A stretch of DNA of 64,000 bases from Micromonospora sp. WMMD1120 (GTDB lineage Bacteria > Actinomycetota > Actinomycetes > Mycobacteriales > Micromonosporaceae). The stretch lies in NCBI RefSeq assembly GCF_029626235.1, contig NZ_JARUBO010000005.1, positions 310,001 to 374,000 on the forward strand. Direction: 5' to 3'. This document shows, in pieces, positions 1 to 64,000 of the stretch. The position numbers and the translations under genes are program-made. Position 1 is the first letter of the stretch, and the number at the start of each line of letters is the position of its first letter. The notes under the pieces are model-generated. The model saw nothing but the letters and a program-made list of their open reading frames with translations, was not told the origin of the DNA and did no database searches.

Positions 1-741
1 GTCGGCACCTGGGGCTGGGGGGTGACCAGCGCGGAGCACTGGACCGAGCGGTACGACCTCATCCTGATCATCGCGCTGGGCGAGTCGGTGATCTCCACGG
101 GCGTGGGCGGCAACCTGCTCGGCAAACCGGTCACCTGGCCGGCGGTGGCCGCCGCCGCGCTCGGCATCGTGATCACCGCCGCCCTCTGGTGGGCGCACTT
201 CGACTTCATCGGTCCGGCCGCCCGGATCGCCCTGCACGCGGCGGAGGGCGCGCCCCGGGTGGCGATGGCGCGCGACGCGTACGCGTACGCGTACCTGCCG
301 ATGATCGCCGGGATCATCCTGTTCTCGATCGGCAACGAGGAGATCCTGCACGAGATCACCGACCCGGCCGGCGGGATCGCCGAGAAGATGGAGGGGCCGG
401 CGGTGCCGATGCTCTTCGGCGGTCTGATCTGCTACTTCGCGGTCAACCTGCTGTTCCAGCTCCGCACCCTGCGCACCGTCAGCTGGACCAGGATCGGCGT
501 CATCGTCGCGCTCACGGTGGCCCTTCCGATCGGTGCGCACCTGCCGGCGCTGGGCGTGCTCACCCTCGCCGCCGTGATCTGTGTGAGCCTGGTGGCAGTG
601 GAGGTGGTGGTGATGTCCGGTTCCCGGCACGCGCTCCGGGCCGCCGTCTTCCACGAGCGGACCACCCACGAGGCCCACGAGGCCGCCTGGCGGGCCCGCT
701 GGCACGACGTCCAGGAGACGGACGAGCCGACCACGCCGTGA
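1..741 (+). CDS. LtrA-like integral membrane protein, C-terminal part
   Basis: The gene enters from the left edge already in frame and stops with TGA at 739-741, so only about 246 C-terminal residues are visible. The segment has several hydrophobic helices separated by short charged loops. The motif RYDLILIIALGESVIS near its start is typical of the low-temperature-requirement protein A (LtrA) family, whose biochemical role is not established. The C-terminal tail after the last helix is hydrophilic (rich in H, E, R and T) and probably cytoplasmic. The next gene lies 94 bases downstream on the same strand. Family call is firm, function unknown. Confidence 0.85.
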   Translation, partial: VGTWGWGVTSAEHWTERYDLILIIALGESVISTGVGGNLLGKPVTWPAVAAAALGIVITAALWWAHFDFIGPAARIALHAAEGAPRVAMARDAYAYAYLPMIAGIILFSIGNEEILHEITDPAGGIAEKMEGPAVPMLFGGLICYFAVNLLFQLRTLRTVSWTRIGVIVALTVALPIGAHLPALGVLTLAAVICVSLVAVEVVVMSGSRHALRAAVFHERTTHEAHEAAWRARWHDVQETDEPTTP

Positions 742-834
742 GGCCGACAGGTCCGCGCGGCGGGGCCTCACCGGCCGGTCCGGTCCGGATAGACTTCGGC
801 GCAGCGTCGCGGTGTACCCGGCTCGAAGGCCGCC

Positions 835-1368
835 GTGGGCATGGAGGCGCGGGGACCACATGGGACGCACGTGCACCCGACCAACACGCCGACCGGGCGG
901 CTCGCCGCAGTCGGCAATCAGATGATCGAGATCCACCTCTGGCTCAGCACGGCGCTGGCCCGCATCCGGGCGCGCCTGGACAGCCCGAACCCCCCGGACG
1001 GCGCCCGGCCCTCCCGCGACCTGCGGGCGCACTGCCTCGCCTTCTGCGCCGCCCTGGGCCGGCACCACACCGGCGAGGACGCGGGCGCGTTCCGGCTGCT
1101 GGCCGAGGAAATTCCCGAGCTGCGCCCGGTCATCGACAACCTGATCGCCGACCACGAGGTGGTGGCGGGGATCCTGCGGCGGGTCGAGACGGTGCTGACC
1201 GGCGACCCGGCGGTACCGCCGAGCCGGGTGCGCGCCGAGTTGGACGGGTTGGCCGCCATCCTCGAGACGCACTTCCGGTACGAGGAGAAGCGGCTCGTCA
1301 CCGCGCTGAACGCGCTCACCGGCCGCGCCGGGACAGCCGAGGAACTCCTCGGCCTGCCCCGGCCCTAG
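835..1368 (+). CDS. Hemerythrin HHE-domain protein
   Basis: A 177-residue soluble protein with the four-helix hemerythrin pattern of spaced His and Glu residues: HLWL, HCLAFC, RHHTGEDAG, DHEVVAG and ETHFRYEEK. These would bind a di-iron centre used for oxygen, NO or redox sensing, or for iron handling. I start it at GTG 835 because GAAGG at 825-829 gives a ribosome site five bases upstream. ATG 841 and GTG 871 are alternatives that only shorten the N-terminus. A TAGACT element at 790-795 could be its promoter. It stands alone between the LtrA-like gene and a convergent merR. Confidence 0.85.
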   Translation: MGMEARGPHGTHVHPTNTPTGRLAAVGNQMIEIHLWLSTALARIRARLDSPNPPDGARPSRDLRAHCLAFCAALGRHHTGEDAGAFRLLAEEIPELRPVIDNLIADHEVVAGILRRVETVLTGDPAVPPSRVRAELDGLAAILETHFRYEEKRLVTALNALTGRAGTAEELLGLPRP

Positions 1369-1507
1369 TCTGCGCGGCCTTCCCCGGCCCTGACCTGCGC
1401 GGCCCGCCCCGGCCCTGGGCTGCTCGGCCTCCGGCGCCGGGCCGCGTCACCCAGCCCCGGGCCACCCGGTCGCCGGGCTACTCGGCACTGGGCTACTCGG
1501 CACTGGG

Positions 1508-1888
1508 CTACTCGGCACTGGGCGCGACGCCGGGCTGCCGCTCGTAGAAGCGGATCTTCTCCCGCAGGTGGGCGTACTGGCGCTGGAGCAGCGCCATCTG
1601 CTCCTCGACCCCGACCGCGTGGTGGCGCAGCAGCGCGCACCGCTCGGCAGCGGTCTGCTCACCCTCGCGGGCCAGCTGCGCGTAGCGGCGCATCTGCGCG
1701 ATCGGCATCCCGGTGTCCCGCAGGCACCGGAACAGCTCCAGCCAGCCGAGGTCGTCGTCGGTGAAGACCCGCTGCCCACCAGCCGTGCGCTCCACGTCGG
1801 CGAGCAGGCCGATCCTCTCGTAGTACCGCAGCGTGTCCAGGCTGAAGCCGCTGCGACGGGCGGCCTCGGAGGGGGCGTAACCGCTCAT
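1508..1888 (-). CDS. MerR-family transcriptional regulator
   Basis: A 126-residue protein with an N-terminal winged-helix domain: the recognition region YAPSEAARRSGFSLDTLRYY is followed by ERIGLL and a helix with FTDDDLGWLELFRCLRDTG. A long C-terminal coiled-coil helix for dimerisation follows (EEQMALLQRQYAHLREKI). It lacks the clustered cysteines of metal or SoxR sensors, so the inducer is probably an organic compound or an unknown stress. It is divergent from the aldo/keto reductase, with a perfect operator palindrome between them, so it very likely controls that gene. I choose ATG 1888 because the upstream in-frame codons run through the operator. Confidence 0.9.
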   Translation of the reverse strand: MSGYAPSEAARRSGFSLDTLRYYERIGLLADVERTAGGQRVFTDDDLGWLELFRCLRDTGMPIAQMRRYAQLAREGEQTAAERCALLRHHAVGVEEQMALLQRQYAHLREKIRFYERQPGVAPSAE

Positions 1889-1909
1889 GTCGCGAGATGC
1901 TACTGCTTG

Positions 1910-1929
1910 ACCTGGAGCGCGCTCCAGGT
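1910..1929. promoter_or_regulatory. MerR operator within the aldo/keto reductase promoter
   Basis: ACCTGGAGCGCGCTCCAGGT is a perfect 20-base palindrome. It follows a -35-like TTGACC at 1907-1912 and occupies the long spacer before the +strand gene. That is the classic MerR arrangement, in which the activator twists an over-long spacer. It lies between the divergent merR and aldo/keto reductase genes. Confidence 0.8.
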
Positions 1930-1944
1930 TGGAAAGTGGCGGCC

Positions 1945-2934
1945 ATGACGATGACACGGACACTGGGCCGCAGCGGTATCACGGTGAGCGCGATCGGGAT
2001 GGGCTGCTGGGCCATCGGCGGCCCGCTCTGGGGTGCCGAGGGGCAGCCGTTCGGCTGGGGCGACGTGGACGACGACGAGTCGATCCGCACCATCCGCCGT
2101 GCGCTCGACCTCGGGGTGACCCTCTTCGACACGGCCAGCAACTACGGCGCGGGGCACAGCGAACGCGTCCTCGGTCGGGCGCTGGCGGGCAGACGCGACA
2201 GCGTGGTGATCGCCACCAAGTTCGGCAACGTCAGCGAGGAGGCCACCCGGCGGGCCCTCGGCACCGACGCCAGCCCGGCCTTCGCGGTCCGCAGCCTGGA
2301 CGACTCGCTGCGCCGACTCGGCACCGACTACGTCGACCTCTACCAACTGCACATCAACGCGCTGCCGGTGCCCGCCGCGCTCGACCTGGTCGACACCCTG
2401 GAGGACCTGGTCCACCAGGGCAAGATCCGGTCGTACGGCTGGAGCACCGACGACCCGGCCTCGGCGGAGGCGTTCGCGGCGGCCGGCCCGCACTGCGTCG
2501 CCATCCAGCACGACCAGTCGGTGCTGCGCGACAACGCGGCGGTGCTGGCGGTCTGCGACAAGCACGACCTGGCCAGCCTCAACCGTGGACCGCTGGCGAT
2601 GGGGCTGCTCACCGGGTCGACTCGGGCGGTGGGGGCGGACGACGTACGCGGGCGGGCGCCGGATTGGCTCGAGTGGTTCACCGACGGCCGGCCGACGCCG
2701 CGCTGGGCGGCCCGTGTCGAGCAGGTTCGCGCGGCGCTCACCGCCGACGGGCGCACCCTGGCGCAGGGCGCGCTGGGGTGGCTGCTGACCCGCAGCCCGC
2801 GTACCGTCCCGATCCCCGGCCTGCGCACCGTGGCCCAGGCCGAGGAGAACCTGGCGACCCTGGCGCTCGGCCCCCTGAGCGCGGAGTCCCACGCCGAGGT
2901 GGAGCGACTCCTGAAAGACCTACGCACCCCCTAA
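1945..2934 (+). CDS. Aldo/keto reductase
   Basis: A 329-residue cytosolic NADPH-dependent oxidoreductase of the AKR superfamily, predicted to reduce aldehydes or ketones. It opens with the typical LGRSGITVSAIGMGCWAIGG. It carries LFDTASNYGAGHSERVLG with the catalytic Asp and Tyr, the lysine in VIATKFGN and the histidine in YQLHIN. The C-terminal NADP-binding part has the PIPGLRTVAQAEENL motif. The start is ATG 1945, downstream of the operator palindrome. The divergent MerR protein is its likely regulator. The substrate cannot be told from sequence. Confidence 0.93.
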   Translation: MTMTRTLGRSGITVSAIGMGCWAIGGPLWGAEGQPFGWGDVDDDESIRTIRRALDLGVTLFDTASNYGAGHSERVLGRALAGRRDSVVIATKFGNVSEEATRRALGTDASPAFAVRSLDDSLRRLGTDYVDLYQLHINALPVPAALDLVDTLEDLVHQGKIRSYGWSTDDPASAEAFAAAGPHCVAIQHDQSVLRDNAAVLAVCDKHDLASLNRGPLAMGLLTGSTRAVGADDVRGRAPDWLEWFTDGRPTPRWAARVEQVRAALTADGRTLAQGALGWLLTRSPRTVPIPGLRTVAQAEENLATLALGPLSAESHAEVERLLKDLRTP

Positions 2935-2998
2935 ACCCTCCCGCCCCCGCTCCCGCCCCCGCTCCCGCCCCCGCTCCCGCTCCCGCTCCCGCTCCCGT
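2935..2998. repeat. C-rich tandem repeats after the aldo/keto reductase
   Basis: Directly after the stop codon comes a strand of CCCGCT and CCCGCC hexamers. They form about three 12-base units and then pure CCCGCT units. The matching GGGAGC repeats stand on the other side of the 70-base palindrome at 3069-3095, so the two tracts can pair and extend its stem. Confidence 0.75.
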
Positions 2999-3068
2999 CG
3001 ATCTTGCACTCGCTGTTGTCGTTTTGCCCCTCTGATGCCGTTGTGTCGCGACAGTATGTGCAAGATCG
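2999..3068. repeat. 70-base palindromic intergenic element, copy 1 (CGATCTTGCA family)
   Basis: It begins CGATCTTGCA and ends TGCAAGATCG. Read as the reverse complement it aligns without gaps over exactly 70 bases to the element at 18788-18857, sharing both ends and the internal blocks CTGTC, CGACA and CGACAACAG. It sits between two genes on the same strand and overlaps neither. A folded RNA here would be a strong hairpin and could end transcription of the aldo/keto reductase gene. Confidence 0.8.
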
Positions 3069-3127
3069 GCGGGAGCGGGAGCGGCGGGGGCGCGTCCACG
3101 GACGGCACTGTGGACGAAGATGGGGGT

Positions 3128-4027
3128 ATGCGGATTCTTCTGGCCGGCGCGTCCGGCTTCCTCGGCACCCGGCTCGCCGACCGGTTGAGGACGGACGGTC
3201 ACGAGGTCGTCCGGCTCGTCCGTCGAGGGCCGCGCACCCCCGACGAGCGGCAGTGGGACCCGGCCGCCGGGCAGCTCGACCCGAGCGTGGTCGCCGAGGC
3301 GGACGCGGTGGTCAACCTGGCCGGCGCGGGCGTCGGCGACAAGCGCTGGGACGACGACTACCGGCGGCTGATCCGGACCAGCCGGGTGGACAGCACCACC
3401 ACCCTGGCCACCACCATCGCCGCCCTCCCCGTCGCCGACCGGCCCCGGGCGCTGCTCAACTCCTCGGCCGTCGGGTGGTACGGCAACACCGGCGACCGGG
3501 CGGTCGAGGAGGACGCGCCGGCCGGCGAGGGCTTCCTGGCCGACGTCTGCCGGGTGTGGGAGGCCGCGACCCGGCCGGCGGAGGACGCCGGGGTACGCGT
3601 GGTTCGACTGCGTACCGGCCTGCCGCTGCACCGTGACGGCGGGCTGCTCAAGCCGCAGTTGCTGCCGTTCAAGCTGGGCATCGCCGGTCGACTGGGCAGC
3701 GGGCGACAGTGGCTGCCGTGGATCTCGATGGCGGACTGGCTGGACGCGACGGTGTTCCTGCTGACCCGCGACGACATCGCCGGCCCGGTCAACGTGGTCG
3801 GCCCGAACCCGGTCACGAACGCCGAGTTCACCCGCGAGCTGGCCCGCCAGCTACACCGACCGGCGATCATCCCGATCCCCGCCCTGGCGCTGAAGGTGGT
3901 CCTCGGCGGCTTCGCCCACGAGGCCCTGACGAGCACAAGGGTCCTCCCCGGCGTGCTGACCAGAGCCGCCTACCCCTACCACCACCAGCACCTCCCCGAG
4001 GCCCTCCAAGCAGCCCTAACCACCTGA
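3128..4027 (+). CDS. TIGR01777-family NAD(P)-binding epimerase / dehydratase
   Basis: A 299-residue protein of the short-chain dehydrogenase type, TIGR01777 (YfcH / SulA-like) family. The Rossmann motif GASGFLGTRLADRL is at residues 7-20. The segment NLAGAGVGDKRW is diagnostic of the family. The active-site region NSSAVGWYGNTGDR follows, and a C-terminal DUF1731-type segment (PIPALALKVVLGGFAHEAL) closes the protein. Its substrate is unknown throughout the family. The start ATG 3128 follows GATGGGGG. It converges with the esterase gene across a palindromic repeat. Confidence 0.92.
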   Translation: MRILLAGASGFLGTRLADRLRTDGHEVVRLVRRGPRTPDERQWDPAAGQLDPSVVAEADAVVNLAGAGVGDKRWDDDYRRLIRTSRVDSTTTLATTIAALPVADRPRALLNSSAVGWYGNTGDRAVEEDAPAGEGFLADVCRVWEAATRPAEDAGVRVVRLRTGLPLHRDGGLLKPQLLPFKLGIAGRLGSGRQWLPWISMADWLDATVFLLTRDDIAGPVNVVGPNPVTNAEFTRELARQLHRPAIIPIPALALKVVLGGFAHEALTSTRVLPGVLTRAAYPYHHQHLPEALQAALTT

Positions 4028-4072
4028 CCCCCCGCACTCCACCCCATCCAGGCCCCCACCCCCAGATAGCCC

Positions 4073-4135
4073 CGTTGATCATGAAGTTATCGCCACTCGC
4101 CTCGGCGTGTCGTGTCGATAACTTCATGATCAACG
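4073..4135. repeat. Palindromic repeat, GATCATGA family, copy 1
   Basis: Perfect 20-base arms, CGTTGATCATGAAGTTATCG and its complement, at 4073-4092 and 4116-4135, with a 23-base loop. It lies between the convergent epimerase and esterase genes. A related copy is at 22554-22607, and another is split by the IS30 element at 31984-33198. It may act as a bidirectional terminator. Confidence 0.9.
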
Positions 4136-4180
4136 AGGTCAGGGCAGGGGGGCAGGGGGGCAGGGGGGCGGGGTAGGGGG

Positions 4181-5404
4181 TTAGCAGCCTAGTACCCAGG
4201 TGTTGGGGGCGGTTTGCTTGAGGGTGCTGGTGTAGAAGGTGTTGTACAGGCCCATCCGCTGGTTCGAGCCGTTGGCGTAGGCGTACCCGCCGGACTGGTA
4301 CGCCCGACCGGCCGCCACGTGCGCGTAGTTGCTGGCGGTCACGCAGGTCGGCGGCGTGGTCGGGGTCGGGGTCGGCGTGGGGGTGGGGGTGGCCGTCGGG
4401 GTCGGCGTCGGGGTCGGGTTGCCGCCGCCGCCGTTCAGGCCGAAGAAGAGCGCGTCCCGGTACGTCGAGCAGATGGTGTCCAGGAAGTAGGCGGTGGCCG
4501 TACCGCACTGGTCGGCGCCGGAGCCCGGGTCGACGGGGGTGCCGTGGCCCATGCCGGAGATCCGGTAGAGCCGGACGACGTCGTTGCCGTAGACCTCCAG
4601 CCTGGTGTTGCCGGGCAGCGACGAGGTGCTGGTCGGGGTCTGCGACACGCCCCGCACGTTGGTCCACTGGTCGCGGGACTCGGTGCCGTTGAGCGGGGTG
4701 ACGGTGGTGTCCGAGGTGCCGTGCCAGATGGCCACCCGGGGCCGGGGTCCGGTGTAGCCGGGGTACGCCCCGCGCACCAGGTCGCCCCAGGCGGCCGGGG
4801 TCTTGTCCGCGCCCGGGTTCATGCAGCTGAACGCGTTGACCATGCTGGTGGCGCAGCGGTACGGGATGCCGGCGATGATCGATCCGGCGGCGAACACGTC
4901 CGGGTAGGTGGCGAGCATGACGGCGCTCATCGCCCCGCCAGCGGAGAGACCGCTGACGAAGACCCGGGAGCCGTCGACGGCGAAGTTCGCCTTGGCGTGG
5001 TCGACCATCTGCTTGATCGACAACGCCTCGCCCTGGCCGCGGGTGGTGTCCCCGGACTCGAAGAAGTTGAAGCAGGAGTTGGCGTTGTTGCCGGAGGGCT
5101 GCTGGGCGACGATCAGGGCGAACTTCCACTGGTCGGCGTACTTCTGCCAGCCCGAGTTGGCGAAGTAGCCGGACGCGTTCTGCACGCAGCCGTGCAGCAG
5201 GACGACGGCCGGCGAGTTCGCCGGCAGACCGTCCGGACGGTAGGCGTACATGGCGAGGTTGCCCGGGTTGGAGCCGAACCCGGTGACCTGGGTGAGCGTG
5301 GCGGCCTGCGCGGGCGCGGCGACGGCGACCACGCCCGCTGCGGCGAGGACGAGGCCGGCGACCGCACCGATCAGCCGGGTGAGGATGGACGAGGAGCGGC
5401 GCAC
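4181..5404 (-). CDS. Secreted esterase, PHB depolymerase family, with C-terminal binding domain
   Basis: A 407-residue extracellular serine hydrolase. An N-terminal signal peptide (RRSSSILTRLIGAVAGL, then an AQA-type cleavage site near residue 34) is followed by an alpha/beta-hydrolase domain. That domain has the oxyanion segment LLHGCVQNASGY, the nucleophile GLSAGGAM, Asp in HGTSDTTV and His in GMGHGTPVDPG. A Pro-Thr repeat linker then leads to a roughly 50-residue C-terminal domain (NYAHVAAGRAYQSGGYAYAN), typical of substrate-binding tails in PHB depolymerases and related acetylxylan or feruloyl esterases. The natural polymer could be polyhydroxybutyrate or an esterified polysaccharide. ATG 5404 follows a GGAGG-type site. 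Confidence 0.92.
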   Translation of the reverse strand: MRRSSSILTRLIGAVAGLVLAAAGVVAVAAPAQAATLTQVTGFGSNPGNLAMYAYRPDGLPANSPAVVLLHGCVQNASGYFANSGWQKYADQWKFALIVAQQPSGNNANSCFNFFESGDTTRGQGEALSIKQMVDHAKANFAVDGSRVFVSGLSAGGAMSAVMLATYPDVFAAGSIIAGIPYRCATSMVNAFSCMNPGADKTPAAWGDLVRGAYPGYTGPRPRVAIWHGTSDTTVTPLNGTESRDQWTNVRGVSQTPTSTSSLPGNTRLEVYGNDVVRLYRISGMGHGTPVDPGSGADQCGTATAYFLDTICSTYRDALFFGLNGGGGNPTPTPTPTATPTPTPTPTPTTPPTCVTASNYAHVAAGRAYQSGGYAYANGSNQRMGLYNTFYTSTLKQTAPNTWVLGC

Positions 5405-5601
5405 GGCGGCCTCCTGAGGGGGACTGTGAACTGGGTCACTGTCGAGTTGCCGAGACGTTACGACGATGTGTCGCCGTCATGACATGGGGCGATCTCACAC
5501 ATTCACGGCAGCCGTTGTGTACGCCAGACCGTCGACCAGCGGTGCGGGAAGGGGCACCCGGAACAACCGCCGGTCTGACCGGCCTGTCCAGGTCCGGTTG
5601 G

Positions 5602-5607
5602 TAACGT
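5602..5607 (+). promoter_or_regulatory. Probable -10 box, leaderless start of the 5615 gene
   Basis: TAACGT ends seven bases before the GTG start at 5615. No ribosome site is visible in that gap, so transcription probably begins at or next to the start codon. The same layout recurs at many genes in this window. Confidence 0.5.
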
Positions 5608-5614
5608 CCGCTGC

Positions 5615-7447
5615 GTGCCATCCTCGCCGTCGCTGGCCACCGGGCCCGCCCCCGCGTCACCTCCGCGCGCCGTCCGGGATCGCCGGGCCGACCTGATCGT
5701 CGTGCTGGTGGCGCTCGCGCTCGCCGTCTGGGTGACCAGTGGGCTGTGGCGGGACCCGAACGCCCGCACCATCACCGTCAACTCCAGTGACCAGGCGCTC
5801 TTCGAGTGGCTGCTGGCCTTCGGCGGGCACGCTGTCACCCACGGCGACAACCCGCTCTTCACCAGCCTGATCAACGTCCCGGACGGCGTGAACCTCGCGG
5901 TCAACACCTCGATCACGGTGTACGCGGTGGTCTTCGCCCCGCTCACGTACCTGATCGGGCCGCCGGCGACGTTCCTGGTCATCCTCACCCTGAACCTGTT
6001 CGCCACGGCGCTGGCCTGGTACTGGCTGCTCTCCCGGCAGCTTGTCCGCAGCCGGCTGGCAGCCGGGGTCGGGGCACTGTTCATCGCCTACTCCCCCGGC
6101 ATGGTGTCGCACGCCAACGCGCACCTGAACTGGACCGCCGGCTGGTTGGTCCCGCTGCTGATCTGGCGGCTGTTCGCGCTGCGCCGACCGGGGCACTGGC
6201 TGCGCGACGGGGTGATCCTCGGCGTGCTGGTCGCGGTGGCCTTCTCGATCGCCGCCGAGGGGCTGTTCTTCACCGCGCTGGCCCTCGGCGTGTTCGTCGC
6301 CGTCTGGGCGGCGCACCCGACGAACCGGGTCGAGGCGCGTGCCGTGTTGCCCACCTTCCTGCGCGGGCTCGGGGTGACCGCGGTCGTCGCCGGCGTGCTG
6401 CTGTCGTACCCGCTGTGGCTGCACTTCGCCGGGCCGCAACGGTTCCACGGCACCGGCTTCGACCCGGTGATCCATTCTGAGGACATCGCGGCGTTCGGCG
6501 CGTTCCCGCGCCGATCGCTCGCCGGCGAGGCGGGGCTGGGCACGTCACTGGCGCCGAACCCGACCGAGGAGAACTCGTTCTTCGGCATCCCGTTGCTGGT
6601 GCTCGCTGTCGTCTGCTTCGTCGCGCTCTGGCGGCGGGCCGACCCCGCCCGGCGGGCCACGCTCTGGGCGCTGGGCGTCCTCGCGGTGGTCTTCACAGTG
6701 CTCTCCTTCGGCCCGGTGGCCAAGGTCGACGGGCGACGGACCGACCTGCCCATGCCGTTCGACCTGCTGGGGCAACTGCCGGTGGTGAACGCCGCGCTAC
6801 CGGCCCGGCTGGCGCTCGTTGTCGCGCCGGTGATCGGGCTGCTGCTGGCGTACGCCGTCGACCAGTTGCGCGCCGCACCACCTCGGCACCGCTCCACCGA
6901 ACTGGCGTGGCTGCTCGGGTTCGCGGTGGCCCTGGTGCCGCTGCTGCCCACCCCGCTGCTGACCGACGAGCGGGAGCCGATTCCCCGCTTCATCACCTCC
7001 GGGACGTGGCGGGACTACGTCTCGCCGGACGGGGTGCTCACCCCGGTGCCACTGACGGTGGACATCTACCCGGACGGTCAACGGTGGCAGGCGTACGCGT
7101 TGTCGCACCGGCAGGGCGAGTTCGAGATCCCCGGCGGCTTCTTCCTCGGCCCCGGCGGGCCGGACGGGCGGGGCCGGATCGGCCCGGTGCCGCGCACCCT
7201 CAGTGCGTTGATGGACCAGGCCGGCCGTACCGGGCTGGTGCCGATCATCACCGACGGGACGATCCAGGAGGTCCAGTCGGACCTGCGGCACTGGCGGATC
7301 GAGACGGTGGTGCTCGCCGACCAGGTGCACGGCGCGAAGTTCGAGGTCGACGAGGAGGCCCTGCGGCGTACCGCCACCAGCCTGTTCGGCGAACCGGAAC
7401 GGGTCGACGACGTCTGGCTCTGGCGCATCCCACCGGCCGACAGGTAG
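5615..7447 (+). CDS. Large integral membrane protein, GT-C glycosyltransferase-like
   Basis: A 610-residue protein with a short Pro/Ala-rich N-terminus, about ten or more membrane helices over residues 25-430, and a roughly 150-residue soluble C-terminal domain, probably outside the cell. The loop after the first helix carries acidic residues (NSSDQALFEWLLAFGG) where GT-C enzymes place their catalytic aspartate. It resembles actinobacterial membrane proteins that move sugars from polyprenyl phosphates, but I cannot name donor or acceptor. Start GTG 5615 sits just after a leaderless-type promoter. The stop lies inside a 3 x 19-base tandem repeat. Call as membrane protein is firm, as transferase tentative. 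Confidence 0.75.
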   Translation: MPSSPSLATGPAPASPPRAVRDRRADLIVVLVALALAVWVTSGLWRDPNARTITVNSSDQALFEWLLAFGGHAVTHGDNPLFTSLINVPDGVNLAVNTSITVYAVVFAPLTYLIGPPATFLVILTLNLFATALAWYWLLSRQLVRSRLAAGVGALFIAYSPGMVSHANAHLNWTAGWLVPLLIWRLFALRRPGHWLRDGVILGVLVAVAFSIAAEGLFFTALALGVFVAVWAAHPTNRVEARAVLPTFLRGLGVTAVVAGVLLSYPLWLHFAGPQRFHGTGFDPVIHSEDIAAFGAFPRRSLAGEAGLGTSLAPNPTEENSFFGIPLLVLAVVCFVALWRRADPARRATLWALGVLAVVFTVLSFGPVAKVDGRRTDLPMPFDLLGQLPVVNAALPARLALVVAPVIGLLLAYAVDQLRAAPPRHRSTELAWLLGFAVALVPLLPTPLLTDEREPIPRFITSGTWRDYVSPDGVLTPVPLTVDIYPDGQRWQAYALSHRQGEFEIPGGFFLGPGGPDGRGRIGPVPRTLSALMDQAGRTGLVPIITDGTIQEVQSDLRHWRIETVVLADQVHGAKFEVDEEALRRTATSLFGEPERVDDVWLWRIPPADR

Positions 7448-7487
7448 ACCACCGGCCGACAGGTGCACCGCCAGCCGACAGGTGCGC
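7431..7487. repeat. Three 19-base tandem repeats across a stop codon
   Basis: Units at 7431-7449, 7450-7468 and 7469-7487 share the core GCCGACAGGTG. The first unit encodes the last residues and stop of the preceding membrane protein, and the other two are intergenic. This suggests slippage duplication of a gene end. Confidence 0.8.
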
Positions 7488-7535
7488 CGCCCGCCGGGGC
7501 ATCCTGATCGGCGCACCGTCGCGTCTAATGGTGCG

Positions 7536-8828
7536 ATGGGGACGACGGGCGGGCGACCGCGGCGCGGGGCAACCATCGGGGTCGCGCTGGCGGTGCTGGC
7601 GCTCAGCGCGCCCGCGGCAACGGCAACGGCGGCGAGTCACCCGTCCACCACGGCGGCCGACCGCACGGCAGCCGCGTCGGTGCCGACCGCCGCGCACAAC
7701 CCGTGGTTGTGGCAGGCCACCGTCGGGCAGCGCCCGGCCGGGCCCGCCGCGCTGGTCTTCTTCACCCCCCGGACCCGCTACTTCGAGTCGACAGGTGTGC
7801 TGGTGGGCCGCGACGGCGGCTACCGGCTCATTCCGTTGCGCGTCGGCGAGGGGCACGGGCTGGTCTCCCCCGACGGGCGGCACTACCTGCGACCGCAGAC
7901 CGGCGAGTTGCTGGACCTCACCACCGGCCGCCAGCGCCGGGCCATGACCGACGGGGTGAGCCTCTTCGACTGGTCGCCGGACGGGCGACGGGTGCTCGGC
8001 ACCCGCAGCAACGACGACGACGTGATCAGCTTCGGGCCGGACAACCAGCAGCTCAACGACCCGGAGAAGCCCGACGACCTGCTCGTCGTCGATCCGTACC
8101 GGGGAACCGAGCAGGTGGTCGCCGCCGGCGTCTTCGCCGCGCACCACGGTGCGGCCTGGTCGTCGACCGGCGACCTGGTCGCGGTGGCCGGTCCGCCCGA
8201 CGAGCCCGCGTTGCTCGCCGAGCGCCAGCGCCTGGTGGTGGTCGACCCGAACGGCGGCGGCCCCCGCTGGCACCTCGACCTGGGCGACCGCCGGATGCTC
8301 GCCGGGCCGGCCGCCTGGCACCCCGACAACGGGCGGATCGCGTTGCTCGCCTTCGACGGCTGCGCCGGCCCGCGCTGCGCCGTGGAGCAGATCGAAGCAC
8401 GCCGCTGGCGGATCGAGTTCGTCGACGCCACCTCCGGCCGCGCCGTCGGTCAGCCGCTTCCGCTCGCCGCCGGCGTCAACAGCATCGTCGGCTGGCGCGG
8501 CGCCGACCCGGTGGTGCGGCACGTGAGCGGGACCGAGGCCGACACGGACCGCCGGGCCACGCTCGCCGTGCTGTCTGACGGAGGGGCCCGGGAGGTGCTG
8601 GTGACCGGCCCGCCCGGGTCGACCGACCTGGCGGTGCCGGGGGACCTGCTGCGCCGGTACGCCTTCGGTGGGCCGGAGCGCCGACCGTCGCCGTTCGCCG
8701 CGCCGCTCTGGTGCTACCTGGCGCTGGCCGCGCCGGTCCTGCTCGCCGTCGTCCTGGTCCTGCGCCGCGTCCGCCGTCGCCGGGGTTCGGCGACGACACC
8801 GACCACCACCCCGGCACCCTGGACCTGA
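7536..8828 (+). CDS. Exported beta-propeller (TolB-like) protein with C-terminal membrane anchor
   Basis: A 430-residue protein. It has an N-terminal signal sequence (GVALAVLALSAPAATATA), then a long extracellular region with repeated propeller strands such as FDWSPDGRRVLG, AAWSSTGDLVAV and AAWHPDNGRIALLAF. One hydrophobic helix near residues 392-410 and a basic tail (LRRVRRRRG) follow, anchoring it by the C-terminus. TolB / WD40-like propellers usually mediate binding rather than catalysis, and the partner is unknown. ATG 7536 is preceded by a possible TCTAAT promoter element. It ends just before lipB, without overlap. Confidence 0.8.
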   Translation: MGTTGGRPRRGATIGVALAVLALSAPAATATAASHPSTTAADRTAAASVPTAAHNPWLWQATVGQRPAGPAALVFFTPRTRYFESTGVLVGRDGGYRLIPLRVGEGHGLVSPDGRHYLRPQTGELLDLTTGRQRRAMTDGVSLFDWSPDGRRVLGTRSNDDDVISFGPDNQQLNDPEKPDDLLVVDPYRGTEQVVAAGVFAAHHGAAWSSTGDLVAVAGPPDEPALLAERQRLVVVDPNGGGPRWHLDLGDRRMLAGPAAWHPDNGRIALLAFDGCAGPRCAVEQIEARRWRIEFVDATSGRAVGQPLPLAAGVNSIVGWRGADPVVRHVSGTEADTDRRATLAVLSDGGAREVLVTGPPGSTDLAVPGDLLRRYAFGGPERRPSPFAAPLWCYLALAAPVLLAVVLVLRRVRRRRGSATTPTTTPAPWT

Positions 8829-8897
8829 CGCGTGACCAGGCCACTGGTGAGGCGACTCACCAGGGCTGGTCACCGCCGACCGGACTACCCTGGGGAC

Positions 8898-9539
8898 GTG
8901 ACGACGACGACCCCCGGCCTGACGGCCGTCCGTGCCGGCCTGCTCGACTACCAGGCCGCCTGGGACGAGCAGCGGCGCCTGCACGAGTCGGTGGTGGCCG
9001 GCGAGCGCGGCGACACAGTGCTGCTGCTGGAGCATCCGAGCGTCTACACGGCCGGTAAGCGCACCGAGCCGTGGGATCGGCCGATGGACGGCACCCCGGT
9101 CGTCGACGTGGACCGCGGCGGCAAGATCACCTGGCATGGGCCGGGGCAGCTCGTCGGTTACCCGATCCTGCGCCTGCCCGACCCGGTGGACGTGGTCGCC
9201 TACGTGCGCCGCACCGAGGAGCTGCTCATCGACGTGTGCGCCGAGTTCGGGTTGACCGCCGGCCGGGTCGAGGGGCGCAGCGGGGTCTGGGTGCCCGCTG
9301 ACGACCGGGGGCCGGCCCGCAAGGTGGCCGCCATCGGCATCCGGGTGGCCCGGGGCGTCACCCTGCACGGCTTCTCGATCAACTGCGACTGCGACCTCAC
9401 CCACTTCGACCGCATCGTGCCGTGCGGCATCCGGGACGCCGGCGTCACCTCGCTCACCGCCGAGCTGGGCCGCCCGATCAGCGTCGCCGACGTGCTCCCG
9501 GTGGTCGAGCGACGCCTCGCCACCCTCGTCACGCTCTGA
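8898..9539 (+). CDS. lipB: Octanoyl-[acyl-carrier-protein]:protein N-octanoyltransferase LipB
   Basis: 213 residues. It transfers octanoyl groups from acyl carrier protein to lipoyl domains of 2-oxoacid dehydrogenases and the glycine cleavage system. LipA then inserts sulphur. Visible motifs are [13 protein letters not shown], the [17 protein letters not shown] segment, [17 protein letters not shown] with the catalytic lysine, and the catalytic cysteine in VPCGI. I choose GTG 8898 because TACCCT at 8886-8891 fits a leaderless start and the protein then begins where the family does. GTG 8832 would add 22 unconserved residues. Its partner lipA is 2.2 kb away, beyond a VOC gene and an opposite-strand aspS. 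Confidence 0.95.
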
Positions 9540-9591
9540 GCGGATCCGGCCGCGTGCCGGGGTGACCGCGGGTCGGCCTACCCTCGGTGCA

Positions 9592-9984
9592 ATGCACATC
9601 GACCTCATCACCGTTGTCGTCACCGAGTACGACCCGGCCATCGCCTTCTTCACCGAGGCGCTCGGCTTCGAGTTGGCCGAGGACTCGCCGTCGCTGACCA
9701 ACGACGGGCGGCCGAAGCGCTGGGTGGTGGTCCGCCCGCCGGGCGGTGGCACCGGGTTGCTGCTGGCCCGCGCCGACGGCGAGCGGCAGCAGGCCGCGGT
9801 GGGCGACCAGACCCACGGCCGCGTCGGGTTCTTCCTCCAGGTCGACGACTTCGACGCCGCGTACCGCCGGATGGTCGAGACGCACGTCGAGTTCGTCAAG
9901 CCGCCACGCACCGAGCCGTACGGCCGGGTCGCTGTCTTCCGCGACATCGCCGGCAACCTCTGGGACCTGCTCGGCCCCGCCTGA
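9592..9984 (+). CDS. VOC (glyoxalase / bleomycin-resistance fold) protein
   Basis: 130 residues with the paired beta-alpha-beta-beta-beta modules of the vicinal oxygen chelate superfamily. It starts MHIDLITVVVTEYDPAIAFF and ends with the module RVAVFRDIAGNLWDL. Members bind metals or small ligands and include lyases, dioxygenases and drug-binding proteins, so the activity cannot be assigned. ATG 9592 lies seven bases after TACCCT (9579-9584), so it is probably leaderless. A strong terminator hairpin follows, shared with the convergent aspS. Confidence 0.88.
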   Translation: MHIDLITVVVTEYDPAIAFFTEALGFELAEDSPSLTNDGRPKRWVVVRPPGGGTGLLLARADGERQQAAVGDQTHGRVGFFLQVDDFDAAYRRMVETHVEFVKPPRTEPYGRVAVFRDIAGNLWDLLGPA

Positions 9985-9989
9985 GCCCG

Positions 9990-10021
9990 CTGCCGGCCCA
10001 CCCCGTCGGGTGGGCCGGCAG
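9990..10021. terminator. Bidirectional terminator between the VOC gene and aspS
   Basis: Perfect 14-base arms (CTGCCGGCCCACCC and complement) at 9990-10003 and 10008-10021 with a CGTC tetraloop, between two converging genes. Confidence 0.8.
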
Positions 10022-10029
10022 GGCGGGCC

Positions 10030-11316
10030 CTACGGCGTCAGCCGGTGCAGGTCGCGCGGGAACGCGGTGACCTCCCGGATGTTGGTCGCGCCGACCAGCC
10101 GGGCCACGAACCGTTCCAGGCCGATGGCGAAGCCGCCGTGCGGCGGCATGCCGTGCCGGAACGCGTCCAGGTAACCGGCGTACGGCTCGGGCGACTCGCC
10201 CCGGGCCGCCAACGCCGCCAGGTAGTCGGCGTGCCGGTGCAGCCGCTGCCCGCCGGTGACCAGCTCCAGACCACGAAAGAGCAGGTCAAACCCGTTCGAG
10301 TACGCGGGCCGCGCCGGGTCCGGGTGGGTGTAGAACGGGCGTTTCGCCATCGGGTAGCCGGTGACGAAGACGAAGTCCGAGCCGTGCTCGCGACGGGCCC
10401 ACTCGCCCAGCGCCCGTTCGTGGGCGGGCGCGAGGTCCGGCTCGTCGGCGGGCGCGCCGGCGATCGTCAGCGCCTCGGTGAAGTGCACCGCCGGAATCTC
10501 CGCCGGCACCGCCGGTGGCGTGACGCCGAGCGTGGCCAGTGCCCCGCCGGCCCGCTCGCCGACCGCGTCCAGCATTCCGGCCACCGTGTCGCGCAGCACC
10601 CGCATGACGTCCCGGTGGTCGGCGACGAAACCCACCTCCGCGTCGAGCGACGTGTACTGCGCGAGGTGACGGACGGTGTCGTGCGGCTCGGCCCGGAAGA
10701 CCGGCCCCACCTCGTAGACGCGTTCGAAGACACCGACCATCAACTGCTTGTAGAACTGCGGCGACTGGGCCAGGTACGCGGGCCGACCGAACCAGTCCAG
10801 GGCGAACACGTTCGCCCCGCTCTCGGTGCTGGAGCTGACCACCTTCGGGGTGTGCACCTCCACGAAGGCGAGCGCGTCGAGCGCGGCCCGGAAGCCGCCC
10901 ACCGCCGCCGCCGAGATCCGTAGCGCGGCCGACCGGGTGGGGTGTCGCAACGCGGCGGGCGCGTGGTCCAGCTGGGTGGGCAGGCTCGCGGTGAGCACCG
11001 GCCGGTACAGGTCGAACGGGGGCGGCACGGCGGGTGGCCCGAGTGGACGTACCGTCGGAGCGGTCAGCTCGACCCCGGCGGGCGCCGTGGTGTTCGGCGT
11101 GGCCGTGCCGACCACCTCGACGACCGTCTCCTCGGTCAGTTTCTCCAGCTCGGCGCGGACGGTCGGGTCGGTCACGACCACCTGGGCCAGGCCGGCGGCG
11201 TCGCGCACGATCAGGAAGGCCACCGACTTGAGCAGTCGGCGTCGGTGCACCCAGCCGGCGATGCGCACCGTCGAGCCGACGTGGTCGGCCAGGTGGTGGG
11301 ACAGGATTCGTTGCAT
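10030..11316 (-). CDS. aspS: Aspartyl-tRNA synthetase, archaeal type, probably non-discriminating
   Basis: 428 residues, the length of archaeal AspRS and much shorter than the roughly 590 of the usual bacterial enzyme. It charges tRNA with aspartate. An N-terminal OB-fold anticodon domain (VRIAGWVHRRRLLKSVAFLI) precedes a class II core with motif 2 (GPVFRAEPHDTVRHL) and motif 3 (GLERFVARLVGATNIREV), ending PRDLHRLTP as AspRS does. His24 and a proline near residue 79 appear to match the positions that mark non-discriminating AspRS, which also charge tRNA-Asn for the GatCAB amidation route. ATG 11316 follows GAGGAG. The frame stays open upstream, but that part is the T-box leader (it reads KVWWHRE) and is not protein. 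A main bacterial aspS presumably lies elsewhere. Confidence 0.93.
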   Translation of the reverse strand: MQRILSHHLADHVGSTVRIAGWVHRRRLLKSVAFLIVRDAAGLAQVVVTDPTVRAELEKLTEETVVEVVGTATPNTTAPAGVELTAPTVRPLGPPAVPPPFDLYRPVLTASLPTQLDHAPAALRHPTRSAALRISAAAVGGFRAALDALAFVEVHTPKVVSSSTESGANVFALDWFGRPAYLAQSPQFYKQLMVGVFERVYEVGPVFRAEPHDTVRHLAQYTSLDAEVGFVADHRDVMRVLRDTVAGMLDAVGERAGGALATLGVTPPAVPAEIPAVHFTEALTIAGAPADEPDLAPAHERALGEWARREHGSDFVFVTGYPMAKRPFYTHPDPARPAYSNGFDLLFRGLELVTGGQRLHRHADYLAALAARGESPEPYAGYLDAFRHGMPPHGGFAIGLERFVARLVGATNIREVTAFPRDLHRLTP

Positions 11317-11620
11317 GGCGGACTCCTCGGTCGATCGCCACGCCGTCGCCGCCCGGGGGAGGCGATGCGTCGCGTCAGCCCCAGGGAGGTGTGGGCGAGC
11401 GGGAACCTCGCGGTGCCACCACACCTTCGCCCCCGCCGGAGCGGGGACCTCGTTCGTCGCCTGATGACCGGGGCCAACCGGGCGGGATCTACTGGGCGTC
11501 TCCGCCGTTCTTCCCGCAGCTCGGGAGGGTCTTCGCACCCCGGCGCCAGACCGCCTCTCAGCACCGGCGGCTCTCTGCTCTGGCGGGGTTGGGGGCTACT
11601 CGGCTCCGTCGTCGCTGTTG
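11317..11620 (-). promoter_or_regulatory. T-box leader (tRNA-sensing riboswitch) of aspS, specifier GAC
   Basis: Read on the minus strand the leader has the stem I signature AGAGAGC...GGTGCTGAGAG around 11555-11576. GAA-GAC-CCTCCC-GAGC follows at 11522-11534, so GAC (Asp) at 11529-11531 stands in the specifier position. The antiterminator sequence GTGGTGGCACCGCG is within 11409-11427. AGGTGTGG (near 11426) can instead pair with CCACACCT (near 11390), a competing fold. No U-run follows, so control may be translational. A TAACGT -10 box at 11627-11632 places the RNA start near 11620. Uncharged tRNA-Asp should raise synthetase expression. Confidence 0.88.
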
Positions 11621-11758
11621 GCGGGGACGTTAACACGAGACGACCACGCGTGTGACGCCATTTTTCGACGGGCCGGTGTCCGGCGTCACAAGGTTTGCGG
11701 CGTGACGCCGGTCGCCCGACGCACATAGACGCCCGCCGTCCGGCGTAGGCTCGTTTTC

Positions 11759-12754
11759 GTGACGATCGAGCACTCCGCGCCGACGACCGGCCAGGCAGCG
11801 CGTACCGCAACGGCGGCCCCCGAGGGGCGGCGTCTGCTGCGGATCGAGGCGCGCAACGCCGAGACGCCGATCGAGCGCAAACCGCCGTGGATCAAGGTCA
11901 AGGCCAAGATGGGCCCGGAGTACACCCAGCTTCGCGGGCTCGTCACCCGGGAAGGGCTGCACACCGTCTGCCAGGAGGCCGGCTGCCCCAACATCTACGA
12001 GTGTTGGGAGGACCGCGAGGCGACCTTCCTCATCGGCGGTGACCAGTGCACCCGACGCTGTGACTTCTGCCAGATCGACACCGGCAAGCCGGCCGAGTTC
12101 GACGCCGACGAGCCGCGGCGCGTCGCCGAGTCGGTCGTCTCGATGGGGCTGCGCTACGCCACCATCACCGGCGTCGCCCGGGACGACCTGCCCGACGGCG
12201 GCGCCTGGCTGTACGCCGAGACCGTCCGCCAGATCCACGCGCTCCAGCCCGGCTGCGGCGTCGAGCTGCTGATCCCGGACTTCAACGCGGTTCCCGAGCA
12301 GTTGGCCGAGGTGTTCGGCTCCCGCCCGGAGGTGCTGGCCCACAACGTGGAGACGGTGCCGCGCATCTTCAAGCGGATCCGGCCGGCGTTCCGCTACGAG
12401 CGCTCCCTCGACGTGATCCGGCAGGCGCGCGCCGACGGCCTGGTCACCAAGAGCAACCTCATCCTGGGCATGGGCGAGGAACGGGCCGAGGTCTCGCAGG
12501 CGCTGCGCGACCTGCACGAGGCCGGCTGTGAGCTGATCACCATCACGCAGTACCTGCGCCCCTCGCCCCGGCACCACCCGGTGACCCGCTGGGTCAAGCC
12601 GGAGGAGTTCGTGGAGCTGCGCGAGGAGGCCGAGGAGATCGGCTTCGCCGGGGTGATGAGCGGGCCGCTGGTCCGCTCGTCGTACCGCGCCGGCCGGCTC
12701 TACCAGCAGGCCATCGACGCCCGCGCCGCCGCCTCGGTGGTCACCGCCGGCTGA
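11759..12754 (+). CDS. lipA: Lipoyl synthase LipA
   Basis: 331 residues. A radical SAM enzyme that inserts two sulphur atoms into protein-bound octanoyl chains. Both iron-sulphur clusters are visible: the auxiliary CX4CX5C (Cys71, Cys76, Cys82) and the radical SAM CX3CX2C (Cys97, Cys101, Cys104). The conserved [19 protein letters not shown] and QYLRPSP motifs and the C-terminal RSSYRA follow. GTG 11759 lies seven bases after TAGGCT (11746-11751), pointing to a leaderless transcript. It is divergent from the T-box leader of aspS. With lipB it completes endogenous lipoylation. Confidence 0.97.
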
Positions 12755-12810
12755 CGACCGCCCCGGCGGCGTCGCGCGGCCGCCCGACGTCCGGGTGTCA
12801 TGATCGTGCG

Positions 12811-14508
12811 ATGACCCTCGGGGTACGCCAGCAGCCGCGCGGCGCGGACGCGCCGCGCCCCGGCACGCCCGCCGGCCTGGTCGGTTGGCTCACCGGACTG
12901 GCCGTCCTCGCCGGGGTGGGTTACCGGCTCTGGCTGCTGGCGTACGCCACCCCACCGACGAACAGCGACGAGGCCACCATGGGGTTGGCCGCGCTGCACA
13001 TCGCCAGGGGCGAGGACTTCCCGGTCTGGTTCTACGGCCAGCAGTACATGGGCACGCTCGAGGCGTACCTGGCCGCGCCGGTGTTCGCCGTGACCGGTGG
13101 GCCTTCGCTGCTCGGCCTACGGCTGCCCACCCTGGCGCTGTACGCGGTGTTCCTGTTGTTGACCTGGCGACTGACGCTGCGGCTGACCGGGGACCGGTGG
13201 TTCGGGCTGCTGGTGGTGGCGCTGCTCGCCCTCGGCTCGGACCGGGTGGTCAAGAACCAGCTGATCGCCGGCGGCGGCTACCCCGAGATGAACGCCGCCG
13301 GGGCGGCGCTGGCCGTGCTCGCCGTGGACCTGGCCACCGGCCGGTCGCGGTGGCGGCTGGCGCGCTGGGCGGCATGGGGGTCGCTGGCCGGGCTGATGCT
13401 CTGGGTCGACCCGCTCGTGCTGCCGTACGTCGTGGCGACCGGGGCGGTGCTCGTCGGGTTCTGCCGTCGCGAGCTGCGCGGAGCGGCCGGTGCGGTGCTC
13501 GGGGCGACGGCCGTGCTGGGGGCCGCGCCGCTGCTGCTGCACAGCCTGCTCAACGGGCGGAACCCGCTGACCGCCGTGCTCGCCGCCAGCGGCGCGAACG
13601 CCGCCGCCGGCTGGGCGGACCGGCTGTACGGCGGTCTGCTCCTCGGCCCCAGCCTGGGCCTGGGCTTCTGCGCTCCCGGTCGGTGCGCCACCTGGCAACT
13701 GTGGTGGTCGCTGGCGCTGCCGCTGCTGCTGGTCGCCGCGGCCGTCACCGCCTGGCGGGCGCTGCGCCGCCCCGCCGTACCCGCCGGCCCTGCCGCGCCC
13801 GCCAGCCCCGCCGGCCCTGACGGCCCTGACGGCGCTGAGGGCGCTGACGGCGTCGGCAGGGTGTCGCCCCGGGTGGCGGGCGCGGTCCGGCTGGCGCTGA
13901 CGGTGGCCGCGGTGGGCACCCTCGGGGCGTACACGGTGAGCAGCTCCGCCGGGCTCACCCCGGTGGAGAGTGCCCGCTACCTGTCCTGCCTGCTCCTCTC
14001 CCTGCCGGCGCTGCTCTGGCCGGTGTGGACGGTGGCCCGTGCCGCCCTGCCCCGGCCAGCGTCCGCACCGCGCGCCCTCGGGGCCCGGCTGGTCCGTACG
14101 GCCGCGTGGGCGGTGCTCGCCGCCACGCTGGGCACCGCCGCGCACGCCACCTGGCGCGCCGCGGAGACCGCGCCCGCGACCCGGGCCGCCGAGGCACGGC
14201 ACGCCGAGTTGGTGCGCACCCTGCGTCAGCTCGGCGTACGCCACGTGCGCGCGGGTTACTGGACCTGCAACCGGCTCACCTTCGCCAGCGCCGAGCGGGT
14301 GGTCTGCGCCGTCGTCGACGACGGGCTGCGCCCCGGTTTCGACCGCTACCCCGGCTACCGCCGTGAGGTGGACCGCGCCGCCGCGCCCGCCTGGGTCGCG
14401 CCGACCGGTTCGCCGCTGGCCGCCGCGCTCGACGCACGCCACGGCCCCGGGCCGGCCGACCTCGACCTGGTCACCATCGACGGTTGGCGGATCTACCTGC
14501 CGCGCTGA
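12811..14508 (+). CDS. GT39 / ArnT-like membrane glycosyltransferase
   Basis: 565 residues with about ten or more membrane helices. The first extracytoplasmic loop, TPPTNSDEATMGLAALHIA, carries the acidic pair typical of GT-C enzymes of the PMT/ArnT type, followed by FYGQQYMGTLEAYL. A low-complexity Pro/Ala/Gly/Asp segment at about residues 325-350 breaks the helix pattern. A soluble C-terminal region with two cysteines ends the protein. It probably uses a polyprenyl-phosphate sugar outside the membrane, acceptor unknown. ATG 12811 follows CATGAT at 12799-12804. It converges with the LAL regulator. Confidence 0.78.
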   Translation: MTLGVRQQPRGADAPRPGTPAGLVGWLTGLAVLAGVGYRLWLLAYATPPTNSDEATMGLAALHIARGEDFPVWFYGQQYMGTLEAYLAAPVFAVTGGPSLLGLRLPTLALYAVFLLLTWRLTLRLTGDRWFGLLVVALLALGSDRVVKNQLIAGGGYPEMNAAGAALAVLAVDLATGRSRWRLARWAAWGSLAGLMLWVDPLVLPYVVATGAVLVGFCRRELRGAAGAVLGATAVLGAAPLLLHSLLNGRNPLTAVLAASGANAAAGWADRLYGGLLLGPSLGLGFCAPGRCATWQLWWSLALPLLLVAAAVTAWRALRRPAVPAGPAAPASPAGPDGPDGAEGADGVGRVSPRVAGAVRLALTVAAVGTLGAYTVSSSAGLTPVESARYLSCLLLSLPALLWPVWTVARAALPRPASAPRALGARLVRTAAWAVLAATLGTAAHATWRAAETAPATRAAEARHAELVRTLRQLGVRHVRAGYWTCNRLTFASAERVVCAVVDDGLRPGFDRYPGYRREVDRAAAPAWVAPTGSPLAAALDARHGPGPADLDLVTIDGWRIYLPR

Positions 14509-14568
14509 CCCCCGCGTCCCTCCCCCACGCCGCGCGCCGGCCCGGCCGACGGCACCGTCAGCCGGCGG

Positions 14569-17472
14569 TCAGCCCGGCCCGCTGGGGTCGGCGAGCAGGC
14601 CGAGGCGGTGGGCCACGGCGGCGGCCTCCACCCGGTTGGTCACGCCGAGCTTGGCGATGATCCGGGACACGTGCACGCTCGCCGTCTTCGGTGAGATGAA
14701 CAGCCGCTCGGCGATCCGGCTGTTGCTGTGCCCCTCGGCGACCAACCGCAGCACCTCCCGCTCGCGGGCGGTCAGCAGATCGGAGCCCGCGCCGCCCCCG
14801 TCGGTGCCGCGCAGGCCGACGCGTCGGGCCAGGGTGCGGGCCCCCTCCAGCAGCGGCGCCGCGCCCAGACGCCGGGCGATCTCAATGGCCTCGGTGACCG
14901 CCGCCGCCGTCTCGTCGCGCTCCCCGGCCGCGGCGCTCGCCTCGGCCAGGGCCAGCAACGCGCGGCCCAACGGGTACGGCTGCCCGTCGGCCCGCCACGC
15001 CTCGACCGCCGTACGCCAGGTGCACAGCACCCGGTCGCCGGCCGCGAGCAGCGCGGTGACCTGGGCGGCGTGCGCCCGGGCCGCGGGGTGCCGGGCGGGC
15101 AGGTCGGCGGCGAGCGCCGCGACCGAGCCGGCCAGTTCCCGGTCGGCCACCCGGTTCGCGGTACGCGCGGCGGCGCTGAGCACCGGCCACCCCTCCCGGG
15201 GCAACCGCGGGAGGCGCTCGTCGGCCACCGCGACGCGGGCCGCGCGGACCGCCTCGACCTTGTCGTCGGTGGCCAGCGCCGCCTCGATCGCCAGCTCGCG
15301 CAGGGGCAGGCGGTGGTTCGGCCACAGGTAGGGCCGGCCGAGGAAGGCGAGCGCCCGGTCGACGAGCTCGTCCGCGCCCGGGTGGCCGCGGGCCAATCGC
15401 AGACCGGCGCCCAGTTGGAGCCAGTGCAGTCCGGTGACGCCGGGCAGGTCGATCCGGGCGGCCTCCGCGAGGACCGCCTCGGCGTCGTCCCACCGCCCCA
15501 GCGCGATCAGCGCCTCCGCCCGGTTGGAGAGCAGGTACGCCCCGGTGGAGCGGCTGATGCCCACCCGCCGCGCCTCCGCGACGCCGGCCTCGGCGGCCTG
15601 CGCGGACTCGGCGTAGCGACCCAGCTCGCAGAGCACGTCGGACTGGAACACCTTGGCCAGCACGAGCGCCGACGTGTCGCCGGACGCGCGGGCGACGGCC
15701 TCGGCCCGGTCGAGCTCGGCCAGCCCGTGCTCCTGCCACTCCTGGTGGCAGAGCAGGGCGATCCGCGTCGGCAGCAGGATCAGCTCCTCGCCGATCGCCT
15801 CCGCGTCCGCCGTCGCCTCGGCGGCCACCCGGGCCGCCTCCGCCGGATCTATCTTGACCAGGTGGGTGGCGATGTCGGCGAGCAGCCGCACCCGCTCCAC
15901 TCCGGGCGGGCCGCCGGACGCCAACCGGTACGCCTCGTCCAACTCCTTCCGGCCGTCGCTCTTGCCGAGCAGGGCCAGCAGGCGACCCCGCTGGTCCAGC
16001 AGGCGGGCGGCGCGCAGCGGCGCGGCGTCGGCGTCCACCTCGGCCAGTCCGGCCCGGGTCAGGGTGATGGCCCGGCTGAAGTCGCCGGCGATGACGGCGG
16101 CGTCCAGGGTCTGCTCCAGCAGCGCCAGGTGGTCCATGCCGAGCAGGGCGGCGGCGTCGGGCACCAGCTCCCACAGCTCCAGCGCCCGCTCCAGCAGCCG
16201 GCGCTGCTCGGCGTACGCGTACCGCTCGGCGGCGGCGCAGGCCGCGACCCGGGCGGCGACGAGGGCCCGGGGGTGGTCGTGCGCGGCGTGCCAGTGATGG
16301 GCGATCTCGGTCGGGGCCAGGCCGGCGGCGACCAGGTGCGGCTGGGCCTCGATGGCGGCGGCGAAGCGGGCGTGCAGCCGGGCGTGCTCGCCGGGCAGCA
16401 GCTCGTCGTGCACGGCCTCGCGGACCAGCGCGTGCCGGAACTCGTAGTCACCGTCCCGGTCGGCCACGACCAGTTGGGCGGCGACGGCGGCGCGCAACGC
16501 GTCCTCCAGCTCGGCCTCGGGCAGGCCGGCCACCTCGGCGAGCAGGTCGTGGGCGAAACGGGTGCCGCCGGCGGCCGCGATCCGCAGGACCCGCTGGCTC
16601 GGCTCGGGCAGCTTGTCCACCCGGGCCAGCAACAGGTCGCGCAGCGTCTCGGGAATCGCCACGCAGCCGATCGGGTCACCGGCGGCGGCCAACTCCTCGA
16701 TGAAGAACGGGTTGCCCTGGGTGCGCTCGTGCACGTCGTCGACCGCGCGGGCCGGCGGTTCGGCGCCGAACAGGTCGGCGAGGATCGCGCCGGTGCCGTC
16801 GCGGTCCAGTCGCCCCAGCTCCACCCGCTGCACACCGCGGGCCCGGTCCAGCTCGGCGAGGAACGGGCGCAACGGGTGTCCCCGCTGCAACTCGTCGGTG
16901 CGGTAGGTGCAGACCAGCAGCAGCCGCGCCGGCCGCGCCGCCCGCACCAGGAACCCGATCAGGTCCCGGGTGGACCGGTCGGCCCAGTGCAGGTCCTCGA
17001 TGACGAGCACCAACGGGCGGGCGTCGGCCAACCGCTGGAACAGCTCGGCAACCAGGTCGAACAGGTAGCCGCGCGGGGCGTCGCTGAGCGGGACCGTACG
17101 ACGGGTGACGGCCGCCGAGGCCCGACCCAGCTCCGGCAGCAACGGCGCGAACTCCGCCTCGTAGCCGGCGAAGACCTCGGGACCGTCGGCGCGCAGCACC
17201 GCCCGTAACGCGGCGGCGAACGGGGCGAACGGCAGGCCCGCCTCGCCCAACTCCAGGCACTGACCGACGAGCACCCGCGCCCCGCCACCGGTCGCGCCAC
17301 CGGCGAACTCCTCCAGCAGGCGCGTCTTGCCCACGCCCGCCTCGCCGCCGACCAGCACCGTCGTCGGCTCCCCCGCCCGCACCCGGCCCAGCGCCTCGCG
17401 CAGCGCGGCGATCTCGCGGTGCCGCCCGACGAGGACGGAGCTGGCGGCTCGTACTGTCACGTGTTCGAGCAT
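14569..17472 (-). CDS. LuxR-family (LAL) regulator with AAA ATPase domain
   Basis: 967 residues. An N-terminal AAA_16-type ATPase has Walker A GGEAGVGKT at residues 42-50 and Walker B LVLVIEDLHWAD. A long helical TPR-like middle follows, and a C-terminal LuxR helix-turn-helix (LTAREREVLRLVAEGHSNSR, then IAERLFISPKTASVHVSRII) binds DNA. This is the MalT / LAL architecture, in which ATP and a ligand drive oligomerisation and activation. I choose ATG 17472 (MLEHVTV). The in-frame extension upstream is Ala/Gly low complexity. Neighbours do not reveal the target. Confidence 0.9.
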   Translation of the reverse strand: MLEHVTVRAASSVLVGRHREIAALREALGRVRAGEPTTVLVGGEAGVGKTRLLEEFAGGATGGGARVLVGQCLELGEAGLPFAPFAAALRAVLRADGPEVFAGYEAEFAPLLPELGRASAAVTRRTVPLSDAPRGYLFDLVAELFQRLADARPLVLVIEDLHWADRSTRDLIGFLVRAARPARLLLVCTYRTDELQRGHPLRPFLAELDRARGVQRVELGRLDRDGTGAILADLFGAEPPARAVDDVHERTQGNPFFIEELAAAGDPIGCVAIPETLRDLLLARVDKLPEPSQRVLRIAAAGGTRFAHDLLAEVAGLPEAELEDALRAAVAAQLVVADRDGDYEFRHALVREAVHDELLPGEHARLHARFAAAIEAQPHLVAAGLAPTEIAHHWHAAHDHPRALVAARVAACAAAERYAYAEQRRLLERALELWELVPDAAALLGMDHLALLEQTLDAAVIAGDFSRAITLTRAGLAEVDADAAPLRAARLLDQRGRLLALLGKSDGRKELDEAYRLASGGPPGVERVRLLADIATHLVKIDPAEAARVAAEATADAEAIGEELILLPTRIALLCHQEWQEHGLAELDRAEAVARASGDTSALVLAKVFQSDVLCELGRYAESAQAAEAGVAEARRVGISRSTGAYLLSNRAEALIALGRWDDAEAVLAEAARIDLPGVTGLHWLQLGAGLRLARGHPGADELVDRALAFLGRPYLWPNHRLPLRELAIEAALATDDKVEAVRAARVAVADERLPRLPREGWPVLSAAARTANRVADRELAGSVAALAADLPARHPAARAHAAQVTALLAAGDRVLCTWRTAVEAWRADGQPYPLGRALLALAEASAAAGERDETAAAVTEAIEIARRLGAAPLLEGARTLARRVGLRGTDGGGAGSDLLTAREREVLRLVAEGHSNSRIAERLFISPKTASVHVSRIIAKLGVTNRVEAAAVAHRLGLLADPSGPG

Positions 17473-17618
17473 GCCATGACGGGCCCCGCCGCCGGCCCCG
17501 CCGCTCGCCCCGTGGTCGGGCGGCGGGGCCGGCACGGGCCGACCCGACGGCATGGCAGCTGCCGTACGGGCGGCGTCCGCCGCGGCGGTGGCTCGTGCGG
17601 TTGCCGTGGCCGGCGCGG

Positions 17619-17789
17619 TCACCGGCGGGCGTCGCCGGTGCGACCGGTCGGCCTGCGCCGACCCAGCCAGCCGCGGCCACCGGAGCGGGGCAGCGACCGG
17701 GCGAGTCGGTCGGCGGCCACCTCGGCGCGCAGCTCGGCGGCGTGGGTACGGTGCAGCGTGAGCAGGAATTCCGCGTCGTTGCCGAACAT
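17619..17789 (-). CDS. Small basic protein, MFGNDAEF type
   Basis: 56 residues, beginning MFGNDAEFLLTLHRTHAAEL and ending in a basic, Arg-rich tail. AAGGGG about ten bases upstream of ATG 17789 is a good ribosome site. Short proteins with an MFGN...LHxxHAAELR start recur in Micromonosporaceae genomes, as far as I recall, always without known function. It is upstream of the LAL regulator on the same strand, 146 bases away, and divergent from the DUF4191 gene. Confidence 0.6.
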   Translation of the reverse strand: MFGNDAEFLLTLHRTHAAELRAEVAADRLARSLPRSGGRGWLGRRRPTGRTGDARR

Positions 17790-17995
17790 GTCAGGCCCCT
17801 TCGTCGCGTCGTCGTCTTCTGCTGATGACTCTTCGCGTGAAGGCCCCGACCGGGCATGGGGACAGCGCCTCATCTTCCCCGGCGGCACCCTCCTTACCCG
17901 CGCCGGCCGGACGCCCGCGGCGGCGTAAGGTACTCAGCCGGCCGGCACCCGGACGCGGATCAACGGGGCGTGCGACGACCACTAGACTCTGCGAC

Positions 17996-18682
17996 ATGGC
18001 AAAGCCCCAGGAGAAGGTCTCGTTCGGCCAACGGCTGAAGCAGATCGGGATGGTGTTCCAGTTCACCGCCAAGCAGGACCGGTGGTTCGCGCCGCTGCTC
18101 GCCGGCGCGGTGCTCATCCCGCTCGCCCTCACCGTGGTCGCGGTCATCCTCTGGAGCTGGATCTGGCTGCCGCTGGGCATCCTGTTCACCCTGCTCGCGG
18201 TGCTGATCGTGCTCAACCTGCGGTCCAACAAGGCGATGATGAACGCCGCCGAGGGGCAACCCGGCGCGGCGGCGCAGATCATGGAGAACATGCGCGGTGA
18301 CTGGCGGGTGACCCCGGCGGTCAGCTCGACCACCCAGATGGACATGGTCCACCTGGTGATCGGCCGTCCGGGCGTGATCCTGCTGGCCGAGGGGAACCCG
18401 CAGCGGGTGCGCGGCCTGCTCGGCCAGGAGAAGCGGCGGCTGTCGAAGGTGATCGGCTCCGCTCCCCTGCACGACTACGTGATCGGGCAGGAGGAGGGCG
18501 AGCTGCCGATCCGCAAGCTCCGCACGACGCTGCTGCGCCTGCCCCGCGCGCTCTCCGGCAAGGACGTCAACTCGTTGGACAAGCGTCTCAAGGCGCTCAC
18601 CGCCCGTCCGCAGATGCCCAAGGGCGCGATCCCGAAGAACATGCGGCCGCCAGGCGCCTTCCGCCAGTCGCGGGGCCGCTGA
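17996..18682 (+). CDS. DUF4191 membrane protein
   Basis: 228 residues. Two adjacent membrane helices at about residues 32-75 (PLLAGAVLIPLALTVVAVIL and the next) are followed by a cytoplasmic domain with the block HLVIGRPGVILLAEGNPQRV. That block and the basic C-terminus (PKNMRPPGAFRQSRGR) are typical of actinobacterial DUF4191, which is often found near lipA and glnA as here. Function is unknown. ATG 17996 lies seven bases after TAGACT (17983-17988), so it is probably leaderless. A hairpin terminator follows at 18701. Confidence 0.92.
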   Translation: MAKPQEKVSFGQRLKQIGMVFQFTAKQDRWFAPLLAGAVLIPLALTVVAVILWSWIWLPLGILFTLLAVLIVLNLRSNKAMMNAAEGQPGAAAQIMENMRGDWRVTPAVSSTTQMDMVHLVIGRPGVILLAEGNPQRVRGLLGQEKRRLSKVIGSAPLHDYVIGQEEGELPIRKLRTTLLRLPRALSGKDVNSLDKRLKALTARPQMPKGAIPKNMRPPGAFRQSRGR

Positions 18683-18700
18683 CCCCCCAGGTGTACGACC

Positions 18701-18733
18701 ACGAGAGCCGGACCCCTCAGGTCCGGCTCTCGT
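18701..18733 (+). terminator. Terminator of the DUF4191 gene
   Basis: Arms ACGAGAGCCGGAC and complement at 18701-18713 and 18721-18733 with a seven-base loop, 19 bases after the stop codon. Confidence 0.75.
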
Positions 18734-18754
18734 CGTAACACCCCGCCGCGCCCC

Positions 18755-18796
18755 GCCGCACCCCCGCGATCTTGCGCCGCACCCCCGCGATCTTGC
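18755..18796. repeat. 21-base tandem duplication
   Basis: Two exact 21-base units, 18755-18775 and 18776-18796, each ending CGCGATCTTGC. The second unit runs into the left arm of the 70-base palindrome, so the duplication copied that arm and its flank. Confidence 0.85.
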
Positions 18797-18857
18797 ACTT
18801 TCTGTCCCGACAAAGGGGGTGCATCTGCTCATAGCGACAACAGAAACCGCAAGATCG
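18788..18857. repeat. 70-base palindromic intergenic element, copy 2 (CGATCTTGCA family)
   Basis: Starts CGATCTTGCA, ends CGCAAGATCG, and matches the element at 2999-3068 in the opposite orientation over its full length. It lies between the convergent DUF4191 and RDD genes. Confidence 0.8.
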
Positions 18858-18859
18858 GC

Positions 18860-18944
18860 GCGGTTCTCCCCGCAGCGCGGTTCTCCCCGCAGCGCGGTTC
18901 TCCCCGCAGCGCGGTTCTCCCCGCAGCGCGGTTCTCTCCGCAGC
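18860..18944. repeat. Five 17-base tandem repeats (VNTR-like)
   Basis: Five head-to-tail copies of GCGGTTCTCCCCGCAGC. The first four are identical and the fifth has one change (CTCTCC). They end about 20 bases before the stop codon of the RDD gene. There are no spacers, so this is not CRISPR. Confidence 0.9.
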
Positions 18945-18964
18945 GCGGGCGCGGGCGGGGCGGT

Positions 18965-19363
18965 TCAGCCTCGGGGCGCGTCGACGATGACCGAGTCGGC
19001 GAGCTTGTCGTGCAGGCCGCGGCGGTGCTCGTCCATGATCAGCGCGGGGACGACGAGGGCCAGCAGCAGGCCCCGGATCAACCCCCGGAGCACACCGATC
19101 CGGCCACCGTCGTGCCAGTTGAGGCAGCGGATCTTGGTGATGTACATGCCCGGCGTCTGGGCGAACAGGCCGAGGAAGACGCCGTACACCAGGACCAGCA
19201 CCAGCACCGGCGCCCATCCGTCGCGGACCGGGTCGGCGAAGAAGTTGGACACCAGCAGGCAGAGCACCCAGTCGACGATCAGCGCTCCGAACCGCCGGCC
19301 GAGGCTCGGCGGGGTGAAGGTCGGGTCGGTGGCCGGGGCTGCCGGGGCGTACGGATTGGTCAC
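18965..19363 (-). CDS. RDD-family membrane protein
   Basis: 132 residues. After a Pro/Ala-rich N-terminus (MTNPYAPAAPA) comes the RDD domain with LGRRFGALIVDWVLCLLVS, where the Arg-Asp pattern names the family. A second helix ends at TPGMYITKIR, and a third is near IRGLLLALVVPALI. The role is uncertain, and transport or ion exchange has been proposed for some members. I start at GTG 19363 because TACCCT on the minus strand (19372-19377) is eight bases upstream. TTG 19372 would overlap that element. It is divergent from glnA. Confidence 0.88.
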   Translation of the reverse strand: MTNPYAPAAPATDPTFTPPSLGRRFGALIVDWVLCLLVSNFFADPVRDGWAPVLVLVLVYGVFLGLFAQTPGMYITKIRCLNWHDGGRIGVLRGLIRGLLLALVVPALIMDEHRRGLHDKLADSVIVDAPRG

Positions 19364-19530
19364 AGCGGTCAAGGGTATCCGCGCGGCGGCGAGAGGTCGT
19401 CCGGCACCACCGCCGCTGTGTGCCGATTCAGGCTAAAGGCATCAGATGTCATTAGACTGGCCCAGTCGGTACGCCGCTCGTGGCGAGCCGGAGGCGTGGA
19501 CAGGAGCGTCGCCGACGCTCCGCGAGGGAC

Positions 19531-19557
19531 GTAACACGGCAGAAACAACGGAGACAC
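19531..19557 (+). promoter_or_regulatory. GlnR box upstream of glnA
   Basis: GTAAC-N6-GAAAC-N6-GACAC fits the actinobacterial GlnR consensus (gTnAC-n6-GaAAC-n6-GTnAC) closely. It ends 69 bases before the glnA start. GlnR, an OmpR-type regulator, activates glnA under nitrogen limitation in related genera. Confidence 0.8.
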
Positions 19558-19626
19558 GGCTGGGCAACCCCCCGGCCATAGCGTCGCCAGAAGCCTAGCC
19601 ACCCCGTGGACGTGCCAGGAGGATGT

Positions 19627-21051
19627 GTGTTCGCCAATCCCGAGGAACTGCTGCGCTACCTCAAGAACGAGGACGTGAAGTTCGTCGACGTGCGTTTCTG
19701 TGACCTGCCCGGCGTGATGCAGCACTTCAACCTGCCGGTCGAGTCCGTCAACGACGACCTCTTCACCGACGGCCTCGCGTTCGACGGCTCGTCGATCCGC
19801 GGCTTCCAGGCGATCCACGAGTCGGACATGCTCCTGCTCCCGGACGTCGCCACCGCGTTCATCGACCCGTTCCGCGCGCAGAAGACCCTCGCGCTCAACT
19901 TCTTCATCCACGACCCGTTCACGCGTGAGGCCTACACCCGCGACCCGCGCAACGTGGCGAAGAAGGCCGAGGCGTACCTCGCGGCCAGCGGCATCGCCGA
20001 CACCGCCTACTTCGGCGCCGAGGCGGAGTTCTACATCTTCGACTCGATCCGCCACGAGACCTCCGCGCACCAGTCGTTCTACTACATCGACTCGATCGAG
20101 GGCGCCTGGAACACCGGCCGCGAGGAGGCCGGTGGCAACCGCGGCTACAAGACCGCGTACAAGGGCGGCTACTTCCCGGTCCCGCCGGTCGACCACTACG
20201 CCGACCTGCGCGACTCGATCGTGCGCCGGCTCGTCGACACCGGGTTCACCGTGGAGCGTTCGCACCACGAGGTGGGCACCGCCGGCCAGTCCGAGATCAA
20301 CTACAAGTTCTCCACGCTGCTGCACGCCGCCGACCAGCTCCAGCTCTTCAAGTACATCGTGAAGAACGAGGCCTGGGCCAACGGCAAGACCGCCACGTTC
20401 ATGCCCAAGCCGCTCTTCGGCGACAACGGCTCCGGCATGCACACCCACCAGAGCCTCTGGCTCAACGGCGAGCCGCTGTTCTACGACGAGACCGGTTACG
20501 CCGGCCTGTCCGACACCGCCCGCTGGTACATCGGTGGCCTGCTGCACCACGCGCCGTCGCTGCTGGCCTTCACCAACCCGACGGTCAACTCGTACCGCCG
20601 CCTGGTGCCGGGCTTCGAGGCGCCGGTCAACCTGGTCTACTCGCAGCGCAACCGCTCCGCGTGCACCCGCATCCCGGTCACCGGCAGCAACCCGAAGGCC
20701 AAGCGCGTCGAGTTCCGCGTGCCCGACCCGTCGGCGAACGTCTACCTCGCCTTCTCCGCGATGATGATGGCCGGCCTGGACGGCATCAAGAGCAAGATCG
20801 AGCCGCCGACGCCGATCGACAAGGACCTCTACGACCTCCCGCCGGAGGAGTGGGGCGACGTCAAGCAGGTCCCCGGCTCGCTGCCGGCCGTGCTCGACTC
20901 CCTCGAGGCCGACCACGACTACCTGCTCGACGGCGGCGTCTTCACCCCCGACCTGATCTCCACCTGGGTCGACTGGAAGCGCGCCAACGAGGTCGACCCG
21001 GTCCGCCTGCGTCCGACCCCGCACGAGTTCGCCATGTACTTCGACTGCTGA
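19627..21051 (+). CDS. glnA: Glutamine synthetase type I (GSI-beta)
   Basis: 474 residues. Makes glutamine from glutamate, ammonia and ATP as a cytosolic dodecamer. Visible are the N-terminal latch region, [11 protein letters not shown], the metal-binding AEAEFYIFD, the ATP-site [18 protein letters not shown], and NRSACTRIP. The adenylylation site [11 protein letters not shown] has its target at Tyr402, which GlnE (27071-30109) would modify. I start at GTG 19627, four bases after AGGAGG (19617-19622). This matches Streptomyces GlnA better than GTG 19606. A GlnR box lies upstream, so expression should rise in nitrogen shortage. Confidence 0.98.
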
Positions 21052-21182
21052 GCAGTCAGACGCAGGACGACTGCCGAGCAGTCACCGCACCACCGGCCGG
21101 GCCGGCTTCGCGATCGCGGAGCCGGCCCGGCTCACTGTGCGCCGCCCCCCGGTATACCTTCGCGTCCGATACATTGCTCCGT

Positions 21183-21548
21183 GTGGACACACCTCTACGC
21201 GAACCGACCTTCCTGATCCTCACCGCGCTGGCCGCCCAGCCGATGCACGGCTACGGGCTGATCGGTGAGGTCGCCGCCCTCTCCGACAACCGCGTGTCGC
21301 TACGCCCCGGGACGCTCTACGGGGCGCTCGACCGACTCGTCGACGCAGGCCTCGTCGAGGTCGACCGGGAAGAGGTGGTGGACGGCCGACTGCGCCGCTA
21401 CTACCGCCTCTCCACCAGCGGTGAGACCACGTTGAGCAGCGAGACCGAGCGGCTGCGCCGCAACGTCGAAGCCGCCACGAGCCGGTTGTCCAAGCGGACT
21501 CGTGTCACTCTCCGGACCATCCCGCGCGCGGCCGGAGGGCTGGCATGA
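21183..21548 (+). CDS. PadR-family transcriptional regulator
   Basis: 121 residues with the PadR winged helix: FLILTALAAQPMHGYGLIGE, then LRPGTLYGALDRLVDAGLVE and a wing ending RRYYRLSTSG. A short C-terminal dimerisation helix follows. GTG 21183 is seven bases after TACATT (21170-21175). Just upstream GTATACC and GATACAT suggest an autoregulatory site over the promoter. It overlaps the next gene by four bases (ATGA), so the membrane protein is co-translated and is probably the controlled function. Confidence 0.9.
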   Translation: MDTPLREPTFLILTALAAQPMHGYGLIGEVAALSDNRVSLRPGTLYGALDRLVDAGLVEVDREEVVDGRLRRYYRLSTSGETTLSSETERLRRNVEAATSRLSKRTRVTLRTIPRAAGGLA

Positions 21549-22552
21549 ACGAGCTGGAACGCCGTTACCTCCGGCTGCTGCGCGCGTACCCCGCCGACTA
21601 CCGGCGCGCCCGCGGCGCAGAAATCGTCGGCACCTACCTCGACCTGGCCACCCCTGACCAACGTTGGCCGACGCCGGCGGCCGCCGCGGACCTGGTGCGC
21701 GGCGGCCTCCGCCAGCGGCTGCGGGCCGCGGGCGTCACCGGGCTGATCCCGGGGGTACGCCTCGCGGCGCTGCTGGCTCTGGTCACCGCGAGCGCTCTCG
21801 CCGGCGTCTGGGGTACGGCAGAGCTGCATCCGCCGCCTGCCGAGTGGGGCGTCCCCCACGTCGGCCCGTTCGTCTCGATCGGTGTCGTCACGTGGGCGGC
21901 ATGGCTGCTGACGGCGATGGTGATCGCCGTCGCGCCGAGCCGGGTCGCCCGGTGGGCCATCACCCTCGCGCTCCTGCTCACGATGGCGCTGCCACCGGTG
22001 GCCGCAGCGCTCGACGCATTCCGACCACCGCTGATGGTGCTGCTGCCGCAAATGGTCCTGGGCCTGCTGGGGCTCGCCCTGCCCGACCGACCCTGCCGGG
22101 CGATCCGTCTCGCGCCGGCGCTGTCCGCACTGTCGGCGGTGATGGCGACGGAATTCCTGGTGGGCTTGGATGCGGTCGGCACCTACTACGGCGCCACCCT
22201 GGAGATCTTTTTGCCCACCGTCGGCGGACTGTTGCTGGTCGTCGGGGCTCTGCTGGCCATGGGTCTGGCACTGGGCGGGGACACCCGCGGCGGCTGGGCG
22301 CTCGTCACCCTGCTCACCCCCGCCGGCTTCCTGGCGGTGCCCGGCCTGGCCGACAGCTTCGGCCCGGCGTACGGCGCCATCACCTTCGCAGAACTGGCCG
22401 TGACCTCTCTCGCTGTCGCCGTCGCCGGTCCGGCCGCGCTGTTCCTGACCGTTCTGTTCCGCTCCCGCCGGACCTCCACGCCCCAGCTTTCCGAACAACA
22501 GTGCCCCACCTGCGGCGCGCGAGCGAGCACGAGCGTGACCCCACGACCCTGA
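21545..22552 (+). CDS. Membrane protein co-expressed with PadR
   Basis: 335 residues. The N-terminal soluble helical region (NELERRYLRLLRAYPADYRR) resembles the HAAS-type segments of PadR-linked membrane proteins. About eight to nine helices follow from residue 70 on. A C-terminal tail carries CPTCGA, a possible zinc knuckle. The four-base overlap with padR indicates translational coupling. In other actinobacteria such pairs respond to envelope stress or drugs. The exact role is unknown. The stop is two bases from a palindromic repeat. Confidence 0.75.
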   Translation: MNELERRYLRLLRAYPADYRRARGAEIVGTYLDLATPDQRWPTPAAAADLVRGGLRQRLRAAGVTGLIPGVRLAALLALVTASALAGVWGTAELHPPPAEWGVPHVGPFVSIGVVTWAAWLLTAMVIAVAPSRVARWAITLALLLTMALPPVAAALDAFRPPLMVLLPQMVLGLLGLALPDRPCRAIRLAPALSALSAVMATEFLVGLDAVGTYYGATLEIFLPTVGGLLLVVGALLAMGLALGGDTRGGWALVTLLTPAGFLAVPGLADSFGPAYGAITFAELAVTSLAVAVAGPAALFLTVLFRSRRTSTPQLSEQQCPTCGARASTSVTPRP

Positions 22553-22553
22553 C

Positions 22554-22607
22554 GATCATGAGGTTGGCGAGGTTCCCGTCCGGGTTGTCCCCGTCAACCT
22601 CATGATC
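22554..22607. repeat. Palindromic repeat, GATCATGA family, copy 2
   Basis: Arms GATCATGAGGTTG and complement at 22554-22566 and 22595-22607. It is the same family as 4073-4135 but shorter and diverged. It fills the whole gap between two convergent genes, and its right end overlaps the stop codon of the mannosyltransferase gene. Confidence 0.75.
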
Positions 22608-24009
22608 AATGAGGCCGGCGGCGGGTGACGCGGAGGAGGACGGTCAGAAGCAGCGCGGTCATCGCCAGCGCGCCGGGGGCCTTGGTGAAGCGGGCCAGGT
22701 TCGTGCCGTCCGGCAGGGCGAGGAAGGCCGCCACGGCGGCCGGGACCGCGTACCACGTCGTCCGTAGAGCGGTCAGCGCGACCAGCGCGAGGGGCCAGGT
22801 GGCGTACCAGGGGTGGAAGACCGGGGACAGGACGACGGTGGCGACCAGCGCCAGCGCCGCGCCGCGCAATACCACCCGGGCGTCGTCAAGTCGGCGCAGT
22901 GCCCGCCACGTTCGGTACCAGAGCACCACCAGCACACCGGCGAGCAGGAGCAGGGCGACCGCGCGGATCACCGGTACCGCCTGCGGGTCCCGACCGACCA
23001 GCGCGCCGACGTAGTCCACCACGAACCCGACGGCGGTGGGTGGCGACGTCCACTGCTCCGAGTCACCGCTGTGGGTGAGCGCGCCCACCCAGCCGAAGCC
23101 GAGCCTGGACAGCGCCGAGGTGACCAGCACCGCGCCGACGAGCCCTCCGGCCAGCCAACCTCCGCCGCACACCAGTGCCCGCACCGTGTACGCGCGTCGC
23201 ACCCCGGCCAGCACGGCGAACGGCACCACCACCACGGCGGTGGCCTTCACCGTGACCGCCAGCCCGAGCAGCGCCCCGGCCAGCAGCAACGCCGGAGGCT
23301 GACCCGGTCGGCGGACCGCCACCAGCAGCCCGCACAGCAGCAGGCCCAGCATCACCGCGTCGTTGTGCGCCCCGGCGACCAGGTGTACGCCGACCAGCGG
23401 CCCGGCCAGCGCCAGCCAGGCGGCTCGCCGGGTCGGCACCCGGGCGGCGCGGGCCAGAGCGGGCAGGCAGGCTGCGGCCAGCACCAACCCCGCCACGGCG
23501 ATCACCCGCAGCAGCACCAGCGTGCCGGTGAGCCCGCCGCCGAACGTGACGGCGAGCGCCGCGAGCAGCACGAACACCGGTCCGTACGGCGCCGGGGTGT
23601 CCCGCCAGATCGGCGCGACGGTGTCCAACCACGGGCAGCCCGCCGCCGCCACCCCCACCGCGTACGGGTCGACGCCGTGCGCGTAGGTCCAGCCCTGGCA
23701 GGCGTACGAGTAGACGTCCCGGCTGCCCAGCGGCGGCGCGACCAGCAGCGGCAGCGCCCACAGGCCGGCGGTGAGGTACGCCCACCGGGTCGACGGGGTG
23801 CCGTCGCGCAGCGACCACCACGCCCCGACCAGCAGGGCGGTGCCGACCAGCCAGCAGGTCAGCGTCGCCGGGCCGCCCGGGGCGCGCCAGATCGACTGCG
23901 GTGTCGCGCCGAACGGGGCGTCGGGCAGAGCCCCGCCGAGATACCCGGCCACGGCGAGCAGGACCGCACCGACCAGCCCGACCCACCGAACAACGCCAGC
24001 CCACCCCAC
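22606..24009 (-). CDS. mptB: MptB-like polyprenol-phosphomannose alpha-1,6-mannosyltransferase
   Basis: 467 residues, about thirteen membrane helices, GT-C fold. The family blocks PPLGSRDVYSYACQGW, GCPWLDTVAPIWRDTPAPYG and GAHNDAVMLGLLLCG are present. MptB-type enzymes add alpha-1,6-mannose from polyprenyl phosphomannose to cell-envelope glycolipids (the lipomannan core in corynebacteria). In this genus the product is unproven. It is the last gene of a minus-strand run and lies 19 bases downstream of a paralogue with the same motifs. The stop overlaps a palindromic repeat. Confidence 0.82.
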   Translation of the reverse strand: MGWAGVVRWVGLVGAVLLAVAGYLGGALPDAPFGATPQSIWRAPGGPATLTCWLVGTALLVGAWWSLRDGTPSTRWAYLTAGLWALPLLVAPPLGSRDVYSYACQGWTYAHGVDPYAVGVAAAGCPWLDTVAPIWRDTPAPYGPVFVLLAALAVTFGGGLTGTLVLLRVIAVAGLVLAAACLPALARAARVPTRRAAWLALAGPLVGVHLVAGAHNDAVMLGLLLCGLLVAVRRPGQPPALLLAGALLGLAVTVKATAVVVVPFAVLAGVRRAYTVRALVCGGGWLAGGLVGAVLVTSALSRLGFGWVGALTHSGDSEQWTSPPTAVGFVVDYVGALVGRDPQAVPVIRAVALLLLAGVLVVLWYRTWRALRRLDDARVVLRGAALALVATVVLSPVFHPWYATWPLALVALTALRTTWYAVPAAVAAFLALPDGTNLARFTKAPGALAMTALLLTVLLRVTRRRPH

Positions 24010-24028
24010 AAGACCGGCGCACCGTCCC

Positions 24029-25438
24029 TCAGTCGGCGGCGACCGCCTGACGGGTCGCCCGAGCCGACCGTACCAACCGGATGACCAGCACGATCACCAA
24101 CAGCGTCATCAGTGGCGCACCGACCGTCTTGGTGTACCGGGGCAGCCCGGTCCCGTCCGGCAGCACCAGGAACGACGCGACCACCGCGACCACGATGAAC
24201 CATCTGGTCCGCTGGGCGGTGGCCGCGAGCACGAACAACGGCCAGGTCCAGTACCAGGGGTGCACCACGGGGGCGAGCGCGACGGTGAGGGCGAGCGCCA
24301 GACCGGCGTGGTACAGCGGGTCGCGGGTGCGGGCCCGCCACCAGAGCCAGACCAACAGCACGGCCAGCAGGACCACGGCGATCCCCCGGGTCACCGGCAA
24401 TGCGTCGATGTGCGCGCCGAACGGGGCCGCCAGGTAGCCGATGGTCTGGCCGACGGCCGTCGACGGGGAGGTCCAGGCGACGGCCGCCCCGCCCTGGGAC
24501 AACCCGCCGATCCAGCCGAAGTCCAGCCCGCCGGCGACGGTCACCCCGACGACGGCGACGAGGGTGCCGCCGACCACCCAGCCGCCGTCGCGGATCAGCG
24601 TCCTGATCCGGTACGGGCCGGCGGTCGCGGCCAGCGCGGCGAACGGCACCACCACCACGGCGGTCACCTTGATCGCCACCGCGAGTCCGAGGAGCAACCC
24701 ACCGAGCAGCAGCATTCCGCGCCGGCCCGGGTGGGCCGCCACCACGGCCAGCCCGCCGACCACCGCGGCGAGCATCAGCACGTCGTTGTGCGGGCCGCCG
24801 ATCAGGTGCGCGGCGACGAGCGGGGAGCCGAGCGCCAGCCACACCGCCCGGCGCGGCGGCACACCGGCCCGGCGCGCCAGCGCCGGCAGGGCCCACGCGG
24901 CGCAGAGCACGCCGGCCAGCGACAGCGCCCGGAACAGCACGATGCTGGCGGTCAGCGAGCCGGTCGCCTCGACCACCGCGCCCGCCAGCAGCACGAACAG
25001 CGGCCCGTACGGCGCTGGGGTGTCCCGCCAGATGACCGACACCGAGTCCAGCCAGGGGCAGGGCAGCGCGGAGACGCCGTGCTCGTACGGGCTGAGCCCG
25101 CCGACGAAGCTGGCCCCCTGGCAGGCGTACGCGTAGACGTCCCGGCTGCCGAACGGCGGCGCGACGAGCAGCGGCAGCAGCCAGAGTCCCACGGTGACCA
25201 GCGCCCAGCGTGTGGACGGTCCGCCGTCGCGCAGCGCCCACCAGGCGTACGCGAGCAGGCCGGTGCCGACCGCCCAGGCGGCCAGGATCAGCGGACCGTG
25301 CGGTCCCTGCCAGATGCTGACCGGGGTGCTGCGCAACGGGCCGCCGGGGAACGCCCCGCCGAGGAAGGCGGAGAGCGCGAGCAGCGTCGAGCCGGCCAGG
25401 CCGGTCCAGCGCGCGAGGTGGGAAGGCACGCCCGACAT
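24029..25438 (-). CDS. mptB: MptB-like mannosyltransferase, second paralogue
   Basis: 469 residues, GT-C membrane enzyme clearly related to its neighbour: SRDVYAYACQGASFVGG, PCPWLDSVSVIWRDTPAPYG and GGPHNDVLMLAAVVGG match block by block. The pair arose by tandem duplication and has since diverged. Two copies may add successive residues or act on different acceptors. I start at ATG 25438 (MSGVPSHLARW). The open frame upstream overlaps the next gene and lacks helices. It lies 38 bases downstream of the 25477-27078 gene and is probably in one transcript with it and glnE. Confidence 0.82.
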   Translation of the reverse strand: MSGVPSHLARWTGLAGSTLLALSAFLGGAFPGGPLRSTPVSIWQGPHGPLILAAWAVGTGLLAYAWWALRDGGPSTRWALVTVGLWLLPLLVAPPFGSRDVYAYACQGASFVGGLSPYEHGVSALPCPWLDSVSVIWRDTPAPYGPLFVLLAGAVVEATGSLTASIVLFRALSLAGVLCAAWALPALARRAGVPPRRAVWLALGSPLVAAHLIGGPHNDVLMLAAVVGGLAVVAAHPGRRGMLLLGGLLLGLAVAIKVTAVVVVPFAALAATAGPYRIRTLIRDGGWVVGGTLVAVVGVTVAGGLDFGWIGGLSQGGAAVAWTSPSTAVGQTIGYLAAPFGAHIDALPVTRGIAVVLLAVLLVWLWWRARTRDPLYHAGLALALTVALAPVVHPWYWTWPLFVLAATAQRTRWFIVVAVVASFLVLPDGTGLPRYTKTVGAPLMTLLVIVLVIRLVRSARATRQAVAAD

Positions 25439-25476
25439 GCTGCCAGCACGCGTTCGTGGGGCCGACGGCAGCACCG

Positions 25477-27078
25477 TCAGCAGTGCCCCTCGGGTCGCAG
25501 GGCGCTGGAGATGGCGTAGTCGCCGGCGGCGCGGACGCGTGCCTCGGTCCACCCGTCCGCGTCGGGCCGCAGGCAGCCGTCCGGGCCGCTCAGCGTCAAC
25601 CAGCGGGACCAGCGCACCCGGACCGGCACGTCCCCGGGTTCGGCGGTGAGCCGGACCGCGCCCCGGTCGGCGGCCACGAGGCGACCCGGGGCTCCGACCA
25701 GCGGGGTCGGGTCGGCCACCTCGTACAGCCGCCAGGTCGGGTCCCGCCAGACCTCCCGCAGGTACGGCAGGCCGGCGCGGATCAGCGCGGCCTCGTCGCG
25801 CCCCCACCGGTCGGCGGGGGCGTCCGGGGCGAGCGCCACGTGGGTCACCGCCTCGCGGCGCAGCCACCGCTCGTACGTCTGCGCGGTCAGGCTGCCGTCG
25901 TAGAACAGCGCGTTGCGGTCGCTGTCGACCTGGCGTTCCCAACCGCGCGCCAGCGGCACCGTCGGCGGCAGGTACGCGGACTCCCAGTGGTCGCGCAGCG
26001 GCACCACCTCGATCCGGCCGGTCGGCGGCAGCCTGTCGAGTTCCGCGACGAGCGGCCGGTAGAACGTCTCGGCGCTCTCCGGCGAGCCGGCCCGGGTCAC
26101 GTCACTGGTCATCACCGGGGACTGCCACCAGACGGTGGCGGCGAGCAGCCCGGCGAGCCACGGCGCGGGCAGCGGCGCGTACCCGGCGAGCACGGGCAGC
26201 GCGAAGAGCAGCGGCAGGCGCAAGGCGTTGGACCCGATCGGGCTGGGCAGGTAGTACGCCCCGACCAGGAGCAGCACGGTGAGCGCCGCGCCGACGCGCA
26301 GCACCCGGCGGCGGCGTGGCAGCACGACCGCCACCAGCACCGCGAGGGCCACGTTGATGCGCATGGACTCGGCCGAGTACGGCTGGGTGCCGCCGTTGCC
26401 GAAGAGGGCCGCTATCGGGGCCAGCGTGACGGCGGGCGCCACGGCCAGGACGAACCCCTCCCCCAGCGGTCGCTCCGCGCGCCATCCGCCGGGCAGCGGG
26501 CGACCCGGCCCGTCGCCGGTCCGCAGCGCGGACAGCAGCACCGCCGCGCCGGCCAGCCCGGTGAACAGGCCGGCGACCGGGCTCGCCGCCGTCGCCAGGG
26601 CCGCGCAGAGGGCGGCGAGCGCCAGCCGGACCCCGCGCGGCGGGCGTTCCGCGCTGACCGCGCAGAGCGCCAGCAGCCCGAACGCCAGCCCGACGGCGAA
26701 GGTGACGCGACCGCTGGCCAGGTTGCCGACCAGCACCACAGCGCCGAGGACCCCGGCCAGCAGCGGTCGACGGGCCCGGTTGCGGGCGAACAGCCACCCC
26801 AGCGCCGCCGCGCCGACGACGGCGGCGACCGCCCCCAGCGGCCGCACCCCGATCAGCGCGCCCCACCGGGCCGTGAACAGGCTGTAGCCGTACTGGTTGA
26901 CGCCGCCGTACCAGCCGAAGTCGATCGGCGCGGCCCCGTACCGTTCGGTGAATTCGGCGCGGGCAACCTGGGCGGCGAGGTCGGTGCCCATCGGCGGCGC
27001 GAGCAGGAACGCGACGGCGAGCAGCAGCGCCGCCCCGGTCGCCGCCGCCCCGGCGACGCGGGGCGACGCGTTAGGCAT
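25477..27078 (-). CDS. Large membrane protein, GT-C-like, coupled to glnE
   Basis: 533 residues. About nine to ten helices over residues 8-310 are followed by a roughly 200-residue soluble C-terminal domain. The first loop (EFTERYGAAPIDFGWYGGVN) is polar and could hold an active site, but no family motif is decisive. The start codon overlaps the end of glnE by eight bases, so translation is coupled, and mannosyltransferase genes follow. An envelope-sugar role is therefore plausible from context only. Confidence 0.65.
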   Translation of the reverse strand: MPNASPRVAGAAATGAALLLAVAFLLAPPMGTDLAAQVARAEFTERYGAAPIDFGWYGGVNQYGYSLFTARWGALIGVRPLGAVAAVVGAAALGWLFARNRARRPLLAGVLGAVVLVGNLASGRVTFAVGLAFGLLALCAVSAERPPRGVRLALAALCAALATAASPVAGLFTGLAGAAVLLSALRTGDGPGRPLPGGWRAERPLGEGFVLAVAPAVTLAPIAALFGNGGTQPYSAESMRINVALAVLVAVVLPRRRRVLRVGAALTVLLLVGAYYLPSPIGSNALRLPLLFALPVLAGYAPLPAPWLAGLLAATVWWQSPVMTSDVTRAGSPESAETFYRPLVAELDRLPPTGRIEVVPLRDHWESAYLPPTVPLARGWERQVDSDRNALFYDGSLTAQTYERWLRREAVTHVALAPDAPADRWGRDEAALIRAGLPYLREVWRDPTWRLYEVADPTPLVGAPGRLVAADRGAVRLTAEPGDVPVRVRWSRWLTLSGPDGCLRPDADGWTEARVRAAGDYAISSALRPEGHC

Positions 27079-30000
27079 CGAGGACCCGTTCGGTAGCGGC
27101 GCGGGAGCGGCGGCCGACGCGCAGGAACTCGTCCAGGAACTCCCCCGGGTCGTCCCGCCCGAGCAGCCGGACCACGCCGGCCAACTCCACCCCGTGCCGC
27201 GGCAACTGGTCGCCGGCCCGGCCCCGGACCAGCATCAACGCGTTGCGGACCTGGGCGGCCAGGGACCACCCGGCGGCCATCTCCGCGGCGTCCGCCGGGT
27301 CGATCAGGCCGGCCCGCTCGGCCGCCGCGAGGGCATCGAGGGTACGCGTGCCGCGCAGCGTCGGGATCGCGCCCGCGTGCCGCAGTTGGACGAGCTGCAC
27401 CGCCCACTCCACGTCGGCCAGCCGGCCGCGACCGAGCTTCGTGTTGGTGGCCGGGTCGGCGCCCCGGGGCAGCCGCTCGGTCTCCACCCGCGCCTTGATC
27501 CGTCGGATCTCGACGATCTGCTCACGGGTCAGCCCGGCGGCCGGGTAGCGGACCGGCTCGATCATCTTCTCGAACTCGGCACCCAGGTCGGCGTCGCCGC
27601 AGACGAACCGGGCGCGCAGCAGCGCCTGGGCCTCCCACACCCGCGACCAGCGCGCGTAGTACTGCGCGTACGCGGCGAGGCTGCGGACCAGCGGACCCTG
27701 CCGGCCCTCCGGGCGCAGGTCGGCGTCGACGCCCAGCGGCGGGTCGGCGGCGGGTACGCCGAGCAGCCGGCGCAGCTCCTCCGCGATCGCGTGCGCGGCG
27801 GCGCTGGCGGCGCTCTCGCTGACCCCGGCGGGCGGGTCGTAGACGAAGAGCACGTCGGCGTCGGAGAGGTAGTTCGACTCGTACCCGCCGAGCCGGCCCA
27901 TGCCGATCACCGCGAACCGCAGACCCTCCGGCGCCGGCTGGCTGGCCCGGGCGGCGCGCAGCGCGGCGGCGAGTGTGGCGTCGGTGACGTCGGCGAGCGC
28001 CGTGCCGACGGCGGTGACGTCGGCCAGGCCGGGGGCGGGCCGACTCGTGCCGTCCGGACGGCTGGGGGTGGGGGCGAGCGCGCCCGCCCGGCAGAGCACG
28101 TCGGCGCAGGCCACCCGGAACAGTTCGCGGCGGCGCAGCGCCCGCACCGCGCGGGTCGCCTCGACCGGGTCGGTGTGCCGGGCCGCCGCCGCCAGGAATC
28201 CCTCCCGGAGGACCTCGCGCGGGCGCGGCGCCAGCTCGTTCTCCTCGGCCAGCAGCCGCAGCGCCTCCGGGTCGCTGGCCAGCAGGTCGGCGACGTACCG
28301 GGACAGCGCGAGGACGCGGGCGAGCCGGCGGGCTACCGGGCCGCCGTCGCGCAGCAGCCGCAGATACCACGGGGTGCTGCCGAGTTTGTCGGACACCGTG
28401 CGGTAGTTCAGCAGCCCCCGGTCCGGCTCCGGCGCGTCGGCGAACTCGTCGAGCAGCACCGGCAGCAACGTGCGCTGGATGGCGGCGGTGCGGCTCACTC
28501 CGCCGGTCAGCGCCTGGAGGTGCCGCAGCGCCCCGGCCGGGTCGGCGAAGCCCAGGATCTCCAACCGGTTGCGGGCGGCCTCCGGGGTGAGCCGCAGCCC
28601 GTCCGCCGGCACCCGGGCCACCGACTCCAGCAGCGGCCGGTAGAGCAGTTTGGCGTGCAGTCGTCGTACCTCGGTGGCGTGGGTGACCCACTCGGCCCGG
28701 AAGCTCTCCACGGCGCTGCGCCCCGGCGTGGCGGTGAAGCCCAGCGCGGCGGCGAGCCAGCGCAGCGCGCCCGTCTCGGCGGGCACCGTGTGCGTGCGCC
28801 GCAGGCCCTGGAGCTGGAGCCGGTGCTCGACGGTGCGCAGGAAGCGGTAGCCGCGCAGCAGCGCCTCGCCGTCGGCCCGCCCGACGTAGCCGCCCGCGAC
28901 GAGCGCGCGCAGCGCCGGGATCGTGCCGGGTGGTCGCAGCGTCTCGTCGACCCGGCCGTGCACGAGTTGCAGCAGTTGGACGGCGAACTCGATGTCCCGC
29001 AGCCCGCCGGGACCGCGTTTGATCTCGCGCTCCAGCTCCTTCGGCGGGATGTTGTCGATGATCCGGCGGCGCATCGCGCGGACGTCCTCGACCGCCTCGG
29101 GCCGCTCGGCGGCCCGCCAGACCAGCGGCGCGAGCTGGTCGATCCACTCCTGGCCCAGCGGCAGGTCGCCGGCGGCCGGCCGGGCCTTGAGCAGCGCCTG
29201 GAACTCCCAGGTCCGGGCCCACCTCCGGTAGTACGCCAGGTGGCTGGCGAGGGTCCGGACCAGCGGGCCCCGGCTGCCCTCGGGACGCAGCGCGGCGTCC
29301 ACCGGCCAGGCGACCAGCCCGCAGACCTGGATCAGCCGGGTGGCCACCACCGTCGCGGCGGGCAGGTCGGCGTCCTCGGCGGCCACGAAGATGACGTCCA
29401 CATCGGAGACGTAGTTCAGCTCGCCACCGCCGCACTTGCCCATCGCGACGACGGCGAGCCGGGGCCGCTCGGTGCCCTCCGCCAGCTCCCCGACGGCGAT
29501 CTCGTACGCGGTGGTCAGCGTCGCGTCGGCCAGCGCGGAGAGCGCGGCCATCGTCTGCTCCAGGCCGCGCCCGCCGGTGAGGTCGGCCGCCGCGATCCGC
29601 AACAGCGCCATCCGGTACGCGATCCGCAGCGCCGCCACCGGGTTGACGCCGTCGACAGGGTTGACGCCGTCGACCGGCTCCAGCCGGCCCTCGGCGGCCG
29701 GTGGCAGGCCGTCGGCCGCGGTGGCCAGTGTCCGACAGTGCTCCGGGTGCGCCACCAGGTGGTCGCCGAGCGCCGACGAGGCGCCGAGCACCGCCACCAG
29801 CCGTCGCCGCAGCCCGGGGTCGCCATGCAGCTCCGCGAGGAGCGGCGCCCGGCCGCCGCCGTCGGTCGTCCGGCCCTCGGCCTCGACGATGCGGTGCAGT
29901 TGGCGCAGCGCCAGGTCCGGGTCGGCGGCCCGGGACAGCGCGGCGAGCAGTTCGGCGGCCGGTTCGTCGACCGGCTCCTGCTCGGCCGGCCCCCACAGCC

Positions 30001-30109
30001 CCAGCCCGTCCGGGCCGAGCAGGTCCGCGGCTCGCGCGCCGCCGTCGCCCTCGGCGGTGCCGAATCCGTACCGGGCGAGCCGGCCCGGTGCCCTGGTCGG
30101 CCGGCTCAT
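27071..30109 (-). CDS. glnE: Bifunctional glutamine synthetase adenylyltransferase / deadenylylase GlnE
   Basis: 1012 residues. Adds and removes AMP on the tyrosine of GlnA to match activity to nitrogen supply. Two nucleotidyltransferase domains are visible, each with a G...D-x-D core: GGGELNYVSDVDVIFV in the N-terminal half and ESNYLSDADVLFVYD in the C-terminal half, with helical linkers (KRGPGGLRDIEFAVQLLQ and GRLADVEWAVQLVQL). The start ATG shares one base with the stop of the amidotransferase upstream (TGATG). An 18-base duplication at 29642-29677 repeats the residues VDGVNP. Confidence 0.97.
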   Translation of the reverse strand: MSRPTRAPGRLARYGFGTAEGDGGARAADLLGPDGLGLWGPAEQEPVDEPAAELLAALSRAADPDLALRQLHRIVEAEGRTTDGGGRAPLLAELHGDPGLRRRLVAVLGASSALGDHLVAHPEHCRTLATAADGLPPAAEGRLEPVDGVNPVDGVNPVAALRIAYRMALLRIAAADLTGGRGLEQTMAALSALADATLTTAYEIAVGELAEGTERPRLAVVAMGKCGGGELNYVSDVDVIFVAAEDADLPAATVVATRLIQVCGLVAWPVDAALRPEGSRGPLVRTLASHLAYYRRWARTWEFQALLKARPAAGDLPLGQEWIDQLAPLVWRAAERPEAVEDVRAMRRRIIDNIPPKELEREIKRGPGGLRDIEFAVQLLQLVHGRVDETLRPPGTIPALRALVAGGYVGRADGEALLRGYRFLRTVEHRLQLQGLRRTHTVPAETGALRWLAAALGFTATPGRSAVESFRAEWVTHATEVRRLHAKLLYRPLLESVARVPADGLRLTPEAARNRLEILGFADPAGALRHLQALTGGVSRTAAIQRTLLPVLLDEFADAPEPDRGLLNYRTVSDKLGSTPWYLRLLRDGGPVARRLARVLALSRYVADLLASDPEALRLLAEENELAPRPREVLREGFLAAAARHTDPVEATRAVRALRRRELFRVACADVLCRAGALAPTPSRPDGTSRPAPGLADVTAVGTALADVTDATLAAALRAARASQPAPEGLRFAVIGMGRLGGYESNYLSDADVLFVYDPPAGVSESAASAAAHAIAEELRRLLGVPAADPPLGVDADLRPEGRQGPLVRSLAAYAQYYARWSRVWEAQALLRARFVCGDADLGAEFEKMIEPVRYPAAGLTREQIVEIRRIKARVETERLPRGADPATNTKLGRGRLADVEWAVQLVQLRHAGAIPTLRGTRTLDALAAAERAGLIDPADAAEMAAGWSLAAQVRNALMLVRGRAGDQLPRHGVELAGVVRLLGRDDPGEFLDEFLRVGRRSRAATERVLDA

Positions 30110-30876
30110 CAGTGCCCGAGCAACGGCAGGCCGCGCCGCGTGGCGCTGTCGTCCAACTCGCCGAGGGCCAGCGCGGCGAACCGGGCGGCGAACGGCTGCC
30201 ACACCTCCTCGACGTCGGCCAGCACCGCGGCGCAGGCCGCCACCACCAGCTCCGGGTCGTAGCCCAGCTCGGCGAGCTGGGCCGAATCGGTGGCCCAGCC
30301 CGCGATCATCTCGGCGTCGCACTCGATGTGGAACTGCAAACCCCAGGCCCGGTCACCGAGGCGGAACGCCTGGTGCGGGTAGCGGGTGGACGCGGCCAGC
30401 AGGGTGGCGCCCCGGGGCAGCTCGGTGATCTCGTCGGCGTGCCACTGGAGGACGTCCGGGATCAGCGGCACGTACCGGAACAGCGGATCATGCTCGGCGG
30501 CGTCGCGCCGGCCGACGACGCTGGGGCCGATCTCCGGCCCGGACGGGCTGCGCTCGACGAGCCCGGCGTGCGCGGTGGCGAGCAGCTGCGCGCCCAGGCA
30601 GACGGCCAGGGTGGGCACCCGGTGCCGGACCGCCTTGCGCAGCAGGCCCTCCACGGCGGGAAACCAGGGGGCGCCGGGCGAGCCGTCCGGCAGCGGGTAC
30701 GCCTGTTGGTCACCACCGAGCACCACGAGCGCCGCGTAACCCTCCAGGTCGGCGGGGAGTTCATCGCCGGCGTGCGGGCGGACCACCCACAGCTCCAGCC
30801 CAGCCTCGGTCAGCCACTCACCCAACCGGCGCGCGTCGTCCGTCGGGTCGTTCTCGATCACCAGCGCGGTTGCCAC
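30109..30876 (-). CDS. Class I glutamine amidotransferase
   Basis: 255 residues, GATase1 fold. The nucleophile is the Cys in LAVCLGAQLLA, the His-Glu pair is in LQFHIECDAE, and VVLGGDQQAY forms the oxyanion region. It resembles the stand-alone GMP-synthase-like amidotransferases that hydrolyse glutamine for, or from, an unknown partner. It heads the glnE transcript with a one-base stop/start overlap, so a link to glutamine pools or glutamyl compounds is likely. The substrate is not known. Confidence 0.88.
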   Translation of the reverse strand: MATALVIENDPTDDARRLGEWLTEAGLELWVVRPHAGDELPADLEGYAALVVLGGDQQAYPLPDGSPGAPWFPAVEGLLRKAVRHRVPTLAVCLGAQLLATAHAGLVERSPSGPEIGPSVVGRRDAAEHDPLFRYVPLIPDVLQWHADEITELPRGATLLAASTRYPHQAFRLGDRAWGLQFHIECDAEMIAGWATDSAQLAELGYDPELVVAACAAVLADVEEVWQPFAARFAALALGELDDSATRRGLPLLGH

Positions 30877-30977
30877 AGGTCGAGGCTAGCCGGTGCGTCG
30901 GACACCGCCTCGCCCCGCCACGGGTCCGTGCCGCTCGCTGGGCGCCCGCGCGGGCGTCGTGGTTAGGCTCTACGGTT

Positions 30978-31913
30978 GTGATCAGCGAGGACACCGCCGT
31001 CGTCCGCCCACCCGTGCTGCGACCGGGTGACACGGTGATGCTGGTGTCACCGTCCGGGCCGACGTCGGCGGAACGGGTGGCCCGGGGCATCGAGTTGCTC
31101 ACCGGGTGGGGCCTGCGGCCGGTGCCGGCACCGAACGCGTACGCCCGGCACGGCTACCTCGCCGGCACCGACGAGCTGCGCGCCGCCGACCTGAACGCCG
31201 CGTTCGCCGACCCCGGGGTACGCGGGATCATCTGCACCCGGGGCGGGTACGGCGCACAGCGGATCGTGGACGCCATCGACATGGCCGCCGTCCGCCGCGA
31301 CCCGAAGGTGGTGGCCGGCTTCTCCGACATCACCGCGTTGCAGCTCGCCCTCTGGCGGGGCGCCCGGTTGACCGGGGTGCACGGCCCGGGGGCCGCCTGG
31401 CGGGACGAGCGGACCCCGCTGCGCTCCGCGGAGTCCCTGCACCACGCGCTGATGACCACCGAACCGGTGTCGATCAGCGCGGTGCCCACCGAGGAGACCT
31501 ACGACGTACGCGTCCCGGGCCAGGCCAGCGGCACCCTGCTCGGCGGCAACCTGTGCCTGATCGCCGCGTCTATCGGCACCCCGGACCTGCCCGACCTGAC
31601 CGGCGCGGTGCTGCTGATCGAGGACGTGCAGGAGCCCCCGTACAAGGTCGACCGGATGCTCACCCACCTGCGCCGGGCCGGTGCCCTGGACGGGCTGGCC
31701 GGCGTGGCGGTCGGGCAGTTCACCGACTGCGGCGACGGGTGGGACACCACGATCGTCGACGTCCTCACCGACCGCCTCGGCGACCTGGGCGTACCCGTCC
31801 TGGGCGGCCTCCCCATCGGCCACGGCCCCCACCAACTGACGGTCCCGATCGGCACCGAAGCAACCCTCAACACCGAAACCCAAACCCTCACGGTCCCCCC
31901 CGCAGTCCAGTAA
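30978..31913 (+). CDS. Peptidase S66, LD-carboxypeptidase / MccF-like
   Basis: 311 residues. Serine peptidases of this family cut L,D bonds in tetrapeptides during murein recycling, and MccF members inactivate aminoacyl-nucleotide antibiotics. Motifs: PGDTVMLVSPSGP at the N-terminus, CTRGGYGAQRI, the nucleophile region VVAGFSDITALQLAL, the glutamate in LLIEDVQEPPYKVDRML and the histidine in GHGPHQLTVPIG. GTG 30978 follows TAGGCT (30964-30969) and is probably leaderless. It is divergent from the glnE operon. Which of the two activities applies is open. Confidence 0.9.
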   Translation: MISEDTAVVRPPVLRPGDTVMLVSPSGPTSAERVARGIELLTGWGLRPVPAPNAYARHGYLAGTDELRAADLNAAFADPGVRGIICTRGGYGAQRIVDAIDMAAVRRDPKVVAGFSDITALQLALWRGARLTGVHGPGAAWRDERTPLRSAESLHHALMTTEPVSISAVPTEETYDVRVPGQASGTLLGGNLCLIAASIGTPDLPDLTGAVLLIEDVQEPPYKVDRMLTHLRRAGALDGLAGVAVGQFTDCGDGWDTTIVDVLTDRLGDLGVPVLGGLPIGHGPHQLTVPIGTEATLNTETQTLTVPPAVQ

Positions 31914-32014
31914 CCCCACCCTCCCGCCCCGCCCCCGCCCCTGTCCCCCGCCCCGCCCCACCCCGCCCCGCCCCACCCCGCCCCGTTGATCATGAAGTTA
32001 TGGCCCTTCGGCAC

Positions 32015-33162
32015 GGGGTGGTTTCTAGGCTTCAGTGCAACTGATCTTGGTTGGGCTGGGGGTGCTGGTGGCGAGGCCGGGTGTGGTGACGTTTGGGCAT
32101 CGGCAGGTGTTGGAGCATCTGTGGGGGGCAGGGCGGACGATTTCGCAGATCGCGGGTGTGCTCGGGGTGTCGGTGAGCACGGTCTCGCGGGAGGTGGGCC
32201 GGTATCACAGTGCCCGGCATGGGACGAAGAACCCGTTGGGGCGGTCGTTGCCGTCGGGGCGGGCTCGGGCGCCGTATCGGTGGGGGTATCAGGCGCAGTG
32301 GGCGCAGCGGCGTGCTGACGCGGCGCGGCGTCGGCCGAAGGCGACGAAGTTGGGGGCCGGGACGCGGCTGCGGCAGGTGGTGCGGGGCAGACTGGCGCGT
32401 AGGTGGTCTCCGACGCAGATCGCCGCGTGGCTGCGGGCCATGTTCGCTGACCGGCCGGAGTTGCAGGTGTCTCACGAGACGATCTACCAGGCGATCTACG
32501 TTCAGTCGCGGGGCAGCCTGCGGGAGGAGTTGACTCGGCAGGTCGCTCTGCGCTCGGGACGCGCCGACCGGCGTGCCCAGTCGCGGCTGGCGGCAGCGGA
32601 TCGGGGCCGCCGCCCCTGGATCGGGGACCTGCACATCAGTAACCGGCCCGCCGAGGCCACCGACCGGGCCGTGCCGGGTCACTGGGAAGGTGATCTGGTC
32701 ATCGGCAAGGGCGGCCGCTCGGCGATCGTGACACTGGTCGAACGCGCCACCCGCTACGTGATGCTCGGCGCGCTGCCGCACGGGCGTGACACCGAAGCCG
32801 TCATCGGCGTGCTCACCGACCTCACCGCCCGACTACCGACGCACCTACGCCGCTCACTGACCTGGGACCAAGGCAGCGAGATGGCCGCCCACGCGGTCTT
32901 CACCGTCGCCACCGGCTGCCCGGTCTACTTCTGCGACCCCCACAGCCCCTGGCAACGCGGCAGCAACGAGAACACCAACGGCCTGCTACGCCAGTACTTC
33001 CCCAAAGGCAGCTACGACTTCCGCAGCATCAACCAGAGCGGCCTCGACGAGATCGCCCACGAACTGAACACCCGCCCCCGCCAAACACTCGACTGGGCAA
33101 CCCCAGCCGAACGCCTAGACCACCTCATCGCCGCCTAACGATTGCACTCACCCCTTGACCCC
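32015..33162 (+). mobile_element. IS30-family insertion sequence
   Basis: About 1.15 kb containing one transposase gene. Both ends read inward GGGGT and then AGTGCAA after about 20 bases (32015-32040, and the complement of 33141-33162), an imperfect terminal inverted repeat. Exact ends and the target duplication could not be fixed from the sequence. It sits in the loop of a palindromic repeat. IS30 elements are known to favour symmetric targets. Confidence 0.75.
32035..33138 (+). CDS. IS30-family transposase
   Basis: 368 residues. An N-terminal helix-turn-helix (RTISQIAGVLGVSVSTVSRE) is followed by a DDE integrase core: Asp220 in HWEGDLVIGKG, Asp278 in LTWDQGSEMA and Glu312 in GSNENTNGLLRQYFPKG, a D-D-33-E spacing typical of IS30. 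No frameshift or stop is seen, so it may be active. GTG 32035 falls within the terminal inverted repeat, and a start a few codons later is possible. Confidence 0.95.
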   Translation: MQLILVGLGVLVARPGVVTFGHRQVLEHLWGAGRTISQIAGVLGVSVSTVSREVGRYHSARHGTKNPLGRSLPSGRARAPYRWGYQAQWAQRRADAARRRPKATKLGAGTRLRQVVRGRLARRWSPTQIAAWLRAMFADRPELQVSHETIYQAIYVQSRGSLREELTRQVALRSGRADRRAQSRLAAADRGRRPWIGDLHISNRPAEATDRAVPGHWEGDLVIGKGGRSAIVTLVERATRYVMLGALPHGRDTEAVIGVLTDLTARLPTHLRRSLTWDQGSEMAAHAVFTVATGCPVYFCDPHSPWQRGSNENTNGLLRQYFPKGSYDFRSINQSGLDEIAHELNTRPRQTLDWATPAERLDHLIAA

Positions 33163-33227
33163 AAGCGGCGTGTCACGGCGATAACTTCATGATCAACGGG
33201 GCGAGACCGGCGGGCTGGGGCCGGGCC

Positions 33228-33263
33228 GGGTGGGTGGGTGGGTGGGTGGGGTTAGGGGGTGGG
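33228..33263 (+). repeat. G-run tract with G-quadruplex potential
   Basis: Six or more runs of three to five G separated by single T or TTA (GGGTGGGTGGGTGGGTGGGT and on). It covers the stop codon of the virginiamycin lyase gene, whose mRNA carries the C-rich complement. Confidence 0.6.
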
Positions 33264-34136
33264 TAGGACGGCTAGGGCGCCGGTTTCCAGGGCCGCCCAG
33301 ACGCCGGTGGGGGTGTGGGTGAGGCCGTGCGGTTCGGCACCGGGGGTGGGTAGGTCGTGGTGGGTGAAGCGGCCGTCGGCGTCGAGATGGCCGATGCGGT
33401 TGGCGGCCCACTCGGTGAACCAGACTCCGCCGGCCGGGTCGGCCACGATCCCGTGCGGACGGGCCGTGCGGTCCGGCAGCGGGATCTCGACGATCCGGCC
33501 GTCCGGGGTGATCCGGCCGAGCTGACCGGCGGTGATCTCGACGAACCAGACGGCACCGTCCGGGCCGAGGGTGATGCCGACCGGGCCGGCGTCCGGGGTT
33601 GGTAGCGGGTGGAGGGTCACGGCGCCGTCGAGGTCGATCCGGCCGATCGCGTTCGCACGGTTGAGCGTGAACCACAGCGCCCGGTCCGCGCCGGCGGTGA
33701 TCATCGAGGCGAAGCCGCCGGTCACCGGCAACGGGACCGTGGTGACGGCACCGTCGGTGTCCACCCGTCCGATCGAGTCGGAGGTCATCCCGGCGTACCA
33801 GAGCGCGCCGTCGGGGCCGGCGGCGATGCCGCCCGGCCCGGTGCCGGCCGGCAGGGTGATCGTGCGCTGCGCACCGTCGACGCTGATCCGGCCGATCCGG
33901 TCGTCCCCCGAGCGGGTGAACCAGAGCGCGTCGTCCGGGCCCGCCGTGATGATCAACGGGCGACCACCGGGCGGGTCCAGCGGGTAGGTCCGGACGTCGC
34001 CGTCGACCCCCAGACGGGCGATCGCGCCGGCATGGACCAGCGTCAGCCACAGCGCGCCGTCGGAGCCGGCCGTGATGCCGTACGGTCCCGCGCCCGGCTC
34101 GACGAGCGGAATCTCCCGAATGTCGACAGTCGTCAC
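33252..34136 (-). CDS. vgb: Virginiamycin B lyase (streptogramin B lyase)
   Basis: 294 residues, the family length. It linearises type B streptogramins by breaking the ester bond of the depsipeptide ring through elimination, which inactivates them. The seven-bladed propeller repeats (DGALWLT, DDALWFT, DGALWY, DGAVWFVE, GGVWFTEW) are clear. Residues match the staphylococcal enzyme almost number for number: Tyr19, His228, Glu268, His270 and Glu284. Start GTG 34136 follows AAGGA. An outward TATA-like region and a 7-base inverted repeat (34214-34231) lie upstream. Some homologues may have other natural substrates. Confidence 0.9.
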   Translation of the reverse strand: MTTVDIREIPLVEPGAGPYGITAGSDGALWLTLVHAGAIARLGVDGDVRTYPLDPPGGRPLIITAGPDDALWFTRSGDDRIGRISVDGAQRTITLPAGTGPGGIAAGPDGALWYAGMTSDSIGRVDTDGAVTTVPLPVTGGFASMITAGADRALWFTLNRANAIGRIDLDGAVTLHPLPTPDAGPVGITLGPDGAVWFVEITAGQLGRITPDGRIVEIPLPDRTARPHGIVADPAGGVWFTEWAANRIGHLDADGRFTHHDLPTPGAEPHGLTHTPTGVWAALETGALAVLPTP

Positions 34137-34311
34137 GAGCGGTGTCCTTCCGTGGGCGATTCGCCACAGTGACCGGCGGGCCGGTGCCGACACAACCGTT
34201 TTATACGCCAGGACTGTCAGCCCGCTGACAGGATCGCCACGGCTCGCACCCAGGCTTCCCGGCCACTGTCGGTGACGACATCGCAGGACTACCGAGTCTC
34301 TGGAGGAGAGC

Positions 34312-34773
34312 ATGTCCCGCACCATCCGTAGGAAGCACCTGCTGGCCGGTCTGGCCACCGCCGGCGTCCTCGGCGTCGGGATCGCGGCCCCGACGATCGC
34401 GTTCGCCGCCGACACCCCGACGCCGACGCCGAACGCCACCAGCGCCCCGGCGCCCGGCGCGAAGGCCGACCGGCAGAACCAGTTCGCCGAGGAGCTCGCC
34501 AAGGAGTTGGGTGTGCCCACCGACAAGGTGACCGCCGCGCTGGAGAAGATCCGCGGGCAGCACCGGCCGGCGGACCGCCCCGATCGGCCCTCCGCAGCGG
34601 ACCGGCAGGCCGCGCTCAAGGAGCGGCTGGACCAGGCGGTCAAGGACGGCAAGCTCACCCAGGAGCAGGCCGACGCCATCACGAAGGCCGTCGAGGCCGG
34701 CGTCTTCCCGGGCCCTGGCGGCCACCGCTGGGCCGGCGGTCACGGCGGCCCGGCCGGCCACGGCCCCGCTTGA
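34312..34773 (+). CDS. Small secreted protein, helical
   Basis: 153 residues. A signal peptide (RKHLLAGLATAGVLGVGIAA, cleavage near AFA-AD) and a Thr/Pro linker precede helical repeats (QFAEELAKELGVPTDKVTAA; LTQEQADAITKAVEAG). A Gly/His-rich tail (GGHRWAGGHGGPAGHG) could bind metal. The pattern resembles small actinobacterial exported proteins of unknown function. GGAGGAG gives a strong ribosome site, and a terminator follows at 34790. Confidence 0.75.
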   Translation: MSRTIRRKHLLAGLATAGVLGVGIAAPTIAFAADTPTPTPNATSAPAPGAKADRQNQFAEELAKELGVPTDKVTAALEKIRGQHRPADRPDRPSAADRQAALKERLDQAVKDGKLTQEQADAITKAVEAGVFPGPGGHRWAGGHGGPAGHGPA

Positions 34774-34789
34774 TCCACTCGCCCTTCCT

Positions 34790-34828
34790 GAAGTCGGGGT
34801 GTCCGGGACCGTCGGACACCCCGACTTC
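34790..34828 (+). terminator. Terminator of the small secreted protein gene
   Basis: Perfect 16-base arms (GAAGTCGGGGTGTCCG and complement) at 34790-34805 and 34813-34828, loop seven bases, followed by CTTG. Confidence 0.85.
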
Positions 34829-34980
34829 CTTGAACCCGAGTTGATCACCGCCTAGAGCCCGGGTGAGCGAGGTCCGACCGCGCCGGGCCAGGCCACGCCG
34901 GCCGGGCCGCGCCGACCAGGCTGCACCCGGATGGGGGAAGGCCCCGCCCGGGCGGGGCCAGATCGCGCGCGGGCCGGGGG

Positions 34981-35358
34981 TCAGCCCTGCTGGGGCGGGG
35001 AGGTGAAGACGCCGACCCGGTTCCCGGCCGGGTCGACAAGGTGGGCCAGGGTGAGCCCGGTCGGCGTGGTCCGGGCCGGCACCAGCACCCGGCCACCGGC
35101 CGCCTCGGCCCGCCGGCAGGTCTCCGCGACGTCGGTGACCTCGGCGTAGAAGATCGCGTAGTTCGGCGTGGACCCGTCGGTCGCCCGGACTCCCCCGCCG
35201 ATCCCGGTGTCGCCACCGGCGCCGGTCACCCGGTAGGAACCGCCGTCGGCAGCGCCCTCCTCGGCGAAGGTCCAGCCGAACAGGTCACCGTAGAAGCGTT
35301 CCGTCTCCTCCGGTCGGTCGGTGCCGATCTCGAACCACGTGATGGGCGTCGCGGACAT
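34981..35358 (-). CDS. VOC-family protein
   Basis: 125 residues. Glyoxalase-like fold with TPITWFEIGTDRPEETERFY at the start and the C-terminal module LAHLVDPAGNRVGVF. Ligand unknown. ATG 35358 follows CTGGAGG. It lies 134 bases downstream of the WYL regulator on the same strand, which may control it. In other actinobacteria similar pairs are adjacent. Confidence 0.85.
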   Translation of the reverse strand: MSATPITWFEIGTDRPEETERFYGDLFGWTFAEEGAADGGSYRVTGAGGDTGIGGGVRATDGSTPNYAIFYAEVTDVAETCRRAEAAGGRVLVPARTTPTGLTLAHLVDPAGNRVGVFTSPPQQG

Positions 35359-35491
35359 CTGTTGCCTCCAGGGTCTTCCGTGCCGGCCGTTCGGCCGTCG
35401 TCGGAAGCAGTCTCGGAGCCGTCCGCGACAACGTCCTGTCGGTGTTTCCGGATCACCCCGGTGGAGTACGCCGGCAACCACCGGACGGCCC

Positions 35492-36184
35492 TCAGACCAG
35501 GCTCAGCGGGCGAACCCGTTCGTGCGGGATGTCGAGGTCGTCCGGGCGCAACTCCCGGACCACCACGTCGGGCAGCGCGTGCACGCTGCGGATCCGGTCG
35601 GTACGGAAGCACCGCAGCTCGGCGCGGAGGCGGCACCAGGCCAACAGGTACCAGTGTCGGCTGTTGCCGAGGTACCCCAACGGCTCGACGTCCCGGGTCG
35701 AGTCGCTGCCGGCACGGTCGGCGTACCGGATGCGCAGCACCCGCCGCGCGGCGACCGCGTCGGCGACGATGGCCGGGACGGGCGTGGCCGGCCCGTCGCC
35801 GACCAGGTGCACCCGGGCGGCGAGCCGGTGCGCCTCGGCGGCGTCGGCGGCCGGCAGCACCGCCACCAGCTTCCGCAGCGCGGTGGCGCCCGGCCCGGCG
35901 AACGGCGTGCCGGCGAGCCGGTGCAGCGCCACGGCCATCGCGACCGCCTCGGCGGCGGTCAGGTTGACCGGCGGCAGGGTGTGGGCGCGATCCAGCACGT
36001 ACCCGCCGGTGCGCCCGGCCTCCGCCCAGATCGGCACCCCGGCCTGCTGGAGCGCGCCGATGTCGCGCTCGATGGTCCGGCTGCTGACCTCGAAACGCAC
36101 CGCCAACCACCGTGCGCTGCGCGGCCGTGGCGACACCGCCCGCAGCTCCTCGACCAGGGCGTAGAGGCGATCCGTGCGGTTCAT
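35492..36184 (-). CDS. HTH / WYL-domain transcriptional regulator
   Basis: 230 residues. The N-terminal DeoR-like winged helix (RSARWLAVRFEVSSRTIERD) is followed by a WYL domain with RRVLRIRYADRAG and the block LGNSRHWYLLAWCRLRAELR. WYL domains bind small ligands or nucleic acids and tune the regulator. I use ATG 36184, seven bases after TAGCGT on the minus strand. GTG 36193 is possible. The nearest likely target is the VOC gene downstream. Confidence 0.88.
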   Translation of the reverse strand: MNRTDRLYALVEELRAVSPRPRSARWLAVRFEVSSRTIERDIGALQQAGVPIWAEAGRTGGYVLDRAHTLPPVNLTAAEAVAMAVALHRLAGTPFAGPGATALRKLVAVLPAADAAEAHRLAARVHLVGDGPATPVPAIVADAVAARRVLRIRYADRAGSDSTRDVEPLGYLGNSRHWYLLAWCRLRAELRCFRTDRIRSVHALPDVVVRELRPDDLDIPHERVRPLSLV

Positions 36185-36255
36185 ACCCGGCACGCTACGA
36201 CCGGGGTACGACGACCGCCCGCGCCCCGAGACGCGCGCCTCGACTGCGGGCGGGC

Positions 36256-36681
36256 TCAGGCGATGCAGGCGCAGACGATCAGCGCGGCCCCGAAGTGGGT
36301 GGCGGCGCTGACCCGGGCCGCCGGGTGCGGCTCGGCGGAGCAGATGACCTCACCGAGCTTGCCCGGGGTGAGCAGGTCCAGCACGACGAAGGCCAACGCC
36401 ATGATGGCCAGCCCGACCAGCCCGAAGACCACGGTGGAGGCGAGCCCCTTACCGAAGTCGCTGTAGCTGGTCAGGATCGCGGTGAACACGATCCCGGCGA
36501 TGCCCAGCTGGTTGGCGGCGAGCAGCAGCCCCGCGTTGGTGTTGCGGTCGACCCAGATCAGGTCGCGCAGCCGGCCCGGGGTCAGCAGGTCGACCAGGCC
36601 GAAGCCGGCCGCCATCAGCCCGACGCCGACGATCCCGAACACGACGCTCTGCCAGGCACCGCTGAGCAGGTCCTCCAGCAC
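36256..36681 (-). CDS. DUF350 membrane protein
   Basis: 141 residues made of two similar halves, each with two helices and the end motif DLLTPGRLRDLI or DLLTPGKLGEVI. That is the internal duplication of DUF350. Function is unknown. Homologues often sit beside potassium-channel or polyamine genes. GTG 36681 follows GGGAGG. It is 88 bases downstream of glnA2 on the same strand and could be co-transcribed. Confidence 0.85.
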   Translation of the reverse strand: MLEDLLSGAWQSVVFGIVGVGLMAAGFGLVDLLTPGRLRDLIWVDRNTNAGLLLAANQLGIAGIVFTAILTSYSDFGKGLASTVVFGLVGLAIMALAFVVLDLLTPGKLGEVICSAEPHPAARVSAATHFGAALIVCACIA

Positions 36682-36769
36682 CGACTGCCTCCCGACTCTC
36701 CGCCCGGAGGGGTACCGGCGCGGTGATCGAGACGATAGCGGCAGCGCGCAAGGGCGTCAGCCCCTGTGC

Positions 36770-38119
36770 CTACAGCGCCAGGTAGCGCTGCCGCTCGTAC
36801 GGGGTGACCTCGCGACGGTACTGCTCCCACTCGGCCCGCTTGTTGCGCAGGAAGAAGTCGAAGACGTGCTCACCGAGCACCTCGGCGACCAGCTCGGACT
36901 CGGCCATCACGTCGATCGCCTCGGCCAGGTTCTCCGGCAGCGCCTCGTAGCCCATGGCCCGCCGCTCCGCGCTGGTCAGCGACCAGACGTCGTCCTCGGC
37001 GCCCGGCGGCAGCTCGTACCCCTCCTCGATGCCCTTGAGGCCGGCGCCGAGCAGCACCGCGAAGGCGAGGTACGGGTTGGTCGCCGAGTCCAGCGAGCGG
37101 ACCTCGACCCGGGCCGAGTTGGGCTTGCCGTACGCGGGCACCCGGACCAGCGCGGACCGGTTGAGGTGACCCCAGCAGACGTACGCGGGGCTCTCGGTGA
37201 TCCGGTCGGGCAGGTGCTGCGGGAAGAGCCGCTTGTACGAGTTGACCCACTGGTTGGTGACCGCCGTGTATTCCCGGGCGTGCACCAGCAGACCGGCGAT
37301 GAACGACTTCGCCACCTTGGACAGCTTCATCGGGTCGCCGGAGTCGTGGAAGGCGTTGCGCTCCCCCTCGAACAGCGACAGGTGGGTGTGCATGCCGCTG
37401 CCCGGCTGGTCGGTGAACGGCTTCGGCATGAAGCTGGCCTGCACGCCGGTGGAGAGCGCGACCTCCTTGACCACGTGCCGGAAGGTCATGATGTTGTCGG
37501 CGGTGGTCAGCGCGTCGGCGTAGCGCAGGTCGATCTCCTGCTGGCCGGGCGCGACCTCGTGGTGGCTGAACTCCACCGAGATGCCGATCCGCTCCAGCGC
37601 CAGCACCGCCTGGCGGCGGAAGTCGCGGGCCACCGCGTGGGTGGTGTGCTCGAAGTAGCCGCCGGTGTCGACCGGGGTGGGCAGCGAGCCGTCCTGCAGG
37701 CCGTTCTCCAGCAGGAAGAACTCGATCTCGGGGTGGGTGTAGAAGGTGAAGCCCTTCTCGGCGGCCTTGGACAACGCGCGGCGCAGCACGTGCCGGGGGT
37801 CGGCCCAGGAGGGCCCGCCGTCGGGCAGCAGGATGTCGCAGAACATCCGGGCGCTCTCGCCGCTGACCCCGCCCTCGAACGGGAAGACCTGGAACGTGGT
37901 CGGGTCGGGCATGGCCACCATGTCCGATTCGAAGACCCGCGCGAAGCCCTCGATCGCCGAGCCGTCGAAGCCGATGCCCTCCTCGAAGGCCGACTCCAGC
38001 TCGGCGGGCGCCACCGAGACGCTCTTGAGCGTGCCCAGCACGTCGGTGAACCACAGCCGGACGAACCGGATGTCCCGCTCTTCCAGCGTTCGGAGGACGA
38101 ACTCCTGCTGACGGTCCAC
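36770..38119 (-). CDS. glnA2: Glutamine synthetase-like GlnA2 (possible gamma-glutamylpolyamine synthetase)
   Basis: 449 residues, GSI fold of the non-adenylylated type: GFDGSAIEGFARVFESDM, the metal-site HPEIEFFLLENG, KPFTDQPGSGMHTHLSLFEG and NRSALVRVPAYG. The tyrosine loop for AMP is absent (that region reads LPPGAEDDVWSL), so GlnE should not act on it. In Streptomyces, GlnA2 and GlnA3 glutamylate polyamines rather than ammonia, and the same may hold here. GTG 38119 has a weak GGGGAA site. A GlnR-like direct repeat lies 80-95 bases upstream. Confidence 0.9.
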   Translation of the reverse strand: MDRQQEFVLRTLEERDIRFVRLWFTDVLGTLKSVSVAPAELESAFEEGIGFDGSAIEGFARVFESDMVAMPDPTTFQVFPFEGGVSGESARMFCDILLPDGGPSWADPRHVLRRALSKAAEKGFTFYTHPEIEFFLLENGLQDGSLPTPVDTGGYFEHTTHAVARDFRRQAVLALERIGISVEFSHHEVAPGQQEIDLRYADALTTADNIMTFRHVVKEVALSTGVQASFMPKPFTDQPGSGMHTHLSLFEGERNAFHDSGDPMKLSKVAKSFIAGLLVHAREYTAVTNQWVNSYKRLFPQHLPDRITESPAYVCWGHLNRSALVRVPAYGKPNSARVEVRSLDSATNPYLAFAVLLGAGLKGIEEGYELPPGAEDDVWSLTSAERRAMGYEALPENLAEAIDVMAESELVAEVLGEHVFDFFLRNKRAEWEQYRREVTPYERQRYLAL

Positions 38120-38197
38120 TTCCCCAACCCCTCGCGACGCTCTGCTCCGCCTCGGCCGGGCTGCGCCCGACCTGATCGCCCAGTGTTCCCGGGCCTG

Positions 38198-38213
38198 GTT
38201 ACGCAGACGTTAC
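38198..38213 (-). promoter_or_regulatory. Candidate GlnR site upstream of glnA2
   Basis: On the minus strand GTAAC-N6-GTAAC. The first half fits the a-site of the GlnR consensus, and the second differs from GAAAC by one base. It lies between divergent glnA2 and nadE. Weaker than the glnA box. Confidence 0.45.
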
Positions 38214-38352
38214 GCGAACTGCCGCCCGGCGTCCCCTCGTGTCCCGCCCGGCGAGCGGCCGACACCGCCCGGGTGCGGGTGCCGCCGCAGCGTGGCGGCC
38301 GTCTCCTCCGAGGGTGGGGATTGTGCCGAGCGGGCTGGGGCAAGATGAGGAC

Positions 38353-40110
38353 ATGCCCACCCTGCGTCTCGCCCTGTCCCAGGTCAACCCGAGCGTCGGC
38401 GACCTCGCCGGCAACGCCGACCTGGTCCGCGCCTGGACCCGCCGGGCCGCCGATGCCGGCGCCCAACTGGTGCTCTTCCCGGAGATGATGCTGACCGGCT
38501 ACCCGGTCGAGGACCTGGTCTTCCGGCGCTCCTTCGTCGCCGCGTCCCGGGCCGCCGTGCGGCGGCTCGCCGCCGACCTGGCCGCCGACGGCCTCGGCGA
38601 CCTTCCGGTCGTGGTCGGCTATCTGGACGCGGACGGGCCGCCGCAGGTCAGCGGGGACGCCGAGGCGGGCCGGGGAGCCCGCAACGCGGCCGCGCTGCTG
38701 CACCGGGGCGAGGTGGTCGCCCGCTACTTCAAGCACCACCTGCCCAACTACGGGGTCTTCGACGAGGACCGCTACTTCGTCTCCGGGGACGAACTGACCG
38801 TCGTGCGGATCGGCGGGGTGGACGTCGCGCTGACCATCTGCGAGGACCTGTGGCAGGCCGGCGGTCCGTTCGCCGCCGCCCGGCAGGCCGGCGTCGGCCT
38901 GGTGGTCAACATCAACGGCTCGCCGTACGAGCTGAACAAGGACGACATCCGGCTGCCGCTGGTCCGCCGCCGGGCCGCCGAGGCGGGCGCCACCATCGCG
39001 TACGTCAACATGATCGGCGGGCAGGACGAGCTGGTCTTCGAGGGCGACTCGATGATCGTGGGCGCCGACGGGGAACTGCTCACCCGGGCTCCGCAGTTCG
39101 TCGAGCACCTGCTCGTACACGACGTGGAGCTGCCGGCCGCGAGCGCCGCGCCGGACGCGGAGACCGTGGCGGACGGCATGCGGATCACGCACCACACGCT
39201 GGAGGTCGTGCCGCCCGCGCCGTCCGGCCCGGCGGTCACCGGCGGGCTCATCGAGCCGGTGGCCGACGAGGCCGAGGTGTGGCAGGCGCTGGTGCTGGGC
39301 CTGCGGGACTACGTCAACAAGAACCGGTTCCCGTCGGTGATCCTGGGCCTCTCCGGCGGCATCGACTCGGCGGTGGTGGCCGCGCTCGCCGTCGACGCCC
39401 TCGGACCGGAGCGGGTGGTCGGGGTGTCGCTGCCCAGCCAGCACTCCTCCGAGCACTCCCGGGAGGACGCCGCCGACCTGGCCAAGCGCACCGGGCTCGA
39501 CTACCGCGTCGAGCCGATCCAGCCGATGGTGGACGGTTTCCTGGCCAACCTGTCACTGTCCGGGGTGGCGGTGGAGAACCTCCAGGCCCGGGTCCGTGGC
39601 GTGATCCTGATGGCGCTGTCGAACCAGGAGGGCCACCTGGTGCTGACCACCGGCAACAAGAGCGAGCTGGCGGTCGGCTACTCCACCCTCTACGGCGACT
39701 CGGTGGGCGGCTTCAACCCGGTGAAGGACGTCTGGAAGACGCTGATCTGGCGACTGGCGAAGTGGCGCAACACCGACGCGAAGCGGCGTGGGGAGACCGC
39801 GCCGATCCCGGAGAACTCGATCGGCAAGCCGCCGAGCGCCGAGCTGAGCCCGGGGCAGCTCGACAGCGACAGCCTGCCCGACTACGACGTGCTGGACCCG
39901 ATCCTCATCGGCTACGTCGACGGCGACCTGGGCCGCGACGGGTTGATCGAGTCGGGCCACGACCCGGCGGTGGTGGACAAGGTGCTGCGGCTGGTGGATA
40001 CCGCCGAGTACAAGCGCCGGCAGTCCGCGCCGGGCACGAAGATCTCCATGAAGGCGTTCGGCCGGGACCGCCGGCTGCCGATCACCAACCGGTGGCGCGA
40101 GCGCGGCTGA
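38353..40110 (+). CDS. nadE: Glutamine-dependent NAD+ synthetase
   Basis: 585 residues, two domains. The N-terminal nitrilase-type glutaminase (about residues 1-260) has the Glu in LFPEMMLTGYP, the Lys in YFKHHLPNYGVFDE and Cys163 in ICEDLW. The C-terminal synthetase has the P-loop LGLSGGIDSAVVAAL near residues 330-344 and TGNKSELAVGYSTLYGD. It converts nicotinate adenine dinucleotide to NAD+ with glutamine as the ammonia donor, linking it to the nearby glutamine genes. ATG 38353 is preceded by GAGG at a short distance. Confidence 0.97.
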   Translation: MPTLRLALSQVNPSVGDLAGNADLVRAWTRRAADAGAQLVLFPEMMLTGYPVEDLVFRRSFVAASRAAVRRLAADLAADGLGDLPVVVGYLDADGPPQVSGDAEAGRGARNAAALLHRGEVVARYFKHHLPNYGVFDEDRYFVSGDELTVVRIGGVDVALTICEDLWQAGGPFAAARQAGVGLVVNINGSPYELNKDDIRLPLVRRRAAEAGATIAYVNMIGGQDELVFEGDSMIVGADGELLTRAPQFVEHLLVHDVELPAASAAPDAETVADGMRITHHTLEVVPPAPSGPAVTGGLIEPVADEAEVWQALVLGLRDYVNKNRFPSVILGLSGGIDSAVVAALAVDALGPERVVGVSLPSQHSSEHSREDAADLAKRTGLDYRVEPIQPMVDGFLANLSLSGVAVENLQARVRGVILMALSNQEGHLVLTTGNKSELAVGYSTLYGDSVGGFNPVKDVWKTLIWRLAKWRNTDAKRRGETAPIPENSIGKPPSAELSPGQLDSDSLPDYDVLDPILIGYVDGDLGRDGLIESGHDPAVVDKVLRLVDTAEYKRRQSAPGTKISMKAFGRDRRLPITNRWRERG

Positions 40111-40298
40111 CCTCGTACACCCGTTGGGGTTGCCGGGCCCGGTGACGCGGCCCGGCGACCTTACGGCAGGCTCGCCGCCCGGCGAGCGCGGTCGGCGGAG
40201 TGACATCTCGCACTGCGCCCTGCCGCCGCCCCACCTCGCGGTGCGACGATCGGCGGAGCCCGGGGACCGCGCAGGCGGCCTCGAGGAAGGAGACAGTC

Positions 40299-41144
40299 AT
40301 GATCGAGTCCACTCCGCACGAGGTGACCGCGCTGTACGGCGGACCGGCCACCCGTCGGGTCCGCACCCGCGACCTGATCGCCGCCAAGGAGCGCGGCGAA
40401 CGGTGGCCGATGCTCACCTCGTACGACCAGTACACGGCGGGGATCTTCGACCGCGCCGGCGTACCGGTGCTGCTGGTCGGCGACTCGGCGGCGAACAACG
40501 TGTTCGGCTACGAGACGACCCTGCCGGTCACCACCGACGACCTGTTGCCGCTGGTCCGGGCGGTGGTGCGGGCGACGAAGCAGTCCCTCGTCGTCGGTGA
40601 CCTGCCGTTCGGCTCCTACGAGGAGGGGCCGACCCAGGCGCTGCGTACCGCCGTCCGGTTCATGAAGGAGGGCGGCTGTCACGCGGTGAAGCTGGAGGGC
40701 GGCCGACGCTGCGCCGCGCAGATCGCCGCGATCGTCGGCGCCGGCATCCCGGTGATGGCGCACATCGGCTTCACCCCGCAGAGCGAGCACACCCTGGGCG
40801 GCTACCGGGTGCAGGGCCGGGGTGACACCGCCGACGAGGTGCTGGCCGACGCGCGGGCGGTGGCCGAGGCGGGCGCGTTCGCGGTGGTGCTGGAGATGGT
40901 GCCGGGCGCGGTCGCCAAGCAGATCACCCACGAGCTGCCGATCCCCACCGTCGGCATCGGCGCCGGCCCGGACACCGACGCCCAGGTGCTCGTCTGGCAG
41001 GACATGGCCGGCCTGCGCACCGGCAAGGCGCCGCGCTTCGTGAAACGCTACGCCGACCTCGCGGACGTCCTCACCGACGCCACCCGCCGCTTCGCCGACG
41101 AGGTACGCGGCGGCGAGTTCCCCGCCGCCGAGCACACCTTCTAG
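40299..41144 (+). CDS. panB: 3-methyl-2-oxobutanoate hydroxymethyltransferase
   Basis: 281 residues. Uses methylene-tetrahydrofolate to make ketopantoate, the first committed step to pantothenate and CoA. TIM-barrel motifs: [52 protein letters not shown] and the catalytic glutamate in VLEMVPG. A strong AGGAAGGAG site precedes ATG 40299. It stands alone, 188 bases after nadE, with a terminator behind it. Confidence 0.97.
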
Positions 41145-41148
41145 ACCG

Positions 41149-41185
41149 GTCGACGGGCCGGTCGCGGGACGGCCGGCCCGTCGAC
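41149..41185. terminator. Bidirectional terminator after panB
   Basis: Arms GTCGACGGGCCGG and complement at 41149-41161 and 41173-41185, loop 11 bases, between convergent genes. Confidence 0.75.
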
Positions 41186-41205
41186 GGGTCGTGGACCGGC
41201 GGCGA

Positions 41206-41448
41206 TCACCAACCCTTGTGGAACATCGTCCAGGCCGCCCCCGCCGTGACCAGCAGACCCATGACCGCCGCGACGGCGATGGACCCTGATCCGAAGTCGG
41301 AGGACCTGCCGATGCCGGAGTGGTGGACGAACGCGCCGAACGCCAGGCCGGTCGCCAGACCGATCACGATGGCCAGGGCCGGCCGCCGCGCTCCCCGCGG
41401 TCGTGACGGTGTCCGTGCCCCACCGCCCGACTCCGCATCGATGGACAT
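41206..41448 (-). CDS. Small two-helix membrane protein
   Basis: 80 residues: a polar, Arg-rich N-terminus (TPSRPRGARR), a helix ALAIVIGLATGLAFGAFV, a short loop with HHSGIGRSSDFGSG and a second helix ending AWTMFHKGW. No known family. The ribosome site is weak. Upstream of it on the same strand lies npdG, 54 bases away, so it may be the last gene of that transcript. Confidence 0.55.
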   Translation of the reverse strand: MSIDAESGGGARTPSRPRGARRPALAIVIGLATGLAFGAFVHHSGIGRSSDFGSGSIAVAAVMGLLVTAGAAWTMFHKGW

Positions 41449-41502
41449 GGTCGGTCTGATGCCCCGGTCGGCTCGGCGGCAAACCGGTGCCCGCTCAGTT
41501 GA

Positions 41503-42195
41503 TCACAGGTCGGTGACGCGGATGCCGGCGTGGGCCTTGTAGCGCTTGTTGATGGCGATGAGGTTGGCGGTGAACGCCTCGATCTGGTGGGCGTTGCGCA
41601 GCCGGCCGGCGTAGATGCCGCGCATCCCGGGGATGCGCGCGGCGAGCGCCGCCACCACACCGACCAGCTCCCGGTCCTCGGTGCAGATCAGCACGTCCAG
41701 GTCGATCCGCTCGATCTCCGGGTCGGCCAGCAGCGGCGCGCTGACGTGGTTGAACGCCGCGCACACCCGGCTGTCCGGCAGCAACGCGGCAGCCTGCTGC
41801 ACGGCGCTGCCCTCGGCGACGGGCAGCGCGTACGGCCCCTGCTTGTCGAAGCCGAGCGGGTTGACGCAGTCGACGACGATCCGGCCGGCCAACGGCTCGG
41901 CGAGGGCGGCGACGGTGGCGGCGTGCCCGTCCCACGGCACCGCGATGATCACCACGTCGCTGCGGCGGGCCACCTCGTCGTTGGCCGCCCCCGTGACGCT
42001 GCCGCCGGCCCCGGGCAGGGCGGCGATCTCGGCGGCGGACTCGGCGGCGCGCCCGGCGGACCGGGAGCCGATCAGCACCGTCTGACCGGCCCGGGCGAAC
42101 CGGTAGGCGAGGCCCCGCCCCTGGTCACCGGTGCCACCGATGATGCCGACCGTCAACCCGGAAACGTCCGGCAGCGTGCTCGCGTCGTATGCCAT
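41503..42195 (-). CDS. npdG: NADPH:F420 oxidoreductase
   Basis: 230 residues. Transfers hydride between NADPH and coenzyme F420, feeding F420-dependent reductases. The Rossmann motif TVGIIGGTGDQGRGLAYRFA (residues 15-34), IGSRSAGRA for the NADP phosphate, and VVDCVNPLGFD are typical. C-terminal helices include RLRNAHQIEAFTANLIAIN. ATG 42195 has an AGGATGA site. Its presence shows that the organism uses F420, as mycobacteria, streptomycetes and Micromonospora do. Confidence 0.93.
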   Translation of the reverse strand: MAYDASTLPDVSGLTVGIIGGTGDQGRGLAYRFARAGQTVLIGSRSAGRAAESAAEIAALPGAGGSVTGAANDEVARRSDVVIIAVPWDGHAATVAALAEPLAGRIVVDCVNPLGFDKQGPYALPVAEGSAVQQAAALLPDSRVCAAFNHVSAPLLADPEIERIDLDVLICTEDRELVGVVAALAARIPGMRGIYAGRLRNAHQIEAFTANLIAINKRYKAHAGIRVTDL

Positions 42196-42404
42196 GCGCT
42201 CATCCTTGCAAACCGCCCGGCCGGGCAGCCACGCCCCGCGTCGGGACGATGTCCCCGGTCACGGCCGCCGAGGCCGACGTCGACGACCGAACGCCGACCG
42301 CCGCCGGGCCGGCAGCCGCGCCGCCCTGCCCGCCCCGTGCCCGCGCGGCGCCGCGCCCGGCGGTCCCCGCCGGGGAGCGCCGCGCCCGGCGGGGCGTTGC
42401 CCGT

Positions 42405-42453
42405 AGATCTTGGACAGTTTCCGTTCCGCCGGATCGGAAACTGTCCAAGATCT
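42405..42453. repeat. Palindromic repeat, ATCTTGGACAGTTTCCG family, copy 1
   Basis: Perfect 19-base arms (AGATCTTGGACAGTTTCCG) at 42405-42423 and 42435-42453 around an 11-base loop that can itself pair four bases. The same stem recurs at 53131-53175. Confidence 0.9.
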
Positions 42454-42510
42454 CGTGGCGCGCTGGTCGTGTGCTCGCTCGGGCGGCGGTGGCACGAGCG
42501 CGGCGCAGGC

Positions 42511-42592
42511 GCGGGGCACAGCGCAGCGCGGGGCGGGGCACAGCGCGGGGCGGGGCGGGGCGGGGCGGGGCACAGCGCAGCGCGGGGCGGGG
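42511..42592. repeat. Two exact 28-base direct repeats in a GC-rich gap
   Basis: The unit beginning GCGGGGCACAGCGCAGCGCG is at 42511-42538 and again at 42565-42592, joined by GGGGC pentamers. It abuts the stop codon of the RNB gene. The gap 42196-42592 otherwise holds only the palindrome at 42405, and I see no gene in it. Confidence 0.8.
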
Positions 42593-44023
42593 TCAGGTCA
42601 GCTCGAACAGGACGGTACGGGCGGCGGGGTCGGCGGTGACGAGGCGAACCCGGACCCGTTCGCCGAGGGGAAGCTGGCCGAGGCAGCGGGCGCGGACCGG
42701 CGGGGCGTCCAGCGCGACGACGCCACCCGGGGGTCGGGGGCGGGACTTGCCGTTGGGTGGGGCGTCGACGTCCAGCACCGCCGCGTCGAACACCTCGCCC
42801 ACCCGGTGTTCCAGCACCGCCGCCTCGGCCAGGTCGAGGGCGCCCCGGGCCGCCGCCGAGGCGGTCCGGTCGGTGCTCGCCATCACCTCGGGCAGCCGGG
42901 GCAGCGCGGCGCGGGCCCAGTCGGGCACCTCCCGGCCCGCGTGCAGGGCCAGGCAGACCTCGGTGGCGTACCGGTCGGCCAGTCGCCGCAAGGGCGCCGT
43001 GACATGGGCGTACGCGGCGGCGACCCCGCCGTGCTCCGGCTGCTCCGGCACCGTCCCGTCGAAGGCGGTGTACGCGGCGCCGCGCATCAACTCGGCCGCC
43101 TGGTCGATGAACGCGGCGGCGCGCGGCTGGGCCGGGTCCAGGGCGGCGATCACCTGACCCGGGCCGAGGTCGTCCGGCCACCGCACGCCCAGCGGGGCGG
43201 CGGCCGCCCGCAGCCGCTGCACCGCCTCGGGTTTCGGCGACGGCATGGTCCGCAGCAGGCCCACCCGACCGGCCAGCATGATGTCGGCGGCGGCCATCCC
43301 GGTCAGCAGGGAGATCTGCGCGTTGTGCTCCTCCATGGGTGCCGGCGCGCGCAGCACCAGCCGCCAGCCCGCGCCGTCGGGCTCCAGATCCTGTTCGGGC
43401 AGCGGCAGGTTGATCGCGCCGCGACCCAGCCCCCGGGCGGTCAGCCGGTCGCCGATCTCGGGCAGGAGGGCGATCGGGTCGGGGAGCGTCCCGGCGTCGG
43501 CCGCCGCCTGTACGCCGTCGTAGTCGAGTTTCGCCCGGCTGCGGACCAGGGCGCGCTCCAGTTCGACGGCCAGGGTGCCACCGTCGGCGTCCAGGTCGAT
43601 GGTCCAGACCACGGCGGCCCGGTCGTCGTCGGGCAGCAGGCTGGCGGCGCCCTCGCTGAGGGTGTGCGGGTGCAGTGGCACGTTTCCGTCGGGCAGGTAG
43701 ATGGTCTGCCCTCGCCGCCAGGTCTCCGCCTCCAGCGCGCCACCCGGAGCGACGTGCGCGGCGACGTCGGCTATCGCGTACCGCACCCGGTAGCCGCCAC
43801 CGGGACGGCGGGCGAGGTGCATCGCCTGGTCCAGGTCGCGGGAGGTGGCCGGGTCGACGGTGACGAACGGTACGTCGGTGCGGTCGACCGGCGGCCGCGG
43901 CGGTGCCGCGGCCGCCTCGTCGGCCTCACGCTGGGCGTCGGCCGGGAACTCCTCGGGCAGGCCGAGCTCACGGCGCAGCGCGCCGAAGTCGATGCGGGGC
44001 GCGAGTACGCGTCGGATGACCAC
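42593..44023 (-). CDS. RNB-domain ribonuclease (RNase II/R family)
   Basis: 476 residues, shorter than RNase R because cold-shock and S1 domains are missing or reduced. The catalytic RNB motif TVDPATSRDLDQAMHL supplies the acidic metal ligands, and PLHPHTLSEGAASLLP and YAHVTAPLRRLADRYATEV are the other conserved blocks. It should degrade RNA 3' to 5'. The short architecture is common in actinobacteria. GTG/ATG choice at 44023 gives MVIRRVLAPRIDF, the usual start. Confidence 0.92.
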   Translation of the reverse strand: MVIRRVLAPRIDFGALRRELGLPEEFPADAQREADEAAAAPPRPPVDRTDVPFVTVDPATSRDLDQAMHLARRPGGGYRVRYAIADVAAHVAPGGALEAETWRRGQTIYLPDGNVPLHPHTLSEGAASLLPDDDRAAVVWTIDLDADGGTLAVELERALVRSRAKLDYDGVQAAADAGTLPDPIALLPEIGDRLTARGLGRGAINLPLPEQDLEPDGAGWRLVLRAPAPMEEHNAQISLLTGMAAADIMLAGRVGLLRTMPSPKPEAVQRLRAAAAPLGVRWPDDLGPGQVIAALDPAQPRAAAFIDQAAELMRGAAYTAFDGTVPEQPEHGGVAAAYAHVTAPLRRLADRYATEVCLALHAGREVPDWARAALPRLPEVMASTDRTASAAARGALDLAEAAVLEHRVGEVFDAAVLDVDAPPNGKSRPRPPGGVVALDAPPVRARCLGQLPLGERVRVRLVTADPAARTVLFELT

Positions 44024-44103
44024 GGGTCAATCCTGACAGCGCGACGGAAGATCCGCTTCCGGTGACCGGTCGGGAAATCCACCCGGCGAGGGATGGCCCG
44101 CGC

Positions 44104-44985
44104 TCAGCCGGTCGCCTTGCGCGTGGTGGCGCGCGTACCCCTCGGGGTGGTGGTTCGCGCGGCGGCCGGGCGGGCCGCCGACGTGCCGGCGGTCACCGTG
44201 CGGGTCGACGTCCTGGCCGCAGTGGTCTTCTTCGCCGGGGCCTTCTTCGCCGCCGCCTTGCGCGCGGTGGTCGAGGAGGTGCCCGTCGCCTTCGCGGCGG
44301 GGGCCTTCCTGGCCGGCGCCTTGCGGGCGCCGCCGCTGGGACGGGTCGCCGCGGTCTTCTTCGCGGGCGCCTTCTTCGCGGCCGTCTTCGTGACGGCGGA
44401 CGCCTTCGTCGCGGCCTTGCGCGCCGGGGCCTTCGCCGCCGTGGTCGTCTTCCGGGCCGACGCCTTCGCCGCCGTGGTCGTCTTGCGGGCCGACGCCTTC
44501 GCCGCCGTGGTCGTCTTCCGGGCCGAGGCCTTCGCCGCGGTGGTGGTCTTCCGGGCCGGGGCCTTGGCCGCCGCGGTGGTCTTCTTCGCCGCCGAGCTGC
44601 CGGTCTTCGTGGCCGCGCTCGTCGTCTTCCTCGCCGTGCCGGTGGTCTTCCTCGCGGCGGTGGTGGTCTTGCGCGCCGCCGACGCGGGGGTGCGCTTGGC
44701 GGTGGCTGTCGTCTTGCGGGCGGCGGTCGCGGTCTTCGCCGGCGCCTTCTTGGCCGCCGCGCTCGCCGTGGTGGTCGTCTTCTTCGCCGCCGTGCTGGTC
44801 TTCCTGGCGGGGGCACGTCCCGCGCCACCGGCGGCCTTGCGGGCCGGGGCCTTCGCGGCGCCCGTGGTGGACTTGCGTACGGGGGTGGTGCGGCTCGCGG
44901 CGGTGTTCCGCTCCGCCGCGGCGGTCTTCTTCGCGGTGGTGCGCCGGGCGGCCGGCCGGGTGGTGGCCTGCTGTGCTTCGGCCAT
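44104..44985 (-). CDS. Histone H1-like Lys/Ala-rich DNA-binding protein
   Basis: 293 residues composed almost only of A, K, T, R, P and S, with repeated KKxxAK, ARKTTTAAKA and KAPARK units and no folded domain. Such tails bind DNA through charge, as in eukaryotic H1 tails and bacterial Hc1/HupS proteins, and probably compact the nucleoid. Four 33-base tandem units (44429-44560) encode KASARKTTTAA-type repeats, so length may vary between strains. There is no HU domain at the N-terminus, unlike HupS. Strong GAGGAGGGAA site before ATG 44985. Confidence 0.85.
   Translation of the reverse strand: MAEAQQATTRPAARRTTAKKTAAAERNTAASRTTPVRKSTTGAAKAPARKAAGGAGRAPARKTSTAAKKTTTTASAAAKKAPAKTATAARKTTATAKRTPASAARKTTTAARKTTGTARKTTSAATKTGSSAAKKTTAAAKAPARKTTTAAKASARKTTTAAKASARKTTTAAKASARKTTTAAKAPARKAATKASAVTKTAAKKAPAKKTAATRPSGGARKAPARKAPAAKATGTSSTTARKAAAKKAPAKKTTAARTSTRTVTAGTSAARPAAARTTTPRGTRATTRKATG
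44429..44560. repeat. Four 33-base tandem repeats in the H1-like gene
   Basis: Units at 44429, 44462, 44495 and 44528 differ at a few bases and keep frame, each coding eleven residues. Confidence 0.85.
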
Positions 44986-45067
44986 CGTGGTTCCCTCCTC
45001 GGGGACGTGCTCTCGCGTGCGTCCTCGCGGAGCACGAAATGCCTCGGCGCGAGCCGTCCCGCGCCGC

Positions 45068-45271
45068 CTATCTGTCCTCCCCGGCCCAACGGGCGTCCTC
45101 GGCGTCCCACGCCTCGTTGCGCTCCTGCACCCGTTGCAGGGCGTTCTCCGCGTCGGCCGCCGAGTCGTACGGGCCGAGAACATGCTTCGCCGGACACACG
45201 TTCGCGTCCGTCTCGACCCGGTGGTGCCGGGTGCACCAGTAGAACTGCCCACCACGTCCGCTGTCGCTCAT
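45068..45271 (-). CDS. Small Cys/His protein of unknown function
   Basis: 67 residues starting MSDSGRGGQFYWCTRHHRVE and ending in a charged helix (LQRVQERNEAWDAEDARWAG). Cys and His in WCTRHHRVETDANVCPAKH could form a zinc site. Proteins with this FYWC...CPAKHxLGPY pattern are widespread in actinobacteria, without known role to my knowledge. It lies upstream of the H1-like gene on the same strand, 82 bases away, and is divergent from the M48 gene. Confidence 0.75.
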   Translation of the reverse strand: MSDSGRGGQFYWCTRHHRVETDANVCPAKHVLGPYDSAADAENALQRVQERNEAWDAEDARWAGEDR

Positions 45272-45469
45272 GGGAATCACTGTGCACCGCGAACCGGCCG
45301 GCCGCCACCGGATCGCACAAGTCGCCGACCCTCTCCACAGTAGATATGCCTGCCGTTTCCCGGGTCGAAATGGCGAAAGAAGACCAGGTGGGGACGCATC
45401 TCTCTGTCATCGGGGCAGTCGGCCGAACGGCCGGTTCCGGCGTACGAGGGCCTGCGGCAGGATCGTCCG

Positions 45470-46744
45470 GTGATCAACACGGTGACCGACGCAGGGGTGT
45501 GCCCGGAATGTCAGGCCACGACGGAGACGGTCCGGGACGCGGTGCCCTGGTGTCCTCGCTGCGAGTGGAATCTGGACACGTACGACCCGGCGCGGCGGGC
45601 GCGCGAGTTCGGCTGGAACTGGGTCGACAGGTGGACCCACCGGGTGGCGTCGCGGATGACCAGGCAGCAGTTCACCCACCTGGCCGGGAGACCGCTGGGC
45701 GGCAAAGGGTCGAACCGCGTCCGGTTGCTGACGACGGTGGTGTCGCTGCTGCTTCTCGCGATGGTGCTCGCGCTCGCGATCGCCGGCGGCTGGCTGATCG
45801 TGGCGTTCCCGTTCCCCAACCTGGCGATCCTGCCGGGTGTCGCGATGATCGGCCTGGCGGTCGCGCTGCGCCCCCGGTTCGGTCGACTCGACCCGGAGAT
45901 GGAGGTGCTCTCCCGACACCGGGCGCCGGAGCTGTTCGCCCTGATCGACGAGGTGGCCGCCGCGATCGACGCACCAATGCCGGACGTGGTCGGCGTCGAC
46001 AACGACATCAACGCGTACGCGACGACCGTCGGCCTGCGACGCCGTACGGTGCTCTGCCTCGGGCTGCCGTTGTGGGGTTCGCTCTCCGCCGGTGAGCGGG
46101 TGGCGTTGCTGGGCCACGAACTCGGCCACTTCGTGAACGGCGACCCCCGCCGCGGCCTGCTCACCCAGCCGGCGCTCATCATGCTCGGCTCCGCCGCCGA
46201 CCTGTTCCGGCCGGTACGCACCACTGTCGGCGGCGGGCTGGTGGAGATGATCGGCGACGCGCTGGGCCGGGCGTTCCAGTGGACGGTGTCCCGGATCCTG
46301 TTCGTCGCCCATCTGCTGTTGGTGGTGGTGGCGTTGCGGGACAGCCAGCGCGCCGAGTACCTCGCCGACGAACTCGCCGCCGGGGTGGCCGGCACGACTG
46401 CCACGAGCGACCTGCTCGACGCCCTGCTCGCCGCCGAGTCGATGGCGCTCGTGGTGGGGCGGGAGACCCGTGCGGGCCACGGCGCCGACCGGTGGCGTTC
46501 GGCGTTCGCGGAGTCGCGTGCCGCCAACGCCGCGCGCCTGCCACTGCTGCGTCAACTGTCGGTGCGCGACGGGACCTCGCTGTTCTCCACGCATCCGCCG
46601 ATCGGACTGCGCCGCCGGATGCTCACCGACCGACCGTGGCGGGACTCCTCGGTGGTGCTCACCGAGGCCAGCAACGAGCGGATCGACACCGAGCTCGCCA
46701 AGGAGTACGAGCGTTTCCGCCGTACCGTCAGCTGGTCGGCCTGA
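45470..46744 (+). CDS. M48-family membrane zinc metalloprotease
   Basis: 424 residues. An N-terminal zinc ribbon (CPEC...CPRC, residues 11-31) is unusual for HtpX-like proteases. Two helices follow at about 85-130, then the catalytic HELGHFVNGDP with the third ligand in QRAEYLADELAAG. Further helices lie between. It probably degrades damaged or unassembled membrane proteins. GTG 45470 is six bases after CAGGAT (45458-45463), so it may be leaderless. The gap 45272-45469 holds nothing else that I can support. Confidence 0.88.
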   Translation: MINTVTDAGVCPECQATTETVRDAVPWCPRCEWNLDTYDPARRAREFGWNWVDRWTHRVASRMTRQQFTHLAGRPLGGKGSNRVRLLTTVVSLLLLAMVLALAIAGGWLIVAFPFPNLAILPGVAMIGLAVALRPRFGRLDPEMEVLSRHRAPELFALIDEVAAAIDAPMPDVVGVDNDINAYATTVGLRRRTVLCLGLPLWGSLSAGERVALLGHELGHFVNGDPRRGLLTQPALIMLGSAADLFRPVRTTVGGGLVEMIGDALGRAFQWTVSRILFVAHLLLVVVALRDSQRAEYLADELAAGVAGTTATSDLLDALLAAESMALVVGRETRAGHGADRWRSAFAESRAANAARLPLLRQLSVRDGTSLFSTHPPIGLRRRMLTDRPWRDSSVVLTEASNERIDTELAKEYERFRRTVSWSA

Positions 46745-46791
46745 GACCGGTGACGGGTCGACGCGGGCCGGCACCCACATATGATCATCGG

Positions 46792-47289
46792 ATGGGGACT
46801 CCGGACTACATCCTGGGGATGCGCGAGCACGTCGGGCACGACCTGCTGTGGTTGCCGAGCGTCAGCGCCGTCATCCGCAACGACGCCGGTGAGCTGCTGC
46901 TCGGGCAGCGCGCCGACGACGGTCGCTGGTCGGTGGTCAGCGGTTTCGTCGAGCCGGGCGAGCAGCCGGCCACCGCGTTGGTCCGGGAGGTACGGGAGGA
47001 GACCGGCCTGGACGTCGCGCCGGTACGACTGTCCAGCGCCGTCTCCCACCCGCACACCTATCCCAACGGGGACCGCTGCGAGTACCTGAACCTGGGCTTC
47101 CTGTGCCGGGTGGTGGGCGGCACCGCGCGGGTCAACGACGACGAGTCGCTGGCCGTACGGTGGTTCCCGGTGGACCGGCTGCCCGAGCTGGACAAGCACG
47201 CGCTGCTGGTGCTGGCCTACGCCCTGCGCGAGAAGCAGGTGGCCGGTTACCTGGAGCCGGGCACGACGTGGGACGACGTGCCCGAGTAG
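46792..47289 (+). CDS. NUDIX hydrolase
   Basis: 165 residues. The Nudix box GFVEPGEQPATALVREVREE-TG binds metal for hydrolysis of nucleoside diphosphate derivatives. A preceding loop LLGQRADDGRWSVVSG fits ADP-ribose or mutator-type members, but the substrate is open. ATG 46792 lies six bases after a perfect TATGAT (46780-46785), a leaderless start. It converges with the AraC gene with only four bases between stops. Confidence 0.93.
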   Translation: MGTPDYILGMREHVGHDLLWLPSVSAVIRNDAGELLLGQRADDGRWSVVSGFVEPGEQPATALVREVREETGLDVAPVRLSSAVSHPHTYPNGDRCEYLNLGFLCRVVGGTARVNDDESLAVRWFPVDRLPELDKHALLVLAYALREKQVAGYLEPGTTWDDVPE

Positions 47290-47293
47290 GGGG

Positions 47294-48160
47294 TCACGCC
47301 GGGACCCGTTCGACGGGGATCCACAACTCGGCGTCCGCCTCGGCGCCGTCCGCTGACACCCGCACCCGGGAGATCTCCGGTCCGGGCCGGCTGCGGTACG
47401 GGTTGGACGGGAACCACTGGGTGAACACGTCGCGCCACAGGTACTGCACCGCCTGCGGGAACGCGCCCGACGTGGTGAACACCGCCCACGACCCGGCCCG
47501 CACCGGCAGCGCGTCCAGGTCCTCCGGCGGGGTGGCGCCGGTCACCACCCCGTGCCAGTAGTCCAGCTCGGTGCCCTCCTCCCGGCTGCCGGCGAGGTTG
47601 TCGCTGACGTTGACGATGCCGGCCGGTTCCTGGTCGGAGAGCGCCTCGATCCGTTCGGTCGTCTCCGCGCCGATGCCCTTGACGAACGCGACGATCGCCG
47701 GGTTCATCCCCTCGTGCACGAGCGGAACCCGTGCCTTGCGCCCCACCAGGGTGAACGCGTCCTTGTCGACGATCCGGTACTCCATGCTGCCGCTCCCTTC
47801 CACTGTGAGTCGGAAGGACATCCGGGGCTGGGCGCGCAGCGTCGCACCCGTACGCCGGGCCTCTCCCGGGGCCACGCCGTGCACGGCGTGGAACGCCCGG
47901 GAGAACGCCTCGGCGGAGCTGTAGCCGTATCGCACGGCGATGTCGAGCAACGTCCGCTCCCCCGCCAGCACGTCCGCGCCGGCGACGGTGAGCCGACGCC
48001 GACGGATGTACTCCGACAGGGGGATGCCGGCCAGCGCGGAGAACAGCCGCCGGAAGTGGTATTCCGACGTCAGCGCGATCCGCGCCAGCTCGGTGACCTC
48101 GATGCGTTCGTCGAGGTGCCGCTCGATGTACGCCATGGCCTCGTTGAGCCGATCCAGCAC
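47294..48160 (-). CDS. AraC-family regulator with GyrI-like effector domain
   Basis: 288 residues. Two helix-turn-helix motifs at the N-terminus (ELARIALTSEYHFRRLFSAL and TLLDIAVRYGYSSAEAFSRA) precede a GyrI/Rob-type ligand domain from about residue 120 (MEYRIVDKDAFTLVGRKARV ... WIPVERV). Rob/SoxS-like proteins of this build activate drug-efflux or stress genes on binding hydrophobic compounds. The downstream target is not obvious. Confidence 0.92.
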   Translation of the reverse strand: MLDRLNEAMAYIERHLDERIEVTELARIALTSEYHFRRLFSALAGIPLSEYIRRRRLTVAGADVLAGERTLLDIAVRYGYSSAEAFSRAFHAVHGVAPGEARRTGATLRAQPRMSFRLTVEGSGSMEYRIVDKDAFTLVGRKARVPLVHEGMNPAIVAFVKGIGAETTERIEALSDQEPAGIVNVSDNLAGSREEGTELDYWHGVVTGATPPEDLDALPVRAGSWAVFTTSGAFPQAVQYLWRDVFTQWFPSNPYRSRPGPEISRVRVSADGAEADAELWIPVERVPA

Positions 48161-48258
48161 CCGGGTCTCCTTCCCTTTCGGGAAGTCACGCTAGGCGGCG
48201 GAGCGGGCGGGCCACCCGACATCCGGTGCCCGCAAGGGTCAGGCGCGGCCGACCCCGC

Positions 48259-49200
48259 CTACCCGAAGGTGAACGCGTACGCCTCGGCGGCGGGCTCGCC
48301 GAACATGACCTCCAGGGTCCGCTCCTCGATCGGGCCGTCCTGCCGCACGAGCTGGTAGAGGCGGGCGTCCTGGAGCACGCCGTTGCCCTCGGCGTCGACG
48401 TCGACGCCGTGCGCCGGGCCGGGCGCCGCGCCGTCGAGCAGCACCCGGAACGGGATCGAGCGCCCGGCCCCGGGAGCCAGCACGAGATGCGCGTCGCGGG
48501 CGTGGAAGCGGAACACGATGCTGCTGCCGGCCCGGCCGGCGACGACGTTCCCCGCCCCGACGGTCCACTCCCCCGACAGGGCCCACTGGTTGAGGCCCAG
48601 GTACTCCGGCACCCGGTAGGCGCGGCGTTCGTCCACCGCCGGGTCGTCCGGCGACGCGAAGTGGTCGCCCCTGTCGAAACCGAGGTACGTCTCGGGCGTC
48701 CGCAGGTTGTCCCAGTCGGCCTCCGCCTCCGGTCCGGCGCCGGTGACGGGTACGGGCGCACGCTCGATGCCGAGCAGGTGCTGGAGCATCCGTTCGGACT
48801 GCTCGTATCGTCCCTCGCCGAAGTGCTCGTCGCGCAGGACGCCGTCGGTGTCGACGAAGTAGAGCGCCGGCCAGTAGTGGTTGTCGAAGGCACGCCAGAT
48901 CGCGTAGTCGTTGTCGACGGCGACCGGGTAGTCGATCGACCGGGCGGCGACCGCCCGGCGCACCCACTCCACGTCGTGTTCGAAGCCGAACTCGGGCGTG
49001 TGCACCCCGACGACGACCAACCCGTCGTCGCGGTACGCCTGCGACCAGGCCCGCACGTACGGCTCCTGGCGTAGCCAGTTGATGCAGGTCAACGTCCAGA
49101 AGTTGACCAGGACGACGCGCCCGCGCAGGTCGGCGGGGCCGAGCGGCGCGGAGTTGAGCCACCCGGCCGCCCCGTCGAACGGGGGCATCCGCACGGCCAT
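48259..49200 (-). CDS. Redoxin (TlpA-like) with DipZ-type C-terminal domain
   Basis: 313 residues. The N-terminal thioredoxin-fold domain has NFWTLTCINWLRQEPYV, so the usual CxxC is CINW with only one cysteine. It cannot work as a classical dithiol oxidoreductase but could act as a peroxidase-like or single-cysteine redoxin. The C-terminal half resembles the carbohydrate-binding-like domain of mycobacterial DipZ. There is no signal peptide. ATG 49200 directly follows the stop of the epoxide hydrolase with no gap, so the two are translationally coupled. Confidence 0.88.
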   Translation of the reverse strand: MAVRMPPFDGAAGWLNSAPLGPADLRGRVVLVNFWTLTCINWLRQEPYVRAWSQAYRDDGLVVVGVHTPEFGFEHDVEWVRRAVAARSIDYPVAVDNDYAIWRAFDNHYWPALYFVDTDGVLRDEHFGEGRYEQSERMLQHLLGIERAPVPVTGAGPEAEADWDNLRTPETYLGFDRGDHFASPDDPAVDERRAYRVPEYLGLNQWALSGEWTVGAGNVVAGRAGSSIVFRFHARDAHLVLAPGAGRSIPFRVLLDGAAPGPAHGVDVDAEGNGVLQDARLYQLVRQDGPIEERTLEVMFGEPAAEAYAFTFG

Positions 49201-50427
49201 CTACCGCAGCGACCGGAAGGCGGTCCGAAGCTCCTCGGAGAAGATCTTCGGCTGTTCCCAGGCCGCGAAGTGCCCGCCGACGTCGAGCTTGTTGTAGTAG
49301 ACGAGGTTCGGGTACGCCTGCTCGGCCCAGCTCTGCGGGGCCTCGTACAGCTCGTCCGGGAAGACGCTCACCGCGACCGGGACGTTCACGCCCTTGGTGG
49401 CGAAGAACGAGAGCTTGTTCTCCGCGTACAGCCGGGACGCGGAGACCGCCGTGTTGGTCAACCAGTAGAGCGAGATGTTGTCCAGGATGTCGTCGCGGGT
49501 GAGGCCCGCCTTGGCCCCCTCGAAGACCTGCCCGATCAGGGCGAGACTCTTCGCGTCGTGGTCGAGCAGGAAGGACGCCATGCCGACCGGCGAATCCGCC
49601 AGGGCGGTGAGGGTCTGCGGGCGCGTCGCCATCATGAGGGCGTACGCGACGTGCTTCCAGACGTAGTCCAGTTCGGTGGCCGCGCGCATCTCGTCGTCGG
49701 ACAGCCCGGAGGGCAGCGAGCCCATGGCGTTGTTGGCGGCGGTGGTGTCGCCCTGGAACAGGTTGTCGATGGCGGGCGGGACCGCGCCCGGCATGTTGGT
49801 GTGGATGCCGAGCAGTTCCGGCGGCGCCTGCACGCCCATCTGGTCCACGACGACAGCGCCCCAGTCGCCGCCCTGCGCGACGAAGCGCGTGTAGCCGAGA
49901 CGCTTCATCAGCTCGGTCCAGGCGCTGGCGATCTTCTGCGGGTTCCACCCCGGCTCGGTCGGCTTGCCGGAGAAGCCGTGGCCGGGCAGCGACGGGATGA
50001 CCAGGTGGAAGGCGTCCGACGCGCTGGCACCGTGCGCGGTGGGGTCGGTCAACGGCTCGATGATCTTCATTTGCTCGATCACCGAACCGGGCCAGCCGTG
50101 GGTGACGATGAGCGGCAGCGCGTCCTCGTGCTTCGAGCGCACGTGGATGAAGTGGATGTCCACCCCGTCGATGGTCGTCATGAACTGCGGTAGCGCGTTC
50201 AGTCGCGCCTCGACCGTGCGCCAGTCGTACTCCTTCTCCCAGTAGCGCGCGACGGCCTGGATCATCCCGAGTGGCACGCCCTGCGACTGGTCGTCCACCG
50301 TTTCCCTGTCCGGCCAGCGGGTGGCCTGGATGCGCCTCTTCAGGTCATCCAGGTCGGCCTGGGGGATGTCGACCGAGAACGGCCGGATCTCCGTGGTGCC
50401 GGGACGGGTCTTGGTTTTGACAGCCAT
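49201..50427 (-). CDS. Epoxide hydrolase (EHN domain, alpha/beta hydrolase)
   Basis: 408 residues. An N-terminal EHN segment (RPFSVDIPQADLDDLKRRIQ) wraps the lid. The hydrolase core has HGWPGSVIEQMKII for the oxyanion hole, the nucleophile in AQGGDWGAVV and the histidine in VGGHFAAWEQP. It opens epoxides to diols, perhaps in detoxification or secondary metabolism. ATG 50427 follows GGAGAGGAACC. It forms an operon with the redoxin gene. Confidence 0.93.
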   Translation of the reverse strand: MAVKTKTRPGTTEIRPFSVDIPQADLDDLKRRIQATRWPDRETVDDQSQGVPLGMIQAVARYWEKEYDWRTVEARLNALPQFMTTIDGVDIHFIHVRSKHEDALPLIVTHGWPGSVIEQMKIIEPLTDPTAHGASASDAFHLVIPSLPGHGFSGKPTEPGWNPQKIASAWTELMKRLGYTRFVAQGGDWGAVVVDQMGVQAPPELLGIHTNMPGAVPPAIDNLFQGDTTAANNAMGSLPSGLSDDEMRAATELDYVWKHVAYALMMATRPQTLTALADSPVGMASFLLDHDAKSLALIGQVFEGAKAGLTRDDILDNISLYWLTNTAVSASRLYAENKLSFFATKGVNVPVAVSVFPDELYEAPQSWAEQAYPNLVYYNKLDVGGHFAAWEQPKIFSEELRTAFRSLR

Positions 50428-50562
50428 GCCTGGTTCCTCTCCGTCTAGGTTCGCGCCCTGCGAGGAGAACTGATGGCCGGTGCGCCGTGTCGACATGGGC
50501 AGGCCGCCGCCATCTCTCGGAGCGTAGAACGGCGCGCGCCGGGCTCGTGGCGATACGGCAGG

Positions 50563-51399
50563 TCAGCGCGGCTGCCCGGGGGCCGCTACGGCCCGCTCGG
50601 CGGCGCGGCTCACCGCCTCCCAGCCCGCCCAGGTGTCCATCCGTCGGCGGGAGATGTCGAACGCCAGGTCGTACACCATGCTGCCGAGCAGGAGCCGCAG
50701 CGGCGGGTCGTCGCTGTCGACCAGGCGCAGCAACGCCTCGGCGGCCAGTCGGGGTTCGCTGTCGATCGACCCCTCTGCCCACTGCCGCTCCAGCTCGGCG
50801 CGCAGCGGCGCGTAGGCGTCCATCGGGGTGGTGGCGCTGACGCTCGTGTAGAGGTCGGTCCAGTACCCGCCCGGCTGCACGATGCTCAGCTTCACGCCGA
50901 AGGCCGCCGCCTCCATCGCCAGCGCCTCGCTCAGGCCCTCCAGGGCGAACTTGCTCGCGCTGTACAGGCCGGTGCTGGGGAAGCCACCGAGCGCGGCGAT
51001 GCTGGAGACCTGCACGATGTGGCCGGATCGCTGGGCGCGCAGGTGCGGCAGCACGGCCTGACTGACCCAGAGCGCGCCGAAGAGGTTCACCTCGAACTGG
51101 GCCCGCGCCTCGGCCTCGGTGAACTCCTCGACCATGCCCATGGACAGGGTGCCGGCGTTGTTGACCACGATGTCGAGCCGTCCGACGTGCGCGACGGCGG
51201 TCGCCACGGCGTCGTGGACCGCCGCCCGGTCGGTCACGTCGAGCGGCAGCGCCAGCAGGCGGTCGGCGTGCCGCTCGTCGAAGTCGGTCTGGGCGATCGT
51301 CCGGGAGGCGGCGACCACCCGGTCGCCACGGTCGAGCGCCGCGTCCGCGAAGGCACGGCCCAGGCCGCGGCTGGCACCGGTGATGAACCAGGTACGCAT
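50563..51399 (-). CDS. Short-chain dehydrogenase/reductase
   Basis: 278 residues, classical SDR: TGASRGLGRAFADAAL binds NADP, NNAG is present, and the catalytic Ser is in VSSIAALGG with YSASK. It probably reduces a carbonyl compound. ATG 51399 has a GAGGAG site. It is divergent from a TetR gene across two operator copies, so it is the likely regulated target, perhaps of an antibiotic or aromatic inducer. Confidence 0.92.
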   Translation of the reverse strand: MRTWFITGASRGLGRAFADAALDRGDRVVAASRTIAQTDFDERHADRLLALPLDVTDRAAVHDAVATAVAHVGRLDIVVNNAGTLSMGMVEEFTEAEARAQFEVNLFGALWVSQAVLPHLRAQRSGHIVQVSSIAALGGFPSTGLYSASKFALEGLSEALAMEAAAFGVKLSIVQPGGYWTDLYTSVSATTPMDAYAPLRAELERQWAEGSIDSEPRLAAEALLRLVDSDDPPLRLLLGSMVYDLAFDISRRRMDTWAGWEAVSRAAERAVAAPGQPR

Positions 51400-51416
51400 G
51401 ACATCTCCTCGCTGCG

Positions 51417-51497
51417 AGACGAGACGGTTCGTCTCGCTAGGCGGTGAACACTAGGCGGCGCATGTCGCCGCCGTCAAGACGAGACGGTTCGTCTCGC
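51417..51497. promoter_or_regulatory. Twin TetR operators between SDR and tetR
   Basis: The palindrome CGAGACGGTTCGTCTCG occurs twice within identical 21-base blocks at 51417-51437 and 51477-51497, exactly 60 bases (about six helical turns) apart. The right copy ends just before a TACTGT -10 box (51504-51509) of tetR. Confidence 0.88.
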
Positions 51498-51517
51498 CGC
51501 TGCTACTGTCGTGCGTC

Positions 51518-52120
51518 ATGACGCCCAACACGGCCCGCCGCAGCGAGACGTCGCGGCGCGCCATCCTCACCGCGGCCTTCGACCTGCTCCAGGAGATCGG
51601 GTACGCGAAGCTCAGCATCGAGGGCATCGCCACCCGCGCCGGCGTCGGCAAACAGACCATCTACCGCTGGTGGCCGTCCAAGGGCGCTGTCATCTTCGAC
51701 GCGTTCCTCCTGCTCAGCGAGGGCGCCGACGGCGGACCGCCGACGCTGCCGGACACCGGCGACCTGGCGGCCGACCTCACCGCGGTGCTGCGCGCCACCG
51801 TCGAGGAGATGAACGACCCCCGCTACGAGCAGCCGATGCGCGCGCTGGCCACCGAGATCACGCTCGACCCGGAGCTGGCGGCGGCGTACGCCGAACGGTT
51901 GGACGGGCCGCTGCGGGAGGCCAAGCGGCAGCGCCTGCGCAGCGCCCAGGAGGCCGGCCAGCTCGCCGACGACGTCGACCTGGACGTGGCGGTGGACCTG
52001 ATCTGGGGGCCCATCCTGAACCGGTGGCTCCACCGCACCGGTCCGCTCACCGCCGACTACGCCGACCGGGTCGTCACCACCGCGCTCGACGGTCTGCGCC
52101 CCCGCCGATCCGGCGGGTAA
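51518..52120 (+). CDS. TetR/AcrR-family regulator
   Basis: 200 residues. N-terminal helix-turn-helix: RRAILTAAFDLLQEIGYAKL, then IEGIATRAGVGKQTIYRWW. The C-terminal ligand domain is all helical. ATG 51518 is eight bases after TACTGT, so the transcript is probably leaderless. It should bind the twin operators and repress itself and the SDR gene. Confidence 0.93.
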   Translation: MTPNTARRSETSRRAILTAAFDLLQEIGYAKLSIEGIATRAGVGKQTIYRWWPSKGAVIFDAFLLLSEGADGGPPTLPDTGDLAADLTAVLRATVEEMNDPRYEQPMRALATEITLDPELAAAYAERLDGPLREAKRQRLRSAQEAGQLADDVDLDVAVDLIWGPILNRWLHRTGPLTADYADRVVTTALDGLRPRRSGG

Positions 52121-52175
52121 CTGTCGGCTTGCCGGCTTTGCGTCGTCACGGCCTCGTGCGGCAACATCAGGCGCC

Positions 52176-53075
52176 GTGACGGCACCAGCAGGCGCGGAAC
52201 CACAAAACGACAGCCCGCGGTCGCGTGGACGGCTTCGGCACTGGCTGGCCGGGGCCGGGGTCGCCACTCTCGCGGCCGTCCTCGGCATCACCCTCGCCGT
52301 CCGCGGCGGCGCCACCCCGGCCTGCGCCGCGCCGCCCTCGGGAAACACCGTCCACAAGGGCAAGGCCAGCTTCTACGACGCGGGCCGCTCGGGCGGCAAC
52401 TGCTCGTTCCCCGGCCCGCCGGCCGACCGGCTCTACGTGGCCCTCGGCGCCTCCCAGTACGCCGGCTCGGCGGCCTGCGGCAGCTACCTCCAGGTCACCG
52501 GCCCGAAGGGCACGGTCCGCGTCATGGTCATGGACCATTGCGGCGGCTGCGGAACCAGCAAGATCGACCTCTCCACCGAGGCGTTCACCAAGATCGCCGA
52601 CCGGTCCCAGGGCATCGCGTCCGTGACGTACCGGGCCGTGGTGAACCCGCCGCTCACCGGCGGGCTCACCTTCCGGCTCAAGGGCGGCGCCTCGCGGTAC
52701 TGGTTCGCGGTGCAGGTCGGCAACCACGGCAACCCCCTGCGCTCGGTCGAGGCGAAGGGCGCCAGCGGCGGGTTCCGCAAGGCCGCCCGGCAGAGCGACA
52801 ACTACTGGACCATCGACGGCGGCATCGGCCCCGGACCGTTCACCATCACTGTCACCGACGGGTACGGACACCAGGCGACCGCCACCGGCATCAAGCTGGT
52901 CACCAAGCAGGTGCAGCGCACGTCGGTCCCGCTGGTCAGCCCGGCCACGCCCAGCAGCTCGCCGTCTCCCCCGGCCCCGCCGTCGCCCTCGGTCTCCCCC
53001 TCGGCCTCGCCCGCGCCGACGGCCACCGTCGAAGCGCTCGCCGGACCCGCGCCGCTCGGCAGCCCGCGCTGCTGA
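52176..53075 (+). CDS. Expansin-like secreted protein
   Basis: 299 residues. After an N-terminal export helix (GAGVATLAAVLGITLAV) comes a double-psi beta-barrel domain with KGKASFYDAGRSGGNCSF and the acidic-site region VMVMDHCGGCGTSKIDLS. A CBM63-like domain follows (GLTFRLKGGASRYWFAVQVG ... TIDGGIGPGPFTITVTD). This is the EXLX1 layout, which loosens cellulose-based walls without hydrolysis. A Ser/Pro tail of about 50 residues is an addition. Start GTG 52176. It suggests contact with plant material. Confidence 0.9.
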   Translation: MTAPAGAEPQNDSPRSRGRLRHWLAGAGVATLAAVLGITLAVRGGATPACAAPPSGNTVHKGKASFYDAGRSGGNCSFPGPPADRLYVALGASQYAGSAACGSYLQVTGPKGTVRVMVMDHCGGCGTSKIDLSTEAFTKIADRSQGIASVTYRAVVNPPLTGGLTFRLKGGASRYWFAVQVGNHGNPLRSVEAKGASGGFRKAARQSDNYWTIDGGIGPGPFTITVTDGYGHQATATGIKLVTKQVQRTSVPLVSPATPSSSPSPPAPPSPSVSPSASPAPTATVEALAGPAPLGSPRC

Positions 53076-53130
53076 GCACCAAGCCCTCGGACAGGCCCCC
53101 GCGCCCCCAGCGGCCGCACCGACCCGAGCA

Positions 53131-53175
53131 GATCTTGGACAGTTTCCGTTCTGACGTAACGGAAACTGTCCAAGA
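53131..53175. repeat. Palindromic repeat, ATCTTGGACAGTTTCCG family, copy 2
   Basis: Perfect 19-base arms (ATCTTGGACAGTTTCCGTT) at 53131-53149 and 53157-53175, loop seven bases. The stem is the same as at 42405-42453, and the flanks are unrelated. Confidence 0.9.
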
Positions 53176-53249
53176 TTGCCAGTCGCGGGTGCGTTCGGCG
53201 GGCCGGCCACCCGAGGAACCTGATGGAACGCTCGCCCTACGATCCGACG

Positions 53250-53606
53250 ATGACATCGAGTGCCTTTCACACGCGCGGCGGGCTGACCTACGTCGACCGT
53301 CTCGACTTCACCCGAGGCGCTCCGCTGAGGGCTGTCCGTCGCATGGCCTGGCCGACGGTGAGGCTGCACGCCGACGACAGCACCGTGACCCTGTCGTCGC
53401 GTACCGGCTCGGACACCCTGCGGCACTTCCAGGTGGAGGCGCTGCCGCACCGGCCTCTGTACGGACGGTTCCCGCTGCCGGCGACCGCCGTCTCCTTCCA
53501 GGTCGAGGGACGCGACCAGGTTTTGCTCTTCTGGACTCCGCGCGTCGGCGCGGTCCTGCGTCAGCTCGCCGAACTCGGTTGGGACGCCGAAGACCCAGGG
53601 TCTTGA
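53250..53606 (+). CDS. Hypothetical beta-rich protein
   Basis: 118 residues, no signal or membrane helix. Segments such as TVRLHADDSTVTLSSRT and TAVSFQVEGRDQVLLFWTPR suggest a small beta fold with a C-terminal helix (GAVLRQLAELGWD). I recognise no family. ATG 53250 lies six bases after TACGAT (53238-53243), a leaderless start. ATG 53223 would put that promoter inside the gene. Confidence 0.65.
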   Translation: MTSSAFHTRGGLTYVDRLDFTRGAPLRAVRRMAWPTVRLHADDSTVTLSSRTGSDTLRHFQVEALPHRPLYGRFPLPATAVSFQVEGRDQVLLFWTPRVGAVLRQLAELGWDAEDPGS

Positions 53607-53635
53607 GCCTCGCCCCGTACTGCGGTCGGGGTCGA

Positions 53636-54178
53636 TCAGCACTCGTCCTTGCCAAGGCGGGCAAACTCCTCCATCGACACACTTCTCCGCACATCGTCGT
53701 TTTCCACGATCTCGGTGATCAGGACCGTTCCGGGCGTCAGGTCCTCCAGCTCGGCGAGCCGGAAGGTCACCGAGTGCGTGGTGAAGCTGCTGTCGCTGGC
53801 GACTCCGTACATCCGGAAAGCCGGGTACGGGCGCGGGGCCGGGTCCGGCAGGAAGCCCGTGAGGCGCACCGTGGTCGGCGAGGTCGCGGCGCGCGGCACG
53901 GCGTAGTCCCGCCCCGGCCAGTAGGGCCAATCCGCCGAGGTCGACACGTCGGACGGGGAGGGCGAGATCGAGTCCCGTTCCGCGAAGAACCGCACCGTGC
54001 CGGGCGGCCGGTCCGCGCACCAGGCGAGAACCGCGAGAGGCTGACCAGCGGCGTCCACAGTCGCCCCGGTGCGGCCCTTGATCACCGGAGTGCACGCGGT
54101 CAGCCCGGCCGACACGAGCATGGCAGCGGCCAGCGAGGCGGAGATCCGTCCTGCCTTCGTGAACGTCCGAGCGGCCAT
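53636..54178 (-). CDS. Putative lipoprotein
   Basis: 180 residues. The N-terminus ARTFTKAGRISASLAAAMLV ends in the lipobox SAGLTAC, so it is likely lipid-anchored outside the membrane. The mature part has no family I recognise. It is Pro/Ser-rich around residues 65-85 and beta-like after. ATG 54178 gives the proper signal length, and the longer open frame upstream adds unstructured residues. It converges with the 53250 gene. Confidence 0.7.
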   Translation of the reverse strand: MAARTFTKAGRISASLAAAMLVSAGLTACTPVIKGRTGATVDAAGQPLAVLAWCADRPPGTVRFFAERDSISPSPSDVSTSADWPYWPGRDYAVPRAATSPTTVRLTGFLPDPAPRPYPAFRMYGVASDSSFTTHSVTFRLAELEDLTPGTVLITEIVENDDVRRSVSMEEFARLGKDEC

Positions 54179-54376
54179 GCCCCGACGGTCGCAGCGCAGC
54201 GTCAACCCGCGACCCCGATCGGGTAACAGGATGATGGAGAACGCGATCGGCCGCCTGACCCGCACAGATCGAGTCGTCCGTTCGTCCATCAGCGCCGTGC
54301 GAAGGTCGACACGGGCATCCAGTACGGTCTGGACAGGTATAGCCAGCTTTGGATGCCGACCTGGGAAGGGCCCGAC

Positions 54377-54493
54377 GTGGCAGAAGTTCTCCGGACGGAA
54401 GACTGGCTGGGACTGTTGGCGCAGCCGGCGGTGACCGTCGGTAGCCTCCATCGGGGCGGACGCGACAGTGAGCGGTATACCTCAGCGGTATGA
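54377..54493 (+). CDS. Possible 38-residue small protein
   Basis: GTG 54377 is six bases after GAAGGG and opens a short frame starting MAEVLRTEDWLGLLAQPAVT and ending RYTSAV. Codon use looks coding, and the ending overlaps the AGCGGTAT repeats. It may be a remnant of a longer gene or chance. The rest of 54179-54515 shows no other gene. Confidence 0.25.
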   Translation: MAEVLRTEDWLGLLAQPAVTVGSLHRGGRDSERYTSAV

Positions 54494-54516
54494 ATATGAC
54501 TCTGCGGCATACCGCT
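54471..54516. promoter_or_regulatory. AGCGGTAT repeat cluster, possible operator
   Basis: AGCGGTAT occurs at 54471-54478 and 54484-54491 and inverted as ATACCGCT at 54509-54516. The first copy runs into the perfect palindrome GGTATACC (54473-54480). Such clusters often bind a dimeric regulator, and none can be assigned. Confidence 0.4.
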
Positions 54517-54700
54517 CAGAACCGATGCGACCCGCGATGCCGACGGGCCAGGAACAACCAGTCGAGGAAACGGGTGTGGAGCGCGGTCAGATCGGGACGC
54601 AACCCCAGGCTGTACGCGTCGTCGATGCGTGGCCACACGGCCAGGGCGCGGCGCAGTTCCGGCACCGCCACACCGGGCGCATCGGCAGGTGCGGCCTCAT
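54516..54700 (-). pseudogene. Decayed small partner gene (CRxCAAPWPC family)
   Basis: The start ATG overlaps the stop of the 54697-54969 gene (ATGA) and reads MRPHLPMRPVWRCRNCAAPW, then stops after 37 codons at 54587. A shifted frame continues with LRPDLTALHTRFLDWLFLAR to a stop at 54516, which looks like the normal C-terminus of this actinobacterial family. The middle of the expected roughly 80-residue protein is missing and the frame is shifted, so I read it as a deletion pseudogene. Confidence 0.55.
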
Positions 54701-54969
54701 CCGACCCGCACCGGAACTCGGTCTTTCGCTGGCAACGCGTGTCTCCGCACGCCCGCTCGTCGCACGTACAGCTCGCGCCGCGCCACGGCGTCGCCCGCCG
54801 CGTTGAGCTGGTACCCCTCGATCCAGACCCATCCGTCGTACGTGTGCCGCTCGGGCAGCTCGCGGATGACGCGTACGACGATCGGCCGCAGGAACTGCAC
54901 GCTCGCGGCGGTGGTCAGGTGGACGAGATCGCCCGCCGTCATCGGCTTCTCGTGCTCGTCGTCAGGCAC
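54697..54969 (-). CDS. Small conserved actinobacterial protein of an XRE/DUF397 locus
   Basis: 90 residues. The core TAGDLVHLTTAASVQFLRPI and TYDGWVWIEGYQLNAAGDAV recurs, from memory, in small proteins next to XRE-DUF397 genes. It is beta-rich, with no known function. GTG 54969 has a GGGGGAG site. Its stop overlaps the start of the decayed partner, and it is divergent from the XRE regulator 241 bases away. Confidence 0.75.
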   Translation of the reverse strand: MPDDEHEKPMTAGDLVHLTTAASVQFLRPIVVRVIRELPERHTYDGWVWIEGYQLNAAGDAVARRELYVRRAGVRRHALPAKDRVPVRVG

Positions 54970-55210
54970 GGTCTCCCCCTGGTGGCGTGGAAAAGGGGCC
55001 GCTCCCGGGAGTGCTCGCCCGCCGGAAGCGGCCCCGCTGCGAACGCGACCGCCGGTTTCGTGGTCCCTGACAGCCGCGCCGCCTGGTGACACTCTGCTGT
55101 CCAGGTCACTACGCTCGGAAGGTGTTCCAGGTCGCCGGGCCGGAGCTGGCAGAGCAGGCTCCCGGCGTGTGGCGCCTCGGGTAGTCGATCTCCGAGTTGA
55201 GGAGCCGTGA

Positions 55211-56017
55211 ATGGCTGACGTGCCGAGTCCGTTGGCGGACTTCATCGTGGGCGAGATCCGCCGCGCTCGTGGAGCGTCCGGGATGACGCAGGAGGCGTTC
55301 GGCCGGGCGGCGGGCTTCAGCGCCTCACACGTCAGCGCCGTGGAGAGCGGCACCCGCGCGCTGACTATGGACTTCATCAAGGGCGCGGACCGGGCGGTAC
55401 ACAACGGCGGGCTCTTCGAGCGCCTGGCGACGAAGTTCGGCGCACCGTCGTGGTTTTTGCCCTGGCTGGACGCTGAGCGCGAGGCGACACAGCTTCGCTA
55501 CTTCGAGCCGAACCTGATTCCCGGGCTGCTACAGGTGGAGCACTACGCCCGCACCGTTCTGCGCACAGTCGAAAGCCTCACCGATGACGAGGTTGAGCAG
55601 CGCGTGCAGGGGCGTATGAGCAGGCAAGCGATCCTGACCGGCGAGCGCCGGCCACAGTTCGTCGCCCTGCTGGACGAAGCCGCCATCCGGCGAACGGGTG
55701 ACGGGCTCGGAGGGATCATGGCGCAGCAGGTCGCCCACCTCGTCGCGATGGCCGAGCTTCCGCACGTCCACGTGCACGTCATCCCGATCGCGAGTGGCCT
55801 GCACATCGGACTGTCCGGACCGTTCGCGCTGGCCCGGTCCAGTGATGGCAGGTGGGTTGGTCACCTCGAAAACCAGCTTGGCGGGGACGTCATCGACAAG
55901 GACGATGATGTGGCTACGCTTCAGGCAAGGTGGGAGAGCGTTCGAAACGAGGCGCTACCTCGCCGGCAGTCCATCGACCTGCTCAAGGAAGTGGAGAGCC
56001 ATCATGGACCTCAGTAA
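55211..56017 (+). CDS. XRE-family regulator with DUF5753 domain
   Basis: 268 residues. N-terminal helix-turn-helix (RRARGASGMTQEAFGRAAGF, then SASHVSAVESGTRALTM) and a C-terminal DUF5753 domain (LRYFEPNLIPGLLQVEHYAR; HVHVIPIASGLHIGLSGPF). Such proteins pair with DUF397 partners and affect development and antibiotic production in Streptomyces. ATG 55211 follows GAGGAG. It overlaps the DUF397 gene by 14 bases. Confidence 0.93.
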   Translation: MADVPSPLADFIVGEIRRARGASGMTQEAFGRAAGFSASHVSAVESGTRALTMDFIKGADRAVHNGGLFERLATKFGAPSWFLPWLDAEREATQLRYFEPNLIPGLLQVEHYARTVLRTVESLTDDEVEQRVQGRMSRQAILTGERRPQFVALLDEAAIRRTGDGLGGIMAQQVAHLVAMAELPHVHVHVIPIASGLHIGLSGPFALARSSDGRWVGHLENQLGGDVIDKDDDVATLQARWESVRNEALPRRQSIDLLKEVESHHGPQ

Positions 56018-56195
56018 CGCCAGGTGGCGCAAGTCCATCCGCAGCGGCGCCAGCGGCGGCAACTGTGTCGAGGTCGCGGACAACCTGCCCGGCGTTGTCG
56101 GCATCCGGGACAGCAAGGACCCGACAGGCCCGGCGCTGACCTTCGAACCGGCGGCTTGGCGGGCGTTCGTCGCCCAGGTCGCGCGGCGGCCGTAA
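56004..56195 (+). CDS. DUF397 small protein
   Basis: 63 residues. The family core is complete: ARWRKSIRSGASGGNCVEVA, DSKDPTGPALTF and AWRAFVAQV. Partner of the XRE/DUF5753 protein just upstream, acting as its antagonist or co-factor in the better-studied pairs. The 14-base overlap with the regulator couples their translation. Confidence 0.93.
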   Translation: MDLSNARWRKSIRSGASGGNCVEVADNLPGVVGIRDSKDPTGPALTFEPAAWRAFVAQVARRP

Positions 56196-56299
56196 CCGGT
56201 GACGCGCGCCGCCCGTACCCGATGGATGGCTGACCCCGCTCGGACCGGACGCGCCCGGCGGGCGTCGCACCGTTGTTGAACCCTGTGTCGCGGCGATGG

Positions 56300-56718
56300 T
56301 CAACCGAGACCGAGCCGGTGCAGCGCGAGCGCCACGAACCCGCGTACCGAACGGTCCCAGCCGGGCACTTCGGCGTCGAAGTCCGAGGTACGGGCGTCGG
56401 TGAGGACGTCGAGGGCCAGATCGGGTAGCCGAGCACCACCGACCGGAGCAGATCGGCCACCGCCGCCCGGTCCGAGGTGGCCGGATCGTCGGCCAGCGCT
56501 ACCAGGAACGGCACCACATGACAGCTCGCGCCCCACCGCGTGCCCTGGTGACAGACGGTGCCAAACAGCTCCGACAACGCGCGCCGCCGGACCGACAGGT
56601 CCGTCGAGCGCAACGCCCGCAACTGATCCGGTACGTCGACGGCCGGCCCGTACGCGTGATGCAACGACGACCACGGCAGCTCGTCGAGCCCGTCCAGCGG
56701 ATCGGTCCGTCGCGTCAT
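56300..56718 (-). pseudogene. Frameshifted HEAT-repeat-like protein gene
   Basis: The first frame gives about 97 residues, from MTRRTDPLDGLDELPWSSLH to RAAVADLLRSVVLG. At about 56428 the coding-like sequence moves to another frame (LPDLALDVLTDARTSDFDAE, then RGFVALALHRLGLG) and stops at 56300. Staying in frame one leads antisense into the DUF397 gene, which makes a frameshift more likely. Function unknown. Confidence 0.5.
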
Positions 56719-56815
56719 CCGACAGTTCTACCCGACGGTCGCGCCAAGGACCTCGGGGCTCCGCCCCGGACCCCGGCACTCCTCAGAAGTCCGCCAGCAC
56801 TGGCACACTGCCCGC

Positions 56816-57184
56816 ATGAGTTACGACCTGGCGGTGTGGGAGGGCGACATGCCCGCCGACGACGAAGCGGCCGGCGAGGTGTACGAAGCTCTCTATCAGC
56901 AGTACTTCGAGAGCGAGGAACAGCCGCCGACGCCGCGCATCCGGGCGTACGCCGATGCTGTGGCGGCCCGATGGCCCGACCTGTACGGCCACGACGCCGA
57001 CGTCCACCCCCTGTCGAATGGCCTCATCGACGAGGCGTCCGGCCCCATGGTCTACTTCACCATTCCCTTCGGCAGATCCGACGAGGTCTCCTCCGAGGCC
57101 GCGCGGTTGGCCGCCGAACACGGGCTCGTCTGCTACGACCCGCAGTGGGAACACCTTCGCCCGCCTGCCGGTCACGACGAATGA
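56816..57184 (+). CDS. Conserved hypothetical protein (MSYDLAVWEG family)
   Basis: 122 residues, soluble and acidic. The start MSYDLAVWEGDMPADDEAAG, the middle TPRIRAYADAVAARWPDL and the end HGLVCYDPQWEHLRP are, as I recall, seen in many actinobacterial proteins of unknown role, often near toxin or immunity genes. CACACT six bases before ATG 56816 could be its promoter. Confidence 0.75.
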   Translation: MSYDLAVWEGDMPADDEAAGEVYEALYQQYFESEEQPPTPRIRAYADAVAARWPDLYGHDADVHPLSNGLIDEASGPMVYFTIPFGRSDEVSSEAARLAAEHGLVCYDPQWEHLRPPAGHDE

Positions 57185-57298
57185 ACCAGCTCAGAGCCAT
57201 GATCACGGCTCCGAGCCGGTGAACGACGGGATGGGTCTCCGGCCTGCCCCGGCAAGAGCATGCGCAAGTCTGATCAACGATGTGATGGGGGACCGCTA

Positions 57299-57901
57299 GT
57301 GGGACAGCGGCACGTGCGGAAGATGTTGCGGAAGATGGCCGGCGGGCAGCCGGTGGAGGTCGAGCAGGTGGCCACGTTGCGCTCACTCGCCTTCATGGCC
57401 GCTGTTGCCGAGCAATTCGGTTACGCGTACACGGACACACGGCAGCGACACCGCAGCGGACCGCAGCTGTTCTTCGTACCCGACCCCCGTCCGCAGGCCC
57501 GGGAAAGGGCCGAGCGGAACCGGGCGCAGTACCCGGATGCTTCCACCGGGGGTCCACTGCCCCCCGTGCCTGCCGACGTGCTGGAGCTGTTCAAGGCCCG
57601 TATCAGCTACGACCTCGAGGGCTGGAACGACGACAAGCAGCGAACGTGGCTCCTCTATGTCAGCCTCACCGTGCTGTGCGCGATCCTCGGCGTGCGGCTC
57701 GGGCTGGGAGACACGTCCCCCATCGCCGCCGCGGCTGTCGCCGCCGTCGCCTGGGCGGCGCTGATGTCTGTCACCCTGTTTCTGGTCTCCATTCGTCGAC
57801 GCAGACGGGCCAGGTTCGCCGCGATCCTGGAGGCGGCCGGGTTCACGCAGACGACTGAGCAGAGCGGCCGGGAGCGGTATCTGCCGCTGACGCACCAGTA
57901 G
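57299..57901 (+). CDS. Hypothetical two-helix membrane protein
   Basis: 200 residues. A soluble N-terminal part (residues 1-115) with SLAFMAAVAEQFGYAYTDTR is followed by two adjacent helices (WLLYVSLTVLCAILGVRLGL and the next) and a basic tail (SIRRRRRARFAAIL) facing the cytoplasm. No family recognised. GGGGGA lies before GTG 57299. It ends 67 bases from the 3' end of rnpB, on the opposite strand. Confidence 0.6.
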   Translation: MGQRHVRKMLRKMAGGQPVEVEQVATLRSLAFMAAVAEQFGYAYTDTRQRHRSGPQLFFVPDPRPQARERAERNRAQYPDASTGGPLPPVPADVLELFKARISYDLEGWNDDKQRTWLLYVSLTVLCAILGVRLGLGDTSPIAAAAVAAVAWAALMSVTLFLVSIRRRRRARFAAILEAAGFTQTTEQSGRERYLPLTHQ

Positions 57902-57967
57902 GCCGCACAACCTCGGCGATACCGAACGGTGCGGCGTGACCATCTACCAGTTCGTTGGCTGCGGTGG

Positions 57968-58397
<430 letters not shown>

Positions 58398-58403
58398 GCT
58401 CTC

Positions 58404-58409
58404 ATCCTA
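58404..58409 (-). promoter_or_regulatory. -10 box of rnpB
   Basis: TAGGAT on the minus strand ends seven bases before the outer base of P1, the expected distance to the RNA start. Confidence 0.7.
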
Positions 58410-58516
58410 ACGACGTGCCCGGCTGCGGTATTGCCGCCCCGTCTCGGCAAGGCCACGCAGCTCACGGGCGATCCGACGCGGGCGTTCCGGAGGACGGCGA
58501 CTAGCCTCGTGGGCCT

Positions 58517-59278
58517 ATGGATCTCTCCCACGCCGCGCTGCTGCTCGCCGCCGGTCTCGCCGCGGGCACCGTCAACGCGGTGGCCGGTGGTGGTTCGCTG
58601 ATCACGTTCCCGGCGATGATCGCGGTCGGTTTGCCGCCGGTGCCGGCCAACGTCAGCAACTCCGTCGCGGTCTTTCCCGGCTATGTGGCCAGCGTGGCGG
58701 GCAGCCGGACCGACCTGCCGCGCCCCCGCGCGCTGGCCACGCTGGTGCCCACCACGATCGTCGGCACGATCCTCGGGGCGCTGCTGCTGCTGGCGACCCC
58801 GGCCCGCGCGTTCGAGCTGGTCGTACCCTTCCTGGTTCTCGGCGCGACAGCGGTCCTGGCCTTCCAGGACCCGCTGCGCCGCCTGGTCGGCCACCCCCGC
58901 GACGTGTCGCCGCGCCGCCGCACGGTCGCGGTGCAGACGATGGTCGCGCTCGGTTCGGTGTACGGCGGTTACTTCGGCGCGGCCCTCGGCGTGATGCTGG
59001 TCGCCGGGCTGGCCCTGGTGCTGGACGCGACCCTGGCGCGGGTGAGCGCGATCAAGAATCTGCTCTCCGCGGTGGTGGGGTTGACCACGCTCGTGGTGTT
59101 CGCCCTGTTCGGCCCGGTGAACTGGGCGGCGGTCGCGGTGGTCGCGCCCGCCACCCTCATTGGGGGGTACGCGGGCGCGCGGCTCGTCCGCCGGCTGCCG
59201 CCGGTGGTGCTCAAGACGACGATCGTGGTCTTCGGTACGGCGATCGGCCTTTACCTGCTGTGGCGCGCGCTGGGCTGA
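58517..59278 (+). CDS. TSUP-family transporter (TauE/SafE)
   Basis: 253 residues, about eight helices in two halves. It starts LLAAGLAAGTVNAVAGGGSL with the family signature GGGSLITFP and repeats it in the second half as YGGYFGAALGVML. Members export or import sulphite, sulphonates or other small anions, and the substrate here is unknown. TAGCCT (58502-58507) is a possible promoter. It converges with the MFS gene. Confidence 0.9.
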   Translation: MDLSHAALLLAAGLAAGTVNAVAGGGSLITFPAMIAVGLPPVPANVSNSVAVFPGYVASVAGSRTDLPRPRALATLVPTTIVGTILGALLLLATPARAFELVVPFLVLGATAVLAFQDPLRRLVGHPRDVSPRRRTVAVQTMVALGSVYGGYFGAALGVMLVAGLALVLDATLARVSAIKNLLSAVVGLTTLVVFALFGPVNWAAVAVVAPATLIGGYAGARLVRRLPPVVLKTTIVVFGTAIGLYLLWRALG

Positions 59279-59309
59279 CAGGCCCGGACGCCCGCCCCGC
59301 CCGAGCGTC

Positions 59310-59374
59310 GCGCGACTTCAGGGAAACTGCTGCCTCAGGCAGGCGCGGAAGCAGCAGTTTCCCGGAAAGTGCGC
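59310..59374. repeat. Palindromic element between TSUP and MFS genes
   Basis: Inner arms GGGAAACTGCTGC and complement at 59321-59333 and 59351-59363, with outer pairing GCGC.ACTT with AAGTGCGC. Likely a bidirectional terminator. It shares GGAAACTG with the 42405/53131 family. Confidence 0.75.
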
Positions 59375-59415
59375 GGATCATGGCGCCAGGCCGCGCCGGG
59401 CCGGGCCGACCCGCC

Positions 59416-60648
59416 TCAGTACGTCTCGCCCACCGGCTCCTCGGTGGCGTTCTCCGCCGCGGCGGCGGCGCGGTTCCAGCGGGACCAGAGGACCCGCTCG
59501 CCGTAGCCGGCGGCCATCAGGTGCGCGCTGGCCAGGTAGCCGACCACCCCGACGGCGAGCACCCCGAAGCCGACCCAGAACGGCAGCGCCAGCGAGTGCT
59601 CGGCGAGCTTGCCGGAGATGATCGGGGCCGGCGCGGCGGCGCCCCAGCGGACCAGGTTGAACGCGCCGGTGGCGACGCGTCGGTCGGTGGAGCCGAGGCC
59701 GAGCGCCAGGTCGGTGAGGTTGGCGTTGGCCAGCCCCATGCAGAGCCCGGCGAGCACCAGCACCACGAGGGACTCGACGGTGCTGCCGGAGGTGGCGAAG
59801 AGGACCATGCAGACCAGCAGCCCGGCGATGGCCACGCCGACGGTCTGCACCGCGCCGATCCGGTGGGCCAGCCGGTGACCGATCACCAGGATGCCGGTGG
59901 CCAGGCCGAGTCCCCAGCCGGTGAACGCCAACCCCAGCGGGATGATGTCCAGCTTGAGGAAGAGCGGGGTGTAGCCGAGCACCACGAAGAACACGAAGTT
60001 GTACGCGGCGGTGACCCCGCAGAGCGCGATGAACGCCGGTCGGCGGTAGGTCGCGAGGATCTGGCCGACCCGTACCGGGGCCTGGCGGTGGGTGGGCTCG
60101 CGGAGCTTGCGGGAGGCCACGGCGAGGGCGAGCACCATGAACACGCCGCAGACGAAGAACGGCAGCCGCCAGCTGACCTCGCCGAGCAGGCCGCCGATCA
60201 GCGGTCCGACGGCGAAGCCGAGGCCCAGCGCGGTCTCGAAGAGGCCGACCACCCACTCCCGGTCGACGGCGAGGTTGACCAGCACCACCATGGCGGTGGC
60301 GAAGAACATCGCGTTGCCCAGTCCCCAGACGCCGCGCAGCACGGAGAGCTGCACGATGTTGTCGCTGAACGAGGCGAGGATCGCGGCGACGCCGACCACC
60401 GAGACGCCGGTGACGAGCACCGGTTTGAAGCCGAACCGGCCGCTGGCCAGCGTCGCCGGGATCATGCCCACGGCCATCACCGCGATGTACGCGGTGAACA
60501 GCAGCTCGACCTGCCAGGCGGTCACGCCGATCGCCGCACCGATGGCGGGCAGGATCGGGTCGACGACGGCGATGCCGGCGATGGCGAGGAAGGCCACCAG
60601 CGTGGTGGCGTAGATGGCACTGCGGTTCGGTTCGGAACGCCGATCCAC
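59416..60648 (-). CDS. MFS transporter (drug:H+ antiporter type)
   Basis: 410 residues with twelve helices. It starts SAIYATTLVAFLAIAGIAVV, and DPILPAIGAAIGVTAWQVEL is the usual first-loop motif of DHA1 exporters. GVWGLGNAMFFATAMVVLVN and ALGLGFAVGPLIGGLLG lie in helices 4-5. It is likely to export toxic compounds. Start GTG 60648 follows GAGGAG. It is divergent from the marR gene across two operator boxes and so probably controlled by it. Confidence 0.92.
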   Translation of the reverse strand: MDRRSEPNRSAIYATTLVAFLAIAGIAVVDPILPAIGAAIGVTAWQVELLFTAYIAVMAVGMIPATLASGRFGFKPVLVTGVSVVGVAAILASFSDNIVQLSVLRGVWGLGNAMFFATAMVVLVNLAVDREWVVGLFETALGLGFAVGPLIGGLLGEVSWRLPFFVCGVFMVLALAVASRKLREPTHRQAPVRVGQILATYRRPAFIALCGVTAAYNFVFFVVLGYTPLFLKLDIIPLGLAFTGWGLGLATGILVIGHRLAHRIGAVQTVGVAIAGLLVCMVLFATSGSTVESLVVLVLAGLCMGLANANLTDLALGLGSTDRRVATGAFNLVRWGAAAPAPIISGKLAEHSLALPFWVGFGVLAVGVVGYLASAHLMAAGYGERVLWSRWNRAAAAAENATEEPVGETY

Positions 60649-60665
60649 TCCGACTCCTCAACTAG

Positions 60666-60700
60666 CTGTATCGTACAGTTACTTATTCTGTATCATACAG
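60666..60700. promoter_or_regulatory. Twin MarR operators
   Basis: CTGTATCGTACAG at 60666-60678 and CTGTATCATACAG at 60688-60700, 22 bases apart centre to centre. The right box ends two bases before the marR start, and both lie in the gap to the MFS gene. Confidence 0.85.
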
Positions 60701-60702
60701 CT

Positions 60703-61161
60703 ATGAGTGATGACCACGAGCGCACCCTCGGTCGCATCGAGACCGAGGTGGCCCTGCTGATGCGCTTCGGCGAGGCCACCCGGCGGGCCACCGGCACCGC
60801 CGAGCACCGGGTGCTCGACCGGGCCGCGTACGTGATCCTGCGACACCTGGACGACGCCGGCCCGCAGAACGTCTCCGCGCTCGCCGCCCAGCTCAACCTG
60901 GACGGCTCGACAGTGACCCGGCAGGTGTCCGCGCTCCAGCGGGACGGCCTCATCGTCCGTGCCCCGGACCCGACGGACGGCCGGGGCACCGTCATCTCCC
61001 CCACGCCGGCCGGCCTGCAACGGATGGCCGCCGTGCAGAGCGCCCGCACCCGGCTCTACGGCGACATGCTCGCGGACTGGAGCGCCGAGGACCGCGCCAC
61101 GCTGGCAGCCCTCTTGGGTCGCCTCAACCAGGCCCTCGGGTCACGCAACCGTCGCCGCTGA
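60703..61161 (+). CDS. MarR-family regulator
   Basis: 152 residues. The winged helix QNVSALAAQLNLDGSTVTRQ, then VSALQRDGLIVRAPDPTDGR with the wing sequence, is typical. The ends form the dimer. It should bind the twin palindromes that overlap its start region and repress itself and the MFS exporter until a ligand binds. ATG 60703. Confidence 0.93.
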   Translation: MSDDHERTLGRIETEVALLMRFGEATRRATGTAEHRVLDRAAYVILRHLDDAGPQNVSALAAQLNLDGSTVTRQVSALQRDGLIVRAPDPTDGRGTVISPTPAGLQRMAAVQSARTRLYGDMLADWSAEDRATLAALLGRLNQALGSRNRRR

Positions 61162-61336
61162 CCGCCCGCCAGGACCAGAGCACCGCGAAGATCGCGCAAC
61201 ATCCTGGTTTCAGTGGCCTTCCGCGCGGCCCGACACCACTACGACATGGATCGAGCACGATCTTGGCGGGCCCCCGTGGAGCCCAGCGGGCCGCGCGGCC
61301 CCCATCGGGCCGCGCGGACTCCGCCGGGCCGTGGTT

Positions 61337-62227
61337 CTAGACGAACGTTCGGCGCGCCCAGGTGCGGAAGTCGGTGGTGGGCAGGCCGAGGGCGCGGGCC
61401 AGCTCCGGACGGGCCGGGCTGCCGTTCTCGTTGATCTGCTCGACCGCCCTGACCACGGCGGGCAGCAGGCCACGTTCGACGGCCTGCTGCGGGGTGAGCA
61501 CGGGCGCGGCGATCTCCCGGCCGGTGACCTCGCTCAGGATGGCAGCGACCTCGGTCATGGTGAGCAGGTCGCCGGCGAGTTCGACGTCCAGGCCGTCCAG
61601 CCTCCCGGGCTCGGTGAACGCGATCGCCGCGGTTTCGCCGATGTCGTCGACGGTGACCCACGGAAGGCGCGTGTCGGCGGCGAAGCCGGTGATGATCGTG
61701 CCGCTGGACCAGTCACCGAAGAGGTAGGAATAGCCGACGAGGTTCTCCATGAAGGTCGGGGGCTTGAGGATGGTCCAGTGCGCGAAGCCACCGGCGCGCA
61801 CCGCCTCGTCGATTGTCGCCTTGCTCTCCCAGTAGTGCCTGTCCCACCGCCCCTCGGCCCATCCGGGCTGGTTGCGGTGGAAGTCGCCGGCGCCCGAGAC
61901 GCTGCTGTGCACGACGTGTGACACGCCGGCCCGTCGCGCCGCCTCGACGACGTTGCGACCGCGGGTCACCTCGGCGTCGCCCTGCAGGTCCGTCAGGTCC
62001 GGGTACGGGATGGAGAAGAGGCCGTCCATCCCGTCCGCGGCGGCGACCAGCGACGCCGGGTCGTCCAGGTCGCCGGTGACCAGTTCGACGCCGCGATCCC
62101 GCAGCGCCTGCGCGGCGGCGGTGCCGGGATCACGGACCAGGGCACGGACCGGGACGCCACGGTCGAGCAGCGCTCGGGCCGTGGCCCCGCCCTGCTTGCC
62201 CGTCGCGCCGATGACGAGTACAGCCAT
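61337..62227 (-). CDS. NmrA-like NAD(P)-binding protein
   Basis: 296 residues. MAVLVIGATGKQGGATARAL binds the nucleotide, and VSHVVHSSVSGAGDF and HYWESKATIDEAVR are typical of NmrA / HSCARG-like SDRs, which sense redox state or act as quinone reductases. There is no strict YxxxK pair, so it may be a sensor. ATG 62227 has a GGGGGAGG site. It is divergent from tetR across two G-rich operators. Confidence 0.9.
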   Translation of the reverse strand: MAVLVIGATGKQGGATARALLDRGVPVRALVRDPGTAAAQALRDRGVELVTGDLDDPASLVAAADGMDGLFSIPYPDLTDLQGDAEVTRGRNVVEAARRAGVSHVVHSSVSGAGDFHRNQPGWAEGRWDRHYWESKATIDEAVRAGGFAHWTILKPPTFMENLVGYSYLFGDWSSGTIITGFAADTRLPWVTVDDIGETAAIAFTEPGRLDGLDVELAGDLLTMTEVAAILSEVTGREIAAPVLTPQQAVERGLLPAVVRAVEQINENGSPARPELARALGLPTTDFRTWARRTFV

Positions 62228-62247
62228 GATGCCTCCCCCAGAAGTGA

Positions 62248-62302
62248 AAGTGGGGTGTCCCCCCACTTCTCGTCGACTACGATATGGGGGGCCACCCCAC
62301 TT
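62248..62302. promoter_or_regulatory. Twin G-rich TetR operators
   Basis: AAGTGGGG-N5-CCCCACTT at 62248-62268. A second, inverted and imperfect copy (AAGTGGGGTGGCCCCCCA on the minus strand) is at 62285-62302. They lie between the divergent NmrA-like and TetR genes. Confidence 0.75.
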
Positions 62303-62316
62303 CTGCAAGGCGGACC

Positions 62317-62898
62317 ATGAGAGCTGACGCACAGCGCAACTACGACCTGATCGTCAGGGCGGCCGCCGAGGCCATCGCCCGCGACGGCGCGTACGCCTCA
62401 CTGGAGGAGATCGCCCGAGCCGCCGGGGTCGGCTCGGCGACCCTGCACCGGCGCTTCCCCACCCGCTGGTCGCTGCTCGAGGCGGTGTTCCGCGACTGTG
62501 TTCGTAACCTGGCGGCGCGCGCCGGAGACCTGCGCGCCGAGCCGGACGCGCTCGACGCGCTCACCACCTGGCTGCACGAGGTCACCGCGTACGCCACGAC
62601 GACCCGTGGTCTGGCGGACGCGCTGCTGAACGGGCCCGCCGAGGAGAACGACGCGTGCGCCGCGACGCTCGTCACCGCCGGTGAGCCGCTGCTACGCCGC
62701 GCCATCGACGAGGGTTCGGTACGCCCCGACATCACCATGGCCGACCTGATGATCCTCGCCAACGGCATCTCCCTCGCGGCGCAGCCGATGGGCGCGGCCA
62801 AGGCTGAGCAGCTGCTGACCCTCGCCCTGCGGGGAATCGGGTCAGCGGGCCGGCCGCGGCCGCATACCGCAGAAGCGCCGCCGTCCCCGGCGGCCTGA
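62317..62898 (+). CDS. TetR-family regulator
   Basis: 193 residues. DNA-binding part RNYDLIVRAAAEAIARDGAY, then LEEIARAAGVGSATLHRRFP. The helical ligand domain resembles the C-terminal region found with NmrA-like targets. ATG 62317 follows AAGGCGG. It likely represses the divergent NmrA-like gene through the G-rich boxes. Confidence 0.92.
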   Translation: MRADAQRNYDLIVRAAAEAIARDGAYASLEEIARAAGVGSATLHRRFPTRWSLLEAVFRDCVRNLAARAGDLRAEPDALDALTTWLHEVTAYATTTRGLADALLNGPAEENDACAATLVTAGEPLLRRAIDEGSVRPDITMADLMILANGISLAAQPMGAAKAEQLLTLALRGIGSAGRPRPHTAEAPPSPAA

Positions 62899-63006
62899 CG
62901 CGCTGTCGGAGGGCGCCTGATCCGTCTGCGACATCAGCTCCGAAGGATCAAAAGAACCTCGGTGCCCCGCGAGGACGTTCCCCACGGCGGGGCAGACGCG
63001 CGGGGC

Positions 63007-63045
63007 TACGCCCGGGCGCCGACTCCGCGTCGGCACCCGGGCGTA
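63007..63045 (-). terminator. Terminator of the sodium:solute symporter gene
   Basis: 17-base arms (TACGCCCGGGCGCCGAC with one G-T pair) at 63007-63023 and 63029-63045, loop five bases, eleven bases after the stop codon. Confidence 0.85.
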
Positions 63046-63055
63046 CCTCGGTAGG

Positions 63056-64000
63056 TCAGGCGACCGGTTCGCGGGCCGAGTCGGCGTCGCGGTCGGTGCC
63101 CGGGGTGACCCGGGGATCGCCCTCGTCGGCGAAGTAGTCGTCGGGCGTGGTGCCGTCGACCCCCTCGGCCACCTTCGCGGCCCGCACGGCGAGCGTCACC
63201 AGCGCCGCGACGGCCAGGTTGACCAGCACCGCCACGATGCCGACGTAGATCGTCTTGGTGGTGTCGAACCCGAACTCGGACAGCGGGAACGCCGAGCCGC
63301 CGAAGTGCTTCCGGGTCGGGCTGGCCACCTGGTAGAGCATCCACATGCCCAGTCCCATGCCGACCGCCCAGCCGGCGATCAGGCCGGCCCGGTGGAACCA
63401 CCGGGTGTAGAGGCCCAGCGCCACCGCCGGCAGCGTCTGGAGGATGATCACGCCGCCGATCAACTGGAGGTCGATGGAGAACTGCGGGTCGAGGAAGACG
63501 ATGCAGGCGACCGCCCCGACCTTCACCACCAGTGAGGTGATCTTCGAGACGTTGGCCTCCTGGGCCGGGGAGGCGTCCCGCTTCAGGTACTCCTTGTAGA
63601 TGTTGCGGGTGAACAGGTTCGCCGCCGCGATGGACATGATCGCCGCCGGCACCAGCGCGCCGATGCCGATCGCCGCGTACGCGACACCGGCGAACCAGTC
63701 CGGGAACTGCTGGTCGAAGAGCAGGGGAACGATCGTGTTGTTGTCCACCGACCCGGCCGAGTTGCCCGGCAGCGGCTTCACCCCGGCCGCGATGGCCATG
63801 TAACCGAGCAGCGCGATCAGCCCCAGCAGCAGGCTGTACGCGGGCAGCGCCGACATGTTCCGCTTGATCACGTCGCGGTTCCGGCTGGCCAGCACACCGG
63901 TGATGCTGTGCGGGTAGAGGAACAGCGCCAACGCCGACCCGAACGCCAGCGTCACGTACTGGAGCTGGTTGTTGCCGTTGAGCAGGATGCCGTCGTTCGG
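63056..64000 (-). CDS. Sodium:solute symporter (SSS family), C-terminal part
   Basis: The frame enters from the right edge. 314 C-terminal residues are visible, with about eight helices. LYPHSITGVLASRNRDVIKR, then SALPAYSLLLG, and AIGIGALVPAAIMSIAAANL are typical of the actinobacterial MctC / ActP-like members that take up acetate, pyruvate or propionate with sodium. The tail (TTPDDYFADEGDPRVTPGTD) is acidic and cytoplasmic. The upstream part lies beyond the window. Substrate by family only. Confidence 0.9.
   Translation of the reverse strand, partial: PNDGILLNGNNQLQYVTLAFGSALALFLYPHSITGVLASRNRDVIKRNMSALPAYSLLLGLIALLGYMAIAAGVKPLPGNSAGSVDNNTIVPLLFDQQFPDWFAGVAYAAIGIGALVPAAIMSIAAANLFTRNIYKEYLKRDASPAQEANVSKITSLVVKVGAVACIVFLDPQFSIDLQLIGGVIILQTLPAVALGLYTRWFHRAGLIAGWAVGMGLGMWMLYQVASPTRKHFGGSAFPLSEFGFDTTKTIYVGIVAVLVNLAVAALVTLAVRAAKVAEGVDGTTPDDYFADEGDPRVTPGTDRDADSAREPVA

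Follow-up and report, generated by a model that had tools for sequence, protein, structure and literature searches.

The leader RNA upstream of aspS2, a gene for a second, archaeal-type aspartyl-tRNA synthetase (AspRS) in Micromonospora sp. WMMD1120, can be read from its sequence as a T-box riboswitch sensing uncharged tRNA-Asp and switching this synthetase on, a reading to which we assign a probability of roughly 0.87. It is favoured because the leader has the elements of a T-box, a GAC specifier and a UGGC bulge that fits the tRNA-Asp discriminator base, and because it stands before aspS2, a placement conserved in relatives, in a genome that also holds a bacterial AspRS. Should the other enzyme, AspRS1, fail to keep tRNA-Asp charged, be it through aspartate shortage, enzyme failure or inhibition, uncharged tRNA-Asp would pair with both GAC and UGGC and hold the antisequestrator in place, and aspS2 would be expressed. 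The T-box is tied in this way to a spare archaeal-type AspRS, whose role may lie in stress or resistance.

The leader and the gene downstream

The window, the whole stretch of DNA that was analysed, comprises 64,000 nt of assembly GCF_029626235.1 (contig NZ_JARUBO010000005.1, positions 310,001-374,000, forward strand). A first-pass annotation had described a stem I signature, a GAC at the specifier position followed by six bases and GAGC, and a T-box sequence, all of which are located on the minus strand (Table 1; the GAGC is read from the sequence at 11522-11519, minus strand). Its identification of a T-box is supported by a match to the full RF00230 model (positions 1-219) and by conservation in related genomes, and that of GAC as the specifier by the cmscan alignment and, likewise, by conservation in relatives. 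The comparison with the Rfam T-box model that it had suggested gives a match that is clear by E-value, at 1e-11 for 561 bases (cmscan) and 3.0e-11 in the organism's own 7.15-Mb genome, where it is the sole RF00230 match at E ≤ 0.001, though the score lies below the gathering score; an Rfam scan at the gathering threshold lists nothing at the leader locus. Elsewhere in the window, 57972-58389 of the minus strand carries an ordinary class A RNase P RNA (271.8 bits).

Table 1. Features of the aspS2 leader and gene, in coordinates of the window
Feature	Position	Strand	Basis
TAACGT, possible -10 box	11627..11632	-	read from sequence
T-box leader RNA	11388..11621	-	RF00230 match, full model, 56.6 bits, under gathering score of 93
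Stem I, long, class I type	11524..11607	-	cmscan alignment
AGTA of stem I	11600-11597	-	read from sequence
AGAGAG of stem I	11576-11571	-	read from sequence
Specifier codon GAC (Asp), within GAAGACCCTCCCGAGC	11529..11531	-	sequence and cmscan alignment
Stem II motif AGTAGA	11488..11493	-	read from sequence
Stem III, GTCCCCGC-TCCG-GCGGGGGC	11429..11448	-	sequence and cmscan alignment
Antiterminator/antisequestrator	11388..11425	-	sequence and cmscan alignment
T-box sequence GTGGTGGCACCGCG	11422-11409	-	read from sequence
T-box bulge UGGC, complementary to tRNA-Asp discriminator G	11415..11418	-	sequence, relatives and tRNA-Asp genes
GC-rich stretch between antisequestrator and Shine-Dalgarno	11332..11376 (approximate)	-	comparison with relatives
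Shine-Dalgarno-like GAGGAG	11323..11328	-	read from sequence
aspS2, archaeal-type aspartyl-tRNA synthetase, 428 aa	10030..11316	-	profile and structure-relative matches

The leader thus has a specifier that fits the downstream gene, a UGGN bulge that fits the discriminator base, a stem III and an antisequestrator helix. The last can be formed by pairing GGTGTGG (11425-11419) with CCACACC (11394-11388) and GCGAG (11411-11407) with CTCGC (11399-11395), and its lower helix recurs when 22 short relatives are folded to a consensus. The GC-rich insert downstream is found in long-spacer Micromonospora leaders and not in short-spacer ones. At the other end, a TGTTAxxxT resembling a possible -10 box is seen by eye in some relatives, and a sigma-70 scan gave no promoter match for the candidate -10 box region of the window.

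The gene itself, with its likely start at the ATG at 11316-11314 (minus strand), had been taken at first pass for an archaeal-type AspRS gene, with which a match of its product to NF003483 (aspartate--tRNA(Asn) ligase) agrees, the score of 529 bits exceeding the cut-off of 353; the cut-off of TIGR00458 is not reached (340.8 against 368.4). The closest solved structure by sequence is Thermus AspRS2 (1n9w), which has H and P at the sites aligned with His24 and Pro79 of the aspS2 product, a combination that we take to fit the pattern of non-discriminating AspRS; the second of these sites is occupied by S in one relative (P0003). The bacterial AspRS encoded in the same genome matches NF001750 at 838 bits, and all 27 genomes checked that carry an aspS2-type gene have a second PF00152 ORF of at least 589 aa, scoring 366-401 bits and read as AspRS1. 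Most likely, AspRS2 is an inducible second AspRS.

Spread of aspS2 and the two forms of its leader

Genes of the aspS2 type are scattered, with the protein query matching in 82 of 397 genomes of the order at E ≤ 1e-60 and in 35 of 394 genomes of the class, 14 of the latter belonging to a group that is only 36-42% identical; at the level of families, 30 of 149 genomes in f41 match at E ≤ 1e-100 and 3 of 17 in f4. AspRS2 relatives also lie on plasmid records, 15 in all, and the one on the Macrococcus plasmid NZ_CP079956.1 (L257) might belong, as a resistant synthetase, to a small cluster of antibiotic genes.

RF00230 matches occur in 50 of 61 genomes, including that of the window, none of them at or above the gathering score. 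Thirty of these loci were fetched, 19 of which have aspS2 downstream and combine GAC with UGGC in every case (19/19). The other 11 provide an internal control: all nine that were parsed combine AUC with UGGU, and their downstream frames resemble IleRS by eye. In two of the loci without aspS2, L023 and L024, the AUC appears by eye to lie in a short hairpin loop, which in L024 reads CCGG-CCAUCA-CCGG. Among 80 named loci, GAAGAC is found ahead of aspS2 in 70 and the core GTGGNACC in 78.

A wider census took in 159 upstream regions, 155 of them distinct, the rows being related rather than independent, and a T-box was recognised in 139 of the 155 distinct aspS2-like regions, 112 with a long stem I and GAC and 27 without the long motif. 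The expectation that homologous leaders share one specifier held, none other than GAC or the UGAC form being seen among the 139 T-box leaders, of which 112 had been found with a search pattern that itself contains GAC and 27 were inspected separately. The long relatives keep AGAGA in 111 and AGTA in 110 of 112 cases, and the strict stem II motif AGTAG[AG] lies between specifier and core in 67 of them (69 with a looser pattern). At the variable base of the UGGN bulge, 127 of the 139 leaders have C and the other 12 have U, as against U in all nine parsed AUC leaders; the tRNA-Asp of all 24 genomes compared carries both a discriminator G and A37.

The 16 regions without a recognised T-box are L196-L203, L223, L077, L134, L211, L230, L194, L238 and L240. 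The synthetases of L196-L203 and L223 are about 35-39% identical to that of aspS2, and in L196-L203 (family f51, identity about 35-37%) no T-box core lies within roughly 420 bases upstream of the archaeal-type AspRS genes; in L134 the core is altered to GTGGCATC, L230 runs into a contig end, and the start of the gene in L194 was not located. A palindromic repeat of the GGAAGGGCCCC...TTAACA type replaces stem I in the Micromonospora leaders L103, L123 and L134 and the whole leader in L077, and sits between stem I and stem III in L118; the synthetases of these repeat-bearing loci match over 405-428 residues.

In several actinobacterial lineages, the aspS2 T-box seems, on balance, to have shrunk repeatedly to a minimal sensor, a UGAC hairpin of 3-6 bp followed by stem III and the antisequestrator, without the long stem I and nearly always without an AGUAGA stem II. 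The 27 T-box leaders without the long motif comprise 24 read as UGAC hairpins, counting L193 and L249 with their weak stems, and three that are neither form (L180, L103 and L123), L180 having AGAC in its hairpin loop and being excluded from the UGAC set for that reason. An alignment of 22 short leaders, from which L130 and L136 were omitted as near-copies of other Catellatospora leaders, has UGAC (columns 23-26) as the sole invariant run of its 5' half. RNAalifold pairs the columns flanking UGAC, with two-sided changes in 10, 2 and 1 sequences for three pairs, the middle one of which (19-31) is broken in 4 of the 22 leaders. In 20 of the 22, four or more Watson-Crick pairs close the loop that contains UGAC, against a mean of 0.95 and a maximum of 4 in shuffles. 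Since this set had been chosen by eye, the loop test was rerun with a strict script on all 27 leaders without the long motif, yielding 22 UGAC loops (shuffles: mean 0.91, maximum 4), and the same stretch gave 2 in the 112 long leaders that served as a control.

Pairing of the UGAC loop with tRNA-Asp would take in four anticodon-loop bases rather than three, namely the anticodon GUC and A37 (G34 U35 C36 A37). The standard search model overlooks this tiny stem I form: Rfam at E ≤ 1 reported no T-box in any of the 13 short-leader loci scanned, so minimal T-boxes with other specifiers may go undetected as well. A further UGAC leader, outside the census, lies on a Rhodococcus plasmid (L254) and has no Rfam match at E ≤ 0.01. 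In class II T-boxes, of which L024 offers a sequence example, the specifier stands in the terminal loop of an ultrashort stem I, and a stem II of the AGUAGA type is a defining part. The short aspS2 leaders have the specifier in the loop (24 of 27 as read, 22 of 27 by the strict script) and lack the AGUAGA stem II, the strict AGUAG[AG] being found in 0 of 22; a looser pattern matches L212 alone of the 24 UGAC leaders, and it also matches the three remaining leaders that lack the long motif (L103, L123 and L180).

A quick tree was built from 84 aspS2-like proteins (no bootstrap, root unsure); on it the short-leader label changes four times, and branches whose support is 95 or higher force three of these changes. 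The short form requires at least three state changes on this tree, be they gains or losses, and the Catellatospora group lies well apart from the one around family f41. Stem I may have been reduced separately, the long form may have been regained, or recombination may have exchanged leaders; the tree would fit each of these. The idea of repeated reduction is slightly weakened because the changes may be either gains or losses and because L212 retains a stem-II-like motif. The host's ileS leader is an unlikely source of the short aspS2 leaders in 8 of 13 short-leader genomes searched, in which no T-box core was found near an IleRS gene (G619, G871, G686, G545, G859, G679, G865 and G574; loci L292-L296, L298, L299 and L301), while such a core is present in G107, G131, G138, G242 and G792. 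An isoleucine codon (AUC) had also been considered for the Catellatospora leaders and was dropped; their UGAC aligns with that of the other short leaders, and their bulge is UGGC.

Output of the switch and competing interpretations

The first-pass annotation had noted the lack of a U-run and proposed either translational control or an unusual terminator. The lack is borne out by a consensus scan of 11250-11800, which gave no U-run or terminator-like site; as to the two outputs, short-spacer relatives argue for Shine-Dalgarno sequestration and the window itself supports neither over the other. Across 126 leaders, the duplex between the antisequestrator 3' arm and the downstream sequence averages -19.2 kcal/mol, against -14.3 kcal/mol in shuffles, and beats all 30 shuffles in 40 leaders where about 4 would be expected. 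Openness of the Shine-Dalgarno was then calculated for the 83 leaders that passed filters, 48 with a short spacer and 35 with a long one, the window's kind. In the short-spacer leaders it is 0.40 with the antisequestrator and 0.09 without, falling by more than 0.3 in 21 of the 48, showing no such fall in 27 and rising that much in none. This modelling supports Shine-Dalgarno sequestration, and with it translational control, for the short-spacer relatives, in which the off state would most likely consist of the antisequestrator 3' arm (ACCUCC or CACUCC) pairing with the Shine-Dalgarno. The antisequestrator fold is the more stable one in all 83 leaders, which counts against a default off state, though the calculation handicaps the other state by barring the 5' arm from all pairing.

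For the long-spacer leaders, the same folding gave a simple Shine-Dalgarno switch no support, openness being no lower without the antisequestrator (0.48) than with it (0.42), with a fall of more than 0.3 in 1 of the 35 and a rise of that size in 7. The arm's strongest duplex partner in the window is the GC-rich insert and not the Shine-Dalgarno, and in the window's clade this insert lies where short-spacer relatives would pair arm and Shine-Dalgarno. Transcription termination, with a long GC-rich hairpin of the 3' arm and the insert acting as a terminator without a U-run, is a doubtful but conceivable output here. When the 5' arm is removed from the window leader (L184) and from L068, UCGCC and CCUGGGG on the arm side pair with CCCC(C/A)GGG and GGCGA of the insert, an arm-to-insert duplex that is strong and would exclude the antisequestrator. 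Such termination sits poorly, however, with the empty scan, with the inserts of L073 and L079, which fold on themselves, and with the Shine-Dalgarno switch shown by insert-less relatives.

What the switch serves can be read in other ways. Were AspRS2 a non-discriminating enzyme that makes Asp-tRNA-Asn, the leader might sense tRNA-Asn in the service of asparagine supply, as a clostridial T-box reads Asn on such an operon; NF003483 is named for an aspartate--tRNA(Asn) ligase, the organism's own genome holds three PF00152 proteins with no AsnRS among them (one, L032, was judged by eye to be LysRS), and GatB is found there. Sensing of Asn was nonetheless rejected because AAC was not seen as a specifier in the T-box leaders, where it is GAC, and the UGAC loop fits the anticodon loop of tRNA-Asp, making this a very improbable reading. 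Equally improbable is a decaying relic without function, as the sub-gathering score, the variable spacer and the palindromic repeat that replaces stem I or the whole leader in some Micromonospora might suggest, given that specifier and bulge are retained in most relatives examined and that the short form has compensatory changes. With the leader read as a sensor of uncharged tRNA-Asp, a more specific role is a tentative but reasonable possibility: AspRS2 may confer resistance, as an enzyme that is induced once AspRS1 is blocked by an aspartyl-adenylate-type inhibitor. The second AspRS in every genome checked, the patchy distribution across the order, the plasmid-borne relatives and the position of the Macrococcus gene among a methyltransferase, an MFS transporter and a peptidase-like gene all point that way, but the neighbours of aspS2 in the window resemble, by eye, lipA and lipB.

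Relation to known T-boxes

The window leader shares with class I T-boxes (RF00230) the long stem I with AGTA and AGAGA, the specifier, the stem II motif, stem III and the UGGN bulge in an antiterminator-like helix, and differs from them in having no U-run terminator and in scoring below the gathering threshold. Within Actinobacteria, Seliverstov et al. (2005; PMC1262725) described T-boxes upstream of ileS, none of them classical, and proposed sequestration of the Shine-Dalgarno. The aspS2 leaders come from the same phylum and, in their short-spacer form, share this predicted sequestration, yet they combine GAC with UGGC where the ileS leaders have AUC with UGGU, and stem I of the window leader is long. 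The AUC leaders L023 and L024 carry the specifier in a hairpin loop, as do the short aspS2 leaders, and unlike these have the strict AGUAG[AG]. Actinobacterial T-boxes would thereby be extended from isoleucine to aspartate, a novelty that is provisional given the limited literature covered.

Wels et al. (2008; PMC2494555) found 32 T-boxes among 19 actinobacterial genomes, 12 of which had them, and reported that Clostridium acetobutylicum has a T-box on one of its three aspS genes, so that firmicute aspS T-boxes resemble the aspS2 arrangement in attaching to one of several copies. The aspS leader of a Paraclostridium plasmid reaches 119.5 bits with RF00230 and, unlike that of the window, is non-actinobacterial and AT-rich with U-run hairpins; at this locus (L256:4600-4825), where an AspRS2 gene has a firmicute T-box, two T-box-like cores and two U-run hairpins appear by eye to follow one another. 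For TBDB (PMC7778990), Actinobacteria were searched with a class II model, and the main text of that paper mentions neither aspS nor aspartate.

The occurrence of a long and a tiny stem I before one gene, with one codon, amounts to a natural experiment on which parts a T-box needs to read its tRNA. According to Suddala et al. (2018; PMC5951919), the stem I platform DTM is conserved among transcriptional and not among translational T-boxes, a rule from which those long aspS2 leaders that have a Shine-Dalgarno switch might depart.
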